This document shows positions 1 to 64,000 of a stretch of 64,000 bases of DNA, one piece after another. The first letter of the stretch is position 1; the number at the start of each line of letters is the position of its first letter. The notes under the pieces were generated by a model. The model was not told where the DNA came from, did not search any database, and saw only the letters and a program-made list of their open reading frames with translations. The position numbers and the translations under genes are program-made. The stretch is from Candidatus Sulfotelmatobacter sp. (lineage in GTDB: Bacteria; Acidobacteriota; Terriglobia; Terriglobales; Acidobacteriaceae), in the NCBI GenBank assembly GCA_030041475.1, contig JASHNU010000038.1:62001-126000 (forward strand), in the 5' to 3' direction.

Positions 1-108
1 CAGGTGCAGAACCCGGACGCCCTCAAGGGGCATGAGGGGCATCACGTTGCAGTGACCGGCACCGTGACGGCCGATTCCATCAAAATTGGAAGCGTGAAGA
101 TGCTGTGA
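1..108 (+). CDS. C-terminal end of a small DUF5818-like protein (partial)
   Basis: The reading frame is open from the first base and ends with TGA at 106-108, giving 35 residues that include GHEGHHVAVTGTV and end SVKML. This Gly/His/Val-rich beta-strand pattern resembles the tail of small exported acidobacterial proteins of the DUF5818 type, which probably form an OB-like barrel. The assignment is from memory of the family, and the start lies outside the window. A hairpin terminator follows at 134-163, which supports this as the true end of a transcription unit. Confidence 0.5.
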   Translation, partial: QVQNPDALKGHEGHHVAVTGTVTADSIKIGSVKML

Positions 109-133
109 GCCAACTGAGGCTCCGATGATTGAA

Positions 134-163
134 GGGCGGCCGACAGGCCGCCCGTTTCTGTTT
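134..163 (+). terminator. Intrinsic terminator after the left-edge gene
   Basis: An 8-bp perfect GC-only stem, GGGCGGCC at 134-141 and GGCCGCCC at 146-153, closes a 4-base loop. It is followed by a T-rich stretch (GTTTCTGTTT). It sits 26 bp after the partial plus-strand gene and beyond the stop of the convergent thiG. Confidence 0.75.
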
Positions 164-203
164 AGGTCAGTTTCAATTTCTTTTTGCTGCTACCGCGACG
201 TTA

Positions 204-992
204 CTAGCGCACGACGCCTTCCAGCGGCGAACTGGCAGTAGCATACAGCTTTTTTGCCATCCGGCCGGCCAGATACGCCTGCCGTCCGGCCAGCACGGCG
301 TTGCGCATAGCCTCCGCCATTAAGATCGGATCTTGCGCGTTGGCGATGCCCGTGTTCATCAGCACGGCATCCGCGCCGAGTTCCAGAGCAATGGCAGCGT
401 CGGAAGCCGTGCCCACGCCTGCGTCCACGATCAGCGGTACTCCGGTAATCATCTCACGCAGGATGCGGAGATTGGCCTGGTTCTGAATTCCCATGCCGCT
501 GCCGATGGGTGCGCCCAGGGGCATAATGGTCGCCGCGCCCGCGTCGATCAAGCGTTTTGCCACCACGATATCGTCTGAAGTGTAGGGCAGCACCGTGAAG
601 CCGTCCTTCACCAGTACGCGCGTCGCTTCGAGCGTGGCCTGCACATCGGGATAGAGCGTAGCCTGGTCGCCGATCACTTCGAGCTTCACCCAATCTGACA
701 GGCCGACTTCGCGGCCCAGACGGGCCGCGCGGATCGCCTCATCCGCGGTGTAGCAGCCGGCGGTGTTGGGCAGCAGAAAGTATTTCTTGGGATCGATGTA
801 ATCGAGCAACGATTCCTTCTTTTGGCCGAGCGCGCTGCGATCGAGATTGACGCGGCGCACGGCGACCGTGACCATCTCCGCGCCACTGGCTTCGAGCGCG
901 CGCGCGGTTTCCTGAAAGGATTTGTATTTCCCCGTGCCGACGATCAGCCGGGAGCGAAACGAGCGTCCATTGATGATCAATAAGTCCGTCAT
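204..992 (-). CDS. thiG: Thiazole synthase ThiG
   Basis: A 262-residue protein, full length for ThiG. ThiG builds the thiazole phosphate moiety of thiamin from 1-deoxy-D-xylulose 5-phosphate, dehydroglycine and ThiS thiocarboxylate in the cytoplasm. Visible marks are the N-terminal [18 protein letters not shown], the Schiff-base lysine region WVKLEVIGD near residue 103, and the C-terminal phosphate-binding run [12 protein letters not shown] followed by [12 protein letters not shown]. The gene lies 18 bp after the acyl-CoA ligase on the same strand, so the two are probably cotranscribed. No thiS or other thi gene and no TPP riboswitch was seen nearby, so the rest of the pathway is encoded elsewhere. 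Confidence 0.95.
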
Positions 993-1010
993 AGAAGTAT
1001 TGTAATGAAT

Positions 1011-2807
1011 TTACGGCACCCTCGCCGCATCTGCCTCCGCATACAGCTCGTCGATCTGATGGCGGTAGCGCTCTTCGACCACGCGGCGCCGCAGCTTCAA
1101 CGTCGGTGTCAGCACCCCGTTGTCAGTGGTGAATTCGTCGGCGACAAGCAGCACGCGCTTCAGCTTTTCAAAACGTGCCAGATTCTGATTGATGCTGTCG
1201 ATGATCTCCTCATACAGCGCCTGTACCTTAGCACTGCCCACCAGCTCAGCTCGCGAGGAAAATGCGACGCCGTTCGCCCGTGCCCATTCTTCCAACCTGA
1301 CAAAGTTGGGTGAGATCATGACTGCGGGAAACTTGCGCTTTTCGCCGAGTATGGCGGCGACGCCGATGAACGCATTCAGTTTGAGCGCGTTCTCGATCGG
1401 CTGCGGCGCAATGAACTTGCCACCTGAAGTCTTGATCAGATCCTTCTTGCGGTCGGTTACTGATAGATATCCATCGGCATCCACATGGCCGATGTCGCCG
1501 GTTTTGAACCAGCCGTCCACCAATGCCGCATGTGTTTCCTCTGGCCGATTCCAGTATCCCTTGAACACCGACGGCCCGCGCACCAGAATTTCGCCGTCCT
1601 CGGCGATGCGGACTTCAAGATTGGGCAGAATCTTGCCCACTGTGCCGATGCGGTGATTCACCGGCGTGTTCACCGCGATCACTGGCGAGGTCTCCGTCAG
1701 CCCATAGCCCTCATGAATGCGGATTCCGACAGTCGCATACCACTCGGCGAGTTCGCGGCCGAGCGGTGCACCCCCGGAAATGAACGTTTCGACCCGTCCG
1801 CCCATGCCTTCGCGAATTTTGGAAAACACGAGCTTGTTGGCCAGCTTCCAGCTCGGCGACGAGGGAGTTTTCCCGTCTAAGATCTGGGGCTTGTTGCGGC
1901 GTCCTACGTTAACAGCCCAATCGAAAATCGCGCGCTTGGGAAATCCTTTCGCCTTAAGCTCCGCCTGGGCATAAATTTTCTCGTAGACGCGTGGCACAGC
2001 CACAAACACTGAAGGTCGTACCTCTTGCAGCGCTTGCGGCAGACGATCGATGAACGGGCAGTAAGCGAGCGTCACGCCATGGTGAAGCAGCGCGAAATCC
2101 ACGTGCCGTGCTGTAATGTGGCAGAGTGGAAGAAACGAAACGCTGACCAGCCCCGGCTTCATATCGAAGCCCAACAGCGAGCATGAAATGTTGGAAGCGA
2201 TGTTGCCGTGCGTCAGCATCGCGCCCTTCGATGTCCCGGTCGTGCCAGAGGTGTAGACGATGGTGGCCAGGTCATCGGGGATGATGGCGCGCGCCTGAGC
2301 TTCCAGGTCGCGGCCGAGATCCATTGGGCCCTGCAGCGTGATCTGGTTCATGGTGGCACAGTGGCCGGCGTAAGGAGCGAGATCGCCGGTAAATTCCACC
2401 GGATCCATGACCACAACTCGTTCGACCGGAATCTGCGGCAGGATGGACAGAATCTTGTGCAGGTGCTGGTCCGAAGACAGGAAGATGACGCGCGATCCGG
2501 AATCGCGCAGCAGGAATGCAATTTGCTCCGCCGTCAGAGTCGTGTACAGCGGGACCGTGACCGCGCCCAGCAGCAGGCTGGCCATGTCAGCCATCGGCCA
2601 TTCCGGACGGTTTTCGCTCAGAATGGCGACGCGGTCACCGCCGCGGATCCCCCAGTTGTGGAGAGCTCGCGTAATGCGCGCCACGCTCACGCTAAACTCG
2701 CGCGAGGAAATGGGAATCCACTTCCCGTTCTCGCGATAGAGCATGAGGCGGTCAAGATTGCGTTCAACCGCCGTAAAGAAAATGTCGTTCAGGGTGGCGA
2801 GACTCAT
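1011..2807 (-). CDS. Long-chain fatty-acid--CoA ligase (AMP-forming)
   Basis: A 598-residue ANL-superfamily adenylate-forming enzyme of the FadD15/ACSL type, which activates long-chain fatty acids to acyl-CoA through an acyl-AMP intermediate. The P-loop motif [18 protein letters not shown] lies near residue 185. The acyl-binding motif [10 protein letters not shown] is near 370, the hinge region [10 protein letters not shown] near 430, and the A10-like lysine region [13 protein letters not shown] near 455. Length fits the family. It has no signal peptide and is likely cytosolic or membrane-associated. The gene is divergent from the peroxiredoxin and directly precedes thiG. Confidence 0.92.
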
Positions 2808-3027
2808 CGAATTCGAATACTTGGATGCAGCGTCTGCTGGCAGAGCCTGCGTTGGAAGTGCCCAACTGGCTCCGAACCAAACTGTACTGTCTTTTCACAG
2901 GCTTAGGCAATGCGTAAGATCACATCCGACCAGCACTTCCGGGTTTACGGCGCAGCTTACGGCGCGCGGGTTTACGGCACAAGCTCCTGAGGGATATTCT
3001 GGCAGTACTCCAAGTGGGGGGAGTTTC

Positions 3028-3573
3028 ATGCAGAGAACAGGCTTTGGGGTTCTGGCTGCGGCGTTGTTGCTGATCGCCTCTGCCGGCCTTTTCGCGCAGG
3101 ATGCCGCCATGCCCAAGGTCGGCGACATGGCGCCTGATTTCACACTGAAATACTTCGACGGCACGGAGCGCAAGGACGTAAAGCTCAGCGATTTCCGCGG
3201 CAAGAAAAATGTCGTGCTGGCTTTCTACGTGTTCGCTTTCACCGGGGGTTGAACCAAGCAGATGCAGGCCTTCCAGCAGAACCTGAAGACTCTGGAGGCG
3301 GCCGACACCCAGGTTCTGGGTGTGAGCATGGACAGTTGGTTCTCGAACAAAGCCTTCGCCGACAAAATTGGAGTCACCTTCCCGCTGCTCAGCGATTGGG
3401 GCGGCAAAGTCACGCGCGAGTACGGCATCTACAAAGACGAATACCAAGCGGCGCGCCGCGTCAATTTCCTGATCGGCAAAGACGGCAGGATCATGGAGGA
3501 GCAAGTCGACAAGGACGCGATCGATCCGACGAAGATCGTGGACGCCTGCGCCCGACCAAAGATGAAGAACTGA
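3028..3573 (+). CDS. Exported peroxiredoxin (AhpC/TSA family) with in-frame TGA, probable selenoprotein
   Basis: The ATG at 3028 follows a GGGGGGAG ribosome site at 3016-3022. Residues 1-24 form a signal peptide ending near LFAQDA. A thioredoxin-fold peroxiredoxin follows: [30 protein letters not shown], then [17 protein letters not shown]. The TGA at 3250-3252 is codon 75, exactly where this family carries its peroxidatic cysteine (FTxxCTKQ). The frame continues with family sequence ([34 protein letters not shown]) for 106 more codons to TGA at 3571. Reading the TGA as selenocysteine gives a complete 181-residue protein. It would reduce peroxides in the periplasm. A Cys near the C-terminus (VDACARP) could resolve the selenenic acid. 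The alternative is a Cys TGC-to-TGA nonsense mutation. Selenocysteine insertion genes are not in the window. Confidence 0.85.
3250..3303 (+). promoter_or_regulatory. Candidate bacterial SECIS hairpin after the in-frame UGA
   Basis: Fourteen bases after the UGA (3250-3252) an imperfect stem can form. GGCC at 3267-3270 pairs with GGCC at 3300-3303, and UUCCAG at 3271-3276 pairs with CUGGAG at 3292-3297 (one G-U pair). There is a 2-base bulge (3298-3299) and a 15-base loop (3277-3291). Position and size suit the bacterial arrangement, where the SECIS lies inside the coding region just after UGA. No energy calculation was done, and the large loop is not a textbook E. coli fdhF loop. Confidence 0.5.
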
Positions 3574-3593
3574 CACAGGCTACCCACTCCATT

Positions 3594-3631
3594 GTCATCC
3601 TGAGCGGCGGTCACCCACCGCTCAGGATGAC
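3594..3631. repeat. Intergenic 14-bp palindromic repeat, possible terminator
   Basis: GTCATCCTGAGCGG at 3594-3607 is perfectly mirrored by CCGCTCAGGATGAC at 3618-3631 around a 10-base loop. The TCATCCTGAGC core is a familiar dispersed repeat in acidobacterial and other genomes, and a related GTCATCC-ended element lies at 46591-46703. It sits 21 bp after the peroxiredoxin stop and may end that transcript, although no clear T-tract follows. Confidence 0.7.
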
Positions 3632-3785
3632 GCCCCTGAACCCTACCACCAGCCAACGGCTTCCATTCGCGGCGGAAACTAAACCGTCTCTACTGTGTTT
3701 ACAAGAGAGCAGGTAAGATCAATGGCGAGAAATCCGCACAATTAAAATGAAGGTAGACAAATTTCCATCGCATTGGGGCGAAGAC

Positions 3786-5822
3786 ATGAAAAGACGCAAG
3801 TGGTCCGCATTGATGATTCTACTGGCGAGCTTTGCATTTGCTTTGCAGGTTTCGACCATCGCAAAGGCGCAAGATGAATACGACGATCAGAGCCAGGATC
3901 CTCCGGGCCGCGTAGGGCGGATGGATTTTTCCGAGGGCTCGGTTTCGTTCCGTCCGGCCGGAGAAGACGACTGGGTCACGGCGGTGCCCAACCGGCCAAT
4001 CGTGACCGGCGACGATCTCTGGACCGACAACGATTCGCGCGCCGAAGTCCATGTGGGCTCGGCGGCGATCCGCATGGGCCAGAGGACCGGCATCACTTTC
4101 CTTACGCTCGATGACAACAACACGCAGATTCGCTTGGCGCAGGGAAGCATCATCGTGCGCGTGCGCCACGTGGATGACGACGACACTTACGAGATCGACA
4201 CTCCGAACATCGCGTTCACGCTGCTGCAGCCCGGCGAATACCGCGTCGACGTGAGTGAAGATGGAAGCCAGACGATCACAGAGGTGTTTCATGGTCGCGG
4301 CCACGTCACCGGCGGGGGTTTCACCTATAACGTGATCGCCGGTCAGTCGGCCAGTTTCACCGGCAGCGATCATCTGGATTACGACTTGGAGCAGCTTCCT
4401 TCTCAGGATGACTTCGACGGATGGGCTTTTGACCGCGATGCGCGTGAGGACGAAGCCGACTCAGCCAATTATGTTTCGCGCGAAATGACCGGCTATGAAG
4501 ATCTCGACCAATACGGCAGCTGGAGCTACCAGCCGGGTTACGGCGAGTGCTGGCAGCCGGTGGGCGTGGTTGTGGGCTGGGCTCCCTATCGCTTCGGGCA
4601 CTGGGTTTGGGTGGGGCCGTGGGGCTGGACCTGGGTGGAAGACGAGCCCTGGGGATTCGCTCCGTTCCACTATGGCCGCTGGGCCTTCGTTAACGGCGGA
4701 TGGTTCTGGGTGCCGGGCCCGGTCGTAGTGCGGCCGGTGTGGGCGCCCGCACTGGTGGCATTTGTTGGCGGCGGGCCGGGTTTCCGCTTCTCTGCAGGAG
4801 TAGGTGTGGGATGGTTCCCGTTAGGGCCGGGTGAGGTTTACGTTCCCGGATACCGCGTGAGCCGCGCCTATGTGAATAACGTGAACATCACCAACACGAC
4901 GGTAAATGTTACGCGGGTCACGAACGTCTACAACACGGTGATCGTGAACAAGACGACCATCACGAACGTCACCTACGTCAACCAGCGTGTGAACAACGCG
5001 GTAACCGTCGTGTCGCATGATGCCTTCGTGAACGCGCGGCCGGTGTCGCAGAACATCATGAAGGTGCAACCGCAGGAAATCGCCTCGGCGCCGGTTTCGC
5101 ATGTGATAGCGGCGGAGCCGGTGCATTCGAGTGTGGTGGGCGTGGGGCGCCCGGTTCAGGCGCGCCCGCCGGCGACAGTCATGAGCCGGCAGGTGGTCGC
5201 GGTCAGGACGCCTCCCGCGCCTCCGCAGTCCATTGCGCAACGCCAGGCGCAAGCCAGTGGGCACCTGAATCAGCAGGCACTGTTTCGTCCGGCAGGCGCA
5301 TCGCAGGCTGCGCCAGTTCAGGCCGGGGCGAACCAGGCCGGGACGAACCAGGCCGGGACGAACCAGGGAAGGCCAGCGCAGACGCAGGCAGGCTTCCGAT
5401 CGTTCGGTCAGCCTGGAGGTCAGCCCGCCAATACGAGCCAACCCGCAAATGCGAACAACAGCCAGGTGAAGCCGATGCTCAGGCCGCAGCCCCGCGTCTA
5501 TGAGCAGCAGGGGCCGTCACCGGAAAACGAGAGCCGTGGCGGGGTGCAGCAGTTCGGTACACCGCGCCAGGAGGCCAATGTGCAGGCCGGTCGGCAGCAA
5601 GGTGAGCAGGCGAATCAGCAGCAGAGATCTGCGCAACCGGAGTCGCATCCTCTGGTGAAGCCGGCGCCGCCGGTGCAGGAACGCAGCCCGCAGCAGGAGC
5701 AGCAGCAGGCCCAGAAGTTCAACCAGTGGCAACAACAGAGGCCCGCTCCCGCTCCCGCGCCAAAGCCGCAGTCGCATCCGGCACCGGCGCCGAAGGCGAG
5801 CTCTCCGCCGAAGAATCACTGA
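3786..5822 (+). CDS. Exported FecR-domain protein with Trp/Tyr-rich DUF6600-like region (paralog A)
   Basis: A 678-residue protein from the ATG at 3786, chosen because MKRRKW starts a clean signal peptide (hydrophobic to about residue 25, then KAQDE); the frame is open 13 codons further upstream. Residues about 40-190 resemble a FecR fold (VGRMDFSEGSVSFRPAG, LAQGSIIVRVRH, DTPNIAFTLLQPGEYRVDV). Residues about 235-340 are packed with Trp, Tyr and Gly (YGSWSYQPGYGECWQP, WAPYRFGHWVWV, WGFAPFHYGRWAF), typical of DUF6600. An Asn/Thr/Val-rich stretch and a long Gln/Pro-rich low-complexity tail follow. It is likely secreted or surface-bound; the function is unknown. It precedes a two-component pair, and a paralog with the same architecture lies at 8993-11377. 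Confidence 0.8.
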   Translation: MKRRKWSALMILLASFAFALQVSTIAKAQDEYDDQSQDPPGRVGRMDFSEGSVSFRPAGEDDWVTAVPNRPIVTGDDLWTDNDSRAEVHVGSAAIRMGQRTGITFLTLDDNNTQIRLAQGSIIVRVRHVDDDDTYEIDTPNIAFTLLQPGEYRVDVSEDGSQTITEVFHGRGHVTGGGFTYNVIAGQSASFTGSDHLDYDLEQLPSQDDFDGWAFDRDAREDEADSANYVSREMTGYEDLDQYGSWSYQPGYGECWQPVGVVVGWAPYRFGHWVWVGPWGWTWVEDEPWGFAPFHYGRWAFVNGGWFWVPGPVVVRPVWAPALVAFVGGGPGFRFSAGVGVGWFPLGPGEVYVPGYRVSRAYVNNVNITNTTVNVTRVTNVYNTVIVNKTTITNVTYVNQRVNNAVTVVSHDAFVNARPVSQNIMKVQPQEIASAPVSHVIAAEPVHSSVVGVGRPVQARPPATVMSRQVVAVRTPPAPPQSIAQRQAQASGHLNQQALFRPAGASQAAPVQAGANQAGTNQAGTNQGRPAQTQAGFRSFGQPGGQPANTSQPANANNSQVKPMLRPQPRVYEQQGPSPENESRGGVQQFGTPRQEANVQAGRQQGEQANQQQRSAQPESHPLVKPAPPVQERSPQQEQQQAQKFNQWQQQRPAPAPAPKPQSHPAPAPKASSPPKNH

Positions 5823-5926
5823 GGCTCGGAGTTGGGGCACGCACGGTGTTTGACGCTGGCTCGTGCTGGAAAGTGTGATAGCTTCGCATCAGATGCGCTT
5901 GAAAAGCTGAACATGGGATGAAGCGT

Positions 5927-5965
5927 GCGCCGGGAGGAAGCGAACTTCTCCCGGCGCAGGTTTTT
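5927..5965 (+). terminator. Intrinsic terminator between FecR paralog A and the sensor kinase
   Basis: GCGCCGGGAG at 5927-5936 pairs with CTCCCGGCGC at 5948-5957, followed by AGG and a run of five T (5961-5965). It separates the upstream FecR/DUF6600 gene from the kinase starting at 5998. Confidence 0.8.
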
Positions 5966-5997
5966 GCGAAAGGCGATCTGACCGCCAGACCACAGGG

Positions 5998-7326
5998 ATG
6001 AACAACGCCAAGGACACAACCGCCAGATCGACCATCAACTGGATGGACATCCTGTGGCTCGTGTTTCTGGCGGCGCTGGCCTTCCTGCCGCCGGTGACTG
6101 AGATCCACAAGCAACTCATCCTGGTTGCCTTCGGCGTCATCCAGTTGGCTGAGGGCTGGCTGGTGTCTCGCATGGGACGCCGCGGGCCCGCTTACATTGT
6201 GCTGCTCAAGATCGCCCTGGCCACGCTGCTCATCGATCACACTGGCGAGCCCATCACCATCAACAGCAATTACTACCCGATTTATTTTCTGCCCGTTCTC
6301 ACTGCCGCCGAATATTTTGAGCCGCTCGCCACGCTGCTCTGGACCGCGCTCGCCTCGGCTGCTTACTGCTCATATCTGTATCCGGCAATGCAGGAGTACG
6401 AAATTCCGGCCGAGAGCTACGGTTTGCTTGCCATCCGCATTCTGTTTTTCTTTCTGGCCGCGATGGTCGTGAACCGTTTCGCGGTAGAGAACCGAAGGCA
6501 GACGCGACTCTATCAGGAACTCGCCGAGACTCTGGCCGAGACCAATCGCCGGCTGGAGCAGGCGCAAGCCGAGGCGCGGCGCTCCGAGCGACTAGCCGCG
6601 CTGGGACAGCTTTCCGCCGGTCTGGCCCACGAAATTCGGAATCCGCTGGGCGTGATCAAGGGCTCGGCCGAGATGCTCAGTCAGAAGCTGGCGGAATCGA
6701 ATCCGCTGGCCACCGAACTCGCGGGATACATATCGACCGAGACCAACCGGTTGAGCGGGCTGGTTACTCGTTTCCTCGATTTTGCGCGGCCGCTGCACGC
6801 CGAACTTACGCCGCAAGACATCACCACGGTTCTTGATCGCGCGCTGACGAATGTGGCTACGCTGTGGAAAGGCAATCCGGTGTGCGTCGAGAAGAAATAC
6901 GAAACCAACCTGCCTCCGGTTGCGCTCGATGAAGGGCTGTGCGAGCAGGCTTTCGTCAATATCGTGCAGAATGCCTATGACGCCATGAGTGCCGGCGGTG
7001 GTGTGCTGCGCGTGAAGGTGGGGAAGACGCACGCGACGGGACGAAATGGCGAGATGGCGGATGGCGTTGAGGTGCGCATCGCGGATACCGGGCCGGGCAT
7101 ACCTCCCGATTTGCGCGAGCAGATTTTCAATCCGTTCGTGACGACGAAGAAAACTGGCGTAGGGCTGGGCCTTTCGATTGTGTCGAAGATCATCGACGGC
7201 CACCACGGGTCGATTCGGATTGAGGACGGCGGCAAGGGCCAGGGCACAGGCGCATCCTTCGTCCTGTTTTTCCCGGCGAGCGAGGACGCCAAGACAGTCG
7301 AGACGGCCCGCATGGTGATTTCATGA
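5998..7326 (+). CDS. Membrane sensor histidine kinase, NtrB/AtoS-like
   Basis: A 442-residue protein. The first 165 residues hold about five hydrophobic segments (for example WLVFLAALAFLPPV and LLAIRILFFFLAAMVV), so sensing is probably in the membrane. A short coiled coil (LAETLAETNRRLEQAQAEARRSE) leads to the phospho-acceptor H-box LAALGQLSAGLAHEIRNPLG near residue 210. The ATP-binding domain carries the N-box IVQNAYDAM and the G-boxes DTGPGIPPD and GVGLGLSIVSKI. This kinase type usually pairs with sigma-54 activators, and the response regulator of that class begins 22 bp downstream. The two form one operon. Confidence 0.92.
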   Translation: MNNAKDTTARSTINWMDILWLVFLAALAFLPPVTEIHKQLILVAFGVIQLAEGWLVSRMGRRGPAYIVLLKIALATLLIDHTGEPITINSNYYPIYFLPVLTAAEYFEPLATLLWTALASAAYCSYLYPAMQEYEIPAESYGLLAIRILFFFLAAMVVNRFAVENRRQTRLYQELAETLAETNRRLEQAQAEARRSERLAALGQLSAGLAHEIRNPLGVIKGSAEMLSQKLAESNPLATELAGYISTETNRLSGLVTRFLDFARPLHAELTPQDITTVLDRALTNVATLWKGNPVCVEKKYETNLPPVALDEGLCEQAFVNIVQNAYDAMSAGGGVLRVKVGKTHATGRNGEMADGVEVRIADTGPGIPPDLREQIFNPFVTTKKTGVGLGLSIVSKIIDGHHGSIRIEDGGKGQGTGASFVLFFPASEDAKTVETARMVIS

Positions 7327-7348
7327 ACGGTTCCGGAGAAGCACGCTG

Positions 7349-8716
<1,368 letters not shown>

Positions 8717-8730
8717 GTGGCATGATCTGA

Positions 8731-8787
8731 CTGGCCGAAAACCACCACTCTTGGCCAAGGTCGGCCAAACGAGGCCGGAACGGCCCC
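8731..8787. promoter_or_regulatory. Clustered GGCC-centred inverted repeats, candidate enhancer (UAS) for the NtrC-like regulator
   Basis: TTGGCC at 8751-8756 is mirrored by GGCCAA at 8763-8768 across 6 bases. A second pair, GGCC-GGAAC-GGCC, lies at about 8773-8785, and a half site CTGGCCG is at 8731-8737. They lie about 70-125 bp upstream of the -24 element of the sigma-54 promoter, the usual position for enhancer sites of sigma-54 activators. Binding by the adjacent regulator is an inference. Confidence 0.5.
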
Positions 8788-8856
8788 AACGCCTCCTCCT
8801 AGACACCGATTCTCCATTGAAAACAAAGGACTTGTCCGCCCGACTCTTTTCCCGTT

Positions 8857-8873
8857 TTGGCATGGCAGTTGCT
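8857..8873 (+). promoter_or_regulatory. Sigma-54 (-24/-12) promoter
   Basis: TTGGCATG at 8857-8864, four bases, then TTGCT at 8869-8873. This matches the consensus TTGGCACG-N4-TTGCA with only two differences, and the invariant GG (8859-8860) and GC (8871-8872) are exactly 10 bases apart. Transcription would begin near 8884, about 110 bp before the ATG of the FecR/DUF6600 gene at 8993. The gene immediately upstream encodes a sigma-54 activator. Confidence 0.75.
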
Positions 8874-8992
8874 TTTCTCTTAGCAAGAGATTTCCCCAAA
8901 TGCGGGTTCATAGAGTTGGGTCACAAAATCTCGGGCAAGCTTTCATGACAAGAGATTCCGGATCACGAGTTATTGGCGAGTCGAGGTGGGTT

Positions 8993-11377
8993 ATGAAAAC
9001 GAGACTTTTTTCAGCCTTCGCAATCTTAACGCTGGCTCTGGCCGGCGTGTTCACAGTCAGCGCGTTTGCGCAAACCACACAGGAAACTCCAGCGCCCACG
9101 GATCAGCCTAGCGCTCCCATGGAGATCGGCACATCGCAGGGCCCGCAAGGTCCGGACGCCCAACCCGCGCCCGCTGAGCCGCAGGGTGACGCGCAGCCCA
9201 TGCAGACTCCGCCGGATTCTGACTCTCAGCCGGCAGAGGCTCAGCCGGGCGGGCCAACGGGCGAGGCTCCGGCGAAGACCGACCTGGGCGTGGGCCGAAT
9301 CAGCCTGATTCATGGCGACGTTTCCACACAGCGTGGCGATTCCGGCACCTGGTCGGCCGCAACTCTGAATCAGCCGGTGATGGGCGGCGACAAAATCTCG
9401 ACCGCTGGCGGCGCGCGCACCGAGGTCGAACTCGATTTTGCCAATGTCCTTCGCCTGGGCACGAATTCCAAAGCCAACATTGCCACCTTCACACACAAAG
9501 ACATTCAGATTCAGTTGGCGCAGGGCATCGCCTCATATTCAGTCACCAAAGACAGCGAGGCCGAGCCTGAGATCGACACTCCGAACGTGTCGGTGCATCC
9601 CGCGCATCGTGATGGCGTGTTCCGGATCGAAGTCCGTGCCGACGGTGACACGATCGTGATCGTACGCAAGGGCGAGGCGCAGATTTCCACGCCGCAGGGC
9701 TCGACCGAGATCCATCAGGGTGAACAGGCGACGATCCGCGGTGACTCCAACTCGGCGCAGTACAAGATCGATCAGGCTCCCGCTCCCGACGACTGGGATC
9801 GCTGGAACGCCGACCGCGATTACATGATCCGCAACGCGCAGTCCTGGCGCCACACCAACCGTTACTACACCGGAACGCAGGATCTCGACGCGTATGGCAA
9901 CTGGCAGAACGTGCCCGATTACGGCGACGTGTGGGTTCCGAACGAGCCGACGGGCTGGGCGCCGTATCGCGACGGGAGCTGGACCTACGAGCCGTACTAC
10001 GGCTGGACCTGGGTCGGCTATGAGCCGTGGGGTTGGGCACCGTATCACTATGGCCGCTGGTTCTGGTGGAATGGTGGCTGGGCATGGTGGCCGGGACCGG
10101 CATGGGGCTGGTACCGTCCGTTCTGGGCGCCGGCCTACGTTTCGTTCTGGGGATGGGGAGCGGGCTTTGGCTTCGGATTCGGCTGGGGCGGTTGGGGCGG
10201 CTTCGGCTGGCTCCCGCTCGGACCCTGTGACTGGTTCCATCCGTGGTGGGGTGGATATGCTGGCCGCTTTGGCTGGATCGGCCACGGTTGGGGATACGAC
10301 CGCTTTGGCGGGTTGGCGCCGCTGCATGCTGGAGCGCGATTCTCGAACGTGGCGAACATTCATGATCCGCACATCGGTGGAGCGCTCTCCACCGTGCGCG
10401 CCGGAGCGTTTGGCACCGGTGGCCGCGTAGCGGCAACGGCAGCGACTCGCGAACAGATTGGCGGCGCGCGCATGATGGCGGGGAACCTACCGGTTACGCC
10501 GACACGCGCAAGCTTGTCGGCCAGTGGACGCCCAGCGGCGGCATCCACCATGCACAGTGGCGGCGCGGAACACTTCTTTGGCTCAACCCACGCGAATGCG
10601 GCGCATCCGGAATCGTTTGGCCAGCAGGTTTCGCATCTGCAGCAAAGCATGGCGCAGAACCACGTGAGCGGATTCAACGCCGGCAGTCGCGGCACCGAAA
10701 CGGCCTCGCGCGGCGGATTTGGCTCCAGCGGCGAGAAGCCGAGCGCCGGGATGGGCAATCGCGAGGTGGGCAACGTCGGGAACCGCAGCGGCTCGTCGGC
10801 TGGCAACGGCAGACTTGACAACGGCAGCCGCGGCAGCGAGCGTGCCTTCACGCCGCCGAACAGCGGCAACACCCGGTCGTCGCTGGAAGGCGAGCGGGGC
10901 GGGGCTTCGTCTTCGGCCAGCCGCGACGGATTCCGTCCCTTTACTCCGCCTTCGCACAATGAAGCCTCGGGCAGTTCGTCCTATGGCAACGCGGAGCGTG
11001 GAGGGAACGGCAGCTTCTGGAACCGCACTTCGCCGGGCGCGGAGCGCAACAGCGGTACGTACTCCGACGGCTACGGCCGCGGGTCATCGTCCCGCGAATC
11101 GGCCGAGTCATCTTCGCGCGGATCGTATTCGCGTCCGCAACTCGACATGCGGCAGCCGATCGTGCGCTCGCCGTACGGTGGCGGATATTCGCGCGGCGGC
11201 TACGGTTCTGAGTCGCGGCCTGGCTATGGCGGATCGCGTCCAAGTTACGGAGGTGGATCGCACAGCGCGCCCAGCTACGGCGGCTCGCATAGCGGCGGCG
11301 GTCATGTCAGCGCGCCGCACTCCTCTGGTGGAGGTCACTCCGGTGGCGGCAGCCACGGCGGAGGCGGGCATCACTAA
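8993..11377 (+). CDS. Exported FecR-domain protein with Trp/Gly-rich DUF6600-like region (paralog B)
   Basis: A 794-residue protein. The ATG at 8993 was chosen over the longer frame because GAGGTGG (8983-8989) gives a ribosome site and MKTRLFSAFAILTLALAG starts a signal peptide cut near SAFAQ. A Pro/Gln-rich spacer precedes a FecR-like region (residues about 100-245, VGRISLIHGDVSTQRG, LAQGIASYSVTK, DTPNVSVHPAHRDGVFRIEV). Residues about 285-430 are extremely rich in Trp, Tyr, Gly and Pro (YGWTWVGYEPWGWAPYHYG). The C-terminal half is Gly/Ser-rich low complexity ending in a Gly/His-rich tail (HSGGGSHGGGGHH). It probably forms an extracellular or outer-membrane-linked, repetitive structure; function unknown. 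Expression is probably controlled by the upstream sigma-54 system. It shares its architecture with the 3786-5822 product. Confidence 0.82.
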   Translation: MKTRLFSAFAILTLALAGVFTVSAFAQTTQETPAPTDQPSAPMEIGTSQGPQGPDAQPAPAEPQGDAQPMQTPPDSDSQPAEAQPGGPTGEAPAKTDLGVGRISLIHGDVSTQRGDSGTWSAATLNQPVMGGDKISTAGGARTEVELDFANVLRLGTNSKANIATFTHKDIQIQLAQGIASYSVTKDSEAEPEIDTPNVSVHPAHRDGVFRIEVRADGDTIVIVRKGEAQISTPQGSTEIHQGEQATIRGDSNSAQYKIDQAPAPDDWDRWNADRDYMIRNAQSWRHTNRYYTGTQDLDAYGNWQNVPDYGDVWVPNEPTGWAPYRDGSWTYEPYYGWTWVGYEPWGWAPYHYGRWFWWNGGWAWWPGPAWGWYRPFWAPAYVSFWGWGAGFGFGFGWGGWGGFGWLPLGPCDWFHPWWGGYAGRFGWIGHGWGYDRFGGLAPLHAGARFSNVANIHDPHIGGALSTVRAGAFGTGGRVAATAATREQIGGARMMAGNLPVTPTRASLSASGRPAAASTMHSGGAEHFFGSTHANAAHPESFGQQVSHLQQSMAQNHVSGFNAGSRGTETASRGGFGSSGEKPSAGMGNREVGNVGNRSGSSAGNGRLDNGSRGSERAFTPPNSGNTRSSLEGERGGASSSASRDGFRPFTPPSHNEASGSSSYGNAERGGNGSFWNRTSPGAERNSGTYSDGYGRGSSSRESAESSSRGSYSRPQLDMRQPIVRSPYGGGYSRGGYGSESRPGYGGSRPSYGGGSHSAPSYGGSHSGGGHVSAPHSSGGGHSGGGSHGGGGHH

Positions 11378-11716
11378 AGTGCCGGAGATGCGGGGGAGAC
11401 TTTGGAAGCGCAACGGTTGATAAGAGGGACGTTGATGTAAACGAAGTGAAGACCGAGTGAGATGTAACCCGAAGTGAAGGTCAGAGGCGGAGAAGGGCGT
11501 GCTTAACGGCACGCCCCTTCTTTTTCTGACGGTTGGCGCGTGACACCGCCTGATGTCGACAGTTAACTTCGCCTTTGCTCGTTATACGTCCGATGAGTCT
11601 GCCGCAGAGCTGGCAATTTTCGAGAGTGTCCAGGGGTGCTGCTGCGATGCAATAGATTGACTCCGTTGCGACGGCTCGCTACTACAATCGTCTTGGCTGT
11701 CGGTGCAGAACTCAAG
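11378..11716. other. Intergenic region with one terminator
   Basis: These 339 bases lie between the convergent FecR paralog B and the dehydrogenase. A clear terminator sits at 11495-11527. The remainder has no gene-like frame with a ribosome site, and I see no other recognisable structure. Confidence 0.6.
11495..11527 (+). terminator. Intrinsic terminator after FecR paralog B
   Basis: GGGCGTGC at 11495-11502 pairs with GCACGCCC at 11509-11516 around a 6-base loop, followed by CTTCTTTTTCT. It lies about 120 bp after the stop of the FecR/DUF6600 gene. Confidence 0.85.
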
Positions 11717-12580
11717 CTAGGCGGAATGGGCCGACAAGCTGGCCTGGATTGTGCGGAAGAACAATTCGCGGTCGGGGCGGACGGCGGCGATCGGCCAGCC
11801 TGCACTGATGCCCCCATCCACGACCAGGTTTTGTCCTGTCACGAAACGCGAGGCATCACTGGCCAGGAATAGTGCGGCTTGTGCGATATCATCCGTCCGA
11901 CCAACATATTGCAGCGGTTGCCATCTTGCCACCACAGAACTAATAGCGGCCTCGGCATATTCGGGGTGGCCGTCAGCCTCGTCCGGCTGCATGCCCATAT
12001 TCTTGGCGAAACCTCCGGTAGCAATCATGCCCGGCGAGAGGCTGTTCACTCGAATTCCTTTTTCACCCAGCTCCATGGCTGCGCAACGCGTGAGGTGAAT
12101 CGAGCCTGCCTTGGCGGCTGAATAGTAGTATCCGCCGAGTCCAGCGCGGAATCCATTGACACTGGCAACGTTGATGATGCTGCCGGTTCCTTGTTCGGCC
12201 ATGACTCGCGCCGCATATTTCATGCCCGCAAGCACGGCGCGCAGGTGCACGGCTATCACCGCATCGAACTGCTCCAGATCAACGTCAGCAATGGCAGCGT
12301 ATCGCGAACCCATCCCGGCGTTGTTCATCAGGCAATCGAGGCGGCCAAAACAACCCACCGCATGGTCAATCATTCCGTTGACGTCGGCTTCCACGGAGAC
12401 ATCAGTACGAATGAAGCTCGCGGCATCGCCGAGTTTCCCAGCGAGTTCTTGCCCTCTGTCCTGGCGACGGCCGGCAATCACAACCTTCGCTCCGTTAGTA
12501 ACGAAAACCTCGGCAGTGCACGCGCCGATCCCGCTCGTCCCGCCCGTTATAACCGCAACCTTTCCTTCGAGTGGCAACAT
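11717..12580 (-). CDS. Short-chain dehydrogenase/reductase (SDR)
   Basis: A 287-residue classical SDR. The dinucleotide-binding motif TGGTSGIG is near residue 12, NNAG in the middle (LMNNAGMGS), and the catalytic SVNGF...YYYSAAKAG gives the Ser and the YxxxK pair near residue 155. The C-terminal part has VTGQNLVVDGG. It would oxidise or reduce a carbonyl/alcohol with NAD(P)(H); the substrate cannot be read from the sequence. The next gene upstream on the same strand is an MmyB-type regulator, and such regulators often sit beside SDR genes they control. Confidence 0.9.
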   Translation of the reverse strand: MLPLEGKVAVITGGTSGIGACTAEVFVTNGAKVVIAGRRQDRGQELAGKLGDAASFIRTDVSVEADVNGMIDHAVGCFGRLDCLMNNAGMGSRYAAIADVDLEQFDAVIAVHLRAVLAGMKYAARVMAEQGTGSIINVASVNGFRAGLGGYYYSAAKAGSIHLTRCAAMELGEKGIRVNSLSPGMIATGGFAKNMGMQPDEADGHPEYAEAAISSVVARWQPLQYVGRTDDIAQAALFLASDASRFVTGQNLVVDGGISAGWPIAAVRPDRELFFRTIQASLSAHSA

Positions 12581-12735
12581 GGCAATAGGCTCCTTGTGCT
12601 CAGCAACCTGTACTGTGGTTGCCTGTCTTCACGTCGCTTCGGGATTAAGTATCGAATGCAGGAAAAACGATGTCCATGACCTCCGAGGTCATGAGATACG
12701 CGGGTCAAATGATCCGTTCGAAACCCAGAACGTGC

Positions 12736-13536
12736 TCATCCGGAGGTCAGCACAAGACGCGTAGCTTCGTCCGCAGGGAAGAAACTCTCAATGCGCAGCT
12801 CCTGCAGTGCAATGTCCAGCGCAGTGCCGAAGGTAGTTAGCGTAGAAAACAAGCGAAGCGTACATTTATTCCACTTGTAGTTGATGGTCAAGAACGGCGG
12901 AGGAGCGTCACCCAGATCGAGCATGCGCCAGCGGCTCGGGACGTCGGGATAGCCGAGCAACTCCTCTAGAAAACACTTCATCTTCTCGTCCGAGGGGTTC
13001 GCCGCAGCCTCGCGATGCACCCGCTGAATGATGCGTGCAGCGACGCTCTCCCAGTTTTCGAGAAATGGACGCAGCCCCTGCGGATGAAACACGAGGCGGA
13101 CTCCATTGTGAGGCGTTACAGAATCGCAGCCAGGGAACAAACCAAGAAAGCGCTGTGCGCCGGTATTCATCCTCAGCGTGTTCCAATATCGGTCGACCAC
13201 AAGTACGGGATAAGGCTCAAATTGCGACATGAAAAGTTTCATGGCACCGCGCGCCGCTTCTGCCTCGGGTGTGTCGAGGTCAGGTGTGTCAAGATTCGTG
13301 TGGCGATAGAGTGGAGCATAGCCCGCCGCCAACAGCATCGCATTGCGCTCGCGTAGCGGAACCTGAAGGGTCTCGGCGAGACGGAGGACCATGTCCCGGC
13401 TCGGCTGTGCGCGGCCCGTTTCGACGCAACTGAGATGACGCGTCGAGATATCTGCATCGAGCGCGAGGTCCAGCTGGCTCAACCGTCGAACAGTGCGCCA
13501 GCGACGTAAAAGGACGCCAAAGCTCATGCCAGGCAT
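12736..13536 (-). CDS. XRE-family regulator with MmyB-like C-terminal domain
   Basis: About 266 residues from the ATG at 13536; the frame is open to a TTG at 13608, but homologous sequence appears to begin at MSFGVLLRRWRT. The N-terminal helix-turn-helix spans LSQLDLALDADISTRHLSCVE, ending in the family signature ETGRAQPSRDMVLRLAE. The rest (YAPLYRHTN, YPVLVVDRYWNTLRMN, ARIIQRVHRE) is the MmyB-like ligand-binding, PAS-like domain that may sense a fatty acid or similar molecule. It probably regulates the SDR gene 155 bp downstream. No recombination or phage genes accompany it. Confidence 0.9.
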   Translation of the reverse strand: MPGMSFGVLLRRWRTVRRLSQLDLALDADISTRHLSCVETGRAQPSRDMVLRLAETLQVPLRERNAMLLAAGYAPLYRHTNLDTPDLDTPEAEAARGAMKLFMSQFEPYPVLVVDRYWNTLRMNTGAQRFLGLFPGCDSVTPHNGVRLVFHPQGLRPFLENWESVAARIIQRVHREAAANPSDEKMKCFLEELLGYPDVPSRWRMLDLGDAPPPFLTINYKWNKCTLRLFSTLTTFGTALDIALQELRIESFFPADEATRLVLTSG

Positions 13537-13819
13537 CGTAGAGACGGACTGGGAGGCGGGGATCACGGTCTGAATTATAGGAGGAATTGTTCTCCGGCGA
13601 CTACGCAACTAAACCTCAGGACCGCGCGCTCGGACAGAAGAAGGCGCTGAACAAACCCAAAGAGATCTCTTGCCCACTTCGTAAATGGTCGGCTACCCGG
13701 AAACTGGGGACGTAGCTCCTTGATAATTCTCTCTGATTACACTCACCGACCAGGACAGCCTCCAAGAAATCAGAGTGGCCTTGCTGGAACGGCGAGTGTA
13801 CCTTCGCGGAAGCGTACCG

Positions 13820-14572
13820 TTACGGTCTGGCGTACGCCGGACTGTCGGGGTCAGGACGGTCGTAGTCTTTGCCGTATTTATTCTTGTGGGCTATGTTCAC
13901 ATCGGTCTCGGCGAGCGTGAACGTGCCAATCGTCGCATCGCCGGCCGCGACCGTTATCTCGCGGCTCACGGCGCGCAGCGTCTCGGGTGCGACCGACGCA
14001 TGGAAAACCTGCAATTCATAGCGGCCGGGCGGAACGTTGGGAAGGCTGAGTTCGCCGCGAGCGTTCGAGATCGCATAGTAGGGCGTGGCCAGCGCGATGA
14101 CCTCGGCGCTCATCTGGGCATGAATGTTGCAGAAGATGAATGAGATTCCCGGCTTGTCGAACTGCACGAAACGCGTCGTGCCGCTCTCGTAGAGTCCCAG
14201 GTCGAAGCGTTTCCCCTCAAACAGCGAGAAGACGTTGTGAAAGAACGGATCGTGATTCGGAAACTCGACCTTTCCTCCCACCGGAATGACCAGAAGTGAG
14301 GGATGAAAGGCCTTGTCTTTTTGCACCAGTTGCGGAATCTCGTCGGGCTTCTGGCGCGGTGGGTCGACCGGCGTGCCAATCGGAGTCAGCCAAACGACCG
14401 TCTGCGAAGCATCCTTCAGCCGGTGGCCGCCCCGCGTCAGTTCGACATGCGCTTTGAGCAATGCCTGCTGGGCACATACGAACCCAGCGCACGTTAAGAG
14501 AAAAACCAAAATCCCCACCCTACGAAAATCACGTAGGGTGGGGCACCCGCGACGATGGAAGCTGCGGCTCAA
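13820..14572 (-). CDS. Exported cupredoxin-like protein with carboxypeptidase-regulatory-like segment
   Basis: A 250-residue frame starting at a TTG that overlaps the porin stop (TTGA), with a hydrophobic signal segment VGILVFLLTCAGFVCAQ. The middle has a type 1 copper-site pattern: VGGKVEFPNHDPFFHNVF supplies a His, and about 40 residues on FIFCNIHAQMSA supplies Cys, His and Met in the blue-copper spacing. A following segment (NARGELSLPNVPPGRYELQVFH) resembles a carboxypeptidase-regulatory-like beta sandwich. It is likely a periplasmic electron-transfer or metal-binding protein. A 31-base palindromic repeat (14513-14543) lies inside the start region and encodes part of the signal n-region, so a later start (GTG at 14518) is possible. 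It is the last gene of the sensor-porin operon. Confidence 0.75.
   Translation of the reverse strand: MSRSFHRRGCPTLRDFRRVGILVFLLTCAGFVCAQQALLKAHVELTRGGHRLKDASQTVVWLTPIGTPVDPPRQKPDEIPQLVQKDKAFHPSLLVIPVGGKVEFPNHDPFFHNVFSLFEGKRFDLGLYESGTTRFVQFDKPGISFIFCNIHAQMSAEVIALATPYYAISNARGELSLPNVPPGRYELQVFHASVAPETLRAVSREITVAAGDATIGTFTLAETDVNIAHKNKYGKDYDRPDPDSPAYARP
14513..14543. repeat. Palindromic repeat inside the cupredoxin reading frame
   Basis: CCCCACCCTACG (14513-14524) and CGTAGGGTGGGG (14532-14543) form a perfect 12-bp stem with a 7-base loop, followed by CACCC. The same geometry (12-bp stem, 7-base loop, GTGGGGCAYCC at one end) recurs at 57128-57158 inside the threonine dehydratase gene. Confidence 0.8.
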
Positions 14573-16185
14573 AACAGTATCCCCGCGGCCAGACTCACCT
14601 GATTGGCGGCGCTGCCGCTGGTGTAGATCGGGAACGTGTGCAGGCGGCGAAATTCTGCAGAGAATACCAGATCGGAGCGCGGACGGAAGACAACATTCAC
14701 CAGCCCTGCGCGATTTCGTCCGATGATCGAGCCGGGCGGGCCGCCGTTATTGGCGTCGGTGGCGAAGCCGCGCACATCGCCGACAAAAGCGTCGTCTTCC
14801 GAAACAGCGCCGTTCCATTCCAGCTTCGGCGTGAGCTGAAACTTAAGCTGTGTCCACCCCCCGGCAGTGTCGAGCCCGCGAATGGGCGTTGTATTGTAAA
14901 TGGGACTGCCTCCGTACACGATGGAAGTACCGATTGCCCCGCCCAACCCGCCAATGCCCCGCCCGCGATAGAACTCGCCGGAAAGCCCGAGCCGCGGCAT
15001 GATGGGAATCTGCCAGTCCGCCATACCGGCCCACGCATCCACGTAGCGGCTCCACATCCAGTTCTGTTCGCCGTAGTAGCCGGCGACTCCAAAACTCAGT
15101 GGACGCCCTTGCACGGGCCGGGACCACGCCGTGCGCAGCGCATAAGCCGGCTGGCCCGAATTTTCCCCAGCCTGCGGCGTGCGCAAGAACGAGTTGTAAT
15201 TCGGCTCCCAGTCGAGGTTGTCCAAAATTCCCGCCTGCACGGTGAAAGTCTGCTGATCGGAAATGGGGAAGCGATGCTCCACCCGGAGTTGCGGCGTCCA
15301 GGCCCAGAGATTGCCCGCGAAAGCAAACGTCGGTGTGGCCAGCGATGCGAAAGATGTGGGCGACAAGGGTGAGATGAACAACGAGTCCTGGCCGGCGACT
15401 ACAGAAGTTTGGTCCCAGTCGAAGCGCACGCTTGCAGTCTGCAGCCGCACGAGGCCGAAATTCACACCGTTGCCGGTATTGGGGAATCCTCCGGCAAAAT
15501 CCATTTGAATGTCCGCAGAGGTCTTCGCCCCGGCCAGATTGGGACCGAAAATCTCCAGCCCTATTTCTGACTGACGCAATGTTGCTCCAAGAGTCGCTGC
15601 TGGGCTGCCTCCCGCAACCGGCAGGGCGTAGCTCGGGAAGTCGAGATTATCGGAGCCGCCCACGTTGCGGAATGCGTTCATCAACACGATTCCGTGCAAA
15701 CGCGCCCGGTACTTGGAGGCGGTTTCCACTTTGGTCTGATATTGCTCGTCAATTTTCGAAGTGATCAGCGAGTTGGATTCTTCCAGTTTCTGCACGTGTT
15801 CTTCGAGTGGAGCGTGGTTCTCGGCAGAAGCCGCGCCAGCAGCGGGTGACTCATTCTGCGGTGCCGCCTCGGCCAGGGTTGTACCTGCGCCTGTTTGTCC
15901 GAGCGCAGGCCGCTCCAGCAGGGCACGTGTGGCCTGCAGATCCTGACGCAGTCGTCGCATCTCGGCCCGAGACTGGATATTTTCCGCACGCATCTGTTCC
16001 ACCAGATCACGAAGCTGCCGTACCTGATCCTGCAGGTCGCGCACCGCGGCGGACGTGTCCACGGCCGTCGCCGACGCCGTTTCCTGCGCCTGGCTTTGCG
16101 GAACTACATTGTACGGACCGAACAGAATCAGCGCCGCCAGTGCGAACGCGGCTCCACCTACTGCAGAAGTCCCTGGTCTCTTCAC
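14569..16185 (-). CDS. Outer-membrane porin with N-terminal coiled coil (DcaP-like)
   Basis: A 538-residue protein from the GTG at 16185, which has an AGGAGGA ribosome site 5 bases away; the longer frame upstream overlaps the kinase gene in another frame and is rejected. A signal peptide (GAAFALAALILFGPYNVV) precedes a periplasmic coiled coil (VRDLQDQVRQLRDLVEQMRAE, residues about 45-90). After a Pro/Ala linker, alternating beta strands carry porin features: a Phe-ending C-terminus (SLAAGILF), an aromatic girdle (YGEQNWMWSRYVDAW), and DcaP-like phrases such as YRARLHGIVLMNAFRN and AKTSADIQMDFAGG. It would be a diffusion channel for small anionic or organic solutes; the substrate is unknown. 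It follows the sensor kinase by 52 bp. Confidence 0.85.
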   Translation of the reverse strand: MKRPGTSAVGGAAFALAALILFGPYNVVPQSQAQETASATAVDTSAAVRDLQDQVRQLRDLVEQMRAENIQSRAEMRRLRQDLQATRALLERPALGQTGAGTTLAEAAPQNESPAAGAASAENHAPLEEHVQKLEESNSLITSKIDEQYQTKVETASKYRARLHGIVLMNAFRNVGGSDNLDFPSYALPVAGGSPAATLGATLRQSEIGLEIFGPNLAGAKTSADIQMDFAGGFPNTGNGVNFGLVRLQTASVRFDWDQTSVVAGQDSLFISPLSPTSFASLATPTFAFAGNLWAWTPQLRVEHRFPISDQQTFTVQAGILDNLDWEPNYNSFLRTPQAGENSGQPAYALRTAWSRPVQGRPLSFGVAGYYGEQNWMWSRYVDAWAGMADWQIPIMPRLGLSGEFYRGRGIGGLGGAIGTSIVYGGSPIYNTTPIRGLDTAGGWTQLKFQLTPKLEWNGAVSEDDAFVGDVRGFATDANNGGPPGSIIGRNRAGLVNVVFRPRSDLVFSAEFRRLHTFPIYTSGSAANQVSLAAGILF

Positions 16186-16237
16186 GTCGTCCTCCTGCGC
16201 AACACCGGAGTAGGCGCCTGACGACGAGAGCTGCGCC

Positions 16238-18133
16238 CTACATCTCCGGATGTGAAATCGAACGATCCCCGGAGTCACCTTGCGAAGCGGATACCAGCGA
16301 CCGAACGCCAACCGGAACCTCGTGGCCGCTGCGGGAATCGGATTGCCGACCGGGCAGCACGATCTTGAACACCGTTCTGCCCTGTGGAGTGCGATCCACC
16401 GAAATTTCGCCTCCGTGGTCCTGCACGATCTTCTGCACGACCGCCAGCCCCAGGCCTGTGCCGTTCTCCTTGCCGTAGCTGACGAAGGGATGGAACAGCC
16501 GTTCACGAATCGATTCGGCGATGCCCGGGCCGTTGTCCGAGACCGAAATCGTGATGGTCCCCGCAATCTCGGCCGCTGTAATCTCCACCTGTCCGCCGAC
16601 GATGGGTGCAGCTTCACAGGCGTTCAACAGCAGGTTGTACAAGGCGCGCTCCAGCTTGCGTGAGTCGAACCATCCCGCCACCGACGCGCTGCACAGCACA
16701 TCGATCGAACGGTTGTGATGCCGGGGATGCAAGCGCACCGCATTCACTGCCCGTTGAATCGTTTCCGGCACGTTGCCATATGCCGGGTTCAGCGATTCGC
16801 GAGTGCGCGCGAATTCGAGCAGGGAATCGATCAGGTCCGTCATCAGATTCACGCCGGTGCGGACTTCCTGGTACAACTCCTCGCGTTGTGCGGGCGTCAG
16901 GTGTGGATCGCAGAGGAATTCGGAATTGGCCACGATGGCGGCTAGCGAATGGCGCAAGTCATGCGAGATCGAGCTGGCCATGCGCCCAATGGTCGCCAAC
17001 TGCTCGGACTCGAGGAGGTCTTGCCGGCTCTTGAGCAGGCTCTGCCGCATGCGGTCAAAGGTGCGGGTGAGTTCGGCCACTTCATCGCCGCCGCGCGGGT
17101 CGAGCGGATGATGAAAATCACCGGCCTCGAGCGCGCGCACACCACCCACCAGGCTAGCCAGTGGGCGCGTGAAGGTATGGGACAGGAAGAACATCAGCCC
17201 GCTGCCCGCTAGAATGGCGAAAAGGCCGAGCAGCAGAAGATAGCGATTCAATTGATCAATGAATCGCGTCGCCTGATCGTACGAGCCCAACACGTTGAGG
17301 CGGACCGGCGTGGCCGGGGAGTCGGACAGCACCAGCGATGTTGCCAGGAAATGTTCTTTGCCCAGGGTGACATCGTGCGGCTCTGCCTGCACCGATCCGG
17401 CAATCAGATTCTGGATGTTCCCACCCATCATCTGCGCGGGCGTCAGCGTGGTGGCGATGATTTCATTGCCCGATGAGAACGCGACCTGGCTGCCCGCCAC
17501 CTTGCTGACTTCCGCGGCCAGCCGGTCGTTAATTTCGTAGCCGATCACCAGGAAGCCGAGCAGCGTGCCTTCGGTGCGCGAGCCGCGGTAAATCGGCTCG
17601 ATGAAGGTCTGGTACAGGTGATGGTCGCCGAGCCACCAGTGGCTGGATTCGTTGCGCCCTTCATCGAGGGATTGCTGAAAGTATTTTTCTGCCGCCTCGC
17701 GCGTGAATCCTGGAGTCTTGGTGTGCAGGGCAACCACTTTGCCGCTGCGGTCAACCAGAACGAAGAGGTCGCTGCCCGCGATCTGCGACACATCCTGCGA
17801 CGCGTCCTGAATTGTCACCGGGTCGGGGCTGGTCATGATGGCCCGCGTGATCGGGAGGTAGGCCAGCAGCGCGACATCGCTGGTCAGCATGGTTTCGCGT
17901 TCGTGCCGGAAATCCTGGAACGCACTGACCGAGTTGCGCAGATTCTCAGCAATACTCTGGCGCACGTTGGCCTCAACGCTGCGCCGCACCAGCAGCAGGC
18001 TGGTCGTGGTAAGTCCGGCGGTGACAAGAATCATCGACAGCAAAAAGCGGGTGCGCAGGCGCAGCCGCGGCAAAAATGCGGCTGTCGACCCGTTCGGGTG
18101 AGAACTGGCTGCGGTTTCCAGGGATGGGCTCAC
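16238..18133 (-). CDS. Sensor histidine kinase with periplasmic sensor, HAMP, HisKA and HATPase domains
   Basis: About 631 residues from the GTG at 18133, 5 bases after the regulator's stop; the longer frame overlaps the regulator gene and is rejected. The first transmembrane segment is FLLSMILVTAGLTTTSLLLV. A periplasmic Cache-like domain (VDRSGKVVALHTKTPGF) and a second transmembrane segment (LLLLGLFAILAGSGLMFFL) follow. A HAMP region (FTRPLASLVGGVRALEAGDF), the H-box SSISHDLRHSLAAI and an ATP-binding domain (NLLLNACEA, DNGPGIAESI, GTGLGLAVVQKI) complete it. It should phosphorylate the OmpR-type regulator encoded just upstream. The porin and cupredoxin genes downstream are probable cotranscribed partners. 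Confidence 0.92.
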   Translation of the reverse strand: MSPSLETAASSHPNGSTAAFLPRLRLRTRFLLSMILVTAGLTTTSLLLVRRSVEANVRQSIAENLRNSVSAFQDFRHERETMLTSDVALLAYLPITRAIMTSPDPVTIQDASQDVSQIAGSDLFVLVDRSGKVVALHTKTPGFTREAAEKYFQQSLDEGRNESSHWWLGDHHLYQTFIEPIYRGSRTEGTLLGFLVIGYEINDRLAAEVSKVAGSQVAFSSGNEIIATTLTPAQMMGGNIQNLIAGSVQAEPHDVTLGKEHFLATSLVLSDSPATPVRLNVLGSYDQATRFIDQLNRYLLLLGLFAILAGSGLMFFLSHTFTRPLASLVGGVRALEAGDFHHPLDPRGGDEVAELTRTFDRMRQSLLKSRQDLLESEQLATIGRMASSISHDLRHSLAAIVANSEFLCDPHLTPAQREELYQEVRTGVNLMTDLIDSLLEFARTRESLNPAYGNVPETIQRAVNAVRLHPRHHNRSIDVLCSASVAGWFDSRKLERALYNLLLNACEAAPIVGGQVEITAAEIAGTITISVSDNGPGIAESIRERLFHPFVSYGKENGTGLGLAVVQKIVQDHGGEISVDRTPQGRTVFKIVLPGRQSDSRSGHEVPVGVRSLVSASQGDSGDRSISHPEM

Positions 18134-18138
18134 GCGAT

Positions 18139-18882
18139 TCAGCGAACGAACTTGTATCCCATGCCGTGTACGGTGCGGAAGTGTACCGGACTCGATGGGT
18201 CCTTCTCCAATTTTTGCCGCAGCTTCAGAATGTGGTTGTCCACCGTGCGGGTGGAAGGATAATTCTGATATCCCCACACCTCGTTCAGCAGTTCATCACG
18301 GCTGATCACCCGCTCGGCATTCTGCACCAGGAACTGGAACGTCTTGAACTCCTGCGCAGTGAGGACAACGGGCTTGCCGTCGCGCTTGATTTCCATTTTC
18401 TTGAAGTCCGCCGAAATGCCGTCGAAGCTGACCACCTGTGCTTCCGGCGCGCGAGTCGTGTGACGCAACGCGGCCCGCACACGGGCGAGCAACTCGCGGG
18501 GGCTGAACGGCTTGGTGACATAGTCGTCGGCACCGAGTTCGAGCAAAAGGACTTTATCTGATACGTCGCTGGCTGCGCTGAGCACGATGATGGGCATGGC
18601 CGGCGCCGCCGCCTTGATCTCTCTGCAGACGTCGCGGCCGGAAAGTTTCGGCAGCCGCAGGTCGAGCACTATCGCGGACGGCGGCGTTGCCTGGAAGCTC
18701 TCCACCGCGGCTCGACCGTCGGCCTGCACCTCGACCGCGAAGCCCTCGGTCTCGAACAGGCGTCGCAGGGCCTTCTGTACGGCAGGATCGTCCTCAACCA
18801 CGAGAATCCGTCCTGCAGGCTTAACCGAATTGCCGGGATTTACAACCCGTGTGGAACCGAGTGGCGCGGCAAGGTTACCCAT
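18139..18882 (-). CDS. OmpR/PhoB-family response regulator
   Basis: A 247-residue protein with a receiver domain (ILVVEDDPAVQKAL, phospho-acceptor in IVLDLRLPKLSGRD near residue 72, conserved Lys in DDYVTKPFSPREL) and a winged-helix DNA-binding domain (VLTAQEFKTFQFLVQNAERVISRDELLNEVWG, then RTVDNHILKLRQKLE). A GGACAG ribosome site precedes the ATG. It opens a minus-strand unit that runs into the sensor kinase, porin and cupredoxin genes. It is divergent from the RNA methyltransferase across a 257-bp gap. Confidence 0.94.
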   Translation of the reverse strand: MGNLAAPLGSTRVVNPGNSVKPAGRILVVEDDPAVQKALRRLFETEGFAVEVQADGRAAVESFQATPPSAIVLDLRLPKLSGRDVCREIKAAAPAMPIIVLSAASDVSDKVLLLELGADDYVTKPFSPRELLARVRAALRHTTRAPEAQVVSFDGISADFKKMEIKRDGKPVVLTAQEFKTFQFLVQNAERVISRDELLNEVWGYQNYPSTRTVDNHILKLRQKLEKDPSSPVHFRTVHGMGYKFVR

Positions 18883-19139
18883 AAGATCTGTCCTGTTTTT
18901 AAGGGAGAACTTCCGGGCCCCACAACAGATTTCTCACCGGAAGCGGCTCGACTCTTGAGAGCTTACAACGATTTGACGGCATTTCTGGCCGGAAGCTGCG
19001 GCTTTTGACATTTTTTTTACAATTCCAGGACAGTGTGGAGAAAAGCAACGGAAATCCAGTTGCGGAGAGTCTCGGTAGTGGGGGCTTTGCACCGGACGCT
19101 CCAGCACAAGCGGATCGGCCGTTGTCGTAGAATTGCCCC

Positions 19140-19904
19140 TTGCTTTCGCCCCTTGACGCCCTCGTCGTGGTTTTAGTGCGCCCGCGCAATCCTCTGAATA
19201 TCGGCGCGGCGGCGCGGGCCATGAGCAACTTTGGCATCCACCGCCTCCGCCTGGTGAATCCCTACGCCGTTGCGTTTCGAGAGGCGCACTCGGCCGTTGG
19301 CGCCGCCCGTCTCCTCAACACGGCCGAAGAATTCGGGTCCCTTGCCGAGGCGGTGGTCGACTGCACTCTCGTGATCGGAACGACTGCGGTGGGCAACCGT
19401 GCCCTGTACCACCCGCTACGGCAGCTCGACTCGGAAACGGGTTGCACGATTCGCGACCAGCTGAAAGCTGGCCGGGTAGCGCTCCTGTTCGGCTCGGAAA
19501 AAATCGGCCTCACCAACGACGACTTCAGCCACTGCCACTGGCTGCTGAGCATTCCCACCCATGCGCATCACATCTCCATGAATCTCGGGCAAGCGGTCGC
19601 TGTATGTCTCTATGAGATTGCGTGCGGAAAAAGCAGGGGGGAAATCGGAGCCGCCCAATTGCCATCCACAACACCGGACACCGCATCTGCTACTGCCGGC
19701 GAAGCCGAGCAGATTACCGAGGCTCTGCTCGAAGCCCTGCACAAGAGCGGCTACGTCAAGCCGGGCAACGACGCCGTTACCGAAAAGAAAGTCCGCAGCT
19801 TAATGCTTCGCCTTAACCTGCGCGCCGCGGACGCGAAGGTCTTGCTCGGTATGGTGCGTCAGATTGTGTGGAAACTGCGCCGGGCGGCCAAAGAGAAAGA
19901 CTAG
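19140..19904 (+). CDS. SpoU/TrmH-superfamily RNA 2'-O-methyltransferase, TrmJ-like
   Basis: A 254-residue protein from a TTG start. The N-terminus LDALVVVLVRPRNPLNIGAAARAMSNFG is the TrmJ signature. The SPOUT knot appears as LLFGSEKIGLTNDDFSHCHWLLSIPTH followed by SMNLGQAVAVCLYE. The alpha-helical C-terminal part ends KVLLGMVRQIVWKLRR. TrmJ proteins methylate the ribose at tRNA position 32 using S-adenosylmethionine. The exact target here is inferred from the family. Convergent with the next gene, only 19 bp away. Confidence 0.88.
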   Translation: MLSPLDALVVVLVRPRNPLNIGAAARAMSNFGIHRLRLVNPYAVAFREAHSAVGAARLLNTAEEFGSLAEAVVDCTLVIGTTAVGNRALYHPLRQLDSETGCTIRDQLKAGRVALLFGSEKIGLTNDDFSHCHWLLSIPTHAHHISMNLGQAVAVCLYEIACGKSRGEIGAAQLPSTTPDTASATAGEAEQITEALLEALHKSGYVKPGNDAVTEKKVRSLMLRLNLRAADAKVLLGMVRQIVWKLRRAAKEKD

Positions 19905-19923
19905 GAGCGTCGAAGGAGGAACA

Positions 19924-21270
19924 CTAGCGCGTCACCCGCTCGGGCGAGACCTCAACCCCCGCTCTTCTGAAGCGGAACCTGAGCATCCACGTGCTCGCCG
20001 CCGGTTGTCCGTTGACCTGCGGCGCCACAAATTCCCACTGTTCAGCGGCTTTGACCGCCAAGTTCGCGAAATACTTACTCGGCCCCGCGGAGGCGAGCTT
20101 GGTTGTTCTGGCCTTCCCCGACGAGTCCGCCTCCACGCGCACTCCCACCTTGATGGTTCCAGTGATCGTGTTCAGGGCGCTCTTTGGAACGTCAGGCAAA
20201 ACGCGCCGCACAACGTCTCCCTTGGAATCAGATGTCGGTTTGGTCGCTGAGAACGGCACAGGGAGCGACTCCGGCGCAGGCGTCGCGGCGGCCGTCGTGC
20301 CAGTTGTATGAGCATTCGTGGCCGGTTTGGCGGCGCCTTTGTAGAAAATCCGCAGGCCCAGAGCGAATACCAGCAGCACCACGACCGGCATCAGCACTCG
20401 CCAGCCATAGCGATAATGCCGGTCGGGTGACGCGGTCACCGGAACGTGAGGCACCGCCGGCACCGACCGCCCCGCTGGCTGCAGACGTGCCCGAACGTCC
20501 GCGATCGAGCATCGCCGCTTGGGATCCAGATGCAGGCACTCACGCACAATGCCGCGAAATGGCTGCGGCATCGTTTCCAGCAGACCGGGATCAAGTTGCG
20601 ATTCATCGCCCGCAGAAGGCACTTTCTGCATCAGCGCTGCCACGATGGTTACGCCAACCGACCACAAATCCCCGGCCGGAGTAACGATTCCGGCCGCCGT
20701 TTCGGGCGCATCGAACACGTCGCGGCGTCGTGACGTCGTAGTTTCCCCGACAGTCACTTCGCTAAGGCTTACTTCCGACGACGAATGAATTTGATCGGCC
20801 GAAAGCTTCAGTTGATCGCCCGCGGCCAGCACATTCGAGGGTTTGATCCGTCCGTGCACCAGCCGCTTGTCATGCAGATAAGAGAGCGCGTCCAGCAGCG
20901 GCGGCAGCAGGTCTGTGACCTCGGCAGGCGTCAACGCTCGCTGCGGAAGGATCTGCGATAAATCCTCCTCGGCCAGTTCCATCACAACATAAAGCACGGG
21001 AGTGTCGTCGATCTGGCCGCGGCCGCCATCGAAAATGCGAATCGAGTGTGGATGCGAAAGTTGCGCTGCCGCCCGCCAGCGCGCAAGAACGCGGTCAGCC
21101 TCCGGCGCGTCGGCCGGTATGAGTTTGATCGCCGCCTTTTCGGACGCGCGATCCGGCCGTTCGGTTACGAACACCGCGCTGTGATCGGAGCCGCCCAGAA
21201 ACTTCCGCAGCGGAAATCGCCCGTCGACTTCGCGGCCTTCCCACGCTTTCCACGACTCGGCATTGCCCAT
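19924..21270 (-). CDS. Membrane pseudokinase fused to a TonB-C-like domain
   Basis: A 448-residue protein. Residues about 10-270 align with the Hanks-type kinase fold: a degenerate glycine loop (FLGGSDHSAVFV), the ATP-lysine region AAIKLIPAD, and VVMELAEEDL. The catalytic loop reads LVHGRIKPSNVL instead of HRDLKPEN, so the catalytic Asp is missing, and the DFG motif is replaced by KLSADQ. The kinase is therefore probably inactive. A transmembrane helix (VLMPVVVLLVFALGLRIFY, near 305) leads to a C-terminal TonB-like domain (GTIKVGVRVEADSSG, AEQWEFVAPQVNGQP). It may be a signal-binding scaffold linked to the periplasm. Divergent from the aminotransferase gene. Confidence 0.8.
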   Translation of the reverse strand: MGNAESWKAWEGREVDGRFPLRKFLGGSDHSAVFVTERPDRASEKAAIKLIPADAPEADRVLARWRAAAQLSHPHSIRIFDGGRGQIDDTPVLYVVMELAEEDLSQILPQRALTPAEVTDLLPPLLDALSYLHDKRLVHGRIKPSNVLAAGDQLKLSADQIHSSSEVSLSEVTVGETTTSRRRDVFDAPETAAGIVTPAGDLWSVGVTIVAALMQKVPSAGDESQLDPGLLETMPQPFRGIVRECLHLDPKRRCSIADVRARLQPAGRSVPAVPHVPVTASPDRHYRYGWRVLMPVVVLLVFALGLRIFYKGAAKPATNAHTTGTTAAATPAPESLPVPFSATKPTSDSKGDVVRRVLPDVPKSALNTITGTIKVGVRVEADSSGKARTTKLASAGPSKYFANLAVKAAEQWEFVAPQVNGQPAASTWMLRFRFRRAGVEVSPERVTR

Positions 21271-21348
21271 GCTCTATCCCGCCAACATTCTATGCCACGG
21301 CTGCTGCTACCATAGCAATTCGCAACCAGAAAATCCGAAAGGTGCCCT

Positions 21349-22674
21349 TTGCCCTTCACCACCGAAAAATCGAGGCAACTTTACCATCGGACCCTCGGCA
21401 CGTTGATCGAGGCCAGCAGTTCGTCCTCGCGCGGCCCGGCCAATTACGGTGCTTACCCCATTTTCATGGAACGCGGTCGCGGCTCGCGCCTTTTCGACGT
21501 CGACGGCAACGAATACATCGACTGGATGATGGCCTTCGGCGCACTGCCGCTCGGCCATGCGCATCCTGAGATCGTGGAGGCCGTCACCGAAGCCGCGTCC
21601 ACCGGTGCGCACTTTGCGACGGCGACTTCCGTGGAACTTGAAGTCGCGGAGATGCTCAAGACAATCATTCCCAGCGCCGAGCGCGTGCGCTTCGCCAACA
21701 CCGGCACGGAAGCGGTCATGGCGGCGATTCGCGTGGCCCGCGGCGTTACTGGCAGGCCGAAGATTCTAAAGTTCGAAGGCCACTATCACGGCTGGCACGA
21801 CGATCTGCTCGTGAGCTCCAATGTTTTGCCACCCGCCGCTTTGGGCCTGCCCACGGATCCCATCAGAATCCCCGACAGTTCCGGCCTGAACCGCACCGCG
21901 CTAAACGACACCATCGTCGTTCCATGGAATGATCTTGCGCTGCTCGAGCGCGCCATCGACAACAATCCCGGCCAGCTCGCAGCTATCATCACCGAAGGAA
22001 TCATGGCCAACATGGGCGTGATTCCTCCTGCAGACGGATATTTACAAGCCCTGCAGAACCTCGGGCGCAGCAACGGCATCCTCTTCATCCTCGACGAAAC
22101 CGTCACTGGATTCCGCATCGCGCCGGGCGGCTGCCAGGAATACTACAAACTTTCCCCTGATCTCGCGACCTTCGGGAAGGCGTTGGGTGCGGGCCTGCCC
22201 GTTGCCGCGTTAGTCGGCCGCGCCGATGTGATGGACGCGCTGCAGTGGGGTGGAGTGCTGCATTACGGAACGCATAACGGATCGCGCATCGGCATGTACG
22301 CCGCCCGCGCCAATCTGCGCGTGCTCACCCGCGACAACAACGCTTCGTTTCGGCATACGTGGAAGATCTCCGAGCGGCTGTGCCGAGGGCTGACAGGGTT
22401 GTTTCGAAAGAAGGGAAGAGCAGTCGCGGTGCAGAGCGTCGGCCCCATGTTTCAGCTGATGTTCACCGACCGCTCGGCCATCCGCGACTACCGCGAGTTT
22501 TGCCGCCACGTCGACCGCGCGGCCTTTCAGAAATTTGTGTTGTCGCTGTTCCCGTTGGGCGTGTACGCCTCGCCTTCGGCCACGCTGCATTCGATCGTGA
22601 CCCTGGCGCACACCGAGGAAGACGTGGACCTGACGCTGGAGGCGGTCGGACGAGCGCTGAATGAGATGACCTAA
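21349..22674 (+). CDS. Class III aminotransferase, glutamate-1-semialdehyde aminomutase-like
   Basis: A 441-residue PLP enzyme starting at a TTG with a GAAAGG ribosome site 6 bases upstream. Features are YPIFMERGRGSRLFDVDGNEYIDWMMAFG, the PLP-phosphate region FANTGTEAVMAAIRVARG, HYHGWHD, the Asp contact LDETVTGFRIAPGG, and the Schiff-base lysine in TFGKALGAGLPVAAL near residue 277. GSAM (HemL) interconverts glutamate-1-semialdehyde and 5-aminolevulinate. This protein lacks the canonical HemL GKIIGGGLPVGA wording, so it may be a paralog acting on another beta- or omega-amino acid. The following SDR gene may act in the same pathway. Confidence 0.85.
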   Translation: MPFTTEKSRQLYHRTLGTLIEASSSSSRGPANYGAYPIFMERGRGSRLFDVDGNEYIDWMMAFGALPLGHAHPEIVEAVTEAASTGAHFATATSVELEVAEMLKTIIPSAERVRFANTGTEAVMAAIRVARGVTGRPKILKFEGHYHGWHDDLLVSSNVLPPAALGLPTDPIRIPDSSGLNRTALNDTIVVPWNDLALLERAIDNNPGQLAAIITEGIMANMGVIPPADGYLQALQNLGRSNGILFILDETVTGFRIAPGGCQEYYKLSPDLATFGKALGAGLPVAALVGRADVMDALQWGGVLHYGTHNGSRIGMYAARANLRVLTRDNNASFRHTWKISERLCRGLTGLFRKKGRAVAVQSVGPMFQLMFTDRSAIRDYREFCRHVDRAAFQKFVLSLFPLGVYASPSATLHSIVTLAHTEEDVDLTLEAVGRALNEMT

Positions 22675-22764
22675 TTCTTCACCGCAGAGGTCACGGAGGG
22701 GTCGCCGAGTTTTTCTCTGCGCATCCCTGTGTCCCCTGTGGTGAGGGCTTTCGAGAATGGCACT
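22675..22764. repeat. Acidobacterial-type dispersed intergenic repeat remnant
   Basis: The spacer contains TTCACCGCAGAGGTCACGG and, further on, TCTGCGCATCCCTGTGTCCC near its end. These words resemble a dispersed 'cacagaggacacgg...tctgtggtgaa' repeat that I know from soil bacterial genomes. Only this copy was found in the window, so the assignment rests on recognition alone. Confidence 0.4.
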
Positions 22765-23550
22765 ATGAGGGTGGAAAAAGCGGTTCAGCTTCTCTCGCTC
22801 GAAGGCAAAGTAGCACTTGTGACCGGAGCCGGATCGGGTATCGGTCGTGGCATCGCATTGCGCCTGGCGGAAGTCGGAGCTTTCGTTGCCGTCCTCGACG
22901 TTGACGAAGCCCGCGCTGTCGAGACTGCCGTCGAAATTCAGTTGCGCGGGGGAGCGTCCGTTCATCTGCATGGCGATGTCTCCAAATCCGACGATTGCCG
23001 GCGGGCTGTCGCAGGAGTCATCGAAAACAAGGGCAGAATCGATATTCTCTGCAACTCGGCCGGGGTCGCCATCCGCAAAGATGTCGTCGAGCTTACCGAG
23101 GACGAATGGGACCGCGCCCTCGATGTGACGCTGAAAAGCGTTTACCTGCTCTCGCACGAGGTCGTGCCACAGATGATCCGCCAGGGCGGAGGAGCGATCG
23201 TCAACATCGGTTCCGGATGGTCGCTCAAAGGCGGACCGCGCGCTGCCGCTTACTGCGCCGCCAAGGGCGGGGTTGTGAATCTGACCCGCGCCATGGCCAT
23301 CGACCACGGCCGTCACAACATTCGTGTGAACTGTGTTTGCCCCGGCGACGTTGAGACGCGCATGCTCTACAGCGAGTGTGCGCAGCTTGGCGAGAATATC
23401 GAAGCGTTTATGCGCGAAGCCGCTAATCGTCCGCTCGGGCGCGTCGGTACGCCGGACGACGTGGCGAATGCTGTCCTGTTTCTTGCGAGTTCGATGTCGA
23501 ACTGGGTCACCGGCGTAGCCTTGGTCGTCGACGGCGGTGGCCTGGCGTAA
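22765..23550 (+). CDS. Short-chain dehydrogenase/reductase (SDR)
   Basis: About 261 residues from the ATG at 22765; the frame is open 12 codons earlier through repeat sequence, which argues for the later start. The NAD(P)-binding motif TGAGSGIGRG is near residue 20, NSAG near 95, the catalytic Ser in VNIGSGWSLKGG, and YCAAKGG supplies YxxxK near residue 160. It ends VTGVALVVDGGGLA. The substrate is not evident. It lies 90 bp after the GSAM-like aminotransferase in the same direction, so cooperation is plausible. Confidence 0.9.
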   Translation: MRVEKAVQLLSLEGKVALVTGAGSGIGRGIALRLAEVGAFVAVLDVDEARAVETAVEIQLRGGASVHLHGDVSKSDDCRRAVAGVIENKGRIDILCNSAGVAIRKDVVELTEDEWDRALDVTLKSVYLLSHEVVPQMIRQGGGAIVNIGSGWSLKGGPRAAAYCAAKGGVVNLTRAMAIDHGRHNIRVNCVCPGDVETRMLYSECAQLGENIEAFMREAANRPLGRVGTPDDVANAVLFLASSMSNWVTGVALVVDGGGLA

Positions 23551-23582
23551 CGGCTACTGCTGGATGTAGGGCTCTGCGGTGC

Positions 23583-23966
23583 TCAAGAGCGAGTGAGGAG
23601 AAGCACTCCGCAGCACACAAAAATGGTGGCCAACCAGCGGCGGCGGTCGACGTTTTCGTGCAGGAACCACTTGGCGGCTATGGCGTTGGCGATGAACGTA
23701 AGAGCAGCCGATGCTGGGCCCACGAGGCTGAGGTCGGCCCAGGATAGGCCGATCAAATTGCTGAAAAAGGCGATCGTCATGAAGAAGACGCCGCCAAAGA
23801 GCACACCGCTGGATAACAACCGGATCATTACAGCCACGAAGCCTTGGCTACGACGCAGGTCGCCGAGGTCGCCGATGCGGCGCATCGCGAGGGCGACAAG
23901 AACGTCCCCGGAAGCGGCGGCAAAGACCGTGGTCGAAATGCACAGCCACGTATAGAGAGTTCTCAT
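23583..23966 (-). CDS. Small four-helix DMT/EamA-like transporter subunit (second of a pair)
   Basis: A 127-residue membrane protein with four hydrophobic helices (LCISTTVFAAASGDVLVALAM, LLSSGVLFGGVFFMTIAFF, LVGPASAALTFIANAIAAKWFL, WLATIFVCCGVLLLTRS). The phrase LSWADLSLVGPASAALTF and the motif FLHENVDRRRW belong to the drug/metabolite transporter superfamily half-repeat. Its start overlaps the stop of the preceding gene by 4 bases (ATGA), so the pair is translationally coupled. The two probably assemble as a heterodimer; the substrate is unknown. Confidence 0.8.
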   Translation of the reverse strand: MRTLYTWLCISTTVFAAASGDVLVALAMRRIGDLGDLRRSQGFVAVMIRLLSSGVLFGGVFFMTIAFFSNLIGLSWADLSLVGPASAALTFIANAIAAKWFLHENVDRRRWLATIFVCCGVLLLTRS

Positions 23967-24388
23967 ACGCGTTCCTCGATAGCTGCAGACTCGGAGACCG
24001 CCGGGTGATGATTTTCGGTGCGCGACGGCCCTCCCGCAACCAGGCCAACTCCAATGACGATGAAGGCGACTCCCATCCAGCGCTGTCTGCTGACGTGCTC
24101 ATGCAGCCATAAAATCGACAGCAGCACCATGTTGACGTATCCGAGCGCGGTAGCCGGGAGGACATAGCTAAGATCGGCGAACGAGAGAGCGGTCATGTAG
24201 CTGTACATGAAGACGAGCAGAGAAAGGATTCCAATGATGACAAATGGATTCGCGAGGACAGACAAGACGTGGGTGACATGGTACAGGCCAATGGAGCCGG
24301 CGTCCTTCATGCCGCGGGCAAGAAAGGCGTCTCCAACAGAGCCGAACAACGCGATGGAGAGAATGACCAGGTACTTACGAAACGTCAA
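23963..24388 (-). CDS. Small four-helix DMT/EamA-like transporter subunit (first of a pair)
   Basis: A 141-residue membrane protein starting at a TTG with AGGACA upstream. Four helices are visible (YLVILSIALFGSVGDAFLA, PFVIIGILSLLVFMYSYM, LSYVLPATALGYVNMVLLSIL, WMGVAFIVIGVGLVAGG). The motifs ALSFADLSYVLPATAL and WLHEHVSRQRW mirror those of the downstream partner, which shows the two arose by duplication of one half-transporter. The cytoplasmic tail is short and hydrophilic. Confidence 0.8.
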   Translation of the reverse strand: MTFRKYLVILSIALFGSVGDAFLARGMKDAGSIGLYHVTHVLSVLANPFVIIGILSLLVFMYSYMTALSFADLSYVLPATALGYVNMVLLSILWLHEHVSRQRWMGVAFIVIGVGLVAGGPSRTENHHPAVSESAAIEERV

Positions 24389-24583
24389 AGCGAGTGTCCT
24401 GTAAAAGTGCTAAGTCTGCGGTGGTGTGCAGTTTATTTTGTCAGCCGGAGCATATTTGGCTCGCTTGCTTATCAGCTGCACCAATTCTCAAACCTGCTCA
24501 ATACTTTCGATGCGCCCACTCTCATTGAGGATAACAGGCGAGATGCTCAGCGGGGAAAAGCGCGAGCCGATTGTTGCTCCTGC

Positions 24584-26356
24584 TCAGGGCTGGATGGTCA
24601 GCAGAGCCGCGCTGACCGCCGGCATCGCGACAGTGTACGCTCCGCTCGCCGGCTGTGTGATCTCGGAATACGCCGCTCCCTGAGGAGAACCGTTCGTGCT
24701 GCCATCAAACGTCTGTCCGCCGAGCGTCACCCCGGTGGTTGACGAATACGAGGGAGCCATCAACCGCGTTATGTTGGCTTGACTGTATCCCGCGAGGGAG
24801 ACTGAAATCGCACCGGTGGCGCTCTGATCCTTGTTGAGAAGGAGGAGACGAATCGTCTGCGTGCCATCAATCGTCGCCCATACTTTTACATTCGCCGACG
24901 TGGTCAGCGACACCGGTAACAAGTCGGCCTTGTTCTGAACCGCCTGCGCGAACATGAGAAGCCCGTAGTAAAGCGGATTGATGTTGCGTACGGCGTAGAT
25001 GTTGCCTCCGCTGCCCTGGGTAAAGGTAAAGTCAAAAGGCGTGTACGCGTTGGGTTGATTCGGATCGCCGGGAGAGAAAAAGTTCACGCCGCTGACGCCG
25101 GCATTGGCGTAGGAGAACGCGATGTCCATCGCCCACAGTGCGGAACTGAAACTGTTGCTGACCCCAAGCTGGCCGCCGCAATTGATGGAATTCAGCTCAC
25201 CGATGCGGAACGGGATTCCCGCCTGTTGCGCCGCCGGCAAGTATGGCGTGATCCCGACCGGCCCGGTGAGCGGCTGGGTGTCGCCATCCACCGCCGGTTC
25301 CGTCAGCAAATAATCGGCGGGCTCGGTCGCTCCATTGCAGGCGGTGCCGGAATAGTGATGAACCGTCGCCACTGCGATACTCGAGGCCTCGCTGGAAATG
25401 AATGATTCCAGGTTATTCATCCAGCTGGCGCACAAGCCCGCCCACACTGGCGCTTCCAGTTTCACGCCGGATGCGGAGATGATCGCAGGAGCAAATTGCT
25501 CAAATAGCGCGAGGTAACCGCTGTAGTCCCAGGTCGCCGACTCACAGGTCGGGGGCGTGACTCCGTAATAAAGATCCGGCTCATTGCCCAGTTCGATCGC
25601 CTGCAGTTGGCCGCCAGGCAATGCTGCCGCCAGCTGCTGTGCTTCGCTGGTAGCTGTCGGCAAATCGTTGTTCCCCAAAACAACACCAATCATAAACTGC
25701 GCGCCCAGGTCTTGGCCGGCCTGGGAAATGGCCCCAAGGTCACCCTGACTGTAGTCATTAGCATCCTGGGGGGTGACGTTCGAATCGCGGATGAGCAGCG
25801 GGGCATTGGCATACTGAGTCAGGTTCATGAGCAACTGCTCAAAAATCGGATTCACGTTGGACGACGACGTTCCCACCATCGAGTTCGTATCGCCGAGCTG
25901 CATGCCGATGCTCAGAAAATTCGCTGCAATCGGAATCGTTGTCGCGGCTGGATTAACCTGTACGCTGGCGATCGAGCTGGTCGACGTGCTGACCGTGACG
26001 GCTGCGATCTGTTGCGCCGATCCGCTCGAGTTCATGGCGGTGAGCGTATAAGTGCCCGAAAGCGCGGGCACGATTACCACGGAAGATGAAGAAGCGGGCG
26101 GTGTTCCCGAGATACCGCTGATCTGCACCGACGTTGCGTTGCTCACCTGCCATGCCAGCGTGACGCTCTGCCCTACGGCAACGGTTGTCGGACTGGCAGT
26201 GAAACTACTGATGACCGGAACAGACGGGGGTGGGGACTGCATAGCGGTGCTGCCGCCACAGCCAGTCAGTAAAACGGCAAGACAGAGAAAAGCAGCTGCC
26301 GCGAAGCTGGCGGGAATCAGGCCAAGCCGAATGCCTGCGAAATCGAATCCTCTCAT
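24584..26356 (-). CDS. Lipoprotein with Ig-like domain and GH79-like glycoside hydrolase domain
   Basis: About 590 residues from the ATG at 26356. A lipoprotein signal (AAFLCLAVLLTGCGG) is followed by an Ig-like domain (ISSFTASPTTVAVGQSVTLAW, residues about 45-120). The rest resembles the heparanase/beta-glucuronidase clan (GH79): LSIGMQLGD, the likely acid/base in AIELGNEPDLYYG near residue 255, and the likely nucleophile in FRIGELNSINCGG near residue 390, with a C-terminal beta domain (KVWATIDGTQTIRLLLLNKDQ). It probably hydrolyses a glucuronide-containing glycan at the cell surface; family placement is by motif only. Confidence 0.7.
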   Translation of the reverse strand: MRGFDFAGIRLGLIPASFAAAAFLCLAVLLTGCGGSTAMQSPPPSVPVISSFTASPTTVAVGQSVTLAWQVSNATSVQISGISGTPPASSSSVVIVPALSGTYTLTAMNSSGSAQQIAAVTVSTSTSSIASVQVNPAATTIPIAANFLSIGMQLGDTNSMVGTSSSNVNPIFEQLLMNLTQYANAPLLIRDSNVTPQDANDYSQGDLGAISQAGQDLGAQFMIGVVLGNNDLPTATSEAQQLAAALPGGQLQAIELGNEPDLYYGVTPPTCESATWDYSGYLALFEQFAPAIISASGVKLEAPVWAGLCASWMNNLESFISSEASSIAVATVHHYSGTACNGATEPADYLLTEPAVDGDTQPLTGPVGITPYLPAAQQAGIPFRIGELNSINCGGQLGVSNSFSSALWAMDIAFSYANAGVSGVNFFSPGDPNQPNAYTPFDFTFTQGSGGNIYAVRNINPLYYGLLMFAQAVQNKADLLPVSLTTSANVKVWATIDGTQTIRLLLLNKDQSATGAISVSLAGYSQANITRLMAPSYSSTTGVTLGGQTFDGSTNGSPQGAAYSEITQPASGAYTVAMPAVSAALLTIQP

Positions 26357-26391
26357 ATATGCAGATCCCACCGGGTCCTGCGACTGCCAAG

Positions 26392-27240
26392 TTACTGACT
26401 CCGCTTTTGCCGTGCCGATTCGTACAGCATGATACTCGCCGCTACCCCGGCATTCAGCGATTCCACGTGTTGGGAATGCGGAATCGCGACGGTTTCATCG
26501 AGTTGCGCCAATAACACGCGCGGCAGCCCAGCGCCCTCACTTCCAACAAAAACTGCGCAAGGTCCGGTCAACTTTGCCTGATCGAGCGGAGTGCCCTTGT
26601 GCGAAGAGGTCGCGATCAAGCGCACGCCCTGCGCGCGGAACTTCTCCAGGATGGCCTCAAGACCTCTTGCCGCCTTGTTGGCGACGAGCGGTATTCGAAA
26701 CAAAGACCCGGCCGAAGCGCGGATCACTTTCGCATTGAACTGACTTACCGTCCCTTCGCCTAATACCACGCCTGCGCTGCCGAAGGCTTCGGCCGAGCGC
26801 AGAATCGTCCCCAGATTTCCCGGATCCTGCAAACCGGCTACGACCACGACCGGGCCAACATGCAGACGTTGCGTTATTTCTTCCAGCGCAAAACTCTTCA
26901 GCCGCACCAGCGCGGCGACGCCTTGCGGAGTGTCGCTGGGGACGGCGCCGTCGAAGAGCCGGTCGGGCAGCAGAAGTGTCTCGGTGTGCGCGCCAATCTG
27001 CGGCAGAAGCCGCTCGGCCAGGCTCTCTGCCGATCGCTTGAAGAACACTGCCCGAAAACGCAGCCCGCTACGGATCGCTTCTTCAACGATGCGCACGCTC
27101 TCAATGGCACAATCGCCTTCGTTTGTTGGTTCCCCGTGCACAAACGCCTGGCGCAGTTCTTTCACCAGCGCATTGTGCCGTCCTTCGATGCGCCGCAGCC
27201 GTTGCAGGGCGTCGGGCTTTGGTTCCGCTTTGGGAGTCAT
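26392..27240 (-). CDS. TrmH-family RNA 2'-O-ribose methyltransferase
   Basis: A 282-residue SpoU-type enzyme. An N-terminal substrate-binding domain (RIEGRHNALVKELRQAF) precedes the SPOUT knot: VVVAGLQDPGNLGTILRSAEAFG (motif 1), CAVFVGSEGAGLPRVLL (motif 2) and VAIPHSQHVESLNAGVAASIMLYE (motif 3). It transfers a methyl group from S-adenosylmethionine to a ribose 2'-OH of rRNA or tRNA, and the specific nucleotide cannot be told. It is divergent from tsaC. Confidence 0.92.
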   Translation of the reverse strand: MTPKAEPKPDALQRLRRIEGRHNALVKELRQAFVHGEPTNEGDCAIESVRIVEEAIRSGLRFRAVFFKRSAESLAERLLPQIGAHTETLLLPDRLFDGAVPSDTPQGVAALVRLKSFALEEITQRLHVGPVVVVAGLQDPGNLGTILRSAEAFGSAGVVLGEGTVSQFNAKVIRASAGSLFRIPLVANKAARGLEAILEKFRAQGVRLIATSSHKGTPLDQAKLTGPCAVFVGSEGAGLPRVLLAQLDETVAIPHSQHVESLNAGVAASIMLYESARQKRSQ

Positions 27241-27406
27241 TGTTGCAGAGCCATCCGCGTGCCTGCATCATACTCTGCCCCTCATCTTTTCCGAGTTTTG
27301 CCGTATTATGATAGGTTTCACCGTCCATCCAAGACTTGATTACTGATTCGGTTGCAGGCATGCGTCGCATGCAACCCGTGGTCCGGAATCACAGAAGGGA
27401 GCGCCC

Positions 27407-28057
27407 GTGCGCGCCGAGATAGTCAAAATCAACTTCGAGAAACCCGAATCCTCCCTGGTCAAATACGCCGCCGATCAGATCCGCTCCGGCGAAGTGCTGG
27501 GCATGCCCACCGACACGTTTTACGGCCTTGCCGCCGATCCGTTCAACCTGCGCGCCGTCGACAAGGTCTACGACATCAAGACGCGCTCGCGGCACAAACC
27601 ACTTTCGTTGCTGATCGAGAGCGTCGATCACGCCGAGGAACTGGCCAAGGATTTGCCCTCGCAGTTCTACGCCCTGGCGCGAAAATTCTGGCCCGGACCG
27701 CTGACCATTATCGTGAAGGCCGGCTCGCGGCTGCCTTTGAAAGTGACGGCCAACACCGGCAACGTCGCCTTGCGCGTACCCAACGCGAAAATTCCACTCG
27801 CGGTCGTGACCGCCGCAGCCATTCCTATCACCGCGACCTCGGCCAATCTGAGCGGCGCCTCGGAATGCACCAGCGCCGACCAGGTCCGCGACCAACTGCA
27901 GGGCCGCATCAGCATCATCGTGGACGGAGGGCCCTCGCCGCGCGACATTGCCTCGACCATCGTGGACCTGAGTGACGAAAACGGACGCTGGCGTGTCATC
28001 CGTGAAGGAGCCATTCCCGCCGAAGAGATTTCCAACTTCCTCGCGCAGGAAGGATGA
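27407..28057 (+). CDS. tsaC: L-threonylcarbamoyladenylate synthase (TsaC/Sua5/YrdC)
   Basis: A 216-residue YrdC-domain protein beginning at a GTG with a GAAGGGAGC ribosome site. It makes threonylcarbamoyl-AMP from threonine, bicarbonate and ATP for the t6A modification of tRNAs. Signature segments are VLGMPTDTFYGLAADPF, KTRSRHKPLSLLIE (the KxR region), FWPGPLTIIVKA, VALRVPN and PITATSANLSG (the SxN motif). It has the short TsaC length without the extra Sua5 domain. The YdcF-like gene follows after 10 bp, so the two are one operon. Confidence 0.93.
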   Translation: MRAEIVKINFEKPESSLVKYAADQIRSGEVLGMPTDTFYGLAADPFNLRAVDKVYDIKTRSRHKPLSLLIESVDHAEELAKDLPSQFYALARKFWPGPLTIIVKAGSRLPLKVTANTGNVALRVPNAKIPLAVVTAAAIPITATSANLSGASECTSADQVRDQLQGRISIIVDGGPSPRDIASTIVDLSDENGRWRVIREGAIPAEEISNFLAQEG

Positions 28058-28067
28058 CGCAGGAAGG

Positions 28068-28682
28068 ATGATGTCTTCAACCGCCAACCAGCATGCCCGC
28101 CGCTGGTGGCTTCGTGTGCTGGCGGTAGCGGTGGTGGCCGTGGTGTTGTGGCTCCTCGTCACGGCCATTGAGATTGTTCGCACCGCCCATCTGGAAGAAC
28201 TCCACCCGGCCGACGCCATCGTCGTCTTCGGCGCTGCAGAATATTCCGGCCATCCTTCTCCCGTTCTGCGCGCGCGACTCGACCACGCCTTTGATTTGTA
28301 TGAGCGCCGCCTGGCCCCCGTCGTCATTACGACCGGCGGCGCCGCGGCCGATCCGACGTTTAGCGAGGGTGGGGTCGGCAAAGACTACCTGCGCAAACGC
28401 GGTGTTCCTGAGAATGCATTGATCGCGGAAACTCAGGGTTCCGACACGGCGCAATCCGCGCGGCGCATTGCCGTTATTATGCATGCCAACGGGCTGGGCA
28501 GTTGCGTGGCCGTCAGCGACGCGTATCACGAGTTCCGCATCCGCAAGTTGCTCGAGCACGAAGGCGTGCAGGTGTACGTGGCGCCGCGCGCGGACTCGCG
28601 GCCGCATACCCTTGCGGCACGCACCGAGGCGGTCGCGCGGGAAACGCTGAGTTATCTGCTATGGAAGCTGGGCATGGGATGA
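28068..28682 (+). CDS. YdcF/SanA-family (DUF218) membrane-anchored protein
   Basis: About 204 residues from the ATG at 28068 with AGGAAGG just upstream. One N-terminal membrane helix (LRVLAVAVVAVVLWLLVTAI) anchors a DUF218 domain: ADAIVVFGAAEYSG, RLDHAFDLYE, PVVITTGGAAAD, NALIAETQGSDTAQSARR and VAVSDAYHEFRIRKL. SanA and YdcF relatives take part in envelope barrier function and perhaps nucleotide binding. The precise reaction is unknown. Confidence 0.85.
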   Translation: MMSSTANQHARRWWLRVLAVAVVAVVLWLLVTAIEIVRTAHLEELHPADAIVVFGAAEYSGHPSPVLRARLDHAFDLYERRLAPVVITTGGAAADPTFSEGGVGKDYLRKRGVPENALIAETQGSDTAQSARRIAVIMHANGLGSCVAVSDAYHEFRIRKLLEHEGVQVYVAPRADSRPHTLAARTEAVARETLSYLLWKLGMG

Positions 28683-28695
28683 CGACGGACGGAAT

Positions 28696-29010
28696 TCAGA
28701 TCAGGCCATTGGTCGCGACGACTTCGTAATGCGCCGCTTTCGGCTCGTGCTTCGACAAATATTTCCGTCGCTCCTCGGGGATGATCGACTTCTCGTAATC
28801 CTCCCCAGTCACGGTCTTGATGGCGTCGATCGAGTCCCACAGAATGATCGTGATGAACTCGACCTCCTGCCCCACATTCCGCCGAAGCAGATAGCTGCCA
28901 CGGTATCCCTTCGCTTTACTGATGCCAGGCAGCAGTTCGGGCCTCAGCATGGACTCATAAGCGTCGGCGTGTTCAGGTTTTGTATGTCCGTGCCACACTC
29001 GTGCGATCAT
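28696..29010 (-). CDS. Antibiotic-biosynthesis-monooxygenase-like (ABM) ferredoxin-fold protein
   Basis: A 104-residue protein. The start at 29010 is fixed by a strong GGAGGAG ribosome site; the longer frame is rejected. The sequence MIARVWHGHTKPEHADAYE, GYRGSYLLRRN, EVEFITIILWDSIDAIKTV fits the dimeric alpha/beta-barrel ABM family, whose members include small heme or quinol oxygenases and many proteins of unknown role. It is followed upstream on the same strand by a DinB-like gene (29042-29566), 31 bp away. Confidence 0.8.
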   Translation of the reverse strand: MIARVWHGHTKPEHADAYESMLRPELLPGISKAKGYRGSYLLRRNVGQEVEFITIILWDSIDAIKTVTGEDYEKSIIPEERRKYLSKHEPKAAHYEVVATNGLI

Positions 29011-29041
29011 TGAAACTCCTCCGGCGGTTCCCTTGGCGGCC

Positions 29042-29566
29042 TTACCATCCCATGCGCTTGCGCAGCTCGGTGATGTGGGCCACGTGGTGGCGTCCATGCC
29101 ATGCGTAGAGTGCCAGGTTTTTTTCCAGCGTCATCGCGCCCAGATCTGGATGCCGGAAGGTCCGCTTCCAGTCGTCGGCGTTGAGCGAGCGCAGCAACCG
29201 CACCCAGCGATCGTGCAGCGCGTCCAGCATGGTCAAGGACACTTCCACCGGAGTTGCGGCCGTGTCGGCGAGTTCCGCCCAGCGATCCTCTGCGTAAGGC
29301 TTGATCGTCGGCTCATCCTCAGTAAGCGCCAGCTTGAACCGCACGTACGAATTCAGGTGACTGTCGGGTAGATGATGCACGACCTGCCGCACGGTCCATC
29401 CGCCATCGCGGTAAGGCGTGTCCAGCTGCGCGGCCGACAATCCCTGCACCGCCGCGCGCAGGTTCGCGGGCGTACTCGCAATGTCGTCGAGGAACTGCTG
29501 CTTCTGTTGTTCGCCGGGAGGTCCGTCGTAGTGGAACTTGCCGATGGGATAGCGCGGGTCGGTCAT
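29042..29566 (-). CDS. DinB/YfiT-family putative metal-dependent hydrolase
   Basis: A 174-residue four-helix-bundle protein. The metal-binding histidines are visible as VVHHLPDSH near residue 65 and WHGRHHVAHITELRKRMGW near the C-terminus. The opening DPRYPIGKFHYDGPP and the segment YRDGGWTVRQVVHHL are typical of YfiT, related to bacillithiol S-transferases. In an acidobacterium the physiological thiol or substrate is unknown. It probably forms a two-gene unit with the ABM gene. Confidence 0.9.
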   Translation of the reverse strand: MTDPRYPIGKFHYDGPPGEQQKQQFLDDIASTPANLRAAVQGLSAAQLDTPYRDGGWTVRQVVHHLPDSHLNSYVRFKLALTEDEPTIKPYAEDRWAELADTAATPVEVSLTMLDALHDRWVRLLRSLNADDWKRTFRHPDLGAMTLEKNLALYAWHGRHHVAHITELRKRMGW

Positions 29567-29985
29567 ATAAATGGGACTCTCATGCTAGAGATGCGCACAA
29601 TATTTTGGTGGGTTCAAAAACTTAATCCTTAAGCAACTCTGACGACACCATTTTCAGTTTTTATTCTGAACGAAATGGACCGGCCTGCGTCAGATTGTTC
29701 CGATTTCCGAATACCTTTGCCCTCGCCTGGTGCTCTTGTCAGGAGGGCGAACTTCGTTAGAAGGGATCGGTACACAACAGAAAGAAGGGAGATTACAGCC
29801 GCAAAACCCAACCTGACTGTTCGGAATTCCTAACTGCGAAGATTTTTCCTCACGTTTTTCGTGGATCGCGCTACACTCCTGCCGCACATCCGGACACAAG
29901 CGCCGCTGGTCCGGAGCCGGCATGTTCGACGGCGCCACTCCGACTGCACGACCCAATTTCAACAAGCAATTCCGAGGAGGAATCC
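29567..29985. other. Intergenic region without recognised features
   Basis: This 419-bp gap separates the divergent DinB-like gene and the di-heme protein gene. It is slightly richer in A and T around 29600-29680. I see no coding frame with ribosome site, no strong hairpin and no confident promoter, although promoters for both genes must lie here. Only the GAGGAGG ribosome site at its right end is clear. Confidence 0.5.
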
Positions 29986-31413
29986 GTGAGGAAGATGAAA
30001 CTCGCGTGCTCTTTGACTTTCGCAGTGCTGTTGTTTGGCGGCATGGCATTGGCTCAGACTGACCCGGGAGTTCAGAGCGCCAGCCGCGGCACTGGGGCAA
30101 CTATCATCAATCCGGCGAATGACCCGAATGGCTTTACAGCTTTCTTCAATGATGGTCTCAACCGGTTTCAGGAGGTCGAATCCGTCTCCAACAGTCCGCA
30201 AGGCAACAATGGTCTCGGACCTCGGTTCAACATGAATCAGTGCTCGGCCTGCCACGCTCAGCCGGCCGTCGGCGGGACTGGAGCAGCCACCAATCCCGAA
30301 TTCGAGGTGATCGCTAACGGAATCGTTAGCGGTTCGACCAACACGATTCCATCGTTCATTACCGTCAACGGTCCCACGCTTGAAGTAAGGTTTCCCTTCT
30401 TCTTCAATAGCAACGGTTCGGCCAATACCAGTAATCCGAACGGCGGAGTGGAAGATCTGTTCACCGTATCGGGACGATCTGACGCCGGCAGTTGCAGCCT
30501 GCCACAACCCAGCTTCAGCGCAGCCCAAGAAGCCAATAACATCATTTTCCGGATCCCGACGCCAGTATTTGGTTTGGGGCTGGTTGAGAACCTCGACGAT
30601 TCCACACTGTTGACCAACCAAGAAAGTAATCTCAACAATAACTTTGGCATTTCCGGCACCTTCAATCGCAGTGGCAACGACGGCACCATCACTCGTTTCG
30701 GCTGGAAGGCGCAGAACAAATCACTGCAGATCTTCGCCGGCGAGGCCTACAACGTGGAAATGGGAATCACAAATGAGCTTTTTCCCCAGGAACGTCCGTT
30801 ACCAGGGGAAGACGGAAACGGTGGCAGCGGACTCACGGGTCTGGTGTCGAGCTGTCTCAATCTGAGCGGCACCGGCTACCCGGAAGATACCTCAAATCCA
30901 AACTCCACGCCGAATGCGGCGGTTCTCGATGACATTTCGGCGTTTGCCAATTTCATGCGTTTCCTGGCCCCGCCACCCACAGGTGGAGTGGTGCTCAATG
31001 GGCAACAGGTCTCTTCCTCGGCGATTGCGGCGGGTAGTTCGTTGTTCAACTCGATCGGCTGCGGCACTTGCCATAACGCTTCGCCGGGAAAGACGCAAGT
31101 CTCGAACTTTGTTCCAGCATTGAGCAGTGTCGCTGTGCCCGCTTTCTCGGATTTCGAGATCCATAACATGGGTACAGGTTTGGTGGACAACGTCTCACAA
31201 GGCATCGCAGGAGGCGCCCAGTTCCGTACAGCTCCGTTGTGGGGCTTGGGACAACGGATATTCCTGCTGCACGACGGCCGAACTACAAACCTGGTCACCG
31301 CTATTGAGGATCATTCCAGTCACGGCAGCGAAGCCAATGCGGTGGTGGGGAACTTCAACAATCTAAATTCCACACAACAGCAGGAGCTGTTGGATTTCTT
31401 GCGCTCGCTGTAG
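29986..31413 (+). CDS. Exported di-heme c-type cytochrome, DUF1111 family
   Basis: A 475-residue protein from a GTG with GAGGAGG about 8 bases upstream. A signal peptide ends near MALAQTD. Two heme-attachment motifs are present: CSACH (in FNMNQCSACHAQPAVGG, near residue 86) and CGTCH (in SIGCGTCHNASPG, near residue 355). The phrase FNDGLNRFQEVESV and the closing region LWGLGQRIFLLHDGRTTNLVTAIEDH fit the DUF1111 'di-heme oxidoredictase' family, related to MauG/cytochrome c peroxidase in its heme domain. The substrate is unknown. The protein acts in the periplasm or at the outer membrane. Confidence 0.9.
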   Translation: MRKMKLACSLTFAVLLFGGMALAQTDPGVQSASRGTGATIINPANDPNGFTAFFNDGLNRFQEVESVSNSPQGNNGLGPRFNMNQCSACHAQPAVGGTGAATNPEFEVIANGIVSGSTNTIPSFITVNGPTLEVRFPFFFNSNGSANTSNPNGGVEDLFTVSGRSDAGSCSLPQPSFSAAQEANNIIFRIPTPVFGLGLVENLDDSTLLTNQESNLNNNFGISGTFNRSGNDGTITRFGWKAQNKSLQIFAGEAYNVEMGITNELFPQERPLPGEDGNGGSGLTGLVSSCLNLSGTGYPEDTSNPNSTPNAAVLDDISAFANFMRFLAPPPTGGVVLNGQQVSSSAIAAGSSLFNSIGCGTCHNASPGKTQVSNFVPALSSVAVPAFSDFEIHNMGTGLVDNVSQGIAGGAQFRTAPLWGLGQRIFLLHDGRTTNLVTAIEDHSSHGSEANAVVGNFNNLNSTQQQELLDFLRSL

Positions 31414-31425
31414 TTCCGCCATGAT

Positions 31426-31455
31426 TGCAGGCGGGACCGACCGGTCTCGCCTGCA
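31426..31455 (+). terminator. Hairpin after the di-heme protein gene
   Basis: TGCAGGCGGGACC at 31426-31438 pairs with GGTCTCGCCTGCA at 31443-31455 (13 bp with one G-U pair, 4-base loop). It lies 12 bp after the stop. No real T-run follows, so it may be an attenuator or a weak terminator. Confidence 0.55.
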
Positions 31456-31528
31456 GTTCTCATGCTTAGAAATGCGCGCGCGGACTGGTCTCCAGTTCAT
31501 GAGCCCAAGAAAAACATCAAGGTTAAGT

Positions 31529-32530
31529 ATGCGCTTCCCCTGCTTCCTCCTTATCATGACCTTATTCACGTGGCGGTCGGCCTGGGGCCAAAACTCGAAC
31601 AAACAGAGCACTCCCGGCAACGGCGGTGATTTTTCCATCACTTCGCTGCCGCCAGCAAAAGTTCCAAGCGGAGTCATTTTAGTGAAGGGTGCCTCGTCGA
31701 GCTCCAGTGATTCCGTCACTCCCGTGCCAGAAGGCGGGAGTGTCATCGGGAATGTTTTCCAAGATTCATATTTTGGAATGACCTACCCAGTCCGTCCTGA
31801 TTGGATAGAAAAGTACAAGGGTCCGCCCCCATCTGACGGCGGCCGTTATGTTCTTACCCAACTCAGTCCCGCGGATACATTCAAAGGCGCTGCCCGCGGG
31901 ACCGTTTTGATTACCGCCGAAGACCTGTTTTTCACGCCGCTGCCCGCGAACAGCGCGCTGGAGTTGGTCAACTACTCGAAAGATCATCTGCAGGCCGACT
32001 ATAAGGTGGAAATGCCGCCCACGCCCACGAAGACCGGCGATCGTTCGTTTACTTTCTTTGCCTATTGGTCGCCGGTTGCGCAATTGCATTGGTATGTTTT
32101 GGCTACAGACATTCGCTGCCACGCCGTTCAGATCGTGCTTACCAGCCGCGATACGAAACTGCTGGAAAGCTTGGTTCTGGACTTGAACAAGATGAAGCTA
32201 ACTGCTCTGGACGATGGCTCCGTACCGGTTTGCATCAAGAATTATGCGAGCGACGAAAACGTGGTTGCGCGTGTGAATCCCGTGTTCACTGAGCGGCACT
32301 TTAATCCTATTCCGGTCCGGATCATCATTGACAAAGGGGGTAAGGTAAAGCACATTCACTTTCTCAGTGCATTTCCAGATCAAGCGAAAATTATCAGCGA
32401 TGCCCTCTGGCAATGGAGATTCAGGCCCTACCGCAAGAACGGTCAGGCAGTTGAAATAGAAACCGGAATTATGTTTGGACGGTCGGCACAACCGAGAGGG
32501 CCGCGGGCGGCTGACGCGGCGGTAGAATAG
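31529..32530 (+). CDS. Exported protein with C-terminal TonB-like domain
   Basis: About 333 residues from the ATG at 31529, chosen because MRFPCFLLIMTLFTW begins a signal peptide ending SAWGQ; earlier in-frame starts exist. The middle (QDSYFGMTYPVRPDWIEKY, ADTFKGAARGTVLITAEDL) has no family I recognise. The C-terminal 90 residues (ERHFNPIPVRIIIDKGGKVKHI, then ISDALWQWRFRPYRKNGQAVE) match the TonB-C fold that many acidobacterial periplasmic proteins carry. Function unknown. It follows the di-heme gene in the same direction but a hairpin lies between. Confidence 0.75.
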   Translation: MRFPCFLLIMTLFTWRSAWGQNSNKQSTPGNGGDFSITSLPPAKVPSGVILVKGASSSSSDSVTPVPEGGSVIGNVFQDSYFGMTYPVRPDWIEKYKGPPPSDGGRYVLTQLSPADTFKGAARGTVLITAEDLFFTPLPANSALELVNYSKDHLQADYKVEMPPTPTKTGDRSFTFFAYWSPVAQLHWYVLATDIRCHAVQIVLTSRDTKLLESLVLDLNKMKLTALDDGSVPVCIKNYASDENVVARVNPVFTERHFNPIPVRIIIDKGGKVKHIHFLSAFPDQAKIISDALWQWRFRPYRKNGQAVEIETGIMFGRSAQPRGPRAADAAVE

Positions 32531-32576
32531 TCGAGGCGGACATTTATCCGGACCTTACTGCATCAGCTGTCTCGGC

Positions 32577-33542
32577 TCAGAGAAGTGCGCGGTCAGATTT
32601 TTTTCTTCGTGATCCCTGGATTTTGCCCCACCAGATCCACATTCCCGTCGCCATCACAACCACGAGTGGTGTGATCAGCATGCTTCCTTCCGGGCCCGCG
32701 GTCCCTCCACTCCACAGAGGATTGCCCGCAGGGTGCGAGCTGAGCAGGTGGCCGTGCATCACCAGTCCGCTGTTGGCTGTTCCATAGAAATAGGACTGGG
32801 CCCAATCCCAGCCGGCATGGAAGCCTACCGCCCACCACAATGACTTGGTGTACCACAGCGTAAGGCAGAAATAGAGGCCGCTAAGGCCAACCTCAAGTAG
32901 ACCTAAAGCCGATTCTCCGTTGTTGGTCATGTGCCAAAGCGAGAACACCACGGAGAGCAGCAATGCTGCGCGCCAGAAGCCGATGCCCCGCGCGAGCGTG
33001 TACTGCAGATATCCGCGCAGTGCCGATTCCTCGAAGAAGCCCACAATCAGAAAAAGCAGGCCCCATGACAGCGCGTACTTCCAGGCCGCCAGTCCTGTCA
33101 GGGAAATTCTGTCGAAATTAAGCCAGCCCGCCTTCCACAAGATGACGACTAGAAGCGACAGGCACAGGAATCCCCATAGTGCTCCACTGATGAGGCGAAC
33201 CAGTTTGTGCTCGCCTGTATATCCGTAGGAAAGCACCGGACGCTTTTCAATTCGCGCCATCACCAAGGTGGCGAAGAAAATCGCGAACAGTTCCAGAGAT
33301 TCCTGAAGCAGCGCCGGCACGACAGGAATCTCGCCCTGTGGCTCGAGCGAGAAAAAATGGCCAAGCACCGCATTTGAGGCCATGTGCACAACCTGATAAA
33401 TGGCCACGAAGAGCAAGGCACTCCATCCCACCCGGAGACCCTGGCTGCCCACGAAAACTCGTTTTAGCGCGCCGTTCCCTATTAGACGGTAAGGTGCAGC
33501 CAAATTGGAGGGCTCCACAGGCGATGGCTGGCTCATACGCAA
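32577..33542 (-). CDS. CPBP-family intramembrane glutamic protease (Abi/Rce1-like)
   Basis: A 321-residue polytopic membrane protein. The CPBP motifs are visible: EESALRGYLQ (motif 1, EExxxR) near residue 167, FSLWHMTNNG (motif 2) near 205, and a late FHAGWDWAQS (motif 3) near 245. Hydrophobic helices fill the rest (LLFVAIYQVVHMASNAVL, GLLFLIVGFF). Members are putative membrane proteases or bacteriocin self-immunity proteins. Nothing in the neighbourhood suggests a bacteriocin. Divergent from the Lrp-type regulator, 83 bp away. Confidence 0.88.
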   Translation of the reverse strand: MRMSQPSPVEPSNLAAPYRLIGNGALKRVFVGSQGLRVGWSALLFVAIYQVVHMASNAVLGHFFSLEPQGEIPVVPALLQESLELFAIFFATLVMARIEKRPVLSYGYTGEHKLVRLISGALWGFLCLSLLVVILWKAGWLNFDRISLTGLAAWKYALSWGLLFLIVGFFEESALRGYLQYTLARGIGFWRAALLLSVVFSLWHMTNNGESALGLLEVGLSGLYFCLTLWYTKSLWWAVGFHAGWDWAQSYFYGTANSGLVMHGHLLSSHPAGNPLWSGGTAGPEGSMLITPLVVVMATGMWIWWGKIQGSRRKKSDRALL

Positions 33543-33625
33543 CTCCCCAGTGCAGCAGTGTGCAGACTTCGGCTAAGCTAGCAGCGGAGGTCACCTCGGA
33601 CAATCGAATATAATTCGAATCAGAT

Positions 33626-34168
33626 ATGGCCACACTAGCCCTTGACCGAACAGACTTCGAGATTATCCGACTCTTACAGAAGAATGCTCGGTTCTCGAAT
33701 AAGCAGGTTGCGGCCGCTGTGCACCTGGCTCCCTCCAGCTGTCACCAGCGGATCAAGAATCTGGAGAAGGCCGGGGTCATCCGCGGCGCCCATGCGGAAA
33801 TCGATTCGCGGGCCATTGGCCTCAACCTGGAAGCACTGGCCTTCATCAAGTTAGCCAAGTATGAAAGAGGCGTGATCGACCGATTTATGAATAAGGTCGC
33901 GTCCATCCCCGAAGTACGCAGGGTCTTCCTGGTGAGCGGACGTCACGATGTCATCGTTCATGTAATCGTGAAGGATATCGACCACCTGCGAAACCTCGGG
34001 TTCGATCGTTTTACGAACCAGCCGGAATTGGTCAACGTCGAAACTGCAATCGTGTTCGAAAGTCGCGGCAGAAATGAATTGCCGATCCTCATGGATGACG
34101 CAGAGGCGAAAGGCATGGAACTGAAGAAGCGGCCGTCCCGGCGCCGCTCGCGCCGTCACGCTTTGTGA
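33626..34168 (+). CDS. Lrp/AsnC-family transcriptional regulator
   Basis: A 180-residue protein with an N-terminal winged helix (LDRTDFEIIRLLQKNARFSNKQVAAAVHLAPSSCHQRIKNLEKAG) and a C-terminal RAM ligand-binding domain (LEALAFIKLA, VFLVSGRHDVIVHVIVKDI, ETAIVFES). It ends in a basic tail (KKRPSRRRSRRHAL) longer than usual. Lrp-type proteins sense amino acids or related small molecules. The divergent CPBP gene or distant genes may be targets. Confidence 0.9.
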   Translation: MATLALDRTDFEIIRLLQKNARFSNKQVAAAVHLAPSSCHQRIKNLEKAGVIRGAHAEIDSRAIGLNLEALAFIKLAKYERGVIDRFMNKVASIPEVRRVFLVSGRHDVIVHVIVKDIDHLRNLGFDRFTNQPELVNVETAIVFESRGRNELPILMDDAEAKGMELKKRPSRRRSRRHAL

Positions 34169-34237
34169 TCGACGCGGGCTGCGTCACGGTGATCGCCCAT
34201 ATGTTGTTTCTCCTTGGATGTCGTCAACGGGCGCCAG

Positions 34238-34703
34238 TCAGATCAGTCCTTCCAGCCGGACGTAGCTGGCCTCCATGCCGCGTTCCATCCCGGTCGCCAG
34301 CATCGCGGCGCGCGTCCTCTCGTCGGGCAGAGTCATACGTATCGTCATCAGAGTGCCTGTGCCGTCGGCCGCAAAGCGCGTTTCAACGCGGTTGTCGGGA
34401 GTGGGGTCGGGCAGATACATGCGCTCGACATGCACAATCCGGCGATTGGGCTCCAACTCCAGAAATTCACCGGTGATGTGAAAACCTTGACCCTTGCCAT
34501 TGATCCATTCGTAGCGAAACTTGCCACCCGGTCTGGCTTCGTTGATGCATACTGGCATCGTCCAGCCTTCCGGCCCAAGCAACCACTGCTGAATCAGCTT
34601 CGGATCTGTATGCGCTCGGTACACGGCTTCGGGTGACGCAGCGAATCGCCGCGTCACCACGATTGTGTGTATCGCCTTCCGTCTTCAGCGTCATCTTGCT
34701 CAT
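34238..34703 (-). pseudogene. SRPBCC (AHSA1-like) protein with an N-terminal frameshift
   Basis: Family members of this kind begin MSKxTLKTEGDTHIVVTRRF. Here the ATG at 34703 opens MSKMTLKTEGDTH, then one extra A near 34663-34668 throws the frame, and the family sequence resumes as VVTRRFAASPEAVYRAHTDP in the next frame to the stop at 34238. The ATG overlaps the ArsR stop (ATGA), confirming the real start. The rest is intact (GPEGWTMPVCINEARPGGKFRYEWINGKG, HVERMYLPDPTPDNRVETRF), so a GTG at 34660 could still give a shortened protein. Such proteins bind hydrophobic ligands. The frameshift may be real or a sequencing error. Confidence 0.75.
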
Positions 34704-35062
34704 CGTTTTTCTCCTCGCGTGTGAGTTTCCGTGGTGGCCAGAGCCTGCTTGGCCAAAATCTTGTCCAGCCGGGTGTAATTTTGCTCCAGTGCTTTTCTCA
34801 GCATTTCGAGCCATTGGTCCATCGCGTCAATACCGGCTCTTGCGAGACGTCGCGGGCGTTTCGTGCCGTCGACCCGGCGGATGATGAGTCCTGCTTCTTC
34901 CAGCACCTTGAGGTGCTGAGAAATGGCGGGCTGTGTCATCTCGAACGGCTCCGCCAGTTCGTTGACAGTGGCCTCTCCTTTGGCCAGACGCGCCAGAATC
35001 GCGCGTCGCGTGGGGTCGGATAGAGCAGCAAAAGCGGAATCGAGGTTTAACGAATTATCCAT
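34700..35062 (-). CDS. ArsR-family transcriptional regulator
   Basis: A 120-residue winged-helix repressor from the ATG at 35062 (MDNSLNLDSAFAALSDPTRRAILARL); an in-frame longer reading is not family-like. The DNA-binding helices are ATVNELAEPFEMTQPAISQHLKVLEEAGL, and the wing is IIRRVDGTKRPRRLA. No metal-binding CxC motif is seen in helix 3, so it is not an arsenic sensor of the classical kind. ArsR regulators of this subgroup are usually coupled to SRPBCC genes, as here. The ATG has no ribosome site and lies about 10 bases after a possible -10 box, so the message may be leaderless. Confidence 0.92.
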   Translation of the reverse strand: MDNSLNLDSAFAALSDPTRRAILARLAKGEATVNELAEPFEMTQPAISQHLKVLEEAGLIIRRVDGTKRPRRLARAGIDAMDQWLEMLRKALEQNYTRLDKILAKQALATTETHTRGEKR

Positions 35063-35100
35063 AAGTACTATATTATATAAGTACACAGTTATATCAAGCG
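35061..35100 (-). promoter_or_regulatory. AT-rich promoter/operator region of the arsR-SRPBCC unit
   Basis: Two direct copies of ATAAGTAC (35061-35068 and 35077-35084), 16 bp apart, lie within an AT island in a GC-rich setting. On the minus strand TTGATA (35091-35096) and TAATAT, spaced about 16 bases, can serve as -35 and -10. The repeats overlap the promoter and start codon, which suits autorepression by the ArsR protein; this is inferred. Confidence 0.5.
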
Positions 35101-35302
35101 GGAAGTTAGCGGAGGCGATCCAGGACGAGTGGAATGCGCGACCCCGCCTTGCAACTACCACGGCTTGGGTCTACCATGCTCGCGGCCCACTCTGTGGTGA
35201 TTGGCCTTTGGATTCTCATGTCAACTTGGCAGCGCGAAGCGCATCTTATACGCTAAACTCTCGGTGCACAGCAGTTGCACCATTTCTGGGGCAGGTCCAA
35301 AC

Positions 35303-36145
35303 ATGCCATCTTCGGTCTGGAGCGGTCACTTAACCTTCGGTCTGATCTCCATGCCCGTGCGGCTGTTTTCGGGCGCGCGCAGTTCCGGCATTTCCTTCAA
35401 CATGCTGCATCGCACCGACAAGTCGCGGCTGAAGCAGCAATACGTCTGCATCGCCGACGGCCAGGTCGTCGATCGCTCCGACATCGTGAAGGGCTATGAG
35501 TTCCGCAAGGACGAGTACATCATCATTGAGCCCGAAGAGATCAAGAAGATCGAGCCGCAGACCGCCAAAACCATGGAGATTCTTGAGTTCGTCAAGGCGA
35601 GCGACGTTGACCCGGTCTATTTCGAATCGTCGTACTACATGATGCCGGAAGAGGCCGGACGGCGGCCCTACGCTCTGCTGACCAAGGCGCTGGAAGAAAG
35701 CGATTACGTCGCCATCGCCAAGATCACCATGCACAACCGCGAGTACACCGTTTTCCTGCGCCCCACCGAGGGCGGCATGATGCTGCACACCATGTACTAC
35801 GCTGATGAAGTGAAGAAAGTTGAAGGCTTTGGCGCGCCCGAGGGCGTGGAACTAAAAGAAGCAGAAGTCAAAGTCGCTCACCAGTTGATCGAGGCGCTCG
35901 CTGCCGAGTGGGATCCGGAAAAGTACAAGGACAATTTCCAGGAAAACCTGAAGAAGCTGATCGAGACCAAGCTCGAAGGCGGAGAAGTCGCCGCCGTCGA
36001 GAAGCCGAAGAAACTTGCCCCGGTAGTTGATCTGATGGCCGCACTCAAAGAGAGCCTGGCGCAGATGGAAGGCAAGAAGAAGCCCGTGGCGACCATAAGG
36101 TCAGAAGAACCAGCGGCTGCCGCGGGAAAGTCGCGGCGACGGTAG
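35303..36145 (+). CDS. ku: Non-homologous end joining protein Ku
   Basis: A 280-residue bacterial Ku from the ATG at 35303. The beta-barrel core begins WSGHLTFGLISMPVRLFSGA and includes LKQQYVCIADGQVVDRSDIVKGYEF, IIIEPEEIKKIEP and FESSYYMMPEEAGRRPYALL, all characteristic. A Lys/Ala-rich tail follows (AGKSRRR at the end). Ku homodimers bind broken DNA ends and recruit the ligase LigD, which is not in this window. The gene stands alone, with about 240 bp to the divergent arsR. Confidence 0.96.
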   Translation: MPSSVWSGHLTFGLISMPVRLFSGARSSGISFNMLHRTDKSRLKQQYVCIADGQVVDRSDIVKGYEFRKDEYIIIEPEEIKKIEPQTAKTMEILEFVKASDVDPVYFESSYYMMPEEAGRRPYALLTKALEESDYVAIAKITMHNREYTVFLRPTEGGMMLHTMYYADEVKKVEGFGAPEGVELKEAEVKVAHQLIEALAAEWDPEKYKDNFQENLKKLIETKLEGGEVAAVEKPKKLAPVVDLMAALKESLAQMEGKKKPVATIRSEEPAAAAGKSRRR

Positions 36146-36311
36146 TTTCGATACACCCACCTTTGCCGGCGCTTCTAAGCAGCCGATTACAGGCCTACAG
36201 GCATCCCACTACACTCCCGCGGCATCCCTTTGCTGAGTGCTCTCTGGCGCAGTTCATCGTCAATCGCTACAATAACCAATTCATCTGAAATCAAACTTTC
36301 CTGGAGTGTCG

Positions 36312-38162
36312 ATGAGTTTGCGACGAGTGGGCGGGCTGGCGGCAATGGCGCTGGCCTCGGTTCTGTGGATGTCTTGCGGCCAGGTCTATCGCCCCGTAGT
36401 CATTCCGATTAACACGATTCCGCCGAATCCCGCCAACTTTCACGCTGTGTTCAGCGTGAACGCCAATGTGCCCTTCAATCAGGGCACGGCGATGCAGATT
36501 GACGTTTCGGGAGACAGCGAGATCGGCGCGGCCGAGATGGGCGTGAATCCCACCCACGGAATTTCCCTGCCCAATAACTCGCGCGTGTTCGTGGCCGCCG
36601 CAGGCAGCCTGTTTCAAGGCGAGGCCGACGTGGTCACGGCCTTCACGCCCGCCGTGGACAGCAGACTCGGTAGCGGCTTTGGTACGACGACTGTGTTTAC
36701 TTACCCCAGCACAGGCAATGGCCAGTCTTCGAACATCGTATTCCTGAGTGAGAGTGAGCCGGGCAATGTCGTAACCGTAACCCTGAGCTCGCCCATCAGC
36801 ACGGCCGTGGTTGGCGCCGAGATCTTGATCTCGGCTGTGAGCCTGAACGGTACGATCGTGAACGGATACAACGGTAGTTTCGTCATTTCCTCCGTGAGCG
36901 GAACTACCCTAACCTATACGGCATCGACCGCAAATCTCCCCTCAGTCTCATCGAGCGGACTCGCCACCGTGCCGGTCGTCTGTCCCTACCTGCCCGATTT
37001 CCTTGCGACTAGTCAAAACACCGTCGTCTACGTCGCCGATTATGGCGTGGAGAATGGCGCGAACTGCAATCTCCCGACGACCGATTCGGTCGGATATCTC
37101 AGCGTTTCGCTCAACAGCATTCCCACCTTCGAATACCTTCCGGCGGGTTCGCATCCGGTGGGCTTAGCCGAAACCTCGAATGCGCAGAATCTCTACGTGC
37201 TGAACCAGGGCAGCAGCACGGTTGCACCGAACGTGACCGATCTCTCACCGGTGGATTTGACTCCGTACTGTCCTTCGTCTGCGCCTCCCTGTCCCATCAG
37301 CGTGGGCGCGAATCCAGTTTGGATCACGGCCCGCCCCGACGGGGAGCGCGTCTATGTAGTGTCTGAGGGAACCGGCGAACTCTACACCATCAACACCCTG
37401 ACGAATACCCTGGTATCAGGATCGCCGCAGTTGCTGGGTGGCCCGGGCGCCAATTTCGTGCTTTACGACCCCAGCATGAGCCGCCTCTATGCCACGAATC
37501 CTTCCACCGGCACGGTCTTCGTTTTCGATGCGACTACGGACCCGCCCACGCCGATTCGTAGCCCCCTGGGGCTGACGATTCCCGCGCCACCGATCCCGGC
37601 GAATACTCCTCCCTGCACGACCGGCAAGTGTTCTTATTCATCGGTGGCGCCGGTCGGCGTCGCCGCGCTGATAGATGGCAGCCGATTTTATGTCGCGAGC
37701 TACGTCACGGCTGCCCCTGGGTCGCCTTGCCCCGACCCCAATGTAACCGCTGCGGGATGCGTCATTCCCCAAGTGACCGTCTTCGACACCGGAACTTTGG
37801 CAGTGAAGACCACGGTTTTTCCACTTCTCGCCCCGCTCACATTGACATCGCCCGTGGACGGAGTGCAGCCGTTTGCAGTCGCCCCGGTGGCTTATTGCCA
37901 ACCGGCCGTTCCGTATTCTCCGGCGTTCACCCGTTTTCGCATGTTTGCCGCCGCTGCCGTAGACGGCAGCCACGTCTACGCCAGCATCTGCGACGGAGGC
38001 GAGGTTGCTGACATCTTCACCACGACCAATACGATTTCGGTGGAAGGCAACTCCCCGGATACTCTTGTGACGGACTTGCTCGCGCCATTTAGCGCTGGCG
38101 CGCCGGGGAGTAATGGCCAGCCGTCGCCGCAGTACGCGACCTTCCTGTTTACCGGTCAGTAG
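36312..38162 (+). CDS. Exported lipoprotein, YncE-like beta-propeller protein
   Basis: About 616 residues from the ATG at 36312, with GGAG five bases upstream. A lipoprotein signal ends ASVLWMSCGQ. Repeated segments of the form VYVADYGVEN, LYVLNQGSSTV, VWITARPDGERVYVVSEGTGEL and RLYATNPSTGTVFVFDAT indicate a seven-bladed YncE/lactonase-like propeller. A Gly/Thr/Ser-rich beta region (residues about 120-215) looks like an Ig-type insertion. Acidobacteria carry many such proteins; ligand and function are unknown. Confidence 0.75.
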   Translation: MSLRRVGGLAAMALASVLWMSCGQVYRPVVIPINTIPPNPANFHAVFSVNANVPFNQGTAMQIDVSGDSEIGAAEMGVNPTHGISLPNNSRVFVAAAGSLFQGEADVVTAFTPAVDSRLGSGFGTTTVFTYPSTGNGQSSNIVFLSESEPGNVVTVTLSSPISTAVVGAEILISAVSLNGTIVNGYNGSFVISSVSGTTLTYTASTANLPSVSSSGLATVPVVCPYLPDFLATSQNTVVYVADYGVENGANCNLPTTDSVGYLSVSLNSIPTFEYLPAGSHPVGLAETSNAQNLYVLNQGSSTVAPNVTDLSPVDLTPYCPSSAPPCPISVGANPVWITARPDGERVYVVSEGTGELYTINTLTNTLVSGSPQLLGGPGANFVLYDPSMSRLYATNPSTGTVFVFDATTDPPTPIRSPLGLTIPAPPIPANTPPCTTGKCSYSSVAPVGVAALIDGSRFYVASYVTAAPGSPCPDPNVTAAGCVIPQVTVFDTGTLAVKTTVFPLLAPLTLTSPVDGVQPFAVAPVAYCQPAVPYSPAFTRFRMFAAAAVDGSHVYASICDGGEVADIFTTTNTISVEGNSPDTLVTDLLAPFSAGAPGSNGQPSPQYATFLFTGQ

Positions 38163-38177
38163 TTGACGGAGTCACAA

Positions 38178-38206
38178 TGTCGTGCTGAGCTACGGTCAGC
38201 ATGACA
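38178..38206. terminator. Bidirectional hairpin between convergent genes
   Basis: TGTCGTGCTGA (38178-38188) pairs with TCAGCATGACA (38196-38206) around 7 bases, with one G-U pair. It lies 16 bp after the lipoprotein stop and 20 bp before the ispG stop. The GTC...GAC ends resemble the dispersed repeat at 3594-3631. Confidence 0.6.
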
Positions 38207-38226
38207 TCGGGTGGTCAGGACAAAAT

Positions 38227-39480
<1,254 letters not shown>

Positions 39481-39521
39481 GTGGAAGCTCTATTTTAGCA
39501 TGCGAAAACGGGGCTTCGCCG

Positions 39522-39549
39522 TTGCTTCGTCAGACGCAGCAGCTATAAT
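39522..39549 (+). promoter_or_regulatory. Sigma-70-type promoter of the Ser/Thr kinase gene
   Basis: TTGCTT at 39522-39527 and a perfect TATAAT at 39544-39549 are 16 bases apart. Transcription would start about 6 bases before the ATG at 39562, so the leader is very short. No ribosome site is visible. Confidence 0.6.
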
Positions 39550-39561
39550 GGCGCGCACGCA

Positions 39562-42153
39562 ATGGCGCTTGCAGCCGGCACGAAAATCGGGCCGTATGAA
39601 ATTCTCGCTCCGCTTGGGGCGGGCGGCATGGGAGAGGTGTACCGCGCGCGCGATACGCGCCTTGGCCGCGATGTTGCGATCAAGGTTCTTCCGGCCGCAA
39701 TGGCACGCGACGTCGAGAGGTTGCGCCGATTCGAAACCGAAGCTCGCACCGTCGCGGCGCTCAATCATCCCAACATTCTTGCCATTCACGACATCGGCAC
39801 CTATGATGGCGTGCCGTACCTGGTGTCGGAGTGTCTGGAGGGCCAAACGCTGCGGACTGAGTTGAGCAGCGGCGCTCTGCCCATGCGGCGCGTGGTCGAA
39901 TACGGCATCGAGATCGCGCAAGGCCTGGCCGCGGCGCATGACAAAGGCATCATCCATCGCGACCTGAAGCCGGAGAACATTTTTGTCACCCGCGACGGCC
40001 GGGTGAAGATTCTCGACTTCGGCCTGGCGAAGCTGGCGCGGCCGGAAACTGAGTCGGAGGATGGCGCGACCCTCGAAGTGGTTCCGACCTCAACCGGAAT
40101 CGTCCTCGGTACTGTGGGTTATATGTCACCCGAGCAGGTGCGGGGCGAACCTGCCGATGCGCGCTCTGACATCTTCGCTTTGGGAACGGTCCTGCACGAA
40201 ATGCTCTCCGGCCAGCGCGCCTTCCGCCGCGACACCTCCGCCGAGACGCTGACCGCAATCCTGAAGGAAGAACCCTCGGAATTGAGCACAGCGGGCAAAC
40301 TGGTCTCGCCCGCCATGGAGCGGATCGTGCGCCGTTGTCTCGAGAAAAGACCGACGCAGCGGTTTCAGTCGGCGCGCGATCTCGCATTCAACCTCGAGGG
40401 AGTGTCTGGAATTTCCTCCATCAGTTCGGCTGCGGCGCCAGCTGCGGCAAAGCGTCGGTATACGAGATTGGCTCCGCTTACGGCAGGTGCACTCCTGCTC
40501 GTGCTGGTGGCCGCTGGAAGCTGGATCTTGGGCCGTCGCACAGCCACAACCCTTCCGCCTCACTATCATCAGCTCACTTTCGAACGCGGGCTGGTCTATG
40601 CGGCTCGCTTCGCGCCCGACGGACGTTCCATCTACTACAGCGCCACCTGGAATGGGCGGCCTGTGGAGCTCTACTCGACCATGCCAGACAGCCCGGAATC
40701 GCGCCCGCTGAATCTGGTGAGCTCCACCTTGTTCGCGGTTTCCTCTTCCGAGCTCGCCATGTCAATCGGCTGCACCGACCGCTACATCGGAAACTGCATG
40801 GGCACACTGGGGCAGGTGCCGGTTGCCGGCGGCACGCCCCGGGAAGTCGCAGACGACGTGCTTTCGGCAGACTGGACGGCAGATACCAGTGAGATGGCGG
40901 TGATCCGCGAAGTCCAGGGAAAATATCGCGTGGAGTTTCCACGCGGGAAAGCCATTTATGAAAGCCTCCGACCGCTCGGGTATATCCGTATATCGCCCAA
41001 GGCCGACAAGTTAGCGTTCGCGGAGTTTGTCAATATCGAGGGCGACGGCGGCTGGGTGGTTGCGGTGGATCGAAACGGCAAGGAGTTGATCCGATCGCAG
41101 CCGTTCATCAGCGTCGAGGGCGTCGCGTGGTCGCCTTCGGGAGCTGAGGTGTGGGCGGGCGCGGCCTCGCATGAGGGCTGGGCGGACGCAATTCACGGTC
41201 TCAGCCTGAATGGCAAAGACCGCATCGTACTGCGTCTGCCGGGCATGCTGCGACTGCATGACGTGTCGCGCGGAGGGCGCATCCTGATGTCGAAGGAGTC
41301 GTGGCGAAGCGGATTGCAGTTGCGCGGGCCGGGAGATAACAAAGAGCGAGACTTTGCGTGGCTCGACTTCGCCACGGTGCGCGACCTCTCGCAGGATGGG
41401 ACATACATGACGTTCGACGACTGGGGAGCGGCGGCGGCTAATGCCAATCTGGCTTACTTGCGCAAAACCGACGGTTCGCCGGCCATCAAGCTCGGGGCAT
41501 GGTCTTCGCCGGTGCTCTCGCCCGACGGAAAGCGCCTGTTAGCGGTTGAGCTGTCGCTCACTGCCACGCCAGGTCTGGTCTTAGTCCCGACGGGCGTGGG
41601 CGAACTGCAGAGACTGAACGCTTCCGGGATGCAGCAGTTGAATAGCCTCGGCTTCATGCCCGGCGGGAAGGCAGTCTACTTTGCCGGCGATGACGGTCAT
41701 GGATGGAAAATGTACCTGCAAGATTTGACCGGCGGAGCCGCCCACAGCGTAACGCCGGTGATCACGATGAAGCCGTCACATACCGAGTCGCACCTGGTTT
41801 CGCCGGATGGCAAATTTATCTTCGCCCGCGATCTGAGCGGCAAGGGCCAACTTTATCCGATTGCCGGCGGTGAGGCGCGTGCCGTCCCAGGCTGGATGCC
41901 TGACGATATCTGGATCGACTGGTCTGCGGATGGACGCTCCGCGCTTTTGTATCGCGACAACAAAACATCGGCGCTTGTGTATCGGCTCGACTTGGCCACG
42001 GGGAAGCGGGAGACTGTTGTAGCTCTGGCTCCTGGCGATTCTGCGGGAGTGACCTCGGTGTACAACGTCCGCATGGCCGCGGACGGGAAATGCTACGCGT
42101 ATAGCTTCGCACGCGACCTGTCGGATTTGTTCCTGGTCGAAGGCGTTCAGTAG
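39562..42153 (+). CDS. Membrane Ser/Thr protein kinase with TolB/WD40-like beta-propeller
   Basis: An 863-residue protein. The Hanks-type kinase (residues 1-275) is intact: glycine loop [17 protein letters not shown]-lysine VAIKVLP, catalytic loop [21 protein letters not shown], and the activation/APE region [14 protein letters not shown] transmembrane helix near residue 310 ([19 protein letters not shown]) leads to an extracytoplasmic propeller of repeats such as [30 protein letters not shown] and [16 protein letters not shown]. This architecture is very common in Acidobacteria. It probably links an outside signal to protein phosphorylation. It lies on the strand opposite to the isoprenoid/envelope cluster that it interrupts. 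Confidence 0.93.
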
Positions 42154-42160
42154 CGATTCA

Positions 42161-42191
42161 AAAAACAAAAGGAGCCGATTCCGGCTCCTTT
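42161..42191 (-). terminator. Terminator of the uppS-rseP side unit
   Basis: AAAGGAGCCG (42168-42177) pairs with CGGCTCCTTT (42182-42191) around a 4-base loop. On the minus strand it is followed by TTTTGTTTTTTG, an ideal U-tract. It ends the transcription unit that finishes with rseP at 42213, and on the plus strand it follows the kinase stop by 14 bp. Confidence 0.88.
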
Positions 42192-42212
42192 CCAGCCTGA
42201 ACTTCGCGCATT

Positions 42213-43541
42213 TTACGGCATGCGATCGGCCAAGCCGGGAATCGTCTTCATCAGGTCGTTGTAGATGACCATGACTGCGAATAGCACGAGGAATACAAAG
42301 GCCGCCTGGTAGACACGCTCTTTGATGGTGAGGCTGATGTCGCGGCGCATCAAGCCCTCGATGATGAGGAACAGGATCACGCCGCCATCAAGAATGGGAA
42401 TCGGCAGCAGGTTAAAGATGCCGAGGTTCAGGCTGATGGCCGCAGTCAGTTCCATGAGCGGCGTCCAGCCCTTGCGCCGGGCGGCTTCGCCTGCAGCCTG
42501 GCCGATGCGGATGGGTCCCTCGATGGATTTCGGGGAAATTTTGCCTTGAGCCATCTTCTTCACGAGTTCCAGAATCAGCATCGCGTTTTGCCGGTTCTCG
42601 TGCAGGGACAAGCTGAAGGCAGCACCGAACGGCAGAGTCTTCACCTTCGTCTGCATGCTGCCCAAGCCCACACGATAGCGCTTCTCGGAAAGCTGCGGCG
42701 TCACTGTAAAAGTCTTGGTCTCCCCGTCGCGCAGCACAGTAATCGCGACCGGTTTGTCCTTGGTCACCTGGAGGCTCTCTATCATCTCGGGCATTGCGGA
42801 AACTGGTTTGCCATCGAGTGCGATGATCTGGTCTTTCTCTTTCAGCCCCGCTTTTTCTGCGGGCATGTCCGGCGTCAAATCGGTGACAACGACCTTCTCC
42901 TGCTTCGGCGCCCAGCCGGCGACTCCGATCTGATCAACGCCTTCCGGTTCTGGAACGACGGTGATTTCCATCCTTCTTCCGCCGCGCTCGATCTCGATCG
43001 GGAGCGGCTGGTTGGGGCTCAGCGCTTCTTTCAGGTCAACCTGTTCCCAGGTGGGATTCTGAATTCCATCCACTCGCGTGATGCGGTCGCCGATCTGCAG
43101 ACCGGCCTTGGCGGCCGGAGTATCTTTCAGCACCCAGCCGATCACGGTCGGCTCGTCGTAAACCGCGAGGTACTCATAGTGCACCATGTAAACCACGGTG
43201 AGCAGAACGACGGCCAGAAGAATGTTCATCGTGGGGCCAGCGATCGCGATCAGGAAGCGGTGCCAGCGCGAGTGCGAGAGGAATTCGCCGGGATCGCCGG
43301 TGCGATCGTCCATCGGATTCTCGCCCGCCATCTTGACGTAGCCGCCGAGAGGAATGGCGTTGATGCGGTAATCGGTCTCGCCCTGGCGGAAGCCGACCAG
43401 CCGCTTGCCAAATCCGATAGCAAATTGCTCGACGCGCACACCCAGCCACTTGGCCACGGCGTAGTGGCCGAACTCGTGGATCAGGATCATGAAGCCCAGA
43501 ACCGCGACCACCGCAACCAGAGAAGTGAGAAAATCAGACAT
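42213..43541 (-). CDS. rseP: RIP-type site-2 metalloprotease RseP
   Basis: A 442-residue intramembrane zinc protease. The zinc site is HEFGHYAVAKWLG near residue 22 with the third ligand in the C-terminal NLLPIPILDGGVI (LDG motif, near residue 375). Two PDZ domains lie between (AGLQIGDRITRVDGIQNPTWEQ; AGLKEKDQIIALDGKPVSAM). It would cut anti-sigma factors or signal-peptide remnants in the inner membrane. It is downstream of dxr with 90 bp between, and the unit ends in the terminator at 42161-42191. Confidence 0.95.
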   Translation of the reverse strand: MSDFLTSLVAVVAVLGFMILIHEFGHYAVAKWLGVRVEQFAIGFGKRLVGFRQGETDYRINAIPLGGYVKMAGENPMDDRTGDPGEFLSHSRWHRFLIAIAGPTMNILLAVVLLTVVYMVHYEYLAVYDEPTVIGWVLKDTPAAKAGLQIGDRITRVDGIQNPTWEQVDLKEALSPNQPLPIEIERGGRRMEITVVPEPEGVDQIGVAGWAPKQEKVVVTDLTPDMPAEKAGLKEKDQIIALDGKPVSAMPEMIESLQVTKDKPVAITVLRDGETKTFTVTPQLSEKRYRVGLGSMQTKVKTLPFGAAFSLSLHENRQNAMLILELVKKMAQGKISPKSIEGPIRIGQAAGEAARRKGWTPLMELTAAISLNLGIFNLLPIPILDGGVILFLIIEGLMRRDISLTIKERVYQAAFVFLVLFAVMVIYNDLMKTIPGLADRMP

Positions 43542-43631
43542 AATCGAGGTACGTTCTCTCCAACTGATTAGATTCCGAAAATCAGATGCAGACGCTGATA
43601 CGAATTAAACGCAGATGCCGAACGAAAGATA

Positions 43632-44840
43632 CTATGCGAATGATGTAGCCTTGGGACGCCCGACCTTTCTTGCACTCCGGCCCGAGCCAGCCACGCGCTC
43701 GTGGGCAGATCGGCGGGCTTCGGCGTCGGCTGCAAGCACTTCAGCAATAGACTCCAGTTTTCCGCTTTCGGTTGCATCCAGAACTGTTTCGATGATCCTG
43801 GGAATGTCGTTAAAACCAATCGTACCTTCCAGAAACGCCGCCACTGCGACTTCGTCGGCGGCATTCAGGGCCACGGTTTTGGCGCCGCCCGCCTCTACCG
43901 CTTCATACGCCAAACTCAGGCAAGGGAATTTTTTCAGGTCCGGCGGACAGAAGTCCAGATGACGCAAGTCACTGACGGCAAAGCGCATGTCCGACGGAAT
44001 CCGCTCCGGATATGTTAGAGCGTAAAGAATCGGCAAACGCATATCCGTCACGGAAAACTGAGCAAGTATGCTGCCATCCACAAACTCCACCATGGAATGG
44101 ATTGTCGACTGTGGGTGGACAATGACTTCCACTTTTGCGGGGGGGATGTGAAAGAGTCTGCACGCTTCGATGACTTCGAAGCCCTTGTTCATCAGCGTGG
44201 CCGAGTCGATGGTGATGCGTCGACCCATCTTCCAGGTGGGATGATTCAGAGCCTCTTCCACCGTGATTTCGGCGAATTTGGACGCAGGAGTATTCAGAAA
44301 AGGCCCGCCCGACGCGGTGAGCCAGATGCGGTCGACTTCCTCGACTCGACCGCCGCGCAAGCATTGATGGACGGCATTATGTTCGCTATCGATAGGCAAC
44401 AGCGGCTTGCCCTGCTTGCGGGCTTCGGTAGTGATGAGCTCGCCGGCGGCGACAAGGCATTCCTTGTTGGCGAGGCCGAGTGCCTTACCGGCCTTTACGG
44501 CTTCGTAAGTTGCCTCCAATCCGGCGACGCCGACAATCGCGCTGACCACGAAATCGACCTCGGGATGAGTGGCGACTTGCACCGTACCGGCAGAACCGTG
44601 GACGACTTCGGTTGCAGCGAGTCCTTCGATCTTGAGTCGGCTGCGGAGGCGGTCCGCATCTTTCTCCGCTGCCATCGAAAGGACGCGCGGACGCCAACGA
44701 CGGGCTTGCTCGAACGCCGCGTCGACATTGCTTCCTGCAGCGAGAGCGACGATCTGAAATCGGTCAGGATAAGACTCGGCCACACTAAGCGTGCTGCGGC
44801 CGATGGAACCGGTGGAGCCCAGGATGGCGATGCGTTTCAT
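43632..44840 (-). CDS. dxr: 1-deoxy-D-xylulose 5-phosphate reductoisomerase
   Basis: A 402-residue enzyme, full length. It converts DXP to methylerythritol 4-phosphate with NADPH, the second step of the MEP pathway. Clear marks are IAILGSTGSIGRSTLSV, the metal/substrate region LLPIDSEHNAVHQCL, LTASGGPFLNTP, and NHPTWKMGRRITIDSATLMNKGFEVIEA. It neighbours cdsA and rseP in the usual envelope/isoprenoid cluster, and two small genes are inserted between it and cdsA. Confidence 0.97.
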   Translation of the reverse strand: MKRIAILGSTGSIGRSTLSVAESYPDRFQIVALAAGSNVDAAFEQARRWRPRVLSMAAEKDADRLRSRLKIEGLAATEVVHGSAGTVQVATHPEVDFVVSAIVGVAGLEATYEAVKAGKALGLANKECLVAAGELITTEARKQGKPLLPIDSEHNAVHQCLRGGRVEEVDRIWLTASGGPFLNTPASKFAEITVEEALNHPTWKMGRRITIDSATLMNKGFEVIEACRLFHIPPAKVEVIVHPQSTIHSMVEFVDGSILAQFSVTDMRLPILYALTYPERIPSDMRFAVSDLRHLDFCPPDLKKFPCLSLAYEAVEAGGAKTVALNAADEVAVAAFLEGTIGFNDIPRIIETVLDATESGKLESIAEVLAADAEARRSAHERVAGSGRSARKVGRPKATSFA

Positions 44841-44850
44841 GTTTTAGCTG

Positions 44851-45348
44851 CTACTTCGTAAAGGCTGCCGCGTAGTGGTCAATCCACGCCCGCTGTTCTT
44901 CGGTCTCCGGAACCATCACTCCCCGTGCCGCAGTAATCTTTTCCACAGCAGCGCCCGGGCTCATTCCCTTCTTCACTAGGAGGCAGGCTGCAACCAACCC
45001 GCTCCGCCCCACTCCCTGGCGGCAATGAATGACAACGTCCTTCCCGCGCGACAATGAATGTTCGGCTTGGTCCAAAGCGTTTGAGAGCATCGTTTCTGAC
45101 TTGGGAACGTCGCGATCCGGAATCGGAAGGGAAATGAACTCCAGTCCCTTGTGGCGAACTTCAGTTGCCTCGCCCTGAAGGTCGAGGTCCTTCTCTTCTT
45201 GGGGCTCCAGCAGAGAGACAACCGTGCCGACGCCGCTGCGCTTCCAATCTGCCAGTTCGTCCGCGAGCCAGTCCCCGCCACGCGGTCGGGCTGACAGCGC
45301 GATCCTTCCAGGCCATACGTCGTCGAGCCAGTAAAGCCTCGTTGGCAT
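44851..45348 (-). CDS. Dual-specificity (cysteine-based) protein phosphatase
   Basis: About 165 residues from the ATG at 45348. The signature HCRQGVGRSG (Cys-X5-Arg) near residue 108 gives the nucleophilic Cys and phosphate-binding Arg, and the general acid is probably the Asp in PIPDRDVPKSE. The opening YWLDDVWPGRIALSARPRGGDWLADEL is typical of bacterial tyrosine/dual-specificity phosphatases related to the cyanobacterial/acidobacterial PTP group. Targets are unknown; the Ser/Thr kinase 3 kb away may be relevant. It is tightly linked to the preceding ParB-like gene. Confidence 0.88.
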   Translation of the reverse strand: MPTRLYWLDDVWPGRIALSARPRGGDWLADELADWKRSGVGTVVSLLEPQEEKDLDLQGEATEVRHKGLEFISLPIPDRDVPKSETMLSNALDQAEHSLSRGKDVVIHCRQGVGRSGLVAACLLVKKGMSPGAAVEKITAARGVMVPETEEQRAWIDHYAAAFTK

Positions 45349-45350
45349 GA

Positions 45351-45605
45351 TTACTCGTGATCCTTTGCGATGACATCTCGCGGGAGATTGTCTACGTCCA
45401 CGCCCCGCTGACGCAGTACGTAAATACGATGATGTCCTTCCAGTATAGTTCCATCCGGCCCGGTTTTCAGGCACTGCTCACCCATTCGGAGCGATCCCAG
45501 AATCTCACCCGTCGAGAACTGCTCGAATTTTGCGAGCTTCCCGGCGTTGAGGGAACTATCCCGGTGCAACGGTTTAAGGGGAGGGAACTTCGGCGGATCC
45601 GCCAT
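45351..45605 (-). CDS. Small ParB/Srx-like domain protein
   Basis: An 84-residue protein. The segment LKTGPDGTILEGHHRIYVLRQRGVDVDNLPRDV resembles the ParB/sulfiredoxin-like nucleotide-binding fold (the DGHHR-type motif). It lacks the DNA-binding and dimerisation parts of chromosomal ParB. Its stop lies 2 bp before the start of the phosphatase, and cdsA ends 15 bp upstream, so all are probably cotranscribed. A partnership with the phosphatase is suggested by spacing alone. Function unknown. Confidence 0.7.
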   Translation of the reverse strand: MADPPKFPPLKPLHRDSSLNAGKLAKFEQFSTGEILGSLRMGEQCLKTGPDGTILEGHHRIYVLRQRGVDVDNLPRDVIAKDHE

Positions 45606-45620
45606 GACTGCGCGCGTCGG

Positions 45621-46514
45621 TTACTGCATGACGCGCCAAGCCGCATAGTACCACAGGACCGGCGCGGCGAAGAGCAGCGCGTCGATGCGGTCGAGCATGC
45701 CGCCGTGGCCGGGGAGAATCGCGCCAGAGTCCTTCACGCCAGCGCCGCGCTTGATGAGCGACTCGACCAGATCGCCCAGCTGGGCGGCGATGTTCAGCAC
45801 GACGGTCAGTACGATCACCGGACCCATCGGCGGCACTTCGAGCCCGTACAGGCCGTCGGGGCGCTGGATCAACCCCCAGCCGAGCAGAGTAGTGCTGATC
45901 TGTTCGGCGTGGCCGAACATTAGCCATCCGACAAGAACGCTGGCGATGACCGATGCGGCTGCACCTTCCCAGGTTTTCCTGGGGCTGATGCGCGGTGACA
46001 TGAGATGCCGCCCGATCGCTTTGCCCACGAAATAGGCGAAGATGTCGCCCGCCCACACCACCAGCAGCAGATACAGCAGATAAAACGCACCCGCCCACAT
46101 CTGGCGCAGCTGCACCAGCATGCCCAGGGGCAGGACGATATAGGTGAACGCGAAGACCGAAGCCGCGGCAGCGGGATATCCGCTTCTCAGGTCTTCCCCC
46201 CGCATGGCGCGCGTCAGAAAGAGGAAGGGCGCGAGGGCCGCGGCAAATCCCAGCATGACGAGGAACTTTCCCGTCGAGAGCAGCGCTGTCTCGCCGCCAC
46301 TGAGCGCTAGCGTGACGAAGAAAAGCACGGTGAAGATGTAGGTCGGCAGCGGCATCGGCTCGACGCCATAGTGTTCGGTGAGCCCGAGGAATTCGCGAAT
46401 CGTGATGAGGGCCACCGTGGCGGCGACTACCGCAAGCGCCTCGACCGGCGCCCGCAGAATGAGCGCCAGTACGATTGGGATCAGTACGACCGCGGTCGCG
46501 ATGCGTTTGAGCAA
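45621..46514 (-). CDS. cdsA: Phosphatidate cytidylyltransferase CdsA
   Basis: About 297 residues if a TTG at 46514 is used (MLKRIATAVVLIPIVLALIL is the family-like start). The upstream ATG at 46595 lies in a dispersed repeat and is not favoured. It makes CDP-diacylglycerol from phosphatidate and CTP for phospholipid synthesis. The C-terminal signature is GDLVESLIKRGAGVKDSGAILPGHGGMLDRIDALLFAAP. Several membrane helices precede it. A TATAAT box at 46542-46547 (minus strand) could start a transcript just upstream. Confidence 0.93.
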   Translation of the reverse strand: MLKRIATAVVLIPIVLALILRAPVEALAVVAATVALITIREFLGLTEHYGVEPMPLPTYIFTVLFFVTLALSGGETALLSTGKFLVMLGFAAALAPFLFLTRAMRGEDLRSGYPAAAASVFAFTYIVLPLGMLVQLRQMWAGAFYLLYLLLVVWAGDIFAYFVGKAIGRHLMSPRISPRKTWEGAAASVIASVLVGWLMFGHAEQISTTLLGWGLIQRPDGLYGLEVPPMGPVIVLTVVLNIAAQLGDLVESLIKRGAGVKDSGAILPGHGGMLDRIDALLFAAPVLWYYAAWRVMQ

Positions 46515-46541
46515 GGGAAGTGAGTCCGAGGTGACGGCGCA

Positions 46542-46547
46542 ATTATA
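46542..46547 (-). promoter_or_regulatory. Possible -10 box of cdsA
   Basis: On the minus strand these bases read TATAAT, lying about 28 bases before the probable TTG start of cdsA. No convincing -35 is visible, so only the -10 is proposed. It would let cdsA and the following genes be transcribed independently of uppS, from which a repeat element separates it. Confidence 0.4.
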
Positions 46548-46590
46548 ACCACAGAAGCAGCGTTCGAAATGAGCACCCCACAACGACTGC

Positions 46591-46703
46591 GTCATCCCGA
46601 AACCCGGCGTACTTCAGCCGGATGAGGGATCTCCCTTAAGTCGAACGCCGATCAGGGGGAGATCCCTCGGCCCGCTGGAGCGAACGCGGTCCTTCGGGAT
46701 GAC
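46591..46703. repeat. 113-bp dispersed element with nested inverted repeats
   Basis: The ends are GTCATCCCGA (46591-46600) and TCGGGATGAC (46694-46703), inverted. Inside, GAGGGATCTCCC (46624-46635) is mirrored perfectly by GGGAGATCCCTC (46657-46668). The words match a common GTCATCC...GGATGAC repeat family found at 3594-3631. It occupies the spacer between uppS and cdsA. Confidence 0.75.
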
Positions 46704-46728
46704 GACATCGACGTGCTGAGATGTCTTG

Positions 46729-47547
46729 TTAAGAATTCTGTCCCGGGCCGTCGCCGTTCAGCCCCCCGTAGCGGCGCTCGCGCTTTTGAAATTCGAGAAT
46801 GCCTTCCAGCAGGTGCACGCCGCGGAAGTCGGGCCAGAGCGTCGAAGTCACGTAAATTTCGGCATAAGCCAGCTGCCACAGCAGAAAGTTGCTCAGCCGC
46901 ATCTCGCCCGAGGTGCGGACCACGAGATCGGGGTCGGGTAGGTGCCGCGTGTAGAGATGCCGGCTGACCGCGTCTTCGTCAATCTTCAGATGATGGATGC
47001 CGCCATTCTGCGAGGCCGCTTCAACCATCGAGCGGAAGGCGTCGACCAGTTCGCTGCGGGCGCTGTAGTTCAGCGCCAACGTGAGCACCATACCCGTGTT
47101 GCGCGCCGTGGCCTCACGCGCCCAGCCCATACGCTCCTGCACGTCTTTGGGTAGTTCGTGCGGGCGGCCGATGTAGTCGAGACGAATGTTGTTTTCGTTC
47201 AGCGTTGGTACTTCCGCCTTCAGGTAGCGGCTCAACAGGCGCATCAGGAATGAAACCTCGCTCTCCGGGCGCTTCTTCCAGTTTTCCTCGGAAAATGCGT
47301 AGAGCGTGAGCGCTGGAATATGAATGCGGGCCGCGGTTTCGACCGTCGAACGCACGGCCGCGACTCCGGCGCGATGGCCCGCCACACGCGGCAGGTGCCG
47401 GCGTTTGGCCCAGCGCCCATTACCGTCCATGATGATGGCAATGTGCTTGGGTAGCTGCGCTGGATCGAGGTGCCGGTAGATTTCCGCTTCCTTGCGCTCG
47501 AGACCTAGGGGTACGTGGGAAGCTACTTTGTCGTGCAAAGTGGACAC
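46729..47547 (-). CDS. uppS: Isoprenyl transferase (undecaprenyl diphosphate synthase family)
   Basis: About 272 residues from a GTG at 47547; the earlier in-frame start is not family-like. It condenses isopentenyl diphosphates onto an allylic primer to give the undecaprenyl carrier for cell wall synthesis. The cis-prenyltransferase signatures are PKHIAIIMDGNGRWAKRRHLPRVAGH, LYAFSEENWKKRPESEV and the C-terminal DLVVRTSGEMRLSNFLLWQLAYAE with TLWPDF. It lies upstream of cdsA in the conserved cluster. Confidence 0.96.
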   Translation of the reverse strand: MSTLHDKVASHVPLGLERKEAEIYRHLDPAQLPKHIAIIMDGNGRWAKRRHLPRVAGHRAGVAAVRSTVETAARIHIPALTLYAFSEENWKKRPESEVSFLMRLLSRYLKAEVPTLNENNIRLDYIGRPHELPKDVQERMGWAREATARNTGMVLTLALNYSARSELVDAFRSMVEAASQNGGIHHLKIDEDAVSRHLYTRHLPDPDLVVRTSGEMRLSNFLLWQLAYAEIYVTSTLWPDFRGVHLLEGILEFQKRERRYGGLNGDGPGQNS

Positions 47548-47624
47548 AATGAAGAGGCTAACACAGCAGGGGAAGGGATGCAATCGCGCCCAGGGCTGGC
47601 GGTACGCTCGTTACCTCGGCGTCT

Positions 47625-48680
47625 TTACTTTGCTTCTTCCGGCACAATCCTCAGCTCCAGCTTTTCTGTATACCGCAGCACGGTCAGCGTCGAACTGACG
47701 GCCACCCGGACTTCGGTCAGCAGGCGGTGGAGATCGTCCACGCCCGCGACTGGCTGGCCTTCGAGCGCGATGATTACGTCGCCCTCGCGCAGGCCGGATC
47801 GTTTGGCCGGACTGGCCTCCTCGACCGACAGCACCAGCGCGCCCGTCTCTCGCGTCAGCTCGTAGAAGCGCACCACTCGCCGATGCACGGGCACGGTCTG
47901 CGCCGACACACCAATAAAACTGCGGCGGATACGTCCGTCGCGCAGCAGGCGGCTGGCCACGAACTTGGCAGTGTTGATGCCAATGGCGAAGCAGATCCCC
48001 TGTGCCGGTAGAATCGTCGCGGTATTCACGCCGATGACGCGTCCGGAGGAATCGACCAGCGGACCACCCGAATTGCCGGGATTGAGAGAGGCGTCAGTCT
48101 GGATGACATCGTCAATCAGGCGGCCGGAATAGGACCGGAGTGACCGGCCGAGAGCACTCACCACACCCGCTGTCACGGTCGACTGAAATCCATAGGGCGC
48201 GCCGATTGCAATGACGATCTGGCCTGGGCGCAACTCTTGCGAATCGCCCAGCGTGGCCGGGGTGAGCACGTGCTCATCGAAATTTGGCTCCTCCAGGCGG
48301 ATGACGGCCAGGTCGCTCGCCGGATCGTCGCCGATCAGGGTGGCCGGGCGGCGGTGGCCATCGGCCAATGTGACGGCGATACGGGCCGCGTCGTGCACGA
48401 CGTGGCTGTTGGTGAGGATCAGGCCGTCGGGGGTAAAGACGAAGCCCGAGCCAGAGCCGGCGCGCTCGCGCGGCTCGCCGGAGCGGGTTCGGTCCCCACC
48501 TGGATGAACTTTCTGATGCACTTCGATATGGACCACTGACGGGCTGATGCGCTCGACCGCGCTGGTGACGGCGGCAGAGTACGCGTCGAGCAGGGAAGCG
48601 TCGGTATTTTGCACGTGCGGATGTTCGGCCGGAATCAGTGGGCTGGAATAGCGGAGGGTGGCGGCTTCATGGATATTCAT
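47625..48680 (-). CDS. HtrA/DegP-like S1C serine protease with PDZ domain, no evident signal peptide
   Basis: A 351-residue protein. The trypsin-like domain has the triad: His in ILTNSHVVHDA near 100, Asp in PASDLAVIRLEE near 130, Ser in NPGNSGGPLVDS near 205. A single C-terminal PDZ domain follows (VEEASPAKRSGLREGDVIIALEGQPVAGVDDL). The N-terminus MNIHEAATLRYSSPLIPAEHPHV is polar, without a signal peptide or membrane anchor, unusual for an HtrA protein. It may act in the cytoplasm or the true start may lie elsewhere. It follows uppS on the same strand. Confidence 0.88.
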   Translation of the reverse strand: MNIHEAATLRYSSPLIPAEHPHVQNTDASLLDAYSAAVTSAVERISPSVVHIEVHQKVHPGGDRTRSGEPRERAGSGSGFVFTPDGLILTNSHVVHDAARIAVTLADGHRRPATLIGDDPASDLAVIRLEEPNFDEHVLTPATLGDSQELRPGQIVIAIGAPYGFQSTVTAGVVSALGRSLRSYSGRLIDDVIQTDASLNPGNSGGPLVDSSGRVIGVNTATILPAQGICFAIGINTAKFVASRLLRDGRIRRSFIGVSAQTVPVHRRVVRFYELTRETGALVLSVEEASPAKRSGLREGDVIIALEGQPVAGVDDLHRLLTEVRVAVSSTLTVLRYTEKLELRIVPEEAK

Positions 48681-48750
48681 GCTGCATAGATGACGCTCGA
48701 TCTAGCTTGGATTCACGTCGCGGAGCTTGGCTTGGCTCCGACCGGACAGT

Positions 48751-48784
48751 CCCTTCGACACGCTGCGCTCGCTCAGGGCAGGCT
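48751..48784. repeat. 34-base dispersed repeat, intergenic copy
   Basis: Read on the minus strand this begins AGCCTGCCCTGAGCGA and ends GTCGAAGGG. It matches 29 of 34 positions with the copy at 49891-49924, which lies inside a gene. The words are those of a common soil-bacterial repeat (CCTGAGCGAAGTCGAAGG). Confidence 0.75.
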
Positions 48785-48827
48785 TAAAGCGGCGGCTGTC
48801 CCTACATAAGCTTGCAGATTGTCGACA

Positions 48828-48858
48828 AAAAGAGCCGGGACCAGAGGATGGTCCCGGC
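48828..48858 (-). terminator. Intrinsic terminator of the zinc-ribbon HTH gene
   Basis: GCCGGGACC (48834-48842) pairs with GGTCCCGGC (48850-48858) around 7 bases. On the minus strand the stem is followed by TCTTTTTGTCG, a good U-tract, which ends the transcript of the gene at 48997-49536. Confidence 0.85.
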
Positions 48859-48996
48859 AGAGTTGGCTGGTTCGCCCGGAAAACTGTTGCTCGCCTCGCA
48901 CTTGATTGGTTCGACGCTACGCGTCGAACCGCGCGGTGGCTCGCCCAGATCCTTCGCTTGGCAAACTGCGCCGCGCTCAGGACGAGATCCTGTTCT

Positions 48997-49536
48997 TTAC
49001 GCGCTCCTTCTAGGCCGCACCGTCAAGTCCCGAACCTGGGTCAGGATGCTCGACATCTGCATGCCGTTCAGCTGCGTGACAAAGGGCAGCAGCTCCGCGA
49101 TAAACTGATCTTTCATCAGTTCCTTGATTTCTTCCTGGCGGCTGCGTTCGCCGCCGCTGAGGAGTTCGGGCACGGTCACCTCCAGTGCGCGCGCCAGCCG
49201 TTCCAGGGACGACAGCGTGGGCGTGGCCTTCTCGTTCTCGATTTTCGAAACGTAGGTGCGCGGCACCGCCATGCGCCCGGCTAGTTGCCGCTGGCTGAGC
49301 CCGTTGCGCAGGCGCAGCGAACGGATCGAACCGGCCAGGTTCAGGTGCCCGTGGCCGTTGCCGGGCATCGGCATCAAGACCGTTGCGGCGACCGGAATGG
49401 GCTCCGGCTCGGGCTCCTCGTCTAAAGACGCGTGGCAGCGGCGGCAGTTGTTATTAAGGGTGCGGAATTGAACCAGCAGGCAGTGATCACAACGAACGAC
49501 CTCCCGTGAGTCAACCGGGGCAAGAGTCGTAGCCAT
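48997..49536 (-). CDS. XRE-family regulator with N-terminal zinc ribbon
   Basis: About 179 residues from the ATG at 49536. A zinc-ribbon-like region with two CxxC knuckles opens the protein (VVRCDHCLLVQFRTLNNNCRRCHASLDE). A Pro/Met-rich linker precedes an HTH of the XRE type (IRSLRLRNGLSQRQLAGRMAVPRTYVSKIENEKATPTLSSLERLARAL). The C-terminal tail (EEIKELMKDQFIAELLPFVTQLNG, LTVRPRRSA) is helical. The target is unknown. A strong terminator follows at 48828-48858. Confidence 0.85.
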   Translation of the reverse strand: MATTLAPVDSREVVRCDHCLLVQFRTLNNNCRRCHASLDEEPEPEPIPVAATVLMPMPGNGHGHLNLAGSIRSLRLRNGLSQRQLAGRMAVPRTYVSKIENEKATPTLSSLERLARALEVTVPELLSGGERSRQEEIKELMKDQFIAELLPFVTQLNGMQMSSILTQVRDLTVRPRRSA

Positions 49537-49733
49537 CGAGTTGTGGGAGTGCCAGAGCGGGCCCTCCTTACAGCTTGGCAGCAGGAGATCTTGGGGGGGG
49601 TGGCTCCTGCTGATTCGCCAATCTGCGGCATGCAGCCTGTGGAAGTCAAGGATAAAATGCACAAAAAGCGAGGCATCGCTTGTAGGAAGGGTGCGGGCAA
49701 CGCTGGAAAAAGCGCGAAGGAGCGCGCAAAAGC

Positions 49734-50408
49734 ATGATGGATCGTGAAACGGCGTGGGGTTTACTAACTGAGTTCACCCAGTCAGAAAGTTTGCGCAAGC
49801 ATGCGCTCGCGGTCGAGGCGTGCATGCGTGCGTGCGCCAACAAATTCGGATGCGAAGCGCACGAACGGGAAGGGCACGACTTGCGCTTTCAGCCTGCCCT
49901 GAGCGAACGAGGTGAGTCGAAGGGTGCCGCAGTTGACGGAAGTTTGCCTGAAGAGCAGTTGTGGGGCATCGTCGGGCTCATTCACGACTTCGATTACGAA
50001 CGCTGGCCGAGCCTCGAGGATCATCCGTACAAAGGCAACGCGATTCTGAAGGAACGCGGTTGGCCGGAGGTCGTCACGCGCGCCATCATGAGCCACGCCG
50101 AGTACACCGGCGTATCGCGCGACACGCCGATGGAGAAAGCGCTCTTCGCCTGCGACGAACTGGCCGGATTCATCACCGCCGTGGCGCTCATCAAGCCGGG
50201 AAAGTCCCTAGCCGAGGTTGACGCCAAGTCGGTGCGAAAAAGAATGAAGGACAAGGCTTTTGCCCGCAAGGTGAACCGCGATGACATTATTCAGGGCGCG
50301 GCCGAGCTCGGCGTCGATCTCGATGAACACATTACGTTCTGCATCGAGGCGATGAAACCGATCGCGGCCGAGTTGGGATTGGATGGCAGCGCGGCGAAGA
50401 CAGCGTAG
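49734..50408 (+). CDS. HD-domain hydrolase containing an in-frame dispersed repeat
   Basis: A 224-residue protein (ATG at 49734 or 49737). The HD pattern appears as RKHALAVEACMRACA, then LVGLIHDFDYERWPSLEDHP, HAEYTGVSRDTP and DELAGFITAVALIKPGKSL. Metal ligands are His22-like and the HD pair. Between the first helix and the HD pair, residues about 50-70 (FQPALSERGESKGAAVDG) are encoded by the 34-base repeat at 49891-49924 and neighbours. This is an insertion relative to the family. Such proteins are phosphohydrolases of unknown substrate. Confidence 0.85.
   Translation: MMDRETAWGLLTEFTQSESLRKHALAVEACMRACANKFGCEAHEREGHDLRFQPALSERGESKGAAVDGSLPEEQLWGIVGLIHDFDYERWPSLEDHPYKGNAILKERGWPEVVTRAIMSHAEYTGVSRDTPMEKALFACDELAGFITAVALIKPGKSLAEVDAKSVRKRMKDKAFARKVNRDDIIQGAAELGVDLDEHITFCIEAMKPIAAELGLDGSAAKTA
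49891..49924. repeat. 34-base dispersed repeat, copy inside the HD-domain gene
   Basis: Begins AGCCTGCCCTGAGCGA and ends GTCGAAGGG on the plus strand; 29 of 34 positions match the intergenic copy at 48751-48784 (which runs the other way). Read in the gene frame it encodes QPALSERGESKG without stops. Confidence 0.8.
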
Positions 50409-50606
50409 TGTCTTGCTACGACTTTTGCATCATGCTCTAGCGTTTGCGTTAGGCGAACAGCCAGTGCCGAATCTGCCGCGGCAATAGTCCGCGCAAATCG
50501 CGCGAAACCCTATGCTAGAATTCGCTCACGCTCGGGCGAGAGATCGGCTGCGTCGAGCGCTGCCGAACTTCCCATAACATTTGACTTCGCTACACTCGGA
50601 GTTCCG

Positions 50607-51371
50607 GTGGGCAGTGAAACCAACAAATCAGATCCCAACATCGCGACTGTGACTCTAGCCTGCAGGCAGTGCGGAGCCAATCTCCCGGAGGGCTCGCAAT
50701 TCTGCCTGAAATGCGGTAATCCGATCAGCATAGCCGCGAACGCGAAGAAGGCCGATGCGACGGATTCCTCACCCGACGTGGAAATCCTCCCGCCGCAAGC
50801 CGCGCTTAAGCCCCGCAAGCGCCGTCGCGTGTTTCTGTGGGTGATGCTGGCCTTGTTTCTGCTGGCAATCGGATGGGTCGCAACCAGCGACAACTTCGTG
50901 GCGCAAGGGATTCAGGAGTTGATGGGATGGAAGCACGACCAGTCCATCCTGGACACGCCGTTTACGGTGGGGCCGCACACGTTCCGCTATTACAAGTTTT
51001 CCTTGCCGGAAGGCTCGATGAACGTGTCGATCGTAGGCGAATTCACGTCGGCAATGGATACGCGCGGTAGCAAAAAAGACGACAGCGGCGACAACAACAT
51101 TGAAGTCTTCGTTTTGAGCGAACCCGCTTTCACGGTGTGGGAGAAGGGATACGCCACCAGCTCAGTCTACGAGAGTGGCCGTGTAGCGCAAGGCTCGATG
51201 CAGAGCGTACTGCCGCCAGGCGCGGGAATTTATTATCTGGTATTCAACAACAAGTTCGCGCCCCGGACCGCGAAGAGCGTCCACGCTACTGTACTGCTGC
51301 GTTACAAGAGCTGGCTGCCGCGGTGGGTCCGGGCGATGAAGGAACGCTTCTGGAGTTGGATCGGAGTCTAA
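50607..51371 (+). CDS. Zinc-ribbon membrane protein of unknown function
   Basis: A 254-residue protein from a GTG with CGGAG upstream. A zinc ribbon (CRQCGANLPEGSQFCLKCGNP, residues about 19-39) precedes a single transmembrane helix (VFLWVMLALFLLAIGWVA, near residue 80). The extracytoplasmic part, about 160 residues, shows beta-strand character (FTVGPHTFRYYKFSLPEGSM, NIEVFVLSEPAF, GIYYLVFNNKFAPRTAKSV) that resembles a small lipid- or ligand-binding sandwich, but I do not recognise the family. It is convergent with ftsK, 10 bp apart. Confidence 0.75.
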   Translation: MGSETNKSDPNIATVTLACRQCGANLPEGSQFCLKCGNPISIAANAKKADATDSSPDVEILPPQAALKPRKRRRVFLWVMLALFLLAIGWVATSDNFVAQGIQELMGWKHDQSILDTPFTVGPHTFRYYKFSLPEGSMNVSIVGEFTSAMDTRGSKKDDSGDNNIEVFVLSEPAFTVWEKGYATSSVYESGRVAQGSMQSVLPPGAGIYYLVFNNKFAPRTAKSVHATVLLRYKSWLPRWVRAMKERFWSWIGV

Positions 51372-51381
51372 TCGACTTCCA

Positions 51382-53808
51382 TCACCGCATCGACTCTTCG
51401 ATCTCTGAAATCCAGTCAGGACGTTTCAGCACTTCGCGCGGTTTGGGACCATCCGCAGCGCCGACGATGCCATCCTGCTCCATCAGATCGATGAGGTGTG
51501 CGGCGCGGCCGTAGCCGATGCGCAGGCGGCGCTGCAGCAGGGAAGTCGAGGCCTTGCCGAACTCGACCACTAACTTGACGGCATCGTTATACATGGGATC
51601 GTCTTCGCCTTCGCCGTCTTCGAGCGGACCTCCGTCGTTGGTGCCGATTAGGGGCTCGTCCTTCGGTGCTTCGAGGAAGCGCTCCTGATACTCAGCGGCG
51701 CCCTGCGCCTTCCAGAACTCAACCACGGCAGCGATTTCCTTTTCGGTGACAAACGGCGCGTGCAGCCGATGCACGCGCGCCGAGCCCGAGGGCAGATAGA
51801 GCAAGTCGCCCTTGCCGAGCAGAGCCTCGGCGCCGTTGGCGTCGAGAATGGTGCGCGAGTCGACTTTCGTGGCCACGCGGAACGACACGCGCGCGGGGAA
51901 ATTCGCCTTGATCAATCCCGTAATCACATCGACCGACGGCCGCTGCGTCGCAAGCACTAGGTGGATGCCGACGGCGCGCGCCATCTGCGCCAGCCGCGTA
52001 ATCGATTCCTCGACATTCGACGAATCGAGCATCATCAGATCGGCCAGTTCGTCGATGATGATGACAATGTAGGGGATCGGCCTGTCGTCGGTCTCTGATT
52101 CTTCCGCGAACAGGCTGGGCGTTTCCGACTGATCAAACAGCCGGTTGTACTGATCAATGTTGCGCACGCCTTTCGAGGCCAGCAGCTTCAGCCGGCGCTC
52201 CATTTCGCGGACGGCGTTGCGCAGTGCATTGGCTGCGACTTTCGGCTCGGTGATGATCGGCGTGTAGAGGTGCGGGACGCCTTCGTAGTTGCCGAGTTCG
52301 AGCCGCTTCGGGTCGACCAGAATTAGCCGCACCTGATCGGGCGTCGCCTTGTACAGGATCGACATGATCATGGCGTTGATGGCCACGCTCTTGCCCGTTC
52401 CCGTCGAACCCGCGATCAGAAGGTGCGGCATGCCGGTCAGTTCAGCGGTGACGATGCGGCCGTTGATGTCCTTGCCCATCGCCAGCGTGAGCTTCGATTT
52501 CGAGCCGAGGAATTCCTGCGACTCGATGTTCTCCCTCAGCCAGATGATCTCGCGCTGGCGGTTCGGCACTTGAATCCCGACCGTACTTTTGCCCGGCATG
52601 CGCTCGACCAAAATGCTTTCGGCCTTGAGCGCGAGGCAGAGGTCGTCGACAAGATTCGTGATGCGGCTGTATTTGACGCCGGCTTCGGGCTTGAATTCGA
52701 ACGTGGTAACGACCGGGCCGGGATTGATCTGCGTGACTTGGCCGTGCACGTCGAACTCGCTGTACTTTTCCGTCAAGACCTGCGCCAGCAGCTTCAGTTC
52801 GTCGGCATCCACGGCCTGCTGCTCGTCGGGGCGCTGCAGCAGGCTGCTCGAGGGCAGTTTGTAGCCGCCGGCAATGCGCGGCATCGTGGTCTTGGCCTTG
52901 TGCCCGCTGTCGGCACGCTCGGCAACCTCGGGGTCGGTCTGGGTCTCCGTGGTTGGCGCGAGAGAGTCCGCCAGAATTCCGCCGCTAGGGGCCGCCTGGA
53001 GTGCGGGCTTCTCCGCGTTCTCTTCGGCGGCTTTTCCTTCGCCAAACATGCGCTCGATACCGGTTCGGCGCTGCTGAGTGGCAGTTCCGGGTTGCTCTGT
53101 GGCTGGTTGCGGACGCGATGGGATCAACTGCGTCTTCACCACTGGCTTCGAGATGCGGCGTTGCTCCAGTTCTTTTTGCTGACGCTTGCGGGCCCGATCC
53201 TCCTGCCAGTCCTTGTAGCGATTCCACAATGCAGTTGTGAAAGCAAAGCGCGTCGGCGCCCACAATTGAATGGAGGAGAAGGAAAATGCCGTCGAGAGAT
53301 ACAACGCGACTGCCAGGATCGTAGAGCAAACAATGTACGCTCCCACAAGATTCAAATAGTGAATGAGGAAGTCGCCTACCACGCGGCCGAGCAGGCCTTC
53401 AATTGGAATCACATGCAGCCAGCGCAAATGTCCTGGCAGCAGCGCGAGCAGCGCGGGCACAAACATCACCAGCCAGATTCCGCCCAGGCTCTTGGCAATG
53501 GGCGACTGTACTTTGATCGAACGAAACCAGCGCAAGCCGAGCATCGTGGGGAAGATGGCGAGCAGAAATGCACCGACGCCAAAGAACTGCAACAGAGCAT
53601 CGGCGGTATAGGCGCCCACTACGCCGATCCAGTTTCGGGCGGCGTGCGAGCCGGTCAGTACGGATGCGCTGTTCCACGACGGATCGAGCGGCGAATAGGA
53701 CGCGAGCGAGAGGAAAAGGAGGACCGCAGAGACACATAGCAGGAATCCGACCAGCTCGTTGAGCCGCCGGTTCCCGGTGGGCACAAAAATTGTCGCCAGA
53801 TAATCCAT
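51382..53808 (-). CDS. ftsK: DNA translocase FtsK/SpoIIIE
   Basis: About 808 residues from the ATG at 53808 (MDYLATIFVPTGNRRLNELVG); a TTG 33 bases upstream is the alternative. Four transmembrane helices (FLLCVSAVLLFLSLASY, GAFLLAIFPTMLGLRWF, WLVMFVPALLALL, YIVCSTILAVALYLSTAF) anchor it at the septum. A Gln/Glu/Pro-rich linker precedes the motor: Walker A LIAGSTGTGKSVAINA, Walker B IPYIVIIIDELADLMM, and LATQRPSVDVITGLIKANFP. The C-terminal gamma domain (SKASTSLLQRRLRIGYGRAAHLIDLMEQDGIVG) reads KOPS-like DNA sequences. It pumps chromosome termini during division. Confidence 0.96.
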   Translation of the reverse strand: MDYLATIFVPTGNRRLNELVGFLLCVSAVLLFLSLASYSPLDPSWNSASVLTGSHAARNWIGVVGAYTADALLQFFGVGAFLLAIFPTMLGLRWFRSIKVQSPIAKSLGGIWLVMFVPALLALLPGHLRWLHVIPIEGLLGRVVGDFLIHYLNLVGAYIVCSTILAVALYLSTAFSFSSIQLWAPTRFAFTTALWNRYKDWQEDRARKRQQKELEQRRISKPVVKTQLIPSRPQPATEQPGTATQQRRTGIERMFGEGKAAEENAEKPALQAAPSGGILADSLAPTTETQTDPEVAERADSGHKAKTTMPRIAGGYKLPSSSLLQRPDEQQAVDADELKLLAQVLTEKYSEFDVHGQVTQINPGPVVTTFEFKPEAGVKYSRITNLVDDLCLALKAESILVERMPGKSTVGIQVPNRQREIIWLRENIESQEFLGSKSKLTLAMGKDINGRIVTAELTGMPHLLIAGSTGTGKSVAINAMIMSILYKATPDQVRLILVDPKRLELGNYEGVPHLYTPIITEPKVAANALRNAVREMERRLKLLASKGVRNIDQYNRLFDQSETPSLFAEESETDDRPIPYIVIIIDELADLMMLDSSNVEESITRLAQMARAVGIHLVLATQRPSVDVITGLIKANFPARVSFRVATKVDSRTILDANGAEALLGKGDLLYLPSGSARVHRLHAPFVTEKEIAAVVEFWKAQGAAEYQERFLEAPKDEPLIGTNDGGPLEDGEGEDDPMYNDAVKLVVEFGKASTSLLQRRLRIGYGRAAHLIDLMEQDGIVGAADGPKPREVLKRPDWISEIEESMR

Positions 53809-53958
53809 GAAGGCCGGAATTACCCACCGGAGATACCACAACCCTCCGGTGCCGCAATCGGCCAGAGCCCTTACATTATGCCAAGAAGCCGCGGTTCGGA
53901 CAATCGGGGAATTGCGGCGTAGTACTCAGGTGGTTTCCCGGCCTAGGTAGTCACCCAA

Positions 53959-54831
53959 TTACTGCAGATGCATCGCGAACGCCAGCGCAATCACGACCAC
54001 GCCCGCCACGATGCGATAAACGATGAACACACGCAAACTGTTCGACTGCAGGTAACGGATCAACCAGGCGATCGCGGCATAGCCCACCAGCGCGGAGACG
54101 AGGATGCCAACCAGTACCGGCATTTGCATGTCGTGCGGCAGGCCTTCTTTGTGAAGCTCGTGAGCCTTGAGCAGTGCTGCGCCGGCGATGAGCGGCGTTG
54201 AAAGCAGGAAGCTGAAGCGGACTGCAGCTTCGCGGGTCAGGTTGCGGAACAGGCCCGCAGTAATGGTTGAGCCCGAGCGCGAAACGCCCGGGATGAGCGC
54301 AAAAGCCTGAGCCACGCCGATCACGAGGGAATCGACGAGAGAAATCTGCGTGAGCGGCTTGGCGAGCGTGCCAACCGTCTCCCCGAGCCACATCAGAAGG
54401 GCCACGATGATCAGAGCACCCGCGATCAGAAATATATGCTCGCGGAAGTATTCTTCGGCATTGTGCTCCAGCAGTTTGCCGGCAATGCCGCCTGGAATCG
54501 TCGCGATAGCCAGAAACCAGAGCAGCATGCGCTCTTCCTTCTGCTCTTCGACAGTCAGGTTCGCATCGGAAGCTCCGGACTCCGAGAAGCGAACCACCTT
54601 CCCTCCGAGCGCCGCGCGCACGATCTGGAACCAGGTTCGGCGAAAGTAAAACAACACCGAAAGCAGCGTGCCGAAATGCAGCGCAACGTCAAAGCTGAGC
54701 TCGTGGGCCGGCGAGAGCTCGTTCCAGCCGAGCAGGCGCCGCACGATGATGAGGTGTCCGGAACTCGAAATGGGGATGAATTCCCCCAGTCCTTGAACGA
54801 TGGCTAGAACCACTGCTTGATAGATGGGCAA
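53959..54831 (-). CDS. uppP: Undecaprenyl-diphosphatase UppP (BacA)
   Basis: A 290-residue multi-pass membrane protein. The first catalytic motif is VQGLGEFIPISSSGHLII (E and SSSGH near residue 17-25), and the second is PGVSRSGSTITAGL near residue 175. It dephosphorylates undecaprenyl diphosphate to recycle the lipid carrier that UppS makes. It lies upstream of ftsK on the same strand with 150 bp between. An extra segment with acidic residues (GASDANLTVEEQKEERM) sits in a cytoplasmic loop. Confidence 0.95.
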   Translation of the reverse strand: MPIYQAVVLAIVQGLGEFIPISSSGHLIIVRRLLGWNELSPAHELSFDVALHFGTLLSVLFYFRRTWFQIVRAALGGKVVRFSESGASDANLTVEEQKEERMLLWFLAIATIPGGIAGKLLEHNAEEYFREHIFLIAGALIIVALLMWLGETVGTLAKPLTQISLVDSLVIGVAQAFALIPGVSRSGSTITAGLFRNLTREAAVRFSFLLSTPLIAGAALLKAHELHKEGLPHDMQMPVLVGILVSALVGYAAIAWLIRYLQSNSLRVFIVYRIVAGVVVIALAFAMHLQ

Positions 54832-54944
54832 GGTCAGTCCGTGTTTCGATCAGGATGGTGCGACGAATGTAAAAGATAAAAGAGAGTCTTCGTGCGCGCA
54901 AGGGCAAGATGGCGGGCGCTCCAGCCGCCCGAATTTCGCCGCGA

Positions 54945-55238
54945 TCATCTCAACTTTTTCCTTCGATAGATCACCATCGCGCGCACACTGGCATAAAGCG
55001 CGGCGTTCATGATAGCAACCAGTATCCAAAGAAAATATGAGAGGCGCGTGCCGATTTCCACGTCTCGGACAAAAATCCATAACAACGAGGGAGGGCAGAG
55101 GACAACGAAGGCGAGCATCGCGACCGGGTTGGGCGCGTGGGACCAGGCCTCCAGAATAAGCCGATAGGAGAAAAGCGCAGCGGTGACTCCGAAGCCTAAC
55201 TTTGCGAAGCGAAAAATGGCACGAAGATGAGGAGGCAT
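54945..55238 (-). CDS. Small membrane protein of unknown function
   Basis: About 97 residues from the ATG at 55238, 4 bases after the stop of the preceding gene. Three hydrophobic stretches (LGFGVTAALFSYRLILEA, VAMLAFVVLCPPSLLWIFV, LSYFLWILVAIMNAALYASV) indicate membrane helices and the end is basic (RRKKLR). I do not recognise the family. The tight spacing suggests cotranscription with the SH3-domain gene. Confidence 0.65.
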   Translation of the reverse strand: MPPHLRAIFRFAKLGFGVTAALFSYRLILEAWSHAPNPVAMLAFVVLCPPSLLWIFVRDVEIGTRLSYFLWILVAIMNAALYASVRAMVIYRRKKLR

Positions 55239-55242
55239 AAAG

Positions 55243-56208
55243 TCAGTTGCTGGCATTCCCCCAGGTAGGCACGCCTTGCTGCACATCGAAGATCAGCTTT
55301 TGGGCCCGCAGGGCCCAGTCGCTTTGTCCATATTGACTCACGATCTTCTGCGCCAGGGCAAGCGAGCGGTTCTTCGATTCCTCTGATTTTTTCTGATTCG
55401 CCTCCGTCTTATAGATTTCAATCAGTGCCGAGCGCCGCCAGGCGGCATCATACAACGCTTCGGGAGCGGCGGGAGACTGTTCGTGCTCCTTGGTGTAGTT
55501 CTCGTACAGGTCGGCCTCCTTGTCCGGACACTTTGACCCGCCCTGCCAGTCGCCGCAAAGTTTGTTTTCGATGAGGTGAAATGCGGCGAGATCGGCCCAT
55601 TTGGTGCCGGGAAATTTTTTTTCCACCAGCCGCATCCACTGCTCGTCGATCTGGCCGCGCATATACGCTTCGCGCTCGCGGGCTGATGGTCGCGTCATCA
55701 CATCGGAACGCTCAATCTGCCAGCGAATATCGGCCGCGCGGTATAGGCCCTCGGCCGCGAGGGGCGACGCGGGAAACAGATCGTAGACGCGGTAGTAGAG
55801 CCGCATCGCGTCCTGTGCCGCATCGCGGCGGCCGCGGCGGCGGCTGGCCTGATCCTCAGAATCGGCGGCCTCGCCGAAGACAATCTTGTCGCCGTTGGGC
55901 GTGGAGTTCGTCACCAGCGCCTTGCTCGAGACCCATCCGGTGACAGTTTTGCCGCGCGATTCGGGGTCGTCTTCGTCGGCGTCGCGCCGAGGTTCCTTCA
56001 GGATCGCCTCCACGTGAACCCAGTCGTGGGTCGAGTCGAGGATGATGAGCTCGTGTCCGCGTTCCGCGTCGCCGAGCTTGGCGGCGTCGGCGCTGGGGGA
56101 TATGTGGATGGATTCCTCGGCCACCAGTGTGCCGCGTGGGGCTTGCGCGCACACGAGGCTGGTGAAAAACAGCGATGCAACAGCAAGAAGGGCGACGCGC
56201 GGATTCAT
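55243..56208 (-). CDS. Exported SH3b-like and helical-repeat protein
   Basis: A 321-residue protein. A signal peptide (ALLAVASLFFTSLVCAQ) is followed by an SH3-like region (LVAEESIHISPSADAAKLGDAERGHELIILDSTHDWVHVE, GWVSSKALV). The remainder is alpha-helical with tetratricopeptide-like spacing (DAMRLYYRVYDLFPASPLAAEGLYRAADIRWQ; YTKEHEQSPAAPEALYDAAWRR), similar in style to periplasmic YbgF/BamD-like repeats. It probably binds partners at the cell wall or periplasm; no specific function is assigned. Confidence 0.75.
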   Translation of the reverse strand: MNPRVALLAVASLFFTSLVCAQAPRGTLVAEESIHISPSADAAKLGDAERGHELIILDSTHDWVHVEAILKEPRRDADEDDPESRGKTVTGWVSSKALVTNSTPNGDKIVFGEAADSEDQASRRRGRRDAAQDAMRLYYRVYDLFPASPLAAEGLYRAADIRWQIERSDVMTRPSAREREAYMRGQIDEQWMRLVEKKFPGTKWADLAAFHLIENKLCGDWQGGSKCPDKEADLYENYTKEHEQSPAAPEALYDAAWRRSALIEIYKTEANQKKSEESKNRSLALAQKIVSQYGQSDWALRAQKLIFDVQQGVPTWGNASN

Positions 56209-56247
56209 ACTTAGATTATTCGCTGGATGCGAATTGCTTGCAACGGG

Positions 56248-57258
56248 TCATGATCGGTGCAGTTGCTCAAGCATGTCGGGCTCGATGTTTCCGCCGCTGA
56301 TGATGGCGACGTTGAACTTCGTTCTTGGGAGTTGGTCGGCGTGGAACAGGAATCCAGCGGTGGCAACGGCGCCGCTGGGTTCAGCTACCGTCGCGGGATT
56401 TGCGGCCAGAAGTTTCATGGCTTGGCAAATTTCGTCTTCGGTCACGGTGATGATGTCGTCGACAAACGCGCGGATGTGCTCGAAGTTGATCGGGCCGATG
56501 GATTGGGTGCGCAGTCCGTCGGCGATGGTACGCGAAACCTGCTCGGCGGGGAACTGGACAATCTTTCCTGCGCGCAGGCTGGCCTGAGCGTCGGCGGCGA
56601 GTTCCGGTTCCACGCCGATGACTTTGATTTTGGGGTTCGTCAGTTTGATGGCGGCGGCGACGCCGGAGATGAGGCCTCCGCCGCCGACGGGGCTCAGCAC
56701 GGTTTCCGCTTCGGGCAGATCTTCGAGGATCTCGAGGCCGATGGTGCCTTGGCCGGCGATGATTTTTTCGTCGTTGTAGGGAGGGACGATGGCGTAGCCA
56801 TGGTGGGCAGCCAGTTCCTCGGCTTTAGCTTTCCGCTCGTCGCTCCCCGTGCCGACGACGACGATTTCCGCGCCCAGCTTGGCCGTGGCGTCGCGCTTGA
56901 TGGCGGGCGCGTTGTTGGGCATAACGATGACGGCTTTGACGCCAAGAGCGCGGGCCGCGTAGGCGACGCCCTGCGCATGATTGCCGGAGGAGTAAGAGAT
57001 GACACCGCGTTTTCTTTCTGTGTCCGAGAGGGAGGCGATTTTGTTGTAGGCTCCGCGCAGCTTGAATGCGCCGATGGGCTGCTGGTTTTCGGGCTTGAGG
57101 AGGAGGCGGCGATCAGCGTGCGCAGTTCCCACGTCTCGCAAAGGCGGCGAGACGTGGGGCATCCCATTCATTGCAGAGTTGAATTCGATCAGGTGAGTGC
57201 GGACGGTGATGCCGCGGAGGAGGGATTGGGCAGAGAGGAACTCGGAAAGGGTGATCAT
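56248..57258 (-). CDS. Threonine/serine ammonia-lyase (PLP fold type II), with repeat-derived insertion
   Basis: A 336-residue PLP enzyme of the threonine dehydratase/serine racemase type, deaminating threonine to 2-oxobutanoate. The PLP-lysine is in PIGAFKLRGAYNK near residue 67, with SSGNHAQGVAYAA and the PLP-phosphate loop VLSPVGGGGLISGVAAA. No C-terminal ACT domain is present, so it is the short catabolic form. Between strands near residue 30-45 the segment GMPHVSPPLRDVGTAHA is encoded by a palindromic repeat (57128-57158) and is extra relative to the family (...LIEFN...RRLLLKPENQQP). Confidence 0.9.
   Translation of the reverse strand: MITLSEFLSAQSLLRGITVRTHLIEFNSAMNGMPHVSPPLRDVGTAHADRRLLLKPENQQPIGAFKLRGAYNKIASLSDTERKRGVISYSSGNHAQGVAYAARALGVKAVIVMPNNAPAIKRDATAKLGAEIVVVGTGSDERKAKAEELAAHHGYAIVPPYNDEKIIAGQGTIGLEILEDLPEAETVLSPVGGGGLISGVAAAIKLTNPKIKVIGVEPELAADAQASLRAGKIVQFPAEQVSRTIADGLRTQSIGPINFEHIRAFVDDIITVTEDEICQAMKLLAANPATVAEPSGAVATAGFLFHADQLPRTKFNVAIISGGNIEPDMLEQLHRS
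57128..57158. repeat. Palindromic repeat inside the threonine ammonia-lyase gene
   Basis: CCCACGTCTCGC (57128-57139) and GCGAGACGTGGG (57147-57158) form a perfect 12-bp stem with a 7-base loop, followed by GCATCCC. The geometry and the TGGGGCAYCC end equal those of the element at 14513-14543. Confidence 0.8.
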
Positions 57259-57365
57259 TTTCTACAGATCGCTTCTTAGGACCTTCAAGTGGCTGTGTTT
57301 GGGTAAGCGCATTGAGATCGGGCTTGATTCCCCCCTCAAGATCAGCCTCTAAGATGACTAGCAAA

Positions 57366-58118
57366 TCAGTTTCGCGACGTCGGTGCCTGGCGGTCGTCTT
57401 CGACGATGAAATTGGCGGGAACCTGGAAAATGGAGGCATCGGGCTCCGCACGAGAGAGATCGATCACATGTATGATCTGCAGCCCTTCCCTCGGATCTTT
57501 GCGGGTGGTGAGTAGGTTGATTTCCAGGTCCGGCGAGTACCAGTATTCTTTGGTGGTAACCAGCGGCTGAGAGTTTCCGATAGCGCCAGCGCCGATGGTC
57601 ATGGTCTCGCGCGAGCCGAGCACAGAAAGCCCATCGATTTCGTCGGAGCCCAGTGTTTCGCGAGTTAGATAACGAGTTCCATTGTCTTGTAGTCCGGTCG
57701 GCGGCGGCACGAATTTTGTTGACGCATGGTAACTGGTGATCGCGCAGTGGCGTTTCGCCATGATGCACACCGTTCGAGTGTGAGCTACTGGGTCCAGCAA
57801 GTCGATCTCCCGGCGTCGCATTGGCTGGTTGGAGCGGACGGGGACGAACGAAACATGCTCGCGGTAGATGCGCCCCTGACTGTCGCGCGCGAGGAAGGCG
57901 TAGAGTTCGGTGGTCACTACGATTCCATCTTCGAGCGTCCGCATCCACTCGATATGGTCTCGGCCTGAGAAGGGCTTGCCGCCGACCGGAAGAATCTGTA
58001 TGCCGTGGACTCGTATCCGGGTGCCGCGATCGGGTGCGCGAAAAACGTCAACGTCGTCTTGCGCAATGACGGGATAGGCAAACAGAACAGCAACGGCCAG
58101 AGATGCGAGAAGCTTCAC
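57366..58118 (-). CDS. Exported protein of unknown function
   Basis: About 250 residues from a GTG at 58118, chosen because VKLLASLAVAVLFAYPVIAQ is a signal peptide. The mature part contains GTRIRVHGIQILPVGG, MRTLEDGIVVTTELYAFLARDSQGRIYRE and YWYSPDLEINLLTTRKDPREG, recurring phrases of acidobacterial periplasmic proteins that I know only as hypothetical. Three Cys (TRTVCIMAKRHCAI) could form a disulfide. No enzyme motif is seen. It is on the same strand as RNase J upstream and threonine ammonia-lyase downstream. Confidence 0.7.
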   Translation of the reverse strand: MKLLASLAVAVLFAYPVIAQDDVDVFRAPDRGTRIRVHGIQILPVGGKPFSGRDHIEWMRTLEDGIVVTTELYAFLARDSQGRIYREHVSFVPVRSNQPMRRREIDLLDPVAHTRTVCIMAKRHCAITSYHASTKFVPPPTGLQDNGTRYLTRETLGSDEIDGLSVLGSRETMTIGAGAIGNSQPLVTTKEYWYSPDLEINLLTTRKDPREGLQIIHVIDLSRAEPDASIFQVPANFIVEDDRQAPTSRN

Positions 58119-58198
58119 AGCGGAACCCCCGCACGGACCATGGAAGTATCGCATGTCGCCCAAGCCCGTTCAATCCGACTCACGGTAGACGGAATGAA

Positions 58199-59863
58199 TC
58201 AGATTTCTAAGATTACCGGCATGATCAGCGGGCGCTTTTGACTTTGCTTGGAGATATAGCGCTTCAGGTCGGCTCGGATTTTTTCTTTGATCACCCCGTA
58301 ATCGCCTTTTTCCTCCTCGCTCGAATGTGCCAGCGTGTCCTCGACGATGCGCTTGGCGCCGTCCATAAATCCGTCTTCGCCGATGTTGAAGCCGCGCGTG
58401 ACAATCTCGGGCGCCGTCTCAACCTCGCCTGACAGCTTGTTAATCGCGATGATGGGCAGCACGATGCCGTCTTCGCTGATATGGCGTCGGTCTTTAATAA
58501 TCAGATCCTCAACCACATCCGTCCGGTTGCCGGAATCGATGCAGACCCGCCCGACGCTGACTTTGCCGGTCTTGCGGGCGCCGAGTTCGTCAAATTCTAG
58601 AATCTCTCCGCTTTCGATCAGCATCGCTTTGCCGACCGATCCGTGCATGGCCGCGGCCATTTCCAGATGCAGCTTGAGCTGCCGGTACTCTCCGTGGATG
58701 GGGATGAAATAGCGCGGCTTGACCAGGTTGATGATGAGCTTGAGTTCTTCCTGGCTGGCGTGTCCGCTGACGTGCACCGGCGGCGAAGTGCCGTCTTCGT
58801 AAATCACGTGCGCCTCGCGGCGGAAAAGGTGATCGATCATGCGGTAGATCGTCTTTTCGTTGCCGGGGATGATGCGCGACGACAGTACTACCGTGTCGCC
58901 CTTCTCGATCTTGGCGTGCTTGTGATTGTCAACGGCGGCACGCGAAAGCGCCGACATGGGCTCGCCTTGCGTGCCGCTGATCAGCACGCAGACTTTTTCT
59001 GGTGGAAAATTTTTCATCTCGCCCGGATTGATGATGAGGCCTTCCGGAGCTTCGATGTAGCCAAGGTCTTCGGCAATTTCCGCAGAGTTATTCATTGATC
59101 GGCCGATGAACGCGACCTTGCGGCCGTGCTCGCCGGCCAGTTCGACGGCCAGCTTGATGCGATGAATCGACGACGAAAAGCACGAAATGAACAGGCGCCG
59201 CCGCGTGTGCGCGAAAACTTCGTCGAACTTGCGGCGGACGGCACGCTCGCTGGGCGTGTATCCTTTGCGCTCGACGTTGGTGGAATCCTGAAAGAGCGCC
59301 AGCACGCCAGTTTTGCCGTATTCGGCGAAGGTATGTAGATCGAACAGCCGGTTGTCGGTGGGTGTGGGGTCAACCTTGAAATCGCCGGTGTGGATGATGA
59401 CGCCGAGCGGCATGTGAATCGCCAGCGCCACGCAATCCACCAGGCTGTGCGTCACCGCGATGGGATGAATCGTGAACGCCCCGACCTTGAAGCGCTCGTT
59501 GGCCCGAATCTCGCGGAGGTCGGCGTCGTCGAGCAGGCCGTGCTCGTCGAGTTTGTCTTCCACGTAGGCCAGCGTGAACTCAGTGCCCCAGACCGGCACG
59601 TTGAGCTCGGAGAGAATCCAGGGCAGCGCGCCGATGTGGTCTTCGTGGCCGTGCGTGAGGATGATGCCGCGCACGCGGGAACGGTTCTCGGTGAGATACC
59701 GAATGTCGGGAACGACGATGTCGACGCCGAGCAGTTCGGCTTCAGGGAACATGAGGCCGGTGTCAATGACGATGATGTCGTCGCCCCAGCGCACGGCCAT
59801 GCAGTTCATGCCGAACTCGCCTAGGCCGCCGAGGGGAATGATCTGGAGTTTTCCGCTGGGCAT
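58199..59863 (-). CDS. rnj: Ribonuclease J
   Basis: A 554-residue metallo-beta-lactamase/beta-CASP nuclease with combined endo- and 5'-exoribonuclease activity in RNA decay and maturation. The zinc motifs are LTHGHEDHIGALPWIL near residue 75, IHTGDFKVDPTP and SGTQGEPMSALSR. The beta-CASP part includes FISCFSSSIHRIKLAVE and VHVSGHASQEELKLIINLVKPRYFIPIHGEYRQL. The C-terminal domain (residues about 450-554) supports dimerisation. The gene is divergent from the EcsC-family gene. Confidence 0.95.
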   Translation of the reverse strand: MPSGKLQIIPLGGLGEFGMNCMAVRWGDDIIVIDTGLMFPEAELLGVDIVVPDIRYLTENRSRVRGIILTHGHEDHIGALPWILSELNVPVWGTEFTLAYVEDKLDEHGLLDDADLREIRANERFKVGAFTIHPIAVTHSLVDCVALAIHMPLGVIIHTGDFKVDPTPTDNRLFDLHTFAEYGKTGVLALFQDSTNVERKGYTPSERAVRRKFDEVFAHTRRRLFISCFSSSIHRIKLAVELAGEHGRKVAFIGRSMNNSAEIAEDLGYIEAPEGLIINPGEMKNFPPEKVCVLISGTQGEPMSALSRAAVDNHKHAKIEKGDTVVLSSRIIPGNEKTIYRMIDHLFRREAHVIYEDGTSPPVHVSGHASQEELKLIINLVKPRYFIPIHGEYRQLKLHLEMAAAMHGSVGKAMLIESGEILEFDELGARKTGKVSVGRVCIDSGNRTDVVEDLIIKDRRHISEDGIVLPIIAINKLSGEVETAPEIVTRGFNIGEDGFMDGAKRIVEDTLAHSSEEEKGDYGVIKEKIRADLKRYISKQSQKRPLIMPVILEI

Positions 59864-59982
59864 GAGGTAAGGATGATGCTAACAGGGGCAGTAGCGAGTT
59901 GCCAGTACCCGGTACTCGGTTGCAAAAACCGAGCAGGTGTCTCCGATGGCGTTCTGGCCTGGCGTGCGATAAGGTTGAAGTG

Positions 59983-60675
59983 ATGCCTGAAGAACGCAAG
60001 TCCTGGCTGCGGCGGCGTGTGGAGACCGCGCTGGTGAAAGGATTGACACGCGCGTATTCGACGGTCCGCGTGGATCCGACGAAATTTCTGTTACAGCTGC
60101 GGGCGGCCTATCGTGTACCCATCAGCGGATATCACGGCGTGTATTCGCTGGAAATCGGTGAACTCGACGACGTGGCGGACTTGATCATCCGCAGCGGAAT
60201 GAAGCTGGCGGTTCTGGAAGGCGCAGGCCTGGGGATGGGCGGCCTGCTGACGATCGTGCCCGATCTTGGGATTCTATCGGCCATCACCATGCGCACGATT
60301 CAGAAGCTGAGCCTGCTTTACGGCTTCGAATTCAACACGGACAACGAAATCGCCGAATTGTGGATTGCAGCGGCCAGTGCGGCGGGCGTTGACATCAGCC
60401 GCGAGCTACTGGAAAAGGAAGTGGTAAACAAGTTCGTACCGCGCGTGATTCAGAGAATCGCGGCGCGGGCAAGCGGCGAAGTGGTTGAGAAGTGGGCCGG
60501 CCGCATGATTCCTTTGGCCAGCGGCGCGATCGGGGCCGCGCTCAACTACTGGTTTGTACGCGCGTGGGGCGAGCGCGCGAAGGCGCATTTCCGGGAGAGG
60601 CATTTGAAGCTGCGGGAGCGGGCGGCGCTGGAGGAGTGGACGGTGGCACAGCGAACCTTCCCATCCGGTCACTGA
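59983..60675 (+). CDS. EcsC-family membrane-associated protein
   Basis: About 230 residues from the ATG at 59983 with an AAGGTTGAAG ribosome region. The segment AVLEGAGLGMGGLLTIVPDLGILSAITMRTIQKLSLLYGF, containing a hydrophobic helix pair, is typical of EcsC family proteins, first known in Bacillus next to an ABC transporter. The rest is helical (AELWIAAASAAGVDISRELLEKEVV) and ends RTFPSGH. The role is unknown. Its 3' end overlaps the convergent gene by 7 bases. Confidence 0.85.
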   Translation: MPEERKSWLRRRVETALVKGLTRAYSTVRVDPTKFLLQLRAAYRVPISGYHGVYSLEIGELDDVADLIIRSGMKLAVLEGAGLGMGGLLTIVPDLGILSAITMRTIQKLSLLYGFEFNTDNEIAELWIAAASAAGVDISRELLEKEVVNKFVPRVIQRIAARASGEVVEKWAGRMIPLASGAIGAALNYWFVRAWGERAKAHFRERHLKLRERAALEEWTVAQRTFPSGH

Positions 60676-60968
60676 TGCTTGCTCCATCGATGACGCCACT
60701 TAACCTTCCAATTGCCTTTCCATTTTGTCCATCGGCGGTAGTGCTCGCCGAGTTCGTCGACTATCTCATACTGACCGTCGGGAATCTCGGCGCCGTCTGG
60801 TCTTCGAATGTAGGCTACGTTCCTGATTTTGTTTTGGGAGTCGAAGTAAATCAGAAATTCGATGGGAATCCAGTCACCTTCAGAGCCATACCCGCGCAGC
60901 GAACCGACGCCTTGGAACGCCCTCGTCCGCCCGACGGCTTGCTTCTTGGCGCTGCCACTGCTTTTCAT
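60669..60968 (-). CDS. Small protein of unknown function
   Basis: A 99-residue protein convergent with the EcsC gene, overlapping it by 7 bp. It starts with a basic segment (MKSSGSAKKQAVGRTRAF) and contains IPIEFLIYFDSQNKIRNVAYIRRPDGAEIPDGQYEIVDELGEHYRRW, then ends WKVKWRHRW. The middle has a clear amphipathic beta/alpha pattern and the codon use is ordinary, so a real gene is likely, but I recognise no family and the ribosome site is weak. Confidence 0.55.
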   Translation of the reverse strand: MKSSGSAKKQAVGRTRAFQGVGSLRGYGSEGDWIPIEFLIYFDSQNKIRNVAYIRRPDGAEIPDGQYEIVDELGEHYRRWTKWKGNWKVKWRHRWSKHQ

Positions 60969-61004
60969 AGTGGTGATTGTACGCCGCGCTCTCTTAGTCG
61001 ATGG

Positions 61005-61841
61005 CTAGCGTAGCCAGTCTTCAAGCTCGATTCCCTTGTCGGTTTTTTCGTCACGGTACTTCACGATGACCGGTGTGTAGAGCGAAAGATTCCACTCTGC
61101 TGACGTCGACGGCGCTTTGCCTTTCTTAACGGCACGCGAGCCGGGCACAACCACAGCATTCTCGGGAACTTCGAGTGGCGCGTCGGCGGTGGCGCGATAG
61201 ACTGCGCCTTTCACCAGATCGTAGAGCGGAGTTGAGCGCGTCAGGATTGTTCCCGCGCCGAGCACGGCGCCAGCACGAACCAGCGTGCCTTCAAAGACGC
61301 CGCAGTTGCCGCCCACCAGCACATCCTCCTCGATGATGACAGGTGCGGCGTTCACCGGCTCGAGAACGCCTCCGACCTGCGCCGCAGCGCTCAAGTGCAC
61401 CCGCTTGCCGATCTGGGCACAGGAGCCCACGAGCGCGTGCGAATCGATCATTGTGCCTTCGTCCACGTAAGCGCCGACGTTGATGAACATCGGCGGCATG
61501 CAGATGACGGAAGGCGCGACGTACGCGCCTTCACGCACGGAAGACCCGCCGGGGACGACACGGACGCGGTCGGCGACAGTGAAGTGGCGCGCGGGGAAGG
61601 TGTCTTTGTCGACGAAGGAAAGACCGGCGGGCATTTCAGTAAGTGCGCCGAGACGGAAACCGAGCAGGATGCCTTGCTTGACCCAGGCATTCACGACCCA
61701 GCGGGCATCAACTTTTTCGGCAGCGCGGATTTTGCCCTGGGTGAGCTGGTCGCGGAACTCGAGGAAGATTTTTCGCGCTTCAGGATCGTTTTCGACTTCG
61801 CCTTGGGCTGCTAAGCGCTCAATGGAAGATTTCAAAGACAT
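61005..61841 (-). CDS. dapD: 2,3,4,5-tetrahydropyridine-2,6-dicarboxylate N-succinyltransferase
   Basis: A 278-residue DapD, which succinylates tetrahydrodipicolinate in the lysine/diaminopimelate pathway. The N-terminal helical domain ([40 protein letters not shown]) precedes the left-handed beta-helix: repeats such as [50 protein letters not shown]. The catalytic Asp/Glu region lies in MIDSHALVG. Full length. It is downstream of dapA and a repeat (61860-61953) on the same strand. Confidence 0.96.
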
Positions 61842-61859
61842 GCGGGAAGAGTATAGAGG

Positions 61860-61953
61860 ATTTCAGATTTTAGATTGCAGATTCAAAAGCCGAAGCCTTT
61901 CCCCTCGGCAATTTCGATACGAAATCTGCAATCTGAAATCTCAAATCTGAAAT
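61860..61953. repeat. AT-rich inverted repeat between dapA and dapD
   Basis: A left arm at 61860-61883 (starting ATTTCAGATTTTAGATTGC) and a right arm at 61923-61953 (ending AATCTCAAATCTGAAAT) are nearly perfect inverted copies across about 39 bases. Each arm is built of TCAGAT/AATCTG-type units, as in a common dispersed sequence of soil bacteria. It lies inside an operon gap. Confidence 0.75.
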
Positions 61954-61958
61954 GTGGG

Positions 61959-63089
61959 CTACACGCACTTGCATTCGCTGCGGATGAGGATGTTGGTCAT
62001 GGCGTGGGCGGCTTCGCGCGCGGCAGCGAGCGTCGAGTAGGGACCGTGCCAGCGCGCATGGTTGGTGTCGTGGCCGGCGGGACGTCCCTTGCCGTGGCTG
62101 CACTGGCCACAGGAGCCGCGATGCACCACGATTTTGTGCGGGCCCGCAGCCCAGTTCTCGTAAATGAAAAACTCGGCTGCAGCGGCTGGCGCGCCGGCGG
62201 GCTTGCTGATCAGCCCAACTTCCGCCACGAGCTTCTGCAGTCGCGATCGCGTGTCGCGCCGCATGGGCACGAGCGGCAGGCGGTAGACCTCTTCGATTTT
62301 GCCCATCATGGCGAGAACCGCTTTGACCGGCAGAGGGTTAGACTCGATGAAATTCGCCTGCATCAGCGGCAGATACTTGCGGTGCAGGCTGCGCGCCGTT
62401 GCCCAGTCGTTGGCGAGCGCGGCGCGCGTGAGCGCGGCCATCTCGTGCGGAATTTCGTTCGATGCGACAGAAATCACTCCGACTCCGCCCAGCGCGATCA
62501 CCGGCAGCGTGACGGCGTCGTCCCCTGAGAGAACCAGAAACGTTTCGGGCACTGCGCTGATGGCTTCGGCGATCTGGGTCATGTTGCCGCTCGCTTCCTT
62601 CACGCCGATGATGTTGGGAATCTCGGCAAGCCGCGCCAGCGTTGCGGGCTCGAGATTGGCGGCGGTGCGTCCCGGCACGTTGTAGAGAATGACGGGCTTC
62701 TCGATTACGGCTTCTGCGATCGCTTTGAAGTGCCGGTACTGGCCCTCCTGCGTGGGCTTGTTGTAGTACGGCGAGGCGGTGAGGATGCCGTTCACGCCGG
62801 GGCGTGAGGCGAGTTCCTTGGCCTTTTCGACCGCATCGTGCGTGGCGTTCGAGGTGGCTCCGGCGATGATAGGCACGCGCCCGGCCGCGACTTCGATTGT
62901 GGTGTCAACGACGTGCAGCCATTCATCGTGGGTGAGGGTCGGCGTTTCGCCCGTGGTGCCGCAGGGTACGAGAAAATCGATGTCTGACTCGATCTGCCAC
63001 GCGACCAGGTTACGCAGGGCCGCGTCGTCGATGGAGCCGTCCTGACGAAAAGGTGTGACGAGAGCAGTGCCACAGCCACGGAGTTGCAT
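61959..63089 (-). CDS. dapA: 4-hydroxy-tetrahydrodipicolinate synthase DapA with Cys-rich C-terminal extension
   Basis: A 376-residue protein; family length is about 295. Residues 1-295 are a full DapA: GCGTALVTPFRQDGSIDD, PCGTTGETPTLTHDEWL, YYNKPTQEGQYRHF, VILYNVPGRTAANLEPATL (Tyr near 137) and IIGVKEASGNMTQ (Schiff-base Lys near 165). It condenses pyruvate with aspartate semialdehyde. After GLISKPAGAPAAAAE the extension continues FFIYENWAAGPHKIVVHRGSCGQCSHGKG, then NHARWHGPYSTLAAAREAA, ending ECKCV. Cys pairs (CGQC, CKC) and a His suggest a metal-binding or RNA-binding domain seen in other small proteins. It follows dapB on the same strand. Confidence 0.92.
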   Translation of the reverse strand: MQLRGCGTALVTPFRQDGSIDDAALRNLVAWQIESDIDFLVPCGTTGETPTLTHDEWLHVVDTTIEVAAGRVPIIAGATSNATHDAVEKAKELASRPGVNGILTASPYYNKPTQEGQYRHFKAIAEAVIEKPVILYNVPGRTAANLEPATLARLAEIPNIIGVKEASGNMTQIAEAISAVPETFLVLSGDDAVTLPVIALGGVGVISVASNEIPHEMAALTRAALANDWATARSLHRKYLPLMQANFIESNPLPVKAVLAMMGKIEEVYRLPLVPMRRDTRSRLQKLVAEVGLISKPAGAPAAAAEFFIYENWAAGPHKIVVHRGSCGQCSHGKGRPAGHDTNHARWHGPYSTLAAAREAAHAMTNILIRSECKCV

Positions 63090-63151
63090 GGGTTAAGCAT
63101 AGCGCGAATGGGGGGGAAGGGAAAATCGGACGACATCGAGCTGCGACTCAG

Positions 63152-63403
63152 ATGAGCCGACTATTTGAATCTTTCGAGTATCTGGACAGGGGTTGGGACG
63201 TCCGGGTGCTTGAGACCTGTTCCCTGCGTCGGCTATTTGCCTGGCTCATACTACTTGTTTTCGTCCTGGGTGCGGACGTTGCAATCACTGCCTACCCGGC
63301 CTTCCGCTTTCACCGCTTCGACTGGACTGAAGCTCTCAACATGCTGGCTGTCGGCATCGTAGCGTTTCGATACTCACGCTTGATTTACCGACGGCTAGGT
63401 TGA
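63152..63403 (+). CDS. Small membrane protein of unknown function
   Basis: An 83-residue frame on the opposite strand, lying between dapA and dapB. One strong hydrophobic segment (LFAWLILLVFVLGADVAITAY) and a weaker one (ALNMLAVGIVAFRYSRL) suggest a small membrane protein, ending RRLG. There is no clear family and no strong ribosome site. Its placement inside the dapB-dapA spacer (321 bp) makes it plausible but unproven. Confidence 0.45.
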   Translation: MSRLFESFEYLDRGWDVRVLETCSLRRLFAWLILLVFVLGADVAITAYPAFRFHRFDWTEALNMLAVGIVAFRYSRLIYRRLG

Positions 63404-63410
63404 TCGTCCG

Positions 63411-64000
63411 CTACAGTTCCCGCCAAATATCCCTGAAATCGTAGAAACCTTTTTTCCCGGCGAGCCATTCGGCGGCGCGGACGGCGCCTTCGGCGAAGCC
63501 GCGGCGGGATTTGGCGTCGTGGCAGAGATAAATTCGGTCGGCGCCGGATTCGAGAAGGAGTTCGTGCAGGCCGACGACCTCGCCCTCGCGGAAGGACGTG
63601 ATTTCTAGATTTTCTTTCTCCCCACTGGCCTCGTGTACGACGCGCCGCAGGGCCAGCGCCGTGCCGGAGGGCGCGTCCTTCTTATGAACGTGGTGGCGTT
63701 CAAAAATCTGGCCGGAGTATCCGTGGCGCAGAGCGGCGGCTGCGGCGCGGGCGGCGTCGAAGAAGAGGTTTACGCCGATGGAGAAATTCGCAGCATAGAC
63801 AAACCCAGTGGCGTGCTGCTCGACCAGGCGGCGAACGCGGTCGAGTTCTGCGTGTCTCTCTCCATACCAGCCAGTCGTGCCGACGACCATGTTCTTCCCG
63901 GTTCTGACGCAGGCTTCGATATTGGCGAGAACGCAGTGCGGCGTGGTGAAGTCGAGGACGGCGTCGATGGCGCGGAGCTTGTCGGGGGTGAGCGCGGCGC
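63411..64000 (-). CDS. dapB: 4-hydroxy-tetrahydrodipicolinate reductase DapB (5' truncated by the window)
   Basis: The window edge cuts the N-terminal NAD(P)-binding part. Visible: a coenzyme-domain stretch (DFTTPHCVLANI read into the edge, then NMVVGTTGWYGERH), the catalytic HVHKKDAPSGTAL motif (His and Lys of the dapB signature HxxKxDAPSGTA), and the tail SRRGFAEGAVRAAEWL, KGFYDFRDIWREL. It reduces hydroxytetrahydrodipicolinate. It heads the minus-strand dapB-dapA-dapD unit. Confidence 0.93.
   Translation of the reverse strand, partial: AALTPDKLRAIDAVLDFTTPHCVLANIEACVRTGKNMVVGTTGWYGERHAELDRVRRLVEQHATGFVYAANFSIGVNLFFDAARAAAAALRHGYSGQIFERHHVHKKDAPSGTALALRRVVHEASGEKENLEITSFREGEVVGLHELLLESGADRIYLCHDAKSRRGFAEGAVRAAEWLAGKKGFYDFRDIWREL

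Follow-up and report, generated by a model that had tools for sequence, protein, structure and literature searches.

Within the window, as we call the whole 64,000-nucleotide stretch of Candidatus Sulfotelmatobacter DNA analysed here, a peroxiredoxin frame carries a TGA where the catalytic cysteine would be expected. The question that this locus raises is whether the codon is read as selenocysteine (Sec) and, if so, which signal in the RNA would direct the reading. At the level of the protein, the features concerned are:

3028..3573, + strand: predicted selenocysteine peroxiredoxin gene, with Sec at codon 75 (translation, domain, relatives, structure alignment)
3250..3252, + strand: UGA predicted to be read as Sec, at the position of the peroxidatic Cys (translation, structure alignment, codon-usage scan, relatives)
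3547..3549, + strand: codon of Cys174, the sole other Cys of the mature protein and likely the resolving Cys (relatives)
3028..3099, + strand: probable N-terminal export signal, residues 1-24 (sequence, with the boundary set by eye; hydropathy test on relatives)

Translation of 3028-3573 gives 181 codons that end at a terminal TGA (3571-3573) and hold a single internal TGA, codon 75, in agreement with the earlier note, which had described a frame interrupted at 3250-3252 alone. That note had also recognised peroxiredoxin sequence on both sides of the TGA and placed the codon at the catalytic Cys, and both points hold: the two flanks fall within one AhpC-TSA domain (PF00578, residues 31-156, E 1.4e-35, 122.4 bits against a curated cut-off of 26), and, with U entered as C in the alignment, residue 75 coincides with the catalytic Cys of solved peroxiredoxins (AFTGG-C-TKQM against AFTQV-C-TKEM in 2ywn). 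The best solved relatives are 2ywn (E 8.3e-23) and the AhpE protein Rv2238c (3e-19 to 7e-19). An in-frame UGA at the position of a catalytic Cys, one criterion for a bacterial selenoprotein, is thus present. We also searched the 64 kb in all six frames, by codon usage and under thresholds that we set ourselves, for TGA codons flanked on either side by 45 or more coding-like codons, and 3250-3252 was the sole site returned. Searches of the same 64 kb gave nothing above threshold with Rfam and no tRNA with ARAGORN, and an AlphaFold model built from 16 sequences was set aside (mean pLDDT 45.8). Elsewhere in the window, two long exported-looking proteins (3747-5822 and 8900-11377) have similar Trp/Tyr-rich stretches and low-complexity tails, and are perhaps paralogues.

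The genome from which the window comes (4,632,274 bases in 112 contigs, 99.56% complete and 1.17% contaminated) was searched for selA, selB, selD and tRNA-Sec, and all four are present. SelA scores 561 bits (cut-off 268), SelB 350 bits (cut-off 242) and SelD 265.5 bits, or 360.2 with its neighbour included (cut-off 125), the last with a TGA in its frame. The tRNA-Sec scores 66.5 bits and has the anticodon tca according to ARAGORN, which assigned three weaker places above the tRNA-Sec cut-off to tRNA-Arg, tRNA-Leu and tRNA-Ser. The selD gene lies outside the window (G000:C112:40124-41092) and has its in-frame TGA at the catalytic position (KAAG-U-ASK); judged from its sequence, its product appears to be itself a selenoprotein, producing the selenium donor that its own synthesis requires. 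At G000:C2:30821-31753, some 500 bases separate the tRNA-Sec gene from a gene for a Cys peroxiredoxin (FTPVCTTE), and the two share a strand. Two further TGA-containing genes were seen, one for a Prx-like UxxC protein (GYW-U-PYC) on the window's own contig (L012, G000:C3:161087-161512) and one for an ANTPG-U-T peroxiredoxin (L010, G000:C50:153943-154335).

Relatives of the gene are numerous. In the family, 257 of 398 genomes match it at E <= 1e-20, and every match listed at E <= 1e-35 that spans residue 75 contains exactly one TGA; matches free of TGA start at E 8e-30, with about 39-46% identity, and several of the genomes that hold them also contain the Sec gene. Across the phylum, 67 of 396 genomes match at E <= 1e-25 in 71 places, 67 of them with one TGA, six of which belong to a paralogue (the TPVU/TPTU type discussed below), and 4 without. 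The aligned codon is TGA in 140, TGC in 19 and TGT in 2 of 161 distinct homologous genes that were fetched, a sample made up mostly of the stronger matches plus 20 weaker places picked to show Cys forms. The 21 non-TGA genes are Cys homologues with less than 50% identity, and one counted as TGC, L012, has a TGA three codons earlier. All 92 fetched relatives that span the column and are 50% or more identical to the window protein carry TGA, in otherwise open frames, the nearest named records being metagenome-assembled genomes labelled Candidatus Sulfotelmatobacter, Acidobacteriaceae or Acidobacteria (24 loci). Immediately ahead of the UGA, codon 3247-3249 is GGT in 82 of 89 orthologues. The earlier note had expected an uncommon variant, a view that did not survive this comparison, as the gene is not rare in the group and is spread over the phylum. 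A pseudogene, or a sequencing error at one codon, is hardly conceivable: nothing was found in its support, 138 distinct orthologues share the TGA and have kept both the protein around it and the C-terminal Cys, and an error is untenable because the codon recurs in many independently assembled genomes.

The gene also travels with the machinery that would decode it. The Sec gene is found in 120 of the 398 family genomes (E <= 1e-35) and SelA in 183 at E <= 1e-60 (181 over the tool's cut-off), SelA being present in 114 of the 120 genomes with the Sec gene versus 69 of the 278 without (Fisher p 1e-42, relatedness ignored). Among the remaining six, SelB is over its cut-off in five (not G073) and tRNA-Sec in five (not G107), and none is without both, so that each of the 120 has at least one Sec-machinery gene. 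This co-occurrence speaks against a TGA that acts as a real stop or is suppressed to another amino acid, a reading under which the downstream half, if made at all, would come from a restart at Met79 (3262). An ATG reading frame does begin at 3262, but neither half alone is a complete peroxiredoxin, and we regard this explanation as very improbable. TGA is moreover the real stop of 46 of 91 clade orthologues with a complete end, so it has not been reassigned genome-wide. The recoding to Sec proposed in the earlier note is thus supported by the Sec machinery of the genome and by the TGA conserved in relatives; codon 75 is almost certainly decoded as Sec, an identity that is close to certain short of chemistry.

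The rest of the protein is consistent with a Sec enzyme of a particular design. Exactly one Cys follows the Sec in 137 of 137 complete Sec genes, 97-115 residues on (99 residues in 100 of them), and the mature part, from residue 26 on, has no other Cys. None of 19 Cys homologues has this C-terminal Cys, and they carry two Cys. Because the single conserved C-terminal Cys belongs to the Sec genes and is absent from the Cys homologues, the comparison suggests a Sec-Cys selenenylsulfide mechanism in which Cys174 is probably the resolving residue. In the PxxxT(S)xxC/U motif, the Thr/Ser is Thr in 136 and Ser in 2 of 138 Sec genes, and the Pro is replaced, by Val68 in the window protein; over the 138 genes that column holds Val or Ile in 126, Pro in 10, Phe in 1 and Ser in 1. 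Arg144, near the place expected for the active-site Arg, is invariant in 89 of 89 orthologues, and its alignment suggests that it is the catalytic Arg of peroxiredoxins. By a crude hydropathy test, 109 of 138 distinct Sec genes encode a hydrophobic N-terminus, the 29 misses including several with start codons placed by our script inside the signal peptide and one contig-end fragment; export, as the earlier note had it, is plausible and in our judgement highly likely.

Among known enzymes, the obvious comparison is with PrxU, the Sec-containing peroxiredoxin of Eubacterium acidaminophilum (NCBIfam NF040737; selenoprotein reviews list the type as ‘Prx, TxxU’). Both have the AhpC/TSA fold and Sec at the peroxidatic position of TxxU. 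Unlike PrxU, the window protein has a probable N-terminal export signal and a single C-terminal Cys about 99 residues on, and it scores 85.6 bits with the PrxU equivalog model, below the curated cut-off of 270; its family has Val or Ile for the motif Pro, and a candidate distal SECIS. The closest solved relatives by sequence, AhpE (Rv2238c) and the archaeal 2ywn/4g2e, share the AFTxxC active site, but they are Cys enzymes that keep the Pro where the window's family has Val or Ile.

If codon 75 is Sec, the signal should lie in the RNA nearby, and two hairpins were found downstream of the UGA, the least expected feature of the locus and one that the earlier note does not mention:

3271..3297, + strand: hairpin 1, UUCCAG (3271-3276) paired with CUGGAG (3292-3297) around a 15-nt loop (codon conservation, pairing tests)
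3305..3323, + strand: hairpin 2, candidate SelB-binding SECIS, ACACCCAG (3305-3312), loop GUU (3313-3315) and CUGGGUGU (3316-3323)

Counted from the U of the UGA, hairpin 1 is +22-27 with +43-48 and hairpin 2 is +56 to +74, with the family form ACACCCAG-GUN-CUGGGUGU. Synonymous sites downstream of the UGA are unusually fixed over 89 orthologues, both under hairpin 1 (Gln83 CAG 89/89, Leu89 CTG 88/89) and under hairpin 2 (Thr94 ACC 88/89, Gln95 CAG 86/89, Gly98 GGT 88/89), the loop of the latter being GUC in 54, GUU in 19, GUG in 13 and GUA in 3. Over 38 non-redundant genes, hairpin 2 forms on average 7.87 of its 8 pairs, versus 6.22 (sd 0.14, maximum 6.61 in 500 redraws) when codons are redrawn synonymously from the family's own usage. 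All 38 genes form at least 7 pairs, a number that averages 15.4 genes in the redraws and never exceeds 24 there. Hairpin 1 forms 5.87 of 6 pairs versus 5.25 (sd 0.10, maximum 5.47 in 300 redraws). Both hairpins are therefore conserved at the RNA level. In 21 Cys homologues, 3-6 of the 8 hairpin 2 pairs form. There are few compensating changes in the hairpin 2 stem because most pairs never vary.

For this element only comparative tests are informative. In the window gene, hairpin 2 has an 8-bp stem, a GUU loop and -16.3 kcal/mol; folded for this gene alone, the 51 nt after the UGA did no better than dinucleotide shuffles. Relative to synonymous shuffles, folding energy has a minimum shortly downstream of the UGA (z -1.87 at +12) and a weaker one about 60 nt before it (3190-3237, z -1.11). 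A closing helix, +13-15 with +78-80, that would make a three-way junction is paired in 87-89 of 89 genes and was discarded, two conserved Met codons explaining it.

The published bacterial model (bSECIS), in the excerpted text of PMC13188914, places the apical loop 16-37 nt from the UGA and gives it 3-9 nt with G[GU]. Hairpin 2 resembles this E. coli fdhF type in its 3-nt loop of G then U, its 8-bp stem and its location in the coding region after the UGA, but its distance from the UGA is 60 nt, outside the 16-37 of the model, and a second conserved hairpin precedes it. We mapped by position the hairpins that carry the model's G[GU] loop and reach -7.5 kcal/mol or lower. In the family, such a hairpin occurs at +62 to +67 in 38 of 39 non-redundant genes and in the canonical zone in 3; among all 91, 89 score distal and 6 canonical, and the two that are not distal (L118 and L122) have in their sequence the same hairpin shifted by one deleted codon. 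The energy scan of the window gene found no model hairpin in the canonical zone. The 24 orthologues outside the family are canonical in 16 cases and distal in 4, and at -6.5 kcal/mol 21 of the 24 are canonical versus 20% of shuffles. The energy threshold by itself was rejected as proof of hairpin 2, since a distal hairpin of -7.5 kcal/mol or better also occurs in 61% of synonymous shuffles and in 12 of 21 Cys homologues; only 7 of the 39 family genes beat their own shuffles there at p <= 0.02.

In a quick protein tree, a clade with SH-aLRT 100 (32 rows, the window's family plus one outside genome) accounts for 30 of the 34 rows scored distal, and two more of its rows score in both places. Outside it, the distal rows are the Sec orthologues L204, L205 and L209 and the paralogue L160; because these three orthologues score distal, the signal may have been relocated more than once. 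In 29 genes outside the clade, the loop of the proximal element is GGC (17), GUC (7) or GGA (5). Of these genes, 25-29 can form the five upper pairs of the element and 19-23 the four lower ones, and the element shows two-sided changes (UAUCA/UGAUA to UACCA/UGGUA, GGCG/CGCC to GGCC/GGCC). Other Sec genes of the window's genome have, read by eye, short GU-loop hairpins near the UGA (e.g., CGCGG-GUU-CCGCG in a second Sec peroxiredoxin, CCUCG-AGUUG-CGAGG in a UxxC protein), though longer minimum-energy folds did not all give them.

A second type of peroxiredoxin, mostly TPVU/TPTU (e.g., L160 and L225) and lacking the N-terminal extension, exists in TGA and Cys versions at 72 places in 68 of the 398 family genomes (E <= 1e-40), the window's genome having none at this threshold. 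Four of the matches enclose a second internal stop, two TGA or TGA plus TAA (G030:C6, G050:C1, G184:C321, G135:C3). Outside the phylum the paralogue matched 122 plasmid records, and a search of viral contigs found no relative. We compared 62 Sec and 14 Cys genes, drawn from 70 of the 72 places plus 6 from outside the family. They share the two-hairpin layout, with a different hairpin 1 sequence (e.g., GCCGGCG/CGCCGGC). Hairpin 2 tracks Sec: 6 or 7 of its 7 Watson-Crick pairs form in 62 of 62 Sec versus 2 of 14 Cys genes (62/62 versus 1/14 with an added motif rule for ‘intact’ that was picked after the sequences were seen), and the mean number of pairs is 6.77 versus 4.57. The longest run of hairpin 1 falls from 5.98 in Sec to 4.21 in Cys genes. 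In the energy scan only the distal hairpin follows Sec, because the distal place is filled in 58/62 Sec and 5/14 Cys genes and the canonical zone in 31/62 and 7/14. All Fisher and Mann-Whitney values ignore relatedness. The best tree implies at least 6 Sec/Cys exchanges, but well-supported branches carry only 2 contrasts; these take the expected direction in almost every random pairing and are too few for significance. One gene, L291, pairs U59 with A71 where near relatives have a C-A mismatch.

Hairpin 2 is likely the SelB-binding SECIS, since it has the right loop, follows Sec, and stands in genes whose canonical place is mostly empty in the clade. In the main rival, Sec insertion is directed by hairpin 1, as an atypical SECIS with a large loop, and hairpin 2 has only a helping role, such as delaying the ribosome or making the fold more stable. 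Hairpin 1 adjoins the UGA in the usual SECIS place, and its protected pairs, its fixed Gln83 and Leu89 codons and its weakening in Cys paralogue genes are what this explanation would predict; yet its 15-nt loop exceeds the 3-9 nt of the model and has no conserved G[GU], and hairpin 2 has the model's loop and discriminates Sec from Cys genes more strongly, so that we consider the alternative unlikely.

The reading that we prefer, and find very probable as a whole, is that of an exported Sec peroxiredoxin, served by the cell's own Sec system through a two-hairpin signal whose hairpin 2 is bound by SelB. SelA, SelB, SelD and tRNA-Sec of the cell would decode the UGA as Sec. Hairpin 1 would fold the intervening RNA away, its 27 nt reducing the 60-nt spacing to about 33 nt, inside the usual 16-37, and SelB would bind hairpin 2 through a GU apical loop like that of an ordinary bacterial SECIS. 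Sec75 would attack the hydroperoxide, Cys174 would resolve the selenenic acid as a selenenylsulfide and a periplasmic thiol reductant would regenerate the enzyme. More broadly, we lean towards the view that Acidobacteriota use a second bacterial SECIS class, with tandem hairpins and a loop about 60 nt after the UGA, in two peroxiredoxin paralogues, and that the signal of the FTGGU type, mostly proximal elsewhere, has shifted downstream by about 37 nt in the clade to which the window belongs.

Sec peroxiredoxins are an established kind of selenoprotein in the excerpted texts of PMC13188914 and PMC9312934, and atypical SECIS elements as such are known, because the first of these excerpts notes that some bacterial elements break the bSECIS model. 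A 2006 survey, as excerpted, counted 4 selenoproteins of 3 families in Acidobacteria (PMC1794560), and deep-Sep, according to the excerpt of PMC12013277, was tested on Occallatibacter riparius, with 3 known selenoproteins; the window gene itself may already be in print among the Acidobacteria selenoproteins so counted. Among the papers that literature searches returned, titles and opening lines of abstracts point to none on this gene in Acidobacteriota or on a two-hairpin bacterial SECIS. With the Sec peroxiredoxin known, the displaced bipartite SECIS would be new. Programs that find bacterial selenoproteins with the SECIS model take the spacing as fixed, and such an element, if true, would explain missed genes and provide a natural test of the reach of SelB on the ribosome. 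Orthologues in related bacteria hold the signal in two places, which opens its move to comparison, and the TPVU/TPTU type (L225-L294, e.g., L247-L248 and L252-L263) is a good system for the study of Sec/Cys exchange among Acidobacteriota. The exported Sec peroxiredoxin is, finally, a candidate for the peroxide defence of soil Acidobacteriota.
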